From positions 1-24,540 of the IMG/VR virus record IMGVR_UViG_3300001242_000089: a stretch of DNA of 24,540 bases. One strand, given 5' to 3'. The position numbers and the translations under genes were made by a program. The notes below the pieces were generated by a model. That model was not told where the DNA came from, searched no databases, and worked only from the letters and a program-made list of their open reading frames with translations. Shown here piece by piece: positions 1 to 24,540 of this stretch; position 1 is the stretch's first letter, and every line of letters begins with the position of its first letter. The DNA comes from a virus.

Positions 1-96
1 TTTCTTTTATATTATTTTTTTAATTAGTTAAAATTTAAATAAAAAATATTTTTTGGATTGCGTTTAGCAATTCATAAGTATTCTATTATTAATTTT

Positions 97-147
97 ATTC
101 TATATATAATTTTATTCTATATACTATATTATTCTATATACACTCAC
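97..147. repeat. Three tandem 17-bp AT-rich repeats
   Basis: ATTCTATATA occurs at 97-106, 114-123 and 131-140, exactly 17 bp apart, giving three direct units in a non-coding AT-rich stretch. They run straight towards the 33-bp repeats that follow. Iteron-like spacing is typical of plasmid or phage origins and partition sites; the role here is inferred. Confidence 0.7.
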
Positions 148-160
148 ATCTGTATGTAGA

Positions 161-280
161 TTTACCTACAAAAGTCAAGGTCTGCACCAGCATATTACCT
201 ACAAATGTTAGTTTCCGCATCAGGATTTTACCTATAAATATTAAAATATTATGACTTAGGTAGGCATTTTACTGGTGCAG
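161..280. repeat. Three 33-bp direct repeats plus one inverted copy
   Basis: Units start at 161, 194 and 227, each opening with WTTACCTAYAAA. Units 1 and 2 match at 24 of 33 positions; unit 3 keeps only the first half. An inverted copy follows: CTGCACCAG at 182-190 is matched by CTGGTGCAG at 272-280, with TACCTA in similar relation to each. No gene covers 1-297. The block could be an origin, centromere or multi-site operator; it is not a CRISPR because the units abut and diverge. Confidence 0.7.
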
Positions 281-297
281 AAATATCTTTTTAAAAT

Positions 298-495
298 TTA
301 AATTTTCCCATTGTTTATCGTTAATTTTTGAATATCTTCTTTTAAACCAACATCATTTCTAAATACAAATACCGTCTTATCATTATTATTTTTGTCTGGT
401 TTCACATCTACAATCATATAATTTTTTTGAAGTTTTAATAATTTTCTTGCTAATTGTGCTGTAAAAATAAGTTTAACTTGTTCTTGAATTTGCAT
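298..495 (-). CDS. DUF5659-like small phage protein
   Basis: The 65-residue product resembles the DUF5659 family of small phage proteins: a short segment with FTAQLARKLL, then a central IVDVKPDKNNNDKTVFVF strand pair. The function of this family is unknown to me. The upstream ATG at 510 lies inside the ribosome site GGGAGGTGAT, so the start is taken at 495 (MQIQEQ), six bases after it. It is the last gene before the repeat block at the left edge and probably belongs to the leftward early operon. Domain assignment is by recognition of the pattern, moderate certainty. Confidence 0.65.
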   Translation of the reverse strand: MQIQEQVKLIFTAQLARKLLKLQKNYMIVDVKPDKNNNDKTVFVFRNDVGLKEDIQKLTINNGKI

Positions 496-580
496 AATAT
501 CACCTCCCATTCTTTTTTTATTTTTATATTCTGTTCCCTACTTACTTAGACACATAATTTTTAAAAAAGTTCCATAAAAT

Positions 581-904
581 TTATAAATTATAATTATATT
601 TATCAGATTTTTGTTTTTGCTGATATATAAAATCTATAAAATCATATCTTTTTTTCTCATGTTTATATGGAGAATTATCATAAACAAACATTAATAAATC
701 ATATTCCTTTTGCTCCTCTTTGCTTAATTCTCCATATGGATCTGCATTTTCTATTTTTGCTAAAGCATGAAATACCCCATCATTGTCAGCATTTTTGAGA
801 CATTGCATATCCAAAAAATAATGCAATAATTCGTGCTTTATTGTTACTTTTAAATCTTCCTCACTTGTAGACATACAATTATAAACCTCTATTACTGATT
901 GCAA
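581..904 (-). CDS. Metalloprotease-like protein (HELLH), N-terminus unclear
   Basis: The reading frame contains HELLH, the HExxH zinc-binding signature of gluzincin-type metalloproteases, followed by a charged helical C-terminus. The TTG at 904 is only the first conventional start: the same frame is open and protein-like upstream to about 1056 (residues such as FPRCNAEILPIRFYDL), with no ATG, GTG or TTG there. The preceding gene ends in an adjacent frame at 1021 and overlaps this extension. At 1048-1054 the zero-frame sequence A AAA AAT would allow a -1 shift giving one 277-residue protein. Either a programmed frameshift, a homopolymer indel or a lost start codon explains this. Substrate and role are unknown. 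Confidence 0.55.
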   Translation of the reverse strand: MQSVIEVYNCMSTSEEDLKVTIKHELLHYFLDMQCLKNADNDGVFHALAKIENADPYGELSKEEQKEYDLLMFVYDNSPYKHEKKRYDFIDFIYQQKQKSDKYNYNL

Positions 905-1020
905 ACAACATCTAAAATAATTTCCTGCAATATCACCAATAATTTTATCTTCATTTTTTGATAAATCATAAAATCTAATTGGTAAAATTTCTGCATTGCA
1001 TCTTGGAAAATATTTTTCTA

Positions 1021-1413
1021 CTAAGACTTTTGCATATTCTTCTGCATATTTTTTAGTCTATTAATTTTATCATAATATTTTAAATCACTTTTAACATCTT
1101 CAAATCTTTGTTCTACAAGAATACCTTTTATATATTCTAATTCTTTGTACATTTTTTTATAATTAGTTACTGAATTTATATTTTTATTTTTTGTTGCTTT
1201 GAAATTATAGTAATATTCTTCACCATAATAATTATCAATTATTGCTAAATCAACTACTTCAGTATAATTATATTTACATTCTTTACATGGTATATCAATA
1301 TCACATTCTTTTTCATTACAAAAATCTGCATTATAATTTTCAACTATTTTAATATCATCTTCATTAATACATAATATCTCAATTATTTTTTTAAAATGGT
1401 CTTTCAGATTCAT
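1021..1413 (-). CDS. Hypothetical Cys-cluster protein, possibly fused to the next ORF
   Basis: A 130-residue acidic protein, not assigned to a named family. It carries a cysteine cluster (CNEKECDIDIPCKEC, about residues 32-46) that could bind a metal, and a basic C-terminal tail. The start at 1413 has a strong ribosome site (AGGAGGAGAT) and a well-formed promoter upstream at 1456-1484. The C-terminus (KNMQKNMQKS) is suspicious: it is the out-of-frame reading of KKYAEEYAKVL, which continues sensibly into the HELLH ORF. The natural product may therefore be the first 122 residues joined to the downstream frame. Confidence 0.6.
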   Translation of the reverse strand: MNLKDHFKKIIEILCINEDDIKIVENYNADFCNEKECDIDIPCKECKYNYTEVVDLAIIDNYYGEEYYYNFKATKNKNINSVTNYKKMYKELEYIKGILVEQRFEDVKSDLKYYDKINRLKNMQKNMQKS

Positions 1414-1455
1414 GTGTTTATCTCCTCCTATTTTTATTTTATTGTTTTATAACAT

Positions 1456-1484
1456 AGTATACCATATTCTAGTTAGTTAGGCAA
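1456..1484 (-). promoter_or_regulatory. Sigma-A promoter for the 1413 gene
   Basis: On the minus strand: -35 TTGCCT (1484-1479), 17-bp spacer, -10 TATACT (1461-1456). It reads into the gene starting at 1413. One arm of a long perfect inverted repeat covers the spacer and most of the -35, suggesting repressor control. Confidence 0.6.
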
Positions 1485-1520
1485 CAGTTATTTTTAAACC
1501 CACCTAACTAACTAGAATAT
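1464..1520. repeat. Perfect 18-bp inverted repeat overlapping a promoter
   Basis: Arms at 1464-1481 and 1503-1520 are perfect reverse complements (18/18) around a 21-base loop. Each arm contains the periodic motif CTAACTAACTAG. It lies just after the stop of the 1527-1793 gene and over the promoter of the next gene. With no U-run after it on the minus strand, an operator or attenuator fits better than a simple terminator. Confidence 0.65.
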
Positions 1521-1526
1521 ATAAAT

Positions 1527-1793
1527 TTAACCAGCAATACCTAAGAATTTCATCAAACATTCGTCACAGATAGAAATATTCACATAAGAACCATCCAATT
1601 TACTTCCGTATTCAGCTTGTCCTTGTATATTCCATATCTGCTCATGCAATGGTTGCATATAATCAATCTCTTTCCCACACTTAAAACATTTATCTTTACT
1701 AATGATATTTTGATCTTCATATGCATAACCAAAATCATCATTATCATCAATCTGTACAGGTGAGGGAAAATTCACAATATTTGATTTTTTCAT
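1527..1793 (-). CDS. Small zinc-finger-like phage protein
   Basis: An 88-residue protein with two cysteine pairs, CFKCGK (about residues 36-41) and CDEC (about 76-79), spaced like a treble-clef or zinc-ribbon fold with a long insert between. Its ATG overlaps the stop of the upstream gene (ATGA at 1793-1790), so the two are translationally coupled. No catalytic motif is visible; the family is not named. Likely an early accessory phage protein. Confidence 0.6.
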   Translation of the reverse strand: MKKSNIVNFPSPVQIDDNDDFGYAYEDQNIISKDKCFKCGKEIDYMQPLHEQIWNIQGQAEYGSKLDGSYVNISICDECLMKFLGIAG

Positions 1794-2353
1794 GCTACTG
1801 TTACCTCCATATATACTGATTTACCTGTAGGAATAGATTTAATATCATCTATTTCTTCAATATTAAATACTTTTCCAAAACCATATTTATCATTTATCAT
1901 CTGCAATTTCTTCAAGGCAGTTTTAGCGGCATCAATATTATTCAACCAAGAACAAAATCCTGTAGTTACACCAGTTAAATAATGATACAAACAACCATCA
2001 TCATCTATTGAAAAAGCAAAATTATCATTTATAAAGTTTCCATCTTGGTCTTTAATTACGTATGAAGTTAATTTAAGTTTTATAACCAATGTTTCACCTT
2101 CAGGAATAGATTCAATATTGTCTATTTTTTCAATTCTAAACTCTTTTCCGAATCTATATCTATTGTTTATTCTATGTAACTTTGCTAATAATTCTTCTGT
2201 TCTTTTCTTATTAGTTAAGAAAATATAACCAGTGCTTGTCCCTATACCAGTATAACAAAGATAATGGTATTCATTGCCTACACGAAATAAATTCATTCCA
2301 CTTGATACAAAATTACCATTTTCGTCTTTGATTACATAAGTTGTTTTTCCCAT
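1790..2353 (-). CDS. Hypothetical protein with a duplicated ~90-residue domain
   Basis: The 187-residue product consists of two copies of one domain: each begins YVIKDxxGNF, passes through YHYL and TGxxxxxLxN, then MIN/RINxxYxFGKxFxIEIDxI and ends IPxG with a final beta strand. Halves span about residues 4-93 and 95-187. The layout is that of small phage proteins of unknown function with a display-like strand followed by a helix. AGGAGG precedes the ATG at 2353; a hairpin lies in the leader (2388-2426). It is coupled to the next gene by ATGA overlap. Confidence 0.65.
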   Translation of the reverse strand: MGKTTYVIKDENGNFVSSGMNLFRVGNEYHYLCYTGIGTSTGYIFLTNKKRTEELLAKLHRINNRYRFGKEFRIEKIDNIESIPEGETLVIKLKLTSYVIKDQDGNFINDNFAFSIDDDGCLYHYLTGVTTGFCSWLNNIDAAKTALKKLQMINDKYGFGKVFNIEEIDDIKSIPTGKSVYMEVTVA

Positions 2354-2387
2354 AATATATATATCCTCCTATATTTTAGAATTTTAA

Positions 2388-2426
2388 AGCCACTAATTTA
2401 CCATATAAACATGGCATATAGTGGCT
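2388..2426. promoter_or_regulatory. Hairpin in the leader of the 2353 gene
   Basis: AGCCACTA (2388-2395) pairs with TAGTGGCT (2419-2426), with a smaller CCAT/ATGG stem inside. On the minus strand it stands about 25 bases before the AGGAGG of the 2353 gene and is followed by TTTAAAATT, so it could attenuate transcription or end the upstream transcript. The leader also holds GGTGTATA at 2447-2454 and 2474-2481. Confidence 0.4.
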
Positions 2427-2602
2427 ACTGTAGTTAGAGCATAAAGGGTGTATAAAGTGTATTCGCTCTATAAGGTGTATATATCTGCTTAATTAACAGC
2501 AGAGTATGTGAATAATAACGGCAAATTTAAGTAACATTTTAATTTTCTCTTAGTTATCAAGGTGATCTTACCTTTCTTACTTTTAGCATTATTCTCACCC
2601 CT

Positions 2603-2782
2603 TCAAACAAAATAGTTAGTTATCTTACAATTAGGACATTTCCTTTTATGCCTAGCTTCATCGAATGGTTCAAGTGAAATTTTTACACTCCTGCCAATTC
2701 GATATTCTGTGATAAATCCAATACCACATTTTTTACATCTTCCTGATTTCCAACCGATGTTTTCTGTACTTTTAGGAGACAT
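2603..2782 (-). CDS. 59-residue zinc-ribbon protein
   Basis: A short ORF starting ATG at 2782 and ending TGA at 2605-2603. It has CKKCG (about residues 16-20) and CPNC (49-52), a classic four-cysteine zinc ribbon separated by a basic 28-residue strand region. A GAAGGTG ribosome site precedes the start. It is the first recognisable gene downstream of the leftward promoter at 2924-2953. In the same frame past the TGA the reading stays open for about 34 more codons, which may be chance or a decayed C-terminus. Phage zinc ribbons of this size often regulate or bind nucleic acid; the role is unknown. Confidence 0.6.
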   Translation of the reverse strand: MSPKSTENIGWKSGRCKKCGIGFITEYRIGRSVKISLEPFDEARHKRKCPNCKITNYFV

Positions 2783-2889
2783 TGTTGAGCACCTTCTTTC
2801 ATGCTGTTATCAATCGCTTCTGCACTTCAATATCAATTTAAACACTCCCTAGTAGTTTCATATGTTTCGTTCAGTTAGTTCATTTGCTT

Positions 2890-2908
2890 AACTTAGGTTA
2901 TTTAAGTT
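2890..2908. promoter_or_regulatory. Candidate operator (inverted repeat) in the XRE switch region
   Basis: AACTTA (2890-2895) and TAAGTT (2903-2908) form an inverted repeat about 16 bases downstream of the leftward -10. A further CAGTTAGTTC follows at about 2871-2880. The position suits repression of the leftward promoter by the neighbouring XRE protein; binding is inferred. Confidence 0.35.
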
Positions 2909-2923
2909 ATCCTGTTGTTTTAT

Positions 2924-2953
2924 ATATTAGCATAATCCTACTTACAATGTCAA
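2924..2953 (-). promoter_or_regulatory. Leftward sigma-A promoter
   Basis: On the minus strand: consensus -35 TTGACA (2953-2948), 18-bp spacer, extended -10 TGCTAATAT with TAATAT at 2929-2924. It drives the leftward small-gene operon (2782 onward) and is back to back with the XRE promoter, their -35 boxes only 9 bp apart. Confidence 0.7.
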
Positions 2954-2962
2954 CATATATTA

Positions 2963-2991
2963 TTGATTTTTTTTAATTAATTTATTATAAT
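2963..2991 (+). promoter_or_regulatory. Rightward promoter of the XRE gene
   Basis: -35 TTGATT (2963-2968), 17-bp spacer, perfect -10 TATAAT (2986-2991). A second TATAAT lies at 2995-3000. The ATG is at 3023, so the leader is about 25 bases. Confidence 0.65.
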
Positions 2992-3022
2992 TATTATAAT
3001 AATTATGAGGAGGTAAATTAAT

Positions 3023-3235
3023 ATGGTTAGATTAAAGTTAGTGGAATTGTTGCAAGAGAAGAAGATTGAACCAAGACAATTAGTTATGAAATCAGGCTTA
3101 ACAAGACAAAGTATTTCTAATCTATTAGCTGGGATGCAAACAAGAATAGAATATGATACTATTGATAAGCTCTGTAAGGTCTTAGAATGTGAACCTGGGG
3201 ACTTGTTTGAGTATGTAAAAGAAAAAGAAGATTAA
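3023..3235 (+). CDS. XRE/Cro-type HTH regulator (YozG-like)
   Basis: A 70-residue single-domain DNA-binding protein. LVELLQEKKIEPRQLVMKSGLTRQSISNLL forms helices 1-3 of a lambda-repressor-type fold, followed by DTIDKLCKVLECEPGDLFEY, the usual helices 4-5 of small Cro/C1 or YozG-like regulators. There is no dimerisation or protease domain, so it is not a RecA-cleavable CI. AGGAGG sits at 3008-3013 before the ATG. Divergent promoters with the leftward operon suggest a genetic switch. A bidirectional terminator follows directly. Confidence 0.85.
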   Translation: MVRLKLVELLQEKKIEPRQLVMKSGLTRQSISNLLAGMQTRIEYDTIDKLCKVLECEPGDLFEYVKEKED

Positions 3236-3240
3236 ACAAA

Positions 3241-3267
3241 AAAACCAGTCTATTATAGACTGGTTTT
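3241..3267. terminator. Bidirectional terminator between convergent genes
   Basis: AAAACCAGTCTA (3241-3252) and TAGACTGGTTTT (3256-3267) form a 12-bp stem with a 3-base loop, T-run on one side and A-run on the other, exactly between the XRE gene and the convergent HTH gene. Confidence 0.85.
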
Positions 3268-3667
3268 AATAATCATACATACTTTTCATTTCAGAAATAA
3301 TACTTTCTCGAAGTGGAATATTGAAATCATTAAGCATATTAATCAATACTCTAATTCCACCTCTGAAAATTAAATCTTCATAACCAGCATAAAATTTAAC
3401 TTGGTGCTGATATTCATGTTCAATGAATTTTAATATTTCAGTTTGAATACCATTATCTGTCATCATAAAATCTCTCAAATCATCATCTAATATATAATAT
3501 GACTTCCATTCTTTGTAAGCTATTAATTTTGCTTCTCTGACATATCTCCTGATCTGTTCTTCACTTTTCCTAAGAATATTTGCTGTTTCAGGAATTGTAT
3601 AGAATTTCTGATATTTCATCTGTCCTGCTAATACATCTTTATTGATATTTATTATATTACTTTTCAT
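3266..3667 (-). CDS. HTH (excisionase/MerR-like) DNA-binding protein
   Basis: A 133-residue protein. Residues about 20-68 form an excisionase-type winged helix: FYTIPETANILRKSEEQIRR is the helix-turn-helix and YYILDDDLRDFM the closing wing and helix. The C-terminal half is helical with no recognised domain. It has its own near-perfect promoter (3702-3730), divergent from the plus-strand gene at 4035, and ends in the shared terminator. It may act as a regulator or an excisionase; without an integrase in view the first is safer. Confidence 0.7.
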   Translation of the reverse strand: MKSNIININKDVLAGQMKYQKFYTIPETANILRKSEEQIRRYVREAKLIAYKEWKSYYILDDDLRDFMMTDNGIQTEILKFIEHEYQHQVKFYAGYEDLIFRGGIRVLINMLNDFNIPLRESIISEMKSMYDY

Positions 3668-3701
3668 ATTTCCATTCTCCTTTAATATTTATATTAATAT
3701 A

Positions 3702-3730
3702 ATAATACACAAACTATTTATATTTGTCAA
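3702..3730 (-). promoter_or_regulatory. Strong leftward promoter for the 3667 HTH gene
   Basis: On the minus strand TTGACA (3730-3725), 17-bp spacer, TATTAT (3707-3702). The leader is about 30 bases to the ATG at 3667. Confidence 0.7.
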
Positions 3731-3815
3731 TATGTATTATGATAAATATTAAAGGTATGAATAAAATCACATAAAAAATACTCCCCATTATTGAAGAGTA
3801 TTTTAAAAAATTACA

Positions 3816-3844
3816 TTGTAATTTATGAAAATATAGGGTAAAAT
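3816..3844 (+). promoter_or_regulatory. Rightward promoter for the HTH/coiled-coil gene
   Basis: -35 TTGTAA (3816-3821), 17-bp spacer, -10 TAAAAT (3839-3844). A start near 3851 gives a long leader of about 185 bases before the ATG at 4035. Confidence 0.5.
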
Positions 3845-3850
3845 GATTGT

Positions 3851-4034
3851 CAAATAAAACCGAAAGGCACTCCATCCCCGACCAAAGGTTTGAGTGCCTT
3901 TTCACCAAAAAGCAGGAAGTTTTATTCCAGCCAGCTTTGCTGTTTCGTATTATTATTTTAAGCAAAAATAGGCTGGTTGTCAAGACTCTCCGCTTGGTTT
4001 TATTAAAAATTTTAGATGTGGAGGGTTTATTACA
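3851..4034 (+). promoter_or_regulatory. Structured leader RNA with internal terminator-like hairpin
   Basis: No gene is seen in 3668-4034 on either strand. The predicted leader holds AAAGGCACTC (3863-3872) pairing with GAGTGCCTTT (3892-3901) followed by TTTT, an intrinsic-terminator shape, and then a longer stem made of CCAGCC/GGCTGG (3927-3932 with 3971-3976) enclosing TTTGCT/AGCAAA (3936-3941 with 3961-3966). GGAGGG at about 4020-4025 is the ribosome site. This resembles an attenuator or regulatory leader; I do not recognise a known riboswitch class. Confidence 0.5.
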
Positions 4035-4868
4035 ATGGGACAAGCTATGAGTAAACTTGAAAGTTATTATGGAAACCTGGAAAATAACTTAGAAAAACAT
4101 AGAAAAAAACATGGAAATAACATAGAAAAATTGCACGTATATAATAATCTTGATAATGATGATGATTATTATATAAGGGTTTTATATGCTAAAAGTAATG
4201 CACTTAAGAAATACTTAGATAGAAACATAGAAAATAGCCTGGAAAATGAGAAAGAGGTAGAAACGATGACAATTAGATTAGTTGGAAAAGAAGAGAACAT
4301 GGAAAATGAATATTTAAGCATAGAAGATGCAGCTAATTATCTTAATTGTACTGGAAAGACTATCAGAAACCGCATAAATAAAGATGGTATGCCTTATGTG
4401 CTGGAAAAGAATAAGAAAATGATTAGTATTAAAAACCTGGAAAAATGGAAGAATGGAAAACCAGAAGAAGTTAAAAACATGGAAAATTCAATAGTAGGAA
4501 ACATGGAAAATGAGAACATGGAAGATATAAAAAACCTGGAACCTGTGGATAACTTTGAATCAGAAAAAATTTCTGATTTGGAAATAATTTATGAACCAGA
4601 AATTATTGAACCAGAAAAAAAATATGTTACTCAGGATGAATTAAATTCTTATACTTTTGCTTTAAAAGATTTTACTGAAGCTATTAATTCGCTTAGACAA
4701 GAAATTTCAGATGTTAAATCAGTTCAAGAAGAAATGCAACGCCAAAAGGATGAAGAAAAATTATCTGAAAGAATCAAAGAATTAGATGAAAAATTTAAAA
4801 CGATTCAAGAAAAACAAAATAGTCCTTGGTATAAAAAAATTTGGTCAAGCATTATAAAAAATAGATAG
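4035..4868 (+). CDS. MerR-type HTH, coiled-coil protein (RacA/DUF3967-like) with intragenic repeats
   Basis: A 277-residue protein. Residues about 94-135 are a MerR/excisionase-type HTH (YLSIEDAANYLNCTGKTIRN); residues about 200-265 form a coiled coil, and the end is aromatic and basic (SPWYKKIWSSI). This order resembles RacA and DUF3967 proteins, which bind DNA and in RacA help anchor chromosomes. The N-terminal 77 residues look low in information and lie over the densest DNA repeats. Internal starts exist at 4266, with AGAGGT upstream, and at 4299 (MENEYLS), so the true protein may be about 190-200 residues with the earlier part being a cis site. Antisense to the late operon, with own promoter and terminator. 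A segregation or regulatory role is inferred. Confidence 0.65.
   Translation: MGQAMSKLESYYGNLENNLEKHRKKHGNNIEKLHVYNNLDNDDDYYIRVLYAKSNALKKYLDRNIENSLENEKEVETMTIRLVGKEENMENEYLSIEDAANYLNCTGKTIRNRINKDGMPYVLEKNKKMISIKNLEKWKNGKPEEVKNMENSIVGNMENENMEDIKNLEPVDNFESEKISDLEIIYEPEIIEPEKKYVTQDELNSYTFALKDFTEAINSLRQEISDVKSVQEEMQRQKDEEKLSERIKELDEKFKTIQEKQNSPWYKKIWSSIIKNR
4074..4544 (+). repeat. Intragenic array of AACMTRGAAAAT repeats
   Basis: Copies of a 12-base motif, all in one orientation, start at 4074, 4086, 4096, 4108, 4119, 4224, 4236, 4296, 4434, 4476, 4500, 4515 and 4533 (the last ones degenerate at the end). The first five are 12, 10, 12 and 11 bp apart, close to one helical turn. Copies at 4096 and 4108 are in a different reading frame from the rest, so the DNA rather than the peptide NxEN seems to be conserved. 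Probably binding sites for a protein, perhaps the one encoded here. Confidence 0.75.
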
Positions 4869-4888
4869 ATAGATTTATAATGCTTGAC
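4844..4888. terminator. Bidirectional terminator, 15-bp stem
   Basis: GTCAAGCATTATAAA (4844-4858) and TTTATAATGCTTGAC (4874-4888) are perfect complements around a 15-base loop containing repeated GATA. It overlaps the 3' end of the plus-strand HTH gene and ends transcripts from it and from the convergent lysis genes. Confidence 0.65.
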
Positions 4889-4894
4889 ATATAA

Positions 4895-5485
4895 TTATTT
4901 TCTCTTTAAATCCAACACAACACTAACAATATAAGCATATTCATTAGCTAATTTATGCATAAAATCTTTATCCAAAAGTAGATTAACTTCTCTTTCATTT
5001 GAAATGAATAAGTCTTCAAACAATATAGCTGGCATTAGTGTTTCTCTTACTTCTGCAAAATTTTCATATTTCTTACCTCTATCTGTGATTCCATATCCCT
5101 TTAAAAATCCCATAATATGTTGATGAATTTGATTTCTATATGTATCAGCAATTTTACCTTTTGCATTAGGATACACAAAAGATTCATAACCATGTGCTTT
5201 TTTGTCTGTGGATGAATTTGTGTGGAATGATAAGTATAAATCAATAGGTTTAATTTTATGCAATCTTTTTGCTATTTCTATTGTTTGGTATAAATCTTGT
5301 TTTGCAGTTACATTCATATTAGTCATAGAAGGTTGAATATTTATTACTTCACATATGAAATTTTTTTTCATTATTTCACCGAATTCCATAGTTAAATCCC
5401 AATTTAAATATTTTTCATATATTTTACTATTTATTGCTCCAGTATCTTTTCCACCATGACCTGAAGCCGTAATTATTCTTGACAT
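4895..5485 (-). CDS. N-acetylmuramoyl-L-alanine amidase endolysin (Amidase_3)
   Basis: A 196-residue zinc amidase that cuts the bond between muramic acid and the peptide stem of peptidoglycan. The Amidase_3 signature is complete: GHGGKDTGA with His10, Glu24, His88 in SFHTN, and the catalytic Glu157 in LFEDLFISNERE. The protein consists of the catalytic domain only; no cell-wall-binding domain follows, which is short for a phage endolysin. There is no signal peptide, so release needs a holin. Its ATG overlaps the stop of the small membrane protein upstream by one base (TAATG), placing it in the lysis cassette. Confidence 0.9.
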   Translation of the reverse strand: MSRIITASGHGGKDTGAINSKIYEKYLNWDLTMEFGEIMKKNFICEVINIQPSMTNMNVTAKQDLYQTIEIAKRLHKIKPIDLYLSFHTNSSTDKKAHGYESFVYPNAKGKIADTYRNQIHQHIMGFLKGYGITDRGKKYENFAEVRETLMPAILFEDLFISNEREVNLLLDKDFMHKLANEYAYIVSVVLDLKRK

Positions 5486-5700
5486 TATTTATTTTCACCT
5501 TCTGATTTATTTTTTGAATCACTTACTAAATTAGTAACTACTACTGCACCACCTAATCCCAATGGAAAACCAAAATAAAATATTAAATCTTTGATATTAT
5601 CTATGGGTTTACCCATAAAACAACTGATAATATAAGAAATTAAACACAATCCTATACAACCAGCTAAAAAATAATCCATTTTTGTAAATTCTTTTTTCAT
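5485..5700 (-). CDS. Small two-TM membrane protein, probable holin
   Basis: A 71-residue protein with two hydrophobic segments (about residues 10-29 and 38-60) separated by a short loop and a charged C-terminal tail (SDSKNKSEGENK). Size, topology and position directly before the amidase are those of a class II holin, which would open the membrane for the endolysin. AGGAGG precedes the ATG at 5700. The specific holin family is not recognised; with the UviB-like protein upstream one of the two may be an antiholin. Confidence 0.65.
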   Translation of the reverse strand: MKKEFTKMDYFLAGCIGLCLISYIISCFMGKPIDNIKDLIFYFGFPLGLGGAVVVTNLVSDSKNKSEGENK

Positions 5701-5709
5701 GTGATCCTC

Positions 5710-5982
5710 CTAATGATTTCTATCTTTAAGAATTTCAATATCTTTTTGCATCAATGTCATACTTGTACTGATTTCTTTAATACTACCAGATATTTCCCTA
5801 TGAGTTTTGTCAGATTTTTCTATATGTTCTAATAATTTTTGTTCTCTTTGTTCTGATTTTAATTTATCTGCTTGATGTTGCTTAAAAGTATAAATTAATA
5901 TACCAATAAAAAGTGTTGGCATAATTCCCATACTCATAACTAACTGACTAAAAACTTGTGGCGAAAATCCTAATATTTCCAT
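5710..5982 (-). CDS. BhlA/UviB-type holin-like protein
   Basis: A 90-residue protein with one N-terminal membrane segment (about residues 10-32, MSMGIMPTLFIGILIYTF) followed by a basic stretch and a coiled coil to the end. This is the arrangement of the BhlA/UviB family found in Bacillus and Clostridium phages and bacteriocin loci, members of which have holin activity. It starts one base after the stop of the HhH protein and precedes the second membrane protein, so translation is probably coupled. Confidence 0.75.
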   Translation of the reverse strand: MEILGFSPQVFSQLVMSMGIMPTLFIGILIYTFKQHQADKLKSEQREQKLLEHIEKSDKTHREISGSIKEISTSMTLMQKDIEILKDRNH

Positions 5983-5983
5983 A

Positions 5984-6364
5984 TTACTGTATCACCACCC
6001 AACTTTTTATAGAATCAAATCTTTTTTCTCCAATTCCAGGAATATTTTTTAATTCTTCTATGTTTTTAATACCATTATTTTTTTCTCTGAAAACTACAAT
6101 AGCATTTGAAATAACTAAACCAACACCAGGGATACTATCTAATTCATCTACTGTAGCATTATTTATATTAATTATTTTATTTTTTGGTATATTATCTGAT
6201 TTTATTAAAGTGTTATTAGAATTGCTTATATTATGAGAATTAATATTTATATTTAGATTGTGTAATGTTAAAAATAAAGTAAATATAAATATAATAATTA
6301 ATAATACAATTAAAATATTTTTTTTATTTATTAATCCCACCTCCCTGTGAAGGTTTAATATCAT
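5984..6364 (-). CDS. Membrane-anchored ComEA-like helix-hairpin-helix protein
   Basis: A 126-residue protein with an N-terminal membrane segment (about residues 15-35), an Asn/Ser-rich linker, and a double helix-hairpin-helix (residues 66-126: ININNATVDELDSIPGVG, then IKNIEELKNIPGIGEKRFDSI). ComEA proteins use this domain to bind DNA outside the membrane. The start is uncertain: ATG at 6364 has no ribosome site, whereas a strong AGGGAGGTGGG lies at about 6337-6346 and is followed by the in-frame ATA at 6331-6329, giving INKKNILIVL. That could be a non-standard start or a mutated ATG. Its place in front of holin-like genes is unusual. Confidence 0.7.
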   Translation of the reverse strand: MILNLHREVGLINKKNILIVLLIIIFIFTLFLTLHNLNININSHNISNSNNTLIKSDNIPKNKIININNATVDELDSIPGVGLVISNAIVVFREKNNGIKNIEELKNIPGIGEKRFDSIKSWVVIQ

Positions 6365-6396
6365 TAATTTGACACTATATTTAATTAATGATATTA
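6356..6396. promoter_or_regulatory. 13-bp inverted repeat over a plus-strand promoter (operator)
   Basis: TAATATCATTAAT (6356-6368) and ATTAATGATATTA (6384-6396) are perfect complements. The first arm ends next to the -35 and the second covers most of the -10 of the promoter at 6369-6397, a typical operator layout. Confidence 0.5.
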
Positions 6397-6397
6397 T
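6369..6397 (+). promoter_or_regulatory. Near-consensus plus-strand promoter antisense to the late operon
   Basis: TTGACA (6369-6374), 17-bp spacer, TATTAT (6392-6397). The expected start near 6404 coincides with the first base pairs of the three-way-junction element. No plus-strand gene follows, so an RNA product is the natural reading. Confidence 0.55.
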
Positions 6398-6402
6398 TAA
6401 AA

Positions 6403-6455
6403 TGTGGACAAGGTGTTACTGCACCTGCTTATTCCTGTGAATAGGCTTGTCCACA
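6403..6455 (+). ncRNA. Three-way-junction structured element, candidate small RNA
   Basis: Outer stem TGTGGACA/TGTCCACA (6403-6410 with 6448-6455, 8 bp); second stem AGGTG/CACCT (6411-6415 with 6422-6426), 6-base loop; third stem GCTTATTC/GAATAGGC (6427-6434 with 6439-6446, one T-G pair), 4-base loop. Only base 6447 is unpaired in the junction. On the plus strand it starts where the promoter at 6369-6397 would initiate. On the minus strand it is followed by TTTT and could instead be a terminator between tail and lysis genes. Confidence 0.4.
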
Positions 6456-6460
6456 CAATA

Positions 6461-6697
6461 TTAGATTATTTCCCCTAAAATTATCCATCCTTTACCAACA
6501 ATAGCCAAAAGTACCCGATCATTGGCTGTAGGTGTATAACTGGACAGGTATGGGTATGTTTTTGTGCTGGCACTGCTTTCACCATCAAAAATAATATTTG
6601 GTCTACCGGAAGTGTAATCATCTGCTATTATGCCTATTCTAAAAGCAGATGCCGATTTTTCAGGGGACATAATTTCTAAAAACTTTTCTGGACTCAT
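6461..6697 (-). CDS. Small tail-tip-associated protein
   Basis: A 78-residue protein, beta-rich, with the ordered elements SGRPNIIFDGE, YPYLSSYTPTANDRVLLA and GWIILGEI, as seen in small phage proteins that follow the tail lysin/Tal gene; an OB-like barrel is likely. Its N-terminus repeats MSPEK twice. The ATG overlaps the stop of the 368-residue protein by four bases (ATGA), with GAGGA upstream, so it is translated with it. It is the last gene of the tail cassette and shares its higher GC content. Confidence 0.6.
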   Translation of the reverse strand: MSPEKFLEIMSPEKSASAFRIGIIADDYTSGRPNIIFDGESSASTKTYPYLSSYTPTANDRVLLAIVGKGWIILGEII

Positions 6698-7800
6698 ATA
6701 GTTACAGTCCTCCTAATTAAGTGTCTCATTTTCGCCCCAGCCTTTAACTCCATGCTCCAAGATATTTCAGAATACTTGGCCGATATACCCAAACCGGAAA
6801 AAGCCAAGGTGAAAACATCTGCCTCGCTATGCATAGGCATAATAGCCGTTTCCAGGGTTACTTGCTCGTAAATCTGGCTATCCTCATAAGCCTTTTTCTC
6901 CACCAAATCATCAAGTGTCGTTTGATCTGCTGCATCTACTTGCTGGTATGTAGTAATCGTTCTACCCCTTGAAACTGTACTCGTCAAGCTGTTGGGGTTG
7001 GTGTTGGTATATATAGAAGAGATTGTCGCTTGGTCTGCCTCAGACACGTACAAAACCCACTTGTTCGGCACCCCAAACAAGTCCAACTCCTGCGCCACAT
7101 CGGGAAAAATAACGCTTTGATTATCATCCCGGTAGGTGTACTCGCTTGCCCGGTTTGCAGGTGTAACGTAAGGTTGTGCTATCGCCTGACCATTCTCGTC
7201 GAACCAAAGGGAGCGATAATTAATAGCACTAAGCAGGTCATTTATTATTTTCAGTTTTTCTGTTCCAGGACTCCAATCCCAATCAGTTGACAGCGTTAAA
7301 GCTGTGGCTGTAAGGTTTTGTTGGGTAATACCAGCACCGTCCAATACTGCTTTTATCGCTATGATATAATTCGTCCCAGTGGTCACAGTGTACCGATATT
7401 CGATCTTGTCATCGACGAGTACCTGAAGCTGATCATAAGCCTCTACCTCTCTTGTGACCACTCCAGCAGCGTCCACCTTGCGCGGAGGCGTGGACAATAA
7501 AAACACCCCTTGCGGCCATTCTGCCCAACCACCATCTGGCATTTTAAGTCGTACCCATGGCTTGATTCTGTCGGATAAAAAGTTAATGGTGCCATCGTCA
7601 CGGATGGAAAAGCGGGCCGTGCGTTTTATTTCGTTCTCGGTATTGTTGTTAACAGAAGCGTTCAGAACATTGTCTAACTGCCTCTTAAATACGTTTGTGC
7701 TGTCAAGAAGTTCATATCTAAAAGCCATTTGCCTATTTGCCGAATGGAGAGCGGTAATAACCTGAGCCTCAGTATATCCATTTTTTACAAGACTTTGCAA
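6694..7800 (-). CDS. Tail tip / Tal-like (gp27-type) baseplate protein
   Basis: A 368-residue protein. Elements such as KPWVRLKMPDGGWAEWPQGVFLL, the REVEAYDQLQVLVDDKI stretch, and LKIINDLLSAINYRSLWFDENG are typical of the phage tail-associated protein family that forms the tail hub below the Dit ring. It lacks the long C-terminal lysin or fibre part of many Tal proteins, so only the hub is present. A TTG start at 7800 follows GAGGTGG within the end of the preceding gene, from which it is separated by two bases. GC content is near 48 percent, clearly above the head genes. Confidence 0.65.
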   Translation of the reverse strand: MQSLVKNGYTEAQVITALHSANRQMAFRYELLDSTNVFKRQLDNVLNASVNNNTENEIKRTARFSIRDDGTINFLSDRIKPWVRLKMPDGGWAEWPQGVFLLSTPPRKVDAAGVVTREVEAYDQLQVLVDDKIEYRYTVTTGTNYIIAIKAVLDGAGITQQNLTATALTLSTDWDWSPGTEKLKIINDLLSAINYRSLWFDENGQAIAQPYVTPANRASEYTYRDDNQSVIFPDVAQELDLFGVPNKWVLYVSEADQATISSIYTNTNPNSLTSTVSRGRTITTYQQVDAADQTTLDDLVEKKAYEDSQIYEQVTLETAIMPMHSEADVFTLAFSGLGISAKYSEISWSMELKAGAKMRHLIRRTVTI

Positions 7801-7802
7801 GG

Positions 7803-10800
7803 TTACACCACCTCGCTATAATCGATCTCGTCAACCTTCAGTTGTATAGTGTACCCCCAGGCACGTTCATCAGTCACGGGTAGGGATCTAATCACCCCAA
7901 ATACCTTCCTCGAACGCTCATCTCTAAAACATAATGTAGCCTTTCGCCTAACCAGAGCTTGCAGGGCAGCAAATTCCGTCCCAGCTCTTAGCAACGGCAC
8001 AGAAACATTTACAACGCTGGTTTCAGACTCTCCAAACTCCATTATTGGCTTAGATCGCCCGGCAAACTGCATCAAAGTTCCTTCTGCCTCCCATGATTGT
8101 TCACGCGATTCATAGCATTTAAGCTGTATGATTGTCCCTGCTTGGTTCGTAACGTCAAAAAGCCATGAACCGGACAAAGTTATGCTCGCGCTGGCTGTCG
8201 TGCTGTCCGTGGTTGTTTCGTTACTACCGACTGCCCTGGCTTTGTATTCGTAGGTTGTGCCACTGGCCACAGCATAGTCATTGTAACTGCCATTTTCAGC
8301 TATGCCCATTGCTATCCTTGTCCATGCAGTTTCCCCAGATATGCGGCGGTAAAGGTAATTGCTGCTTACTTCCGGTTCCGGTGGTGTCTCTGCCGGGTTT
8401 GTAATGGAGATTGTGATATAACTACCTTGCCCCGTTGCTGTGATTGTCGGAGTTGCAGGAGGTGTAAATGCCACGGAGAATGTCCTTACTGCCTCAGTGG
8501 AAGGTACGTCCTTGGCATCCCAGACTGTCAGTTTTGCTTTGTACGCTGTGCTGTTTTCCAGGTCATAACTGGCTGTTCGACTCCGTGCCGTAGTATCACT
8601 CGTTTTTGCGCTGTCCCAAAGCACCGCATCTGAGTTGTCCGTTAGCTGTAGTTGGTAGGCAGATTGCCCTTCGGATTCTGCATCGCTAAAAGTCCAGTTT
8701 ACCGTCAAATTAGACGTGCTAACAGTGTCGCCGTTGTTGACAGGGCTTGTGATTGTTACTGTCGGCGCTGCGCTAGTGTAAAAAGTGCTGTAGTCGCTGT
8801 ATGGCCCTACTTCGTCCAACTCGTCCCAAGTCTTCACCCTCCACTGGTACTGTTTGTTGTTGGTTAGTGTCGCCCCACTGACTGTGTGACTGCCAGACGT
8901 TCCAGCCATTTTACCAGTATCCACGGCATCACTTTCAAGTCCAACCTCGCGTATTTGTAGTTGGTAGGCGCTCTGAGTATCACCCACATTATCGTCGCTG
9001 AAAGTCCAGGAGAAAGCACCGTCTGCGGTGGCATCATAATTAGCCTTTGTCGTCAAAGTTGGAGCGTTTGGAGCCAAGTTAAGAACAGTTTTGTCGAACT
9101 GCACAGCACCAGCAGACGTATCTTTCCAGATGTAGCCGATAATCGAACCAACTTCGCGCTCCATCGCGGAGACATCGCTGCCGTTGCCAAGTTCTGCTTC
9201 TGCGCTCCAGTTTGCCCCGCCGTCTGTACTGGTCTTTTGGTAAACTTTACCGCTACGATCATACTTGACATAGTATTTGCCTGTATTATCATAGGAGATT
9301 GTGGGTTTTTGGCCCACCGCTACATCAACCAGCGTTCCCCAATTTGCCCCGCCGTCAGTTGAACGGTTGAAAAATACGTGGTACGTGGTCGTGTGAGTTG
9401 CCCCATAGCCTTGCCAAACACAAGGTATGTATCCATCTACATCCACTACAGCACAGGAGTTTGATTGGATGTAAGTATACCCTCCGTAAACTAAAACGCC
9501 TCTGCCCAAATCTGTACTTAACCAACTCGTAGTTCTGTAATTGCAATATATACCATAATAAGCACCACTAGAATTTCGAAAATCAAATAATATGACAGGA
9601 TTACCACTAATTTTTATAACAATTGAAGGATTTATTAAATTAACACCTGTATTGTATGTTGTTACCTGCTCTACACTACCCCAAGTAACGCTATCTACTG
9701 AGATAGTGCCCTTACAGTAACGAATGTTTTTAGAATCTGGACGAGTTGATACTATACCAGAGAGTGTAGCATGTAATTCCGTGCCAGCGCCATTGATAGC
9801 AATAGAACATCCATTTTGACCAGACAAAGAATTATCAATGTCAATTTTAGGTAAATCAGTATTAGTGACTGTTATAGCATCAAAGACACACGAAACAAAT
9901 GTACTACTATATTGGACAACCAAGTAACACATAGTGCCATAGCATACCAAAGCATAATCATAAACCGTTGCTGCCCCGTAATAACAAAGCTGTGTCCATG
10001 TTGCACCATTATCAGCGGATTTGTAAAGCCTAACCTTGCTTCCTGCGCTGTCCCATACTCCACAAACCAACCACCCATTACTTAACTTGACAGTCTTTCT
10101 ACCACCATTGCCGGATGTATCATAAGCCGCAGACACAACAACAGTAGGGTCAATTAAAACAGGATAAACCCTATCTACACTGCTAATCCAAGCATTATCC
10201 ACGGCAATGTCGAACTGTAAAATACCGTTTTCATTTGAGTTAACCCGGTATTTACCGTAAGTCATGGCTCGTTCAAGAATCTTTGAGTCGTAGGCAACAA
10301 TCTGCGGTAAGGTAAATAGTGCATTACCATCAGCGTCGATGATTTCAATATTACCGCCTGTCTCGAATGGCCCAGTAATAACAAGACCATTCGCCCTAAC
10401 TCCTAAATCGGAGTCAAACTCAATTCTGCCACCAAAGACAAAATCAATATTGCCGAATAGCCACGGTAAAGGATCGCGGTGAAATCCTTGCACCAAAATT
10501 TGATGTTTTAACCTGTCATTTTCGACGATAAACCAATCGTCAACATCAGGAAAAGCCCGGTTAAATCTAGCATAGTTAGCCTTAGTTTCTAAGGGTACAT
10601 CCTGGACGTTGTAAATACTATCCTCAGTGCCAAATTCGTCAATGTACTTCATCGAATTAGGAGTCCAAGAAAATCTGCGGCCTTTTGAAATAAAGACTAC
10701 CCTGTTACCAGTCTCGTAAAATTCAGATCTGACGATACCGTTATCCGCTACACTATAAGACTGGTCTGTAGGGATTAATTTAATCGTATTATCTAGTTGT

Positions 10801-10829
10801 TGCTCATTAATACTAACTACCGTACCCAC
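7803..10829 (-). CDS. Large mosaic tail protein: BNR repeats, FN3 domains, Dit-like C-terminus
   Basis: A 1008-residue protein with a GTG start at 10829 behind GAGGTGA. The N-terminal part (1 to about 230) is beta-rich and ends YPVLIDPT, a motif common in RHS-like and cell-surface proteins. Residues about 230-580 carry three Asp-box (BNR) motifs, SADNGATW, STDGGANW and STDGGANW, suggesting a sialidase-like propeller that may bind glycans. About 585-890 contain three fibronectin-III-like domains (TITSPVNNGDTV and similar starts). The last about 110 residues resemble a distal-tail split barrel. Base composition changes inside the gene (AT-rich around 9540-9900), pointing to domain shuffling. 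Likely the receptor-contacting tail tip component. Confidence 0.7.
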   Translation of the reverse strand: MGTVVSINEQQLDNTIKLIPTDQSYSVADNGIVRSEFYETGNRVVFISKGRRFSWTPNSMKYIDEFGTEDSIYNVQDVPLETKANYARFNRAFPDVDDWFIVENDRLKHQILVQGFHRDPLPWLFGNIDFVFGGRIEFDSDLGVRANGLVITGPFETGGNIEIIDADGNALFTLPQIVAYDSKILERAMTYGKYRVNSNENGILQFDIAVDNAWISSVDRVYPVLIDPTVVVSAAYDTSGNGGRKTVKLSNGWLVCGVWDSAGSKVRLYKSADNGATWTQLCYYGAATVYDYALVCYGTMCYLVVQYSSTFVSCVFDAITVTNTDLPKIDIDNSLSGQNGCSIAINGAGTELHATLSGIVSTRPDSKNIRYCKGTISVDSVTWGSVEQVTTYNTGVNLINPSIVIKISGNPVILFDFRNSSGAYYGIYCNYRTTSWLSTDLGRGVLVYGGYTYIQSNSCAVVDVDGYIPCVWQGYGATHTTTYHVFFNRSTDGGANWGTLVDVAVGQKPTISYDNTGKYYVKYDRSGKVYQKTSTDGGANWSAEAELGNGSDVSAMEREVGSIIGYIWKDTSAGAVQFDKTVLNLAPNAPTLTTKANYDATADGAFSWTFSDDNVGDTQSAYQLQIREVGLESDAVDTGKMAGTSGSHTVSGATLTNNKQYQWRVKTWDELDEVGPYSDYSTFYTSAAPTVTITSPVNNGDTVSTSNLTVNWTFSDAESEGQSAYQLQLTDNSDAVLWDSAKTSDTTARSRTASYDLENSTAYKAKLTVWDAKDVPSTEAVRTFSVAFTPPATPTITATGQGSYITISITNPAETPPEPEVSSNYLYRRISGETAWTRIAMGIAENGSYNDYAVASGTTYEYKARAVGSNETTTDSTTASASITLSGSWLFDVTNQAGTIIQLKCYESREQSWEAEGTLMQFAGRSKPIMEFGESETSVVNVSVPLLRAGTEFAALQALVRRKATLCFRDERSRKVFGVIRSLPVTDERAWGYTIQLKVDEIDYSEVV

Positions 10830-10850
10830 TTAATCACCTCTCTATCAAAG

Positions 10851-10876
10851 AAAAGGCGATCTATAGATCGCCTTTT
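10851..10876. terminator. Perfect 13-bp palindromic terminator
   Basis: AAAAGGCGATCTA followed by its complement, with U-runs in both directions. It lies inside the late operon between the 101-residue gene and the 1008-residue tail protein, so it would reduce read-through into the tail-tip genes unless antitermination acts. Confidence 0.75.
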
Positions 10877-10881
10877 TATTT

Positions 10882-11187
10882 TTAATAAACCTGTGTTAGT
10901 ATTAAAAGACTTGTATTAGGGTCAAAATCTACCGTAAGCAAACTTCCATCCTGCATGATATATTCAGTTGGGTAGTTAAATGTCATAACAATTCCATTAT
11001 GATACCATCTGTTTAAAGGTCTATAATAAGTATCTGAAAAAGTGTTGTGTGAAATAGTGAATACTTTTATTTGATCTGTGGGAACTGCTGATACATTCAA
11101 ATCATCAGGAAATAAGTTTGTCTGACCTCCACGTAATTTAGTACCATCTGTAAGTTGCGCTGACCATTGGGTAGCTTGAATTGCCAT
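10882..11187 (-). CDS. Hypothetical tail protein between tape measure and tail tip
   Basis: A 101-residue beta-rich protein of unknown family, rich in aromatic residues (RPLNRWYHNG, FNYPTEYIMQDG). The ATG at 11202 is part of an upstream stretch that contains the ribosome site GGAGGTT; the start at 11187 (MAIQATQW) is better placed. It occupies the slot where a distal tail protein would be expected, but is too short for one. A strong palindromic terminator follows its stop, as after other high-copy structural genes here. Confidence 0.6.
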   Translation of the reverse strand: MAIQATQWSAQLTDGTKLRGGQTNLFPDDLNVSAVPTDQIKVFTISHNTFSDTYYRPLNRWYHNGIVMTFNYPTEYIMQDGSLLTVDFDPNTSLLILTQVY

Positions 11188-11215
11188 GATTATAACCTCC
11201 ATTTATTTTATTATT

Positions 11216-14200
11216 TTATCCTCTTGCCCTGGCCGCTTGTGGCAACCTAGCAAAGAAGTCTGATACTGATTTCATTTCTGCTATATCTCTTGCTGGGATT
11301 GTTGCATGTATTGTGTAGTTATTTATTACTTGTCCACTTGCTCCTGACATAGATATAGTATTTGTAGTTGGCATTAGGCGTTGTATTGCTCCTAATAATG
11401 CACTTGTCATCATGGAAGGTAATTTTGATAATGGCATAATTGCCTCTTGTGGGTGAATATATACTAAACCCTCATCAGTTGTAATTGCACCTTCTGCCGC
11501 CTGTGGAATAAAATCCTTATCAAAAGCAGATTTACCTATTGCGGCCTTTTTGCCACTTACATATGTGACTTCGTAGTACCCAGGAGCTGTTTCTTTGTAC
11601 CCGGTAATGCCTTGGCCGTACAGACTACCAGCAATAGATGTTGCAATTGATACAGGATTTGTAATACCTATTATTGCTGCATTCATTGTTGCTACAGCTG
11701 CTTTTACAAGAGCTACTGAATCTTGTATACCTGCGGCAAGACGCTCACCTAATGTTTTTCCAGAATTATACCATTGAGGATTGTATGTACCTAACAAAGT
11801 AATTAGTTCGTCATTATTCTGAAGCAGTAATAATCTACGGGTTTCAGCCTCCATAGCTTCAGAACTTCTAAGTTGATCATAGTGTCCCTGGATTCTAGTG
11901 CGTTCATTTGCAAGTGCTAATTCTTGGTCTTCGCGTAGTTGTGAATATTCATCTTGAATGCGATTGCGCTCTGATTCAAAATAAATATTTTGGTCTTTGC
12001 GCAAAGTTTCGTAATGCTGGGAAATGGTTTTTCGTTCATCTTCCTTAGAGTTCAAAAAGATATCCAGTCGATCTTCCTCTACCTGTTCCTGCTCGCTTGC
12101 ACTGTCCTTAATGTCATTTATTTCACTAGACAGTTGCTCAATTCTTACCTTCCTGGCTTTTTCGTCCTGCTCTTTTTGCCAGTTTTGCTTTTCTATGTCA
12201 ATTTTTGCCTGGATTAAAGACTTTTCGAACTCGGATGTTGTAAGCAATTTCTGCTGTTCAAGCTTACTTATCTTGGAATTAAAAAGACGCTGCTTTTCAG
12301 CTTCGTCCTCTTGTTCTACAGTTTCTGTTAGGAAGTCAATTTCATCCTGTCGGATTTTTATAGCTGCATCTGTAGACGCTTTTAACGTGGCTATTTTCCC
12401 TGCTGAAGTATCCTTTTCGGCCTGAACTTGCATATCTAGTGACGATAATGTAGCCTGTTCTTGATCGTTTAGGGCAGCTAACTTAGCAGCCGTTTGCTGA
12501 TCTAATGATGTAAGTAGTGCCGTTTCCTGAGTGTCTATCTCGGCCAATCTTGCCGCTGTTTCCTGAGCAAATATTGAAGTTCCATTATCCAGTGCGTCCA
12601 GTTCAGCCTGTTCCTGCTGGTCATACATATTCTTTAAAGCCGTTTGAATATGTCCAGCTATTTCGTCAATATTTTTTACAGCAGCATCAAATGCTGTTGC
12701 TGTCGCTGCTTTAGCTACCGATACTGCATATCCGTCCATAGATTTAGTAGTGCTTGTAATACTTGCATCAATTTTTTCCACAGAAATATTAGCTAAATCT
12801 AATTTTTTCTTATACTCCAAGGTTTCAGTAGCGTTATCGCCAAGTCTTAGTTTTGAATCTTCATAAGCTGTAGTTAGTGCAGTAACTTTAGCCTTAGCTT
12901 CCTGTTTGTCAATATTAAGACCTTTTAGTTTCAGTTGATACTTTTCCGTCTCCGTGGCATTGTCGCCAAGAGCGATAGTCTCTAGATCTAGATTCTCCCT
13001 AGCTAATTCAGATGCATCAGCTGATAATTGCATAGATGATGTATAAGCGTCACCTATTTCTTTTACTGAAGATGCTCTTGCTTCTGCAATTTCTTCAATT
13101 GTAGCAGCTTCCTTTTCTTCCGCTTCTCTTGTAGTTTTGTCCTTTATTGCTTCCGCAGTAGATTTTTTATATTCATTCATAGCAGTAGTGGTATTTTCAA
13201 TACTTGCATTAATCTGTTTCACGGAAATATTAGCCAAGTCAAGATCGCGTTTATATGCTAAAGTTTCAGTTGCATTTTCACCAAGTGCAACCCTCGAATC
13301 TTCGTAGGCAATTGCAAGTGCTACTGCCTTTGCTGTAGCTTCTTGCTTATCTATAGCCAGACCTTTCAATTTCAGCTGGTATTTCTCTGTTTCTGTGGCG
13401 TTATCGCCAAGTGCAGTTTCTTCCAGTTTTAATTGCTCTCTAGCTAATTCAGCCGTATCAGCTGCTTTCTGCATAGACGCTGTGAAGGAGTTCTGTATCT
13501 GATTTATCCCACTAGCTTTTGCGGCATTTTTATACGCTTCTCCGGCCTTAGTGACATTATTTTCAGTAACGACAAGTTCTGAATTTGCTATTTTTAAATC
13601 AGAAGCAAACTGTTTGGTCTGTTCATTGTTTTCTCCTAAAGTTTGGAGAGAACTTTCATAAGCCGTTTTCAGTATATCGACTTTCTCTTTAGCCAGATCG
13701 CGTTCAGTATTTGCTTCTTTTATGGCAAGTCTAGCCCTGTCGGTTTCTGTCGCATTTTCACCAAGTGCAGAATTTTCAGCGGCAAGCTCTGCTCTAAATT
13801 CTGCTGATTTGTTGTTAAAATCCGTCATAGCAGAATTGTACGGATTCATTACGCTATTTAACTTTTTGTCTTCCTCTGATTCTGTATCTGTTTCAGGGAT
13901 ACTAGAACTAACGGAACTAGAACCACCGCCACTAGGATAGTTTTCTGTCGGGGAAGTAGTACCTGGACTACCACCTTCTTCTCCTGTAGTTTCATTGCCC
14001 ATTTCTTTATCAATATTTGCTATTTTTGTAGTAACAGTTTTAAGATCAACATCAGCCAATTTATATTGTTTGTAAAAATAATCAATAACACTAGCTGGCA
14101 ACCCAGCTTTTACAGCTTTATCATGTGCTTTAAGATTTTCCGTAACTACTGCCTGGAATTCTTCTTGATCTAAAATTAATTGATCCTTTGTGTTTTGCAA

Positions 14201-17200
14201 CCTTTCTGTATCAGGAGTATCACTAGTAAATGTGTCGGCTACACCTTCTAATTCTTTTCGAGGCAATTCATTATCAAAATATACTTTACCTACAGCAGCC
14301 TCAACATCAGCTTTGAGAGTATCGTAAGTTACATCTGTACTTGTCCCTGTCCCTGGTGTTTCTGCGTTTTGCAATTCTATCGCTACAGGTGGCCAAGGTT
14401 TACCTGCATAATGTTCGTCTATTTCGGCCTGACTTGGTTTTTTGTTGGATATTCCCGATCTTCTCGAACCGCTATCTGTCCAATGGTAATAGTTGTCAGT
14501 ATGATAAAAATATGCTGCTCCAGCATCTAGTGCTAACTGACGCTGATCAACACCATTAGAATCTGTATATGCTTGGTATGTTCCATCTGCATATCCTGGT
14601 ATACCCATATCTAACAGTTTTTTTGTGTATTCGTGAGGTATAACCTGTGTTCCAGATTTCAAAGATAATAATTTAGGGCCGGATTCTTTGAATATAAACG
14701 GATCGCCATCGGGAGGGTCAATTATCTCATTTCCTTCCTCGTCGATAATGGCCGCACCACCAGGATGTCCACCAGTGCCGCTTGCATAAGTTGGAATGAC
14801 TATAAATTTACCGTCACTATTCCAATAGCCATAATTGCCCTGATACCACGTATAATTTGTTGGTGCAGGGGGGCCGATAGGTGGATTAGTAGTAGTGCCA
14901 GAACTAGGCGTACTAGAACTAGAACCAGAAGATCCCGAATCAGAAACAGCGTTATTAGCCTCAATAGCTTTTTTACGCATACTTTCCAATTTACTAGTAA
15001 CAGTATCAATTTCATAACCAAGACTTTTGAAATGTGTTTTTGCAGCAGCTAAAGCATCATCATAGTGTTGCTTAACTAGCTTCAGGGATTCATTATATTT
15101 TTGTTCTGCTTTCCGGAGTTCGTTCTTGGCATTAGTTTCTGTTTGATCTCTCTCTGACTTGGCAAGCCGTTCCTTTTCTGAGTATTCGTTCTTAACGGCA
15201 CTCATTTTCTCGGTGATGCCCTGCTTTTTGATCCTGATTTCTTCCTTGCGTTGCCATTCGGCCATGTCGGCCTCAGCTTCAGCCTTTTCCTTGGCCGTTT
15301 TTGCCGAGTTAATTTTGTCGATGTAGGACTGTCTTGTTTTTTCCCTGGAACGCTCGTCCTCTGCATCATCAAGTTCGTCAAGTTGATCTTGATAAATTGC
15401 AAGTTGTTCATCCCTGGCTTCGGATGCTTCGGAAATTGTTTGCTCGTATGTTTCTTTAGCTTTTTCCATAATGCCATCATAAGACTCTTTTGCTGCATCG
15501 TATATGTCTTTTGCCGCTTGCTCCTGCTCAGTTGCAGCTTCTTTAGCTGAAGTTACTACTGCATCATAGTTACTTTGTGCAGTTTTGGTAATTTCATCCA
15601 GAGCTTCAATATTTTTCTTTAAGGCTTCTTCAGATTCTTTTATAGCCGCTGCTTCCTGCTTGAACTTATTATTTTCAATTTCTTTATTGAGTTTTTCGTG
15701 TGCTATTTTGGCTATTTCAAGATTATACTTATATTGCTTAATTGCCTCGTCATTCTCGCCTAATTTTTGTTTGGCAGTTTCGTATATGTCGTTTAAAACA
15801 CTTACCCTCTGTGCTGACTGTTCTTGTTGCAATTGGAGTTTTTGAAGTTCATTTTCAAGACGTTGAATTTCTGTTACATTGTCACTTAGTGCCATTGTGT
15901 TTAGTTCAAGTTGTGCTGTTTGAAGGTTAAATGTTTTATCTAAATCACTTAATATAGTAGATACTGCACTCTGTACTGCCTGTGCTAAATTTTGTGCTGC
16001 CTTTTCAGCATCGGAAATATTTTCCTGTATACCTTTAGCTAGTCCCTCAGTTATATATTTTCCTAATTCTTCAGTCACTTTTGAAGGACTTTGTATATTA
16101 AAAAATCCTGTTATAGCATCTTTAACACTTTTTGCTACTGCTAATGCAGCGTCTTTAGCTGATTGTAATTTTGATGTTATACCGTTTATTATACCTTGAA
16201 CGATATTACTACCCCAGGTTATGGCTTCAGACCATAATTTTGAAATATTTGATTTTATACCGTCGAATGTAGCTTTAATAGAATTGTATAATTCTACACC
16301 TTTAGCTTTTATAGTGTCCCAGTTTTTGTAAAGTGCTATTCCTCCTGCTACAAGTGCTGCTATTGCTATAACAGTTAAACCTATCGGCCCCGTTGCTACG
16401 GCAAATGCCCTTCCTAGTTGTGGAGCAATTTTTATTATTGATGATATAGAATCTGATACCATACTAGCTGCTATTAGCATCGGCCCAATAGCAGCTGCAA
16501 TACCAGCAATAACAATGGCTGTCTTTTGACCTACAGGAGATAAAGCATTAAATCCATCAACCATAGTTTTAATAGCTGGTACAATAGTATTGGTTATAAT
16601 ATCAGATAATGGTAATAATGCAGGAGCAATTGCTGCTTGCATTTCTCTCATAGCAATTGTTAAAGATAATCCTGGATTATTACCATAAACTGCTTTTGCT
16701 GCATCCTCTGTAGCACCTTGGAAGTTATCAAGACCTTTAGCACCTTCAGACATAGCTAATACTACACCTTGCCCTAAGTCTTCTACTGTAGTTCCGAATA
16801 ATGCTATAGAAGCTCTATCCCTAGCTACCGGATCTTCTAAAGCTGATATAGCTAACAATGTGGCCTGAAATGCAGCGTTTGCTTTTTCTCCACCACCAGC
16901 TATATCAGCAGCCATTTTATTAGCATCCAGTCCAAGGGTAGTAAAGGCTTCAGTAGAAGTTTTGCTACCATCTTTTAGGCGTAAAAAACTTTCTTTGGCT
17001 GCATCACCAATTTTATCTAAATTAAATGCACCTTGTTCAGCACCAGCAATAAGAGTAGCCATAGCTTGATCAGCGGTAAAACCCATAGCAGCAAATTGTG
17101 GAGCATATTCACGCATAGTATCAAGCAATTCACCTGAAAAATCTCCACCTTTTTGAAAACCAACAGTAAGAATATCAAGAGCATCTTGACCTTCAATTCC

Positions 17201-17665
17201 AAAATTTTTCATTACAACACCAGCAGAAGCTGTTACTGCTGATACATCTTGTTCAAAAACATCAGCAATTGTCATAGCGCCTTGAGCCACTTTTTGTAAT
17301 TCATCTTCGGCTAAGATGCCCATATTTTGTCTTACTGTTTTTATTGATTCAGTTGCTTCTTCAATACTATCTCCAAACCCACTTTTCCATACTTCCTTTG
17401 CAACTACTCCTAGATCGTTTGCTTCATCTGCTGTTATGCCTAATTGTGCCTGTAGTTTTCCAGTAGCTGCTTCAGCATCCATTGCTCCTTTTAATATTAC
17501 AGCACCAGCAGCAGAAATAGGAGCAGTAATAGCCAAACTCATCGTTTGACCAATACCCTTCATTTTGTCACTAACAGAATTTAACTGATTTTGTGCATCT
17601 TGTAAACCTCGCTGAAATGCAGACATATCAAGACCTAACTGAACAAATAATGAACCAATTTCCAA
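11216..17665 (-). CDS. Tape measure protein, 2149 residues
   Basis: Sets tail length and is thought to be ejected ahead of the DNA. The N-terminus (GLDMSAFQRGLQDAQNQLNS) and the DILTVGFQKGGDFSGELLDTM region are typical tape measure sequence. Two hydrophobic segments occur at about residues 375-405 and 415-445. Long coiled coils follow (about 580-920 and 1740-1990). A Gly/Ser/Pro linker leads to a module with PGGAAIIDEEGNE and SGTQVIPHEYTKKLL near 955-1030, which usually marks the C-terminus of tape measures; a second such module (TTDEGLVYIHPQEAIMP) ends the protein. Four related segments contain ALGxNATE. TTG start at 17665 behind GGGGTGA. No peptidase motif was seen. Confidence 0.9.
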   Translation of the reverse strand: MEIGSLFVQLGLDMSAFQRGLQDAQNQLNSVSDKMKGIGQTMSLAITAPISAAGAVILKGAMDAEAATGKLQAQLGITADEANDLGVVAKEVWKSGFGDSIEEATESIKTVRQNMGILAEDELQKVAQGAMTIADVFEQDVSAVTASAGVVMKNFGIEGQDALDILTVGFQKGGDFSGELLDTMREYAPQFAAMGFTADQAMATLIAGAEQGAFNLDKIGDAAKESFLRLKDGSKTSTEAFTTLGLDANKMAADIAGGGEKANAAFQATLLAISALEDPVARDRASIALFGTTVEDLGQGVVLAMSEGAKGLDNFQGATEDAAKAVYGNNPGLSLTIAMREMQAAIAPALLPLSDIITNTIVPAIKTMVDGFNALSPVGQKTAIVIAGIAAAIGPMLIAASMVSDSISSIIKIAPQLGRAFAVATGPIGLTVIAIAALVAGGIALYKNWDTIKAKGVELYNSIKATFDGIKSNISKLWSEAITWGSNIVQGIINGITSKLQSAKDAALAVAKSVKDAITGFFNIQSPSKVTEELGKYITEGLAKGIQENISDAEKAAQNLAQAVQSAVSTILSDLDKTFNLQTAQLELNTMALSDNVTEIQRLENELQKLQLQQEQSAQRVSVLNDIYETAKQKLGENDEAIKQYKYNLEIAKIAHEKLNKEIENNKFKQEAAAIKESEEALKKNIEALDEITKTAQSNYDAVVTSAKEAATEQEQAAKDIYDAAKESYDGIMEKAKETYEQTISEASEARDEQLAIYQDQLDELDDAEDERSREKTRQSYIDKINSAKTAKEKAEAEADMAEWQRKEEIRIKKQGITEKMSAVKNEYSEKERLAKSERDQTETNAKNELRKAEQKYNESLKLVKQHYDDALAAAKTHFKSLGYEIDTVTSKLESMRKKAIEANNAVSDSGSSGSSSSTPSSGTTTNPPIGPPAPTNYTWYQGNYGYWNSDGKFIVIPTYASGTGGHPGGAAIIDEEGNEIIDPPDGDPFIFKESGPKLLSLKSGTQVIPHEYTKKLLDMGIPGYADGTYQAYTDSNGVDQRQLALDAGAAYFYHTDNYYHWTDSGSRRSGISNKKPSQAEIDEHYAGKPWPPVAIELQNAETPGTGTSTDVTYDTLKADVEAAVGKVYFDNELPRKELEGVADTFTSDTPDTERLQNTKDQLILDQEEFQAVVTENLKAHDKAVKAGLPASVIDYFYKQYKLADVDLKTVTTKIANIDKEMGNETTGEEGGSPGTTSPTENYPSGGGSSSVSSSIPETDTESEEDKKLNSVMNPYNSAMTDFNNKSAEFRAELAAENSALGENATETDRARLAIKEANTERDLAKEKVDILKTAYESSLQTLGENNEQTKQFASDLKIANSELVVTENNVTKAGEAYKNAAKASGINQIQNSFTASMQKAADTAELAREQLKLEETALGDNATETEKYQLKLKGLAIDKQEATAKAVALAIAYEDSRVALGENATETLAYKRDLDLANISVKQINASIENTTTAMNEYKKSTAEAIKDKTTREAEEKEAATIEEIAEARASSVKEIGDAYTSSMQLSADASELARENLDLETIALGDNATETEKYQLKLKGLNIDKQEAKAKVTALTTAYEDSKLRLGDNATETLEYKKKLDLANISVEKIDASITSTTKSMDGYAVSVAKAATATAFDAAVKNIDEIAGHIQTALKNMYDQQEQAELDALDNGTSIFAQETAARLAEIDTQETALLTSLDQQTAAKLAALNDQEQATLSSLDMQVQAEKDTSAGKIATLKASTDAAIKIRQDEIDFLTETVEQEDEAEKQRLFNSKISKLEQQKLLTTSEFEKSLIQAKIDIEKQNWQKEQDEKARKVRIEQLSSEINDIKDSASEQEQVEEDRLDIFLNSKEDERKTISQHYETLRKDQNIYFESERNRIQDEYSQLREDQELALANERTRIQGHYDQLRSSEAMEAETRRLLLLQNNDELITLLGTYNPQWYNSGKTLGERLAAGIQDSVALVKAAVATMNAAIIGITNPVSIATSIAGSLYGQGITGYKETAPGYYEVTYVSGKKAAIGKSAFDKDFIPQAAEGAITTDEGLVYIHPQEAIMPLSKLPSMMTSALLGAIQRLMPTTNTISMSGASGQVINNYTIHATIPARDIAEMKSVSDFFARLPQAARARG

Positions 17666-17677
17666 TTTATCACCCCT

Positions 17678-17706
17678 TTCAAAATAATTTAGAAAAAACT
17701 TATAAT
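17678..17706 (+). promoter_or_regulatory. Promoter of the lipoprotein gene
   Basis: TTCAAA (17678-17683), 17-bp spacer, perfect TATAAT (17701-17706), on the plus strand and opposed to the late operon. An AT-rich inverted repeat (17719-17729 with 17741-17751, 11 bp) lies in the leader and may be an operator. Confidence 0.55.
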
Positions 17707-17778
17707 ATTTAGAAGGAAATTAATAATATTTAGTGAATATATATTATTAATAATAACTTTTTGAGGAGGTTTATTTTA

Positions 17779-18159
17779 TTGAAGAAAATATGTATATCTA
17801 TTTTAATTATTTTTTTACTATGTGTTTTATCAGCTTGTAGTAGTACTAGTAATAATAATAGTACTACTACAAAACAAGAACATTCTACTGTTGAACCAAA
17901 ACCAAAACATTCTCCTGCTGAAGCTTCAGTTATGGCAGAACAATTTGCACAGAAAAAACTCAAAAGTCCTGGATCTGCAAAATTTCAATCATTTTTAGAT
18001 CAGAAAATTGAAGATTTAGGAGAAGGTAAATATAAAATATCATCCTATGTTGACAGTCAAAATTCTTTTGGTGCATTAGTTCGTAATAACTACACATGCA
18101 CTTTGAAATATATTGATAACAATAAATGGCAACTTGAAAATTTAGAATTTAAGCAATAA
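17779..18159 (+). CDS. Lipoprotein moron, candidate superinfection exclusion factor
   Basis: A 126-residue lipoprotein. Lys-rich start, hydrophobic stretch and lipobox LSAC give cleavage before Cys at about residue 20; a Ser/Asn/Thr linker follows. The rest (about 50-126) has LKSPGSAKFQS and YVDSQNSFGALVRNNYTC, a domain I have seen in clostridial and Bacillus lipoproteins and phage proteins of unknown function. AGGAGG at 17764-17769 is nine bases before TTG at 17779, so the in-frame TTG at 17761 is rejected. It is the only plus-strand gene in the head-tail block, has its own promoter, and meets the chaperone gene tail to tail two bases away. The Ltp lipoprotein of Streptococcus phage TP-J34, which blocks superinfection through the tape measure, is a functional analogy only. 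Confidence 0.75.
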   Translation: MKKICISILIIFLLCVLSACSSTSNNNSTTTKQEHSTVEPKPKHSPAEASVMAEQFAQKKLKSPGSAKFQSFLDQKIEDLGEGKYKISSYVDSQNSFGALVRNNYTCTLKYIDNNKWQLENLEFKQ

Positions 18160-18161
18160 TC

Positions 18162-18676
18162 CTAGAATAATTGATCAATATATCCTTGTTTGGGAGAATC
18201 AGGATTATTTTCATTTTCATCTTCTGTTAAATTTATTATAATTATTAGATCCCAAAACATTTCAAGTTCCATATCATCAATTTGTACTGGTGCCCAATGA
18301 TATAATTTTGCCAATTGTAAATAATAATAGATTATAGTTTGATATTCCGATAAATTTAATTCTTTACCGGATTTTTCTCGTTTGGGAGCTGGTTAATTTT
18401 ACTACTAACAAGTTTTCCGATCCATAAGTTAATTTCAATAAACTTAGGCATAAATTCATCTAAATCAAGTCCATTTTCAATACTTTCTGCATTTACTTCT
18501 GGATTATTAAAACCACTAGCAATTAAATCAATTAATTCAAAATATACTTCTTTATCTTGTACTATATTTTTATTAGCAAATGTATTATTAAATTTTACAA
18601 ATTTTCTCCAAATTGCAGTTTTGGGTTTAGCAGCAATATATGTTTTTCCATTTAATTCTATAGTAGGTGTTGACAT
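18162..18676 (-). CDS. Tail assembly chaperone long form (G-T) by -1 frameshift
   Basis: The first 99 residues are those of the short form; after AAC at 18382-18380 the ribosome shifts to the -1 frame and reads 72 more codons to TAG at 18164-18162, giving 171 residues. The slip site is CCCAAAC at 18386-18380 (zero frame CCA AAC), a canonical X XXY YYZ heptamer. Nine bases later CCGGTAAA (18370-18363) pairs with TTTATCGG (18354-18347), a plausible stimulating hairpin. The added part has no start of its own but is protein-like (LAKLYHWAPVQIDDMELEMF). Position just before the tape measure gene matches lambda G/GT-type chaperones. Confidence 0.85.
18356..18676 (-). CDS. Tail assembly chaperone short form (G)
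   Basis: A 106-residue protein that in siphophages coats the tape measure during tail building together with the longer frameshift product. The N-terminal part has IELNGKTYIAAKPKTAIWRKF, and the following helical segment LIASGFNNPEV is typical of gp13/gp14-type chaperones of Gram-positive phages. It lies between the major tail protein and the tape measure gene. GGAGGG precedes the ATG. Its last seven codons overlap the -1 reading frame used by the long form. Confidence 0.8.
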   Translation of the reverse strand: MSTPTIELNGKTYIAAKPKTAIWRKFVKFNNTFANKNIVQDKEVYFELIDLIASGFNNPEVNAESIENGLDLDEFMPKFIEINLWIGKLVSSKINQLPNEKNPVKN

Positions 18677-18710
18677 TTTATTTTATACCCTCCAAATTTA
18701 TTTTTTATTT

Positions 18711-18738
18711 ATTAAGGGAAGTAAATACTTCCCTTAAT
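18711..18738. terminator. 13-bp hairpin after the major tail protein gene
   Basis: ATTAAGGGAAGTA (18711-18723) pairs with TACTTCCCTTAAT (18726-18738) with only two bases between. It lies 14 bases after the stop of the major tail protein gene. Without a U-run on the minus strand it may serve as a transcript-stabilising or partial stop signal. Confidence 0.6.
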
Positions 18739-18751
18739 TTATTTTATTTAT

Positions 18752-19639
18752 CTAAGCAGCAGTTGTAAAGTTAATAATATTTGCAGCAGCAATAGCATTT
18801 CCTGCAATATCTTTAACTCCACCTTTGGTTACTCCAGCTATGTATACACCTGAAGCATCAAAATTACTTGTTGGATTTAAAGTAACTATAGTATGATCTG
18901 TGTTAATAGATATTGCAAATGGAACATTTGTTCCGTCAGCCTTAACAATAAAGAAATTATCCTCTATAGCTGTACTTGCTAGAATAGCTTCACTAAAAGT
19001 AAGAACAATATTTGCACTTACAGCAACATCAGTTGCAGCATCCAAAGGAACAAATGTTACAGTAGGTGCTGTAGTATCAGCCGCACCTTCTACAGAGGTA
19101 AACCAGTTTGTACCAATACTGGATACATAATCTACATGATCTTCATCGGCTTGTTTAATCCAAGCATCGTCGTAATCACGTCTAAGAAAAATTCCTTTAA
19201 TTTTCGGGGTCTGGAAGTTTACTTTGTCATTTTTAGTTTCATGTGACATTTCAGGTAATTGAAATTTACCTTTAAGCAACCATACATAGCGATAACTACC
19301 ATTACTTTTTAAAGATTTAAACCCAATCGAAACATAGGGGGCATTATCTGTTGATTTTCGTAATAATACCCCTCCTGTGATAGTATGTCCAAGTAGAGCA
19401 GCTTGTGTTTCCATGGGTAAATCTGTAACTCCGAGTTCTAAACTAATTTCTCCTATGCTAGAATATGTTTCTGCTGGCCCATCATCTCCATATGCAACAC
19501 CACTTGAGGAATTAGGATTAATTGTGGCATTAATAATTCCCGGTATTGCTATTGGGGTTTCGTAAGTTACACTGCTGTCAGTATCAGAAGTTAAAATTGA
19601 ATAGTATAGATTTGATAAACCGATTTGAATTCCTGCCAT
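18752..19639 (-). CDS. Major tail protein with C-terminal Ig-like (Big_5) domain
   Basis: A 295-residue tail tube protein. The N-terminal about 190 residues resemble the phi13 type of major tail proteins (IGLSNLYYSILTSDT, SSIGEISLELGVTDL, PEMSHETKNDKVNFQTPKIKG). After a Thr-rich junction, APTVTFVPLDAATDVAVSANIVLTFSE through NAIAAANIINFTTAA (about 192-295) is a bacterial Ig-like Big_5 fold, likely a decoration on the outer tail surface. Strong ribosome site and flanking hairpin fit a highly expressed gene. It sits between the tail terminator and the chaperones, as expected. Confidence 0.85.
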   Translation of the reverse strand: MAGIQIGLSNLYYSILTSDTDSSVTYETPIAIPGIINATINPNSSSGVAYGDDGPAETYSSIGEISLELGVTDLPMETQAALLGHTITGGVLLRKSTDNAPYVSIGFKSLKSNGSYRYVWLLKGKFQLPEMSHETKNDKVNFQTPKIKGIFLRRDYDDAWIKQADEDHVDYVSSIGTNWFTSVEGAADTTAPTVTFVPLDAATDVAVSANIVLTFSEAILASTAIEDNFFIVKADGTNVPFAISINTDHTIVTLNPTSNFDASGVYIAGVTKGGVKDIAGNAIAAANIINFTTAA

Positions 19640-19666
19640 ATAAAATATGACCTCCCTTAAATTTTT

Positions 19667-20068
19667 TTAGTCTCTTGTTGTTGCTACTGCATAATTACAA
19701 ATAAAAACAGATCGCTCATTTGCGTCTGTTTCTAATTTAAAAGGCTGTTGTAATCCATTTATAATACTTACCCTTGTTTGAGTAAGTTGAATTCCTTCTC
19801 CTTTCTCTTCACTTTTATCTAGCAAATTAAAAATCGCCCAGGCTTTTGACCGAGCGATTGAATAACTTTTGTTTCTAACCAATATTTGTATTCTTCTATC
19901 TAATATACTAACATTTGTAGTTGAACCAGAATATTCAAAAATAGATATAAGATTATCTGGTTGATCTGGCTTATTATCAAGAAAGACATCTGTTCCTATT
20001 GATGTTGCCAAACTATTATTTATTAAATAATTTGCTATATCTCTAATCAATTCTGCAATATAAAACAC
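19667..20068 (-). CDS. Tail terminator (Minor_capsid_3-like)
   Basis: A 133-residue protein matching in length and pattern the family that caps the top of the siphovirus tail tube: an N-terminal helix (LIRDIANYLINN), LDNKPDQPDNLISIFEYSG, RRIQILVRNKSYSIARSKA and a late beta segment. Located directly before the major tail protein gene, as in many Gram-positive siphophages. The ATG at 20068 follows GGAGG-like sequence and stands three bases after the preceding gene. Confidence 0.7.
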   Translation of the reverse strand: MFYIAELIRDIANYLINNSLATSIGTDVFLDNKPDQPDNLISIFEYSGSTTNVSILDRRIQILVRNKSYSIARSKAWAIFNLLDKSEEKGEGIQLTQTRVSIINGLQQPFKLETDANERSVFICNYAVATTRD

Positions 20069-20071
20069 CTC

Positions 20072-20410
20072 CTATACTGTTAATGCTGCAATAATCCTAT
20101 CATTTACCAATTGAATAACTCTATCTTTATTTCTGTTAAAAGGATCTTCTAAAAATTTAGCTTTACCGTCGATATGATGAAGTGATAAGTCCTCATGTTG
20201 TTTTATCGCATAAGGTGTATTGTAAGAAATGACTACAGAATCATCTTGATCAGTTACTGTTCCACTTCTTCTTAATGTTGCTGAGTCTATAGGACATTCA
20301 TTAATTGACTCAGTTAGAATATATTCTGCTCCATCATGGATACCTTGCATACCAACACGCCTAATTAATGCTTCAATTGCATTTCCATTCCATGTCAAAT
20401 CACTACTCAT
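20072..20410 (-). CDS. HK97 gp10-like tail completion protein
   Basis: A 112-residue protein of the HK97-gp10/putative tail component type. Typical features are the N-terminal helix with ALIRRVGMQGIHDGAEYI, the NECPIDSATLRRSGTVTD strand pair, and YNTPYAIKQHED with a C-terminal helix. It belongs to the connector module joining head to tail. The ATG overlaps the stop of the upstream gene by one base (TAATG). Confidence 0.75.
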   Translation of the reverse strand: MSSDLTWNGNAIEALIRRVGMQGIHDGAEYILTESINECPIDSATLRRSGTVTDQDDSVVISYNTPYAIKQHEDLSLHHIDGKAKFLEDPFNRNKDRVIQLVNDRIIAALTV

Positions 20411-20703
20411 TATACATTTACCTCTCTAAATTGGATATCACCTTCTAAATCTGTAATATCTGATACTGCCAATACCGTCCAATCCCTACTATACCAAGTT
20501 ACTATATCGTTAGGTAATACTACTGCTTGTGTGTATATTGTTGCTTCAGATATTACTTCCTTACCCTGTGAATTTCTAACAATTTTTCTTTTACCTTCCC
20601 ATCTTATATTTATTGTAGATGAAGTAGTAATTGATTCTCCATACTCATTAATGCCAGTAGTTGTTTTTAATGTAGTAGTTTGATTTAAATAATTATCTAT
20701 CAT
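20410..20703 (-). CDS. Head closure (stopper) protein
   Basis: A 97-residue beta-rich protein with LNQTTTLKTTTGINEYGE at the start and later strands (DIVTWYSRDWTVLAVSDI, FREVNV). Length, fold pattern and place between the adaptor and the gp10-like protein are those of SPP1 gp16-type head closure proteins that plug the connector. The start overlaps the upstream stop by four bases (ATGA). Confidence 0.65.
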   Translation of the reverse strand: MIDNYLNQTTTLKTTTGINEYGESITTSSTINIRWEGKRKIVRNSQGKEVISEATIYTQAVVLPNDIVTWYSRDWTVLAVSDITDLEGDIQFREVNV

Positions 20704-21242
20704 ATAATACTCACCGCACCAGCTAAATAAGTTTTAAGCAATTCTTTTGCATCCTGAGAAAGCAATCCTCTTCCTGCACCATCTTTAAAAGTTTCTGACA
20801 TACCACCCAAAGAAAAATTACTAACACCTTCCTGTTGTAATTTTCTTCTTTGAGAATTTCCTCTTTCTAGCAAAGTTATTGCTTCTTCACATTGTGCTTC
20901 TTTTACATTTTGTGTAACATCTTCTTCACAATTCCAAATAGAATATGTATTTATAAAAGGTTTATATATTGTTAAATTAATAGGTTTATTTATTAGTAAA
21001 TTAAAATCATTTCTTTTATCTACAACATAACATCTTGGAAAAGCAAGTATTTGACCTTCTACTTTTTTAATTCCTTTATAAAATTGTTTTTCTAAATTCT
21101 TACATGCCATAATCAATGCTCTTGCTTTATTATCTGCGCTTGCAGAAGTCCAAATGTCTGAATAGAGTCTATCATTAAAATATAAATCAGCATTTTCTAC
21201 AGATATATAAGAGTTTGTTCCTATAGTTAAAGTTACTGCCAT
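20700..21242 (-). CDS. Head-tail connector adaptor (PF20557-like)
   Basis: A 180-residue mostly helical protein. YISVENADLYFNDRL, KARALIMACKNLEKQFYKG and FPRCYVVD followed by KEAQCEEAITLLERGN are typical of the adaptor family often labelled DnaT-like in databases; here it lies in the connector block, so an adaptor between portal and stopper is far more likely than a replication role. The C-terminal AGRGLLSQDAKELLKTYL is the usual last helix. Confidence 0.7.
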   Translation of the reverse strand: MAVTLTIGTNSYISVENADLYFNDRLYSDIWTSASADNKARALIMACKNLEKQFYKGIKKVEGQILAFPRCYVVDKRNDFNLLINKPINLTIYKPFINTYSIWNCEEDVTQNVKEAQCEEAITLLERGNSQRRKLQQEGVSNFSLGGMSETFKDGAGRGLLSQDAKELLKTYLAGAVSII

Positions 21243-21252
21243 AAATAATCAC

Positions 21253-21552
21253 CTACTTATAAATAATCCAAGCATCTCCTGCACCAGAAAATGTTAGATT
21301 AATACTTGTATTACATTGTATTGGACTACCAACTTGATTAAATTCAGCAGTGTTGTCAATAGCATCCCAAATAGCAGTTGTTCCATTTTTTGGTATTATT
21401 GTTATTGCACCAGTAACAACCTTAATTCTTGCTATTTTACCAGGAGTTGCTTTAACTGTTTTTGTTTCTACTCCTGTTGCTGTAATTTTAGTTGCTGTCC
21501 AACCTATTACTATTTCTTTTTCCATTATTTCTGTTTGTCTTGATATACTCAA
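21253..21552 (-). CDS. Small beta-rich head protein
   Basis: A 99-residue protein, not assigned to a family. After about 15 residues it is almost all strands: IVIGWTATKITATG, KIARIKVVTGAITIIPKNG and SINLTFSGAGDAWIIYK. Similar small beta proteins near capsid genes often decorate the shell. TTG at 21552 follows GAGGTGA well; an internal ATG (MEKEIVIGW) is an alternative. It sits between the head fibre and connector genes. Confidence 0.55.
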   Translation of the reverse strand: MSISRQTEIMEKEIVIGWTATKITATGVETKTVKATPGKIARIKVVTGAITIIPKNGTTAIWDAIDNTAEFNQVGSPIQCNTSINLTFSGAGDAWIIYK

Positions 21553-21572
21553 ATTATCACCTCTTTATATAA

Positions 21573-21599
21573 GATAGAGAAGATTTAATCTTCTCTATT
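21573..21599. terminator. Hairpin at the end of the head fibre gene
   Basis: ATAGAGAAGATT (21574-21585) pairs with AATCTTCTCTAT (21587-21598), a 12-bp stem overlapping the stop of the repeat-rich head gene. There is no U-run on the minus strand, so partial termination or RNA protection is possible. Confidence 0.5.
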
Positions 21600-22821
21600 A
21601 TGCATCAGCAGTTATTCTAATTACATTTATTCCGTCAGACATAACCATAGCACTTTTTGCATTAGCAATAGTAATACCTGTTCCTGCTGCTGTTTTTACT
21701 GTTAAAGTTTGACCTGTGCCATTAATAACAATGTAAATTTTATTAGTAGAATCTGCCACAATAGCATTAACAGGTGCATTTGCATTAGTAGGCTTTAATA
21801 TTGACGCTTTTAATTCTGTTGCACTTAATGTCCAATCTGTTGCTCCTGCTTCATAATCATGTGGAGTTGATCTAAATGTTATTTCTGGACTGCCAAGAAA
21901 TGCTTCAGTTAAAGTTTTATTAGTTAATGTCTGTGCTAATCCAACACAAACAATTCCATCAGTTTCACCAACAATATCAGGAATAACTAATGTAGCTGAA
22001 GCATGAGTTTGATCTGTAATACTTAATGTAAGTCCAGTATCAGTATCATCAAGAATAGGACTAGTTAATATTGGAGAAGTCAATGTTTTATTGGTCAAAG
22101 TTTGTGCAGTATCAGCCATTACAAATATATCAGCCGCATCAACAATATTAGGTATAGTTACTGTAGGTGTAGCATGAGTTTGATCGGCACTTGTTACAGT
22201 TAAACCTGCATCTCCATCATCAATAATTGGACTTGTTAATGTCTTATTTGATAAAGTTTGTTCTGCTGCTAAAGTAACAATAGTATCACTTGCAGTATTT
22301 GGTAAAGTCATTAATTTTGTTTTACCAGCATCTTGATATAAACTAGCAATTATTGGAGTAGTAAGAGTTTTATTAGTAAAAGTTTCTTCACCAGTTAAAC
22401 TAGCTTTTGCCGCTACTGCGGATACTGCTGATGTTGCTGCATTTGAAGCATCTGTTGCTAATTCTGTTGCTGCTGCAATATCTGCATCTACTTCATTAAT
22501 AGCAACAACAAGATTATTTTTTGCTGTAGTTGTAAGATTTGCTAATGTGCCAATAGAAGTATTTGCTGTATCTGTATTAGTATTCACTTCATTAATAGCA
22601 CCAACAACACTTGTCTTTTCAGTTGTGTCTAATGTTGCTAAACTGCCAACTTTAACATCAGTTGCTAATTTAGCGTTAGTTACTGCTCCATCTGCTACAG
22701 TACCAACAGTTACAGCTTTTGAATTTACACCATCATGATCATGTCCTGAAGTTAAATTAAAAATTGACTGAAATAATCTCTTAATTATAGGATTTCTTAT
22801 AGAATTAAAATCATATGCCAT
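21598..22821 (-). CDS. Repeat-rich head fibre / decoration protein
   Basis: A 407-residue protein. The N-terminus has the HDHDGVNSK motif known from many phage fibre and head proteins. A coiled region (KLATDVKVGSLATLD and similar, about 45-140) is followed by four repeats built around TLTNKTLTSPI with DxTHAxxTxxIPxI in between (about 145-310), a pattern typical of trimeric beta-helical fibres. The C-terminal about 70 residues form a capping domain. Its place directly downstream of the capsid gene suggests a head fibre rather than a tail fibre. Confidence 0.65.
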   Translation of the reverse strand: MAYDFNSIRNPIIKRLFQSIFNLTSGHDHDGVNSKAVTVGTVADGAVTNAKLATDVKVGSLATLDTTEKTSVVGAINEVNTNTDTANTSIGTLANLTTTAKNNLVVAINEVDADIAAATELATDASNAATSAVSAVAAKASLTGEETFTNKTLTTPIIASLYQDAGKTKLMTLPNTASDTIVTLAAEQTLSNKTLTSPIIDDGDAGLTVTSADQTHATPTVTIPNIVDAADIFVMADTAQTLTNKTLTSPILTSPILDDTDTGLTLSITDQTHASATLVIPDIVGETDGIVCVGLAQTLTNKTLTEAFLGSPEITFRSTPHDYEAGATDWTLSATELKASILKPTNANAPVNAIVADSTNKIYIVINGTGQTLTVKTAAGTGITIANAKSAMVMSDGINVIRITADA

Positions 22822-22855
22822 TATTTATATTCACCTATCCTTTATTTTTATAGTA

Positions 22856-22885
22856 GTACAAGGAGTTTTATTTATCCCCTTGTAC
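22856..22885. terminator. Hairpin after the major capsid gene
   Basis: GTACAAGG (22856-22863) pairs with CCTTGTAC (22878-22885) between the capsid and head fibre genes. No clear U-run; it probably tunes expression or protects the capsid message. Confidence 0.5.
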
Positions 22886-22906
22886 ATTAGTTCCTATATT
22901 GTTTAA

Positions 22907-23848
22907 TTAGGAAGTTGTTAAGTTAGTTATAGTACCATGCATGAATGCCGGGCCGTGAGCTAAACCGATTTGCGAAAATATGTGTCCACTTTCAGAAGCA
23001 CCAGTTTTAGAAAGAGGTTCATAGAATAGATTACCTTTTTCTGGTACAGGTTGGAATACAGGTGCAATTACACTCATATCAGCAATTAACAAAGTTCCTG
23101 CTGGCATAAATCTATGAGGATCTGCAACACCAATATTTCCAAAGTCAGTTTCAATTTGCTTAATATTTACACCACCAACATTTCTATCTGTGGGAGCATA
23201 CCCATATATATCAGATAGTTTTTGCTTTTGAATACCACCACAATAGATCACGGGCATTTTGAAATATGCACCATTGGTAAACATTTCTAAAAGAAGAGTA
23301 TCCATTAGAACTTTACTTAAATCACCAGCAGAAGCATCAACTGTATTTACAGTGCATAAAGCAATCATACCTCTGGTTTTATTTGCTACACCTGCATTTA
23401 CTGCAATCTGATATACACCATTAATAAAACTATATTCTACATCTCTTGCAATTTTTTCTAATGCTTTAGCAATTTGCCAATCTCTTTCAGAAGTTATATT
23501 ATTCTCTGCACCAGCGGTATTAATACCAGTTAATCTTCCCTGATTGCTTAATCTAACATAAGAAATAGAAATTGCTTCTTGAAAGATTTGAACCACGTTC
23601 TTACTTTGATTTCTTACATATGAAATAGCTGTAGGTGCAGTTAAACTTGCAGTTTCAGTAATAGCTGGTTGTGCTGCTGCTTCATGTGAATATTGACTAT
23701 CAGTTGCAAATTCAAAATTATCTGTTTGCATACCACCAGTCAAACCACCAATCATTGAAAGAAAAGGTGTATTAACTACATCAGAGGTGAAAAGTTCACC
23801 TGTATAATTCGGTAAATTCCATACAGTTCCAGCTGTTACGTTTGACAT
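22907..23848 (-). CDS. Major capsid protein (SU10/DUF5309 type)
   Basis: A 313-residue HK97-fold shell protein. Recognisable stretches are TPFLSMIGGLTGGMQTDNFEFATDSQYS near the N-terminus, the long helix SERDWQIAKALEKIARDVEYSFING, MIALCTVNTVDASAGDLSKVLMDTLL, and MPVIYCGGIQKQKLSDIYG followed by FGNIGVADPHRFMPAGTLLIADM. These fit the SU10 major capsid family. No N-terminal protease or delta domain precedes it; the separate scaffold gene upstream supplies that role. Confidence 0.85.
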   Translation of the reverse strand: MSNVTAGTVWNLPNYTGELFTSDVVNTPFLSMIGGLTGGMQTDNFEFATDSQYSHEAAAQPAITETASLTAPTAISYVRNQSKNVVQIFQEAISISYVRLSNQGRLTGINTAGAENNITSERDWQIAKALEKIARDVEYSFINGVYQIAVNAGVANKTRGMIALCTVNTVDASAGDLSKVLMDTLLLEMFTNGAYFKMPVIYCGGIQKQKLSDIYGYAPTDRNVGGVNIKQIETDFGNIGVADPHRFMPAGTLLIADMSVIAPVFQPVPEKGNLFYEPLSKTGASESGHIFSQIGLAHGPAFMHGTITNLTTS

Positions 23849-23868
23849 ATTTTATCAATCTCCTTTAA

Positions 23869-24465
23869 TTATAAATTATATTTTTTATTCTTTAACGATA
23901 TTGCAAGAACATTATTTCCTGCATTTATTGCATCTGCAATTTGCTTATCAATATCTGGATTAAGATTCCCACCTCCAGGAGGATTTGTTCCTGAACCTAT
24001 GGGAGTAGTTTCACCAAATAAATAAGCATCTGAAGTTTGCAATGCTTTTAATTGATCATCTAATCCAATTAAGTTATCACCATCAACAATAATTTTTGAT
24101 TCATCAAGCAATGCTTTGATTGCTTTGGTATTCTTACCTTTTGCTTTCATAAGTTCTGCTTCGAGTTTAAAGTCAAAAGTTTGCTTTGCAATTTTAGCTT
24201 CATATTGCTTAGTTGCTTCTTCGTTCTTTAATTTTAACTCTTCAAACTGTTTAGTTAACTCTTCATTTCCTGTTGCCTTAGTCTTTAATTCTGATAGTTG
24301 CTTATCTCTTTCTTCTAACTGTTTCTTATATTCCTTTTTCGATTCGTTAATTTCATTGAATTTATCAATAGGAATATAATTTCCATCATTTACAATAAGT
24401 TTCTTATCACCAATTTTTTCTGATACTTGCTTAAATAAATCTTCACCTAATAATTCTTTTAACAT
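23869..24465 (-). CDS. Scaffold protein (GP20 family)
   Basis: A 198-residue protein guiding capsid assembly and absent from the mature particle. It has MLKELLGEDLFKQVSEKIG at the start, a long charged coiled coil (about 35-100, YKKQLEERDKQLSELK), then KGKNTKAIKALLDESKI, and a Gly/Pro-rich stretch before the C-terminal helix, the usual GP20 layout. AGGAGGG precedes the ATG, and the gene directly precedes the capsid gene. Confidence 0.85.
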   Translation of the reverse strand: MLKELLGEDLFKQVSEKIGDKKLIVNDGNYIPIDKFNEINESKKEYKKQLEERDKQLSELKTKATGNEELTKQFEELKLKNEEATKQYEAKIAKQTFDFKLEAELMKAKGKNTKAIKALLDESKIIVDGDNLIGLDDQLKALQTSDAYLFGETTPIGSGTNPPGGGNLNPDIDKQIADAINAGNNVLAISLKNKKYNL

Positions 24466-24480
24466 TATTTTTAAACCCTC

Positions 24481-24540
24481 CTATAATTTTCCTACTAACC
24501 TTTTTAAAGTGGTCGGCTCCACCTGTGGTCTTTTGTTATA
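24481..24540 (-). CDS. C-terminal end of an upstream head gene (partial)
   Basis: The minus-strand frame is open from the window edge to TAG at 24483-24481, giving 19 residues ending KRLVGKL. The stop overlaps the ribosome site of the scaffold gene, as in coupled operons. A portal or minor head protein would be expected here, but 19 residues cannot show which. Confidence 0.4.
   Translation of the reverse strand, partial: YNKRPQVEPTTLKRLVGKL

Follow-up and report, generated by a model that had tools for sequence, protein, structure and literature searches.

A putative operator-controlled antisense promoter and a three-way-junction fold at the left edge of a phage lysis module

Between the last tail gene and the lysis genes of a fragment of an uncultivated tailed phage, a perfect inverted repeat, a sigma-70-type promoter lying within it and a compact three-way junction follow one another directly (positions 6356–6455), and the repeat, the promoter and the distance from promoter to stem are all kept in one other phage (contig IMGVR_UViG_3300025000_000245, hereafter L024). 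As a tentative explanation, possible but short of probable, we propose that a repressor-controlled antisense promoter makes a 5′-folded RNA that would limit the leakage of late transcription into the lysis genes. The promoter, the repeat and the fold each exceed the expectation from shuffled sequence, which counts in favour of that explanation. Among the three readings offered by the first-pass annotation (a small RNA antisense to late transcription, a DNA cruciform site and an elaborate terminator), the antisense RNA is the one best supported by the conservation in L024.

Gene order and the inverted repeat with its promoter

The DNA analysed (the ‘window’), a virus record of 24.5 kb, has its late genes on the minus strand. 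They run from the tape measure gene (11216–17665) through large and small tail genes (10829–6461) to a last tail-module gene of 78 amino acids (6461–6697), which ends 6 bases short of the junction element. The lysis module, on the same strand, comprises genes for a ComEA-like helix-hairpin-helix (HHH) protein with an N-terminal hydrophobic (membrane) segment (5984–6337), a BhlA-family holin (5710–5982; Holin_BhlA, 3.4e-05), a 71-amino acid protein (5485–5700) that gave no family match and whose size and position make it a second candidate holin, and an Amidase_3 endolysin (4895–5485). The stretch 6356–6455 thus occupies the space between the stop codon of the last tail gene (6461) and the ComEA-like gene. 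The latter has a strong Shine-Dalgarno sequence (GGGAGGTGGG, at about 6338–6348), followed by a TTA start codon in the window and TTG in L024; a longer version of the reading frame (5984–6364) would begin with an ATG at 6364, inside an arm of the inverted repeat. Matches of the ComEA-like protein to GenBank phage records cover the HHH part only.

A plus-strand reading frame at 17779–18159, opposite to the late genes, has a TTG start with a good Shine-Dalgarno sequence and encodes a lipoprotein-like product with a signal peptide and LSAC lipobox and no Pfam match; it appears moron-like and is possibly a superinfection-exclusion protein.

The inverted repeat (6356–6396) consists of two perfect 14-bp arms (6356–6369 and 6383–6396) separated by a 13-base spacer; it had been recognized as perfect at first pass, with the arms given as 13 bp. 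Arms of at least 14 bp were found in none of 40 block-wise dinucleotide shuffles (500-base blocks, spacers of up to 20 bases). Embedded in the repeat, as had been described, is a plus-strand sigma-70-type promoter with an extended −10 element (6369–6397), comprising TTGACA (6369–6374), a 17-base spacer with TGA ahead of the −10, and TATTAT (6392–6397), for a score of 11/12. The arms of the repeat overlap both hexamers, and the repeat probably serves a phage DNA-binding protein as its operator; HTH proteins are encoded elsewhere in the window at 3023–3235 (Cro/C1-type), 3266–3667 and 4035–4868. Five sites scoring at least 11/12 occur in the window, versus 1.67 per shuffled window, and only the one described here possesses an extended −10, a combination expected 0.08 times per window. 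Its placement within the repeat, together with a start at the fold, is therefore unlikely to be due to chance.

The promoter is directed into the tail genes, opposite to late transcription and with the lysis genes behind it. No plus-strand reading frame of at least 50 amino acids starts between the element and position 7030, in agreement with the earlier remark that no gene follows on that strand; the frame that does start at 7030 lies inside a tail gene (6694–7800). A candidate minus-strand promoter for the ComEA-like gene within the repeat (TATAGT/TAGAAT, with a poor −35 element), judged by eye, was unpersuasive.

Other inverted repeats are present in the window. In a perfect 18-bp repeat with a 21-base spacer (1464–1520), the right arm, read on the minus strand, overlaps an extended −10 promoter of that strand (TTGCCT-17-TATACT), which precedes the gene at 1021–1413; the repeat reads as a second long-armed, operator-like site, with a sequence that differs from that at 6356–6396. 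A 15-bp repeat with a 15-base spacer and TTGAC motifs at both arm ends (4844–4888) is located at the convergent ends of the amidase gene and a plus-strand HTH gene, and could be a two-way terminator or a further operator.

A three-way junction at the predicted start

The plus strand of the 53-base element at 6403–6455 forms three stems with one unpaired base, exactly the fold first reported for it. The stems comprise P1 (8 bp, UGUGGACA/UGUCCACA), P3 (6 bp, AGGUGU/GCACCU) and P2 (8 bp, GCUUAUUC/GAAUAGGC), and the unpaired base is a U. Within a 76-nucleotide context, the plus strand has a minimum free energy of −26.7 kcal/mol (z −5.1); it is the most stable three-way junction found when both strands of the window were scanned, with the runner-up elsewhere at −18.1. 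The −10 element ends at 6397 and the predicted start, 7 bases further on, falls at 6404, one base inside the first pair of the junction (6403:6455), so that the coincidence of start and first pair proposed in the first-pass annotation holds to within a base. The minus strand of the window folds less well (−22.4, z −3.7), 4.3 kcal/mol weaker than the plus strand, because two U-G pairs of the plus-strand RNA become A.C on the other strand. The sequence that follows the minus-strand reading is TTTTAATAAT, and the TTTT noted there previously is present. Comparison of the window with Rfam covariance models, including that of the C4 antisense RNA, gave no matches at the gathering score, and only chance-level hits at E values of up to 5.

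From these features we infer the following course of events. Transcription from the promoter would run against the late genes, with an RNA that starts no more than one or two bases from the first junction pair and so has its 5′ end tucked into a stem. This RNA would be perfectly complementary to its presumptive target, the late mRNA at the tail/lysis junction, a stretch that could itself fold as a mirror-image junction. Pairing in trans (or collision of polymerases in cis) might then mark late transcripts that leak through, so that they are cleaved or stopped early, ahead of the ComEA-like, holin and amidase genes, and a repressor acting at the operator would turn the promoter off once the late genes are needed. 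Such an arrangement would help to set when the lysis genes switch on. The near self-complementarity of the junction means that the same three-armed shape would be expected of both RNAs, the antisense one and the late mRNA; a more specific proposal, in which loop-loop contact between this mirror-image pair acts, together with the operator, as a lysis-timing switch at the edge of a swappable cassette, seems to us quite unlikely.

The homologous element in a second phage

Searches with three proteins of the lysis module (ComEA-like, BhlA and amidase) led to a single contig with a homologue of the element, the 37.9-kb phage contig L024, in which the junction lies at 3883–3934, and to its sister L027, described below. 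Nucleotide identity between the window and L024 is 85% in the junction, 88% in the repeat and leader, 90% in the ComEA-like gene, 97.1% in the BhlA gene and 86% in the amidase gene, versus 51% over 100 bases in the upstream tail gene, where the two are unrelated (the last tail gene of the window has no homology to its L024 counterpart). The homology begins exactly at the element and extends through the lysis cassette, indicating that the element travels with the lysis module, and by this comparison we take 6356–6455 to be the conserved left edge of an exchangeable module.

L024 keeps repeat arms of 13 bp and a promoter of the form TTGACA-17-TGA-TATTGT, with a −10 element weaker than the TATTAT of the window. 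The two junctions differ by eight bases (five substitutions and three indel bases), and the three-way fold is kept. P1 of L024 has lost inner pairs and gained AUA/UAU on the outside, an outward shift of this outer stem by 3 bp; four bases have been added between the −10 element and the old start of the stem, so that the distance from the −10 to P1 is again 7 bases. In P2 a pair is lost on both sides, and a U-G has become U-A, a change that keeps the pair on the plus strand and corresponds to A.C on the minus strand. When the window element was mutated with the same load (five substitutions and three indels), 1.6% of the mutants formed a junction at least as stable as that of L024, and when the L024 element was mutated, none of 5000 reached the stability of the window junction. 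These random-mutant tests are passed by the folds of both strands, and the 65-base core of L024 is about equally stable on either (−24.3 on the plus strand versus −24.8 on the minus strand); both results, along with the weaker TATTGT, count against the antisense explanation. The alignment of the junctions was model-based, as consensus folds based on MAFFT misaligned the two. Pair changes comprise the pair deleted on both sides and the U-G/U-A exchange, with no double change; as there are only two sequences, no true compensatory change is seen.

The window and L024 hold the only copies of the element in everything searched, which is a further point against the antisense explanation. The stem pattern TGTGGACAAG..CTTGTCCACA matched three unrelated places in viral contigs (a palindrome at a contig end, a dyad and a long hairpin), none with the promoter or the junction, and a promoter-plus-stem pattern matched 16 places, of which only that on the L024 contig was genuine. 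The conserved P2/P3 pattern was found on L024 only, and a pattern for the repeat arms returned three other places, all lacking both TTGACA and a junction. DNA similarity searches of phages and plasmids gave AT-rich chance hits only, and candidate further copies within the phage contigs were chance matches in genes. A covariance model found nothing in 398 genomes of the phylum of L023's MAG, a search that had no positive control and carries little weight.

The boundary at the element would also suit a role for the DNA itself, in which the edge of the module is marked by sites for protein binding or cruciform formation (an operator, or a replication or recombination boundary), namely the repeat and the branched palindrome. 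The stems are symmetrical on both strands, neither strand is favoured in L024, and P1 contains TTGTCCACA/TGTGGACAA, which we take to be one base off a DnaA box. However, any functional module edge would produce a boundary at a conserved element, the outer stem has shifted together with the predicted start, the U-G pairs of the window benefit only a plus-strand RNA, and no recombinase or replication gene adjoins the element. We consider this account unlikely. We would place slightly lower still, as quite unlikely, an account without any RNA function. In it, the repeat serves some promoter as operator, the antisense site is a spurious or merely noisy promoter, and two neighbouring insertions have left the fold behind as a relic. 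The small number of copies, the absence of a downstream terminator and the abundance of promoter-like sites in this AT-rich DNA (12.6 expected in a looser scan) are compatible with it, but an 11/12 site with an extended −10 is rare, and a fold that survives eight differences is itself unlikely to arise by chance.

Late transcription at the tail/lysis junction and known phage antisense RNAs

Five tail-gene relatives (L006–L010) and L027, a sister contig that has the amidase and lacks the junction element, have ordinary terminators on the late strand, each a hairpin plus a T-run, close to this position, several of them called by eye (a strict scripted rule recovered only some). The tail/lysis junction is thus a common control point for late transcription, and the lysis module may have replaced the terminator by something else. 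At this position an antisense promoter scores 11/12 in the window and 10/12 in both L024 and L027; none of at least 10/12 was found in the 12 tail-gene relatives examined, a contrast in favour of the antisense explanation.

The syntenic junction of L027 (3484–3572) contains several GTATAC palindromes that overlap an antisense TTGACG-18-TATACT, so that its antisense promoter arises within the palindromes, with no junction after it, a point against the antisense explanation, and with a late-strand terminator (CCTCCACTTGGAGGTTTTTT) beyond them. Judging from its sequence, this control region is an alternative one that precedes the same holin and amidase genes. L024 and L027 also encode an ATPase-like protein (777 and 791 amino acids; minus strand, L024 5474–7807 and L027 4633–7008), convergent to the phage amidase gene, which has only a sub-threshold AAA match in Pfam and is by eye reminiscent of conjugation coupling ATPases.

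The terminators of these relatives bear on a further explanation, that the minus-strand junction functions in the late RNA as a terminator, an attenuator or a processing or 3′-end-protecting structure, and that the plus-strand promoter is incidental. The junction is found 6–10 bases past the tail stop codon in both phages, and in the window the minus strand folds as well and is followed by TTTT. That fold is nevertheless the weaker one, with A.C where the plus strand has U-G. A scan of the late strand detected no terminator at the element in either phage; in the window a branched stem is followed only by TTTTAATAAT, in place of a G+C-rich hairpin with a T-run, and the site was not flagged. L024 has ATATGTACTAAC at the corresponding position, with no T-run, and termination is therefore no conserved property of the element. 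The initial idea of an elaborate terminator is weakened accordingly, yet retains the precedent of the nearby terminators in the relatives and L027, and we regard a late-strand role as doubtful, while giving it more credence than the DNA-site account.

For the antisense explanation, the 3′ end of the RNA is a separate matter. On the plus strand of the window, the scan for intrinsic terminators flagged the weak P3 hairpin followed by GCTTATTCCT and nothing further up to position 8000, and in L024 it flagged the same weak P3 site and one other, likewise weak. These results predict no discrete small RNA, which counts against the antisense explanation; the transcript may instead be a long one that is processed, or transcription itself may matter more than its product. 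If real, the element would represent a compact antisense brake that heads a phage lysis cassette and is inherited with it, such that a phage gaining the cassette also gains its timing control. It would also be a non-lambdoid, small and structured addition to the phage antisense RNAs whose targets are known, which are few.

The RNAs sar of P22 and c4 of P1/P7 are located in immunity regions, and lambda OOP RNA has its own terminator. Unlike OOP, the arrangement described here shows no terminator and has its promoter embedded in a long repeat; it has no sequence or Rfam match, and the lack of any Rfam family at threshold likewise sets it apart from sar and c4, which are also small phage antisense RNAs (PMC12197685). 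OOP is 77 nucleotides long, antisense to cII and RNase III-dependent (PMC12197685, PMC5869508). Like OOP, the RNA predicted here would be a short phage RNA made from a promoter of its own and antisense to a lytic transcript that is polycistronic, and a promoter opposite to the phage mRNA is indeed evident at the sequence level (TTGACA-17-TGA-TATTAT on the plus strand); OOP overlaps a coding region, whereas the predicted RNA overlaps the tail/lysis junction. STnc6030 of prophage BTP1 (786 nucleotides), which acts in superinfection exclusion, is similarly antisense to late structural genes (PMC7067206); it has been seen experimentally, whereas we describe a predicted start and a compact 5′ fold. 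PAK_P4as15, an antisense RNA of about 550 nucleotides at an endolysin gene, is likewise a proposed brake on lysis (summarised in PMC12197685); it overlaps the endolysin gene itself, whereas the transcript predicted here would lead away from the lysis genes. The terminators of L006–L010 and L027 share the genomic position of the element but are simple late-strand hairpins with a T-run, in place of a branched fold and an antisense promoter. By analogy, the logic of the proposed element would be comparable to that of lambda OOP acting on cII and of the late-gene antisense RNAs STnc6030 and PAK_P4as15.
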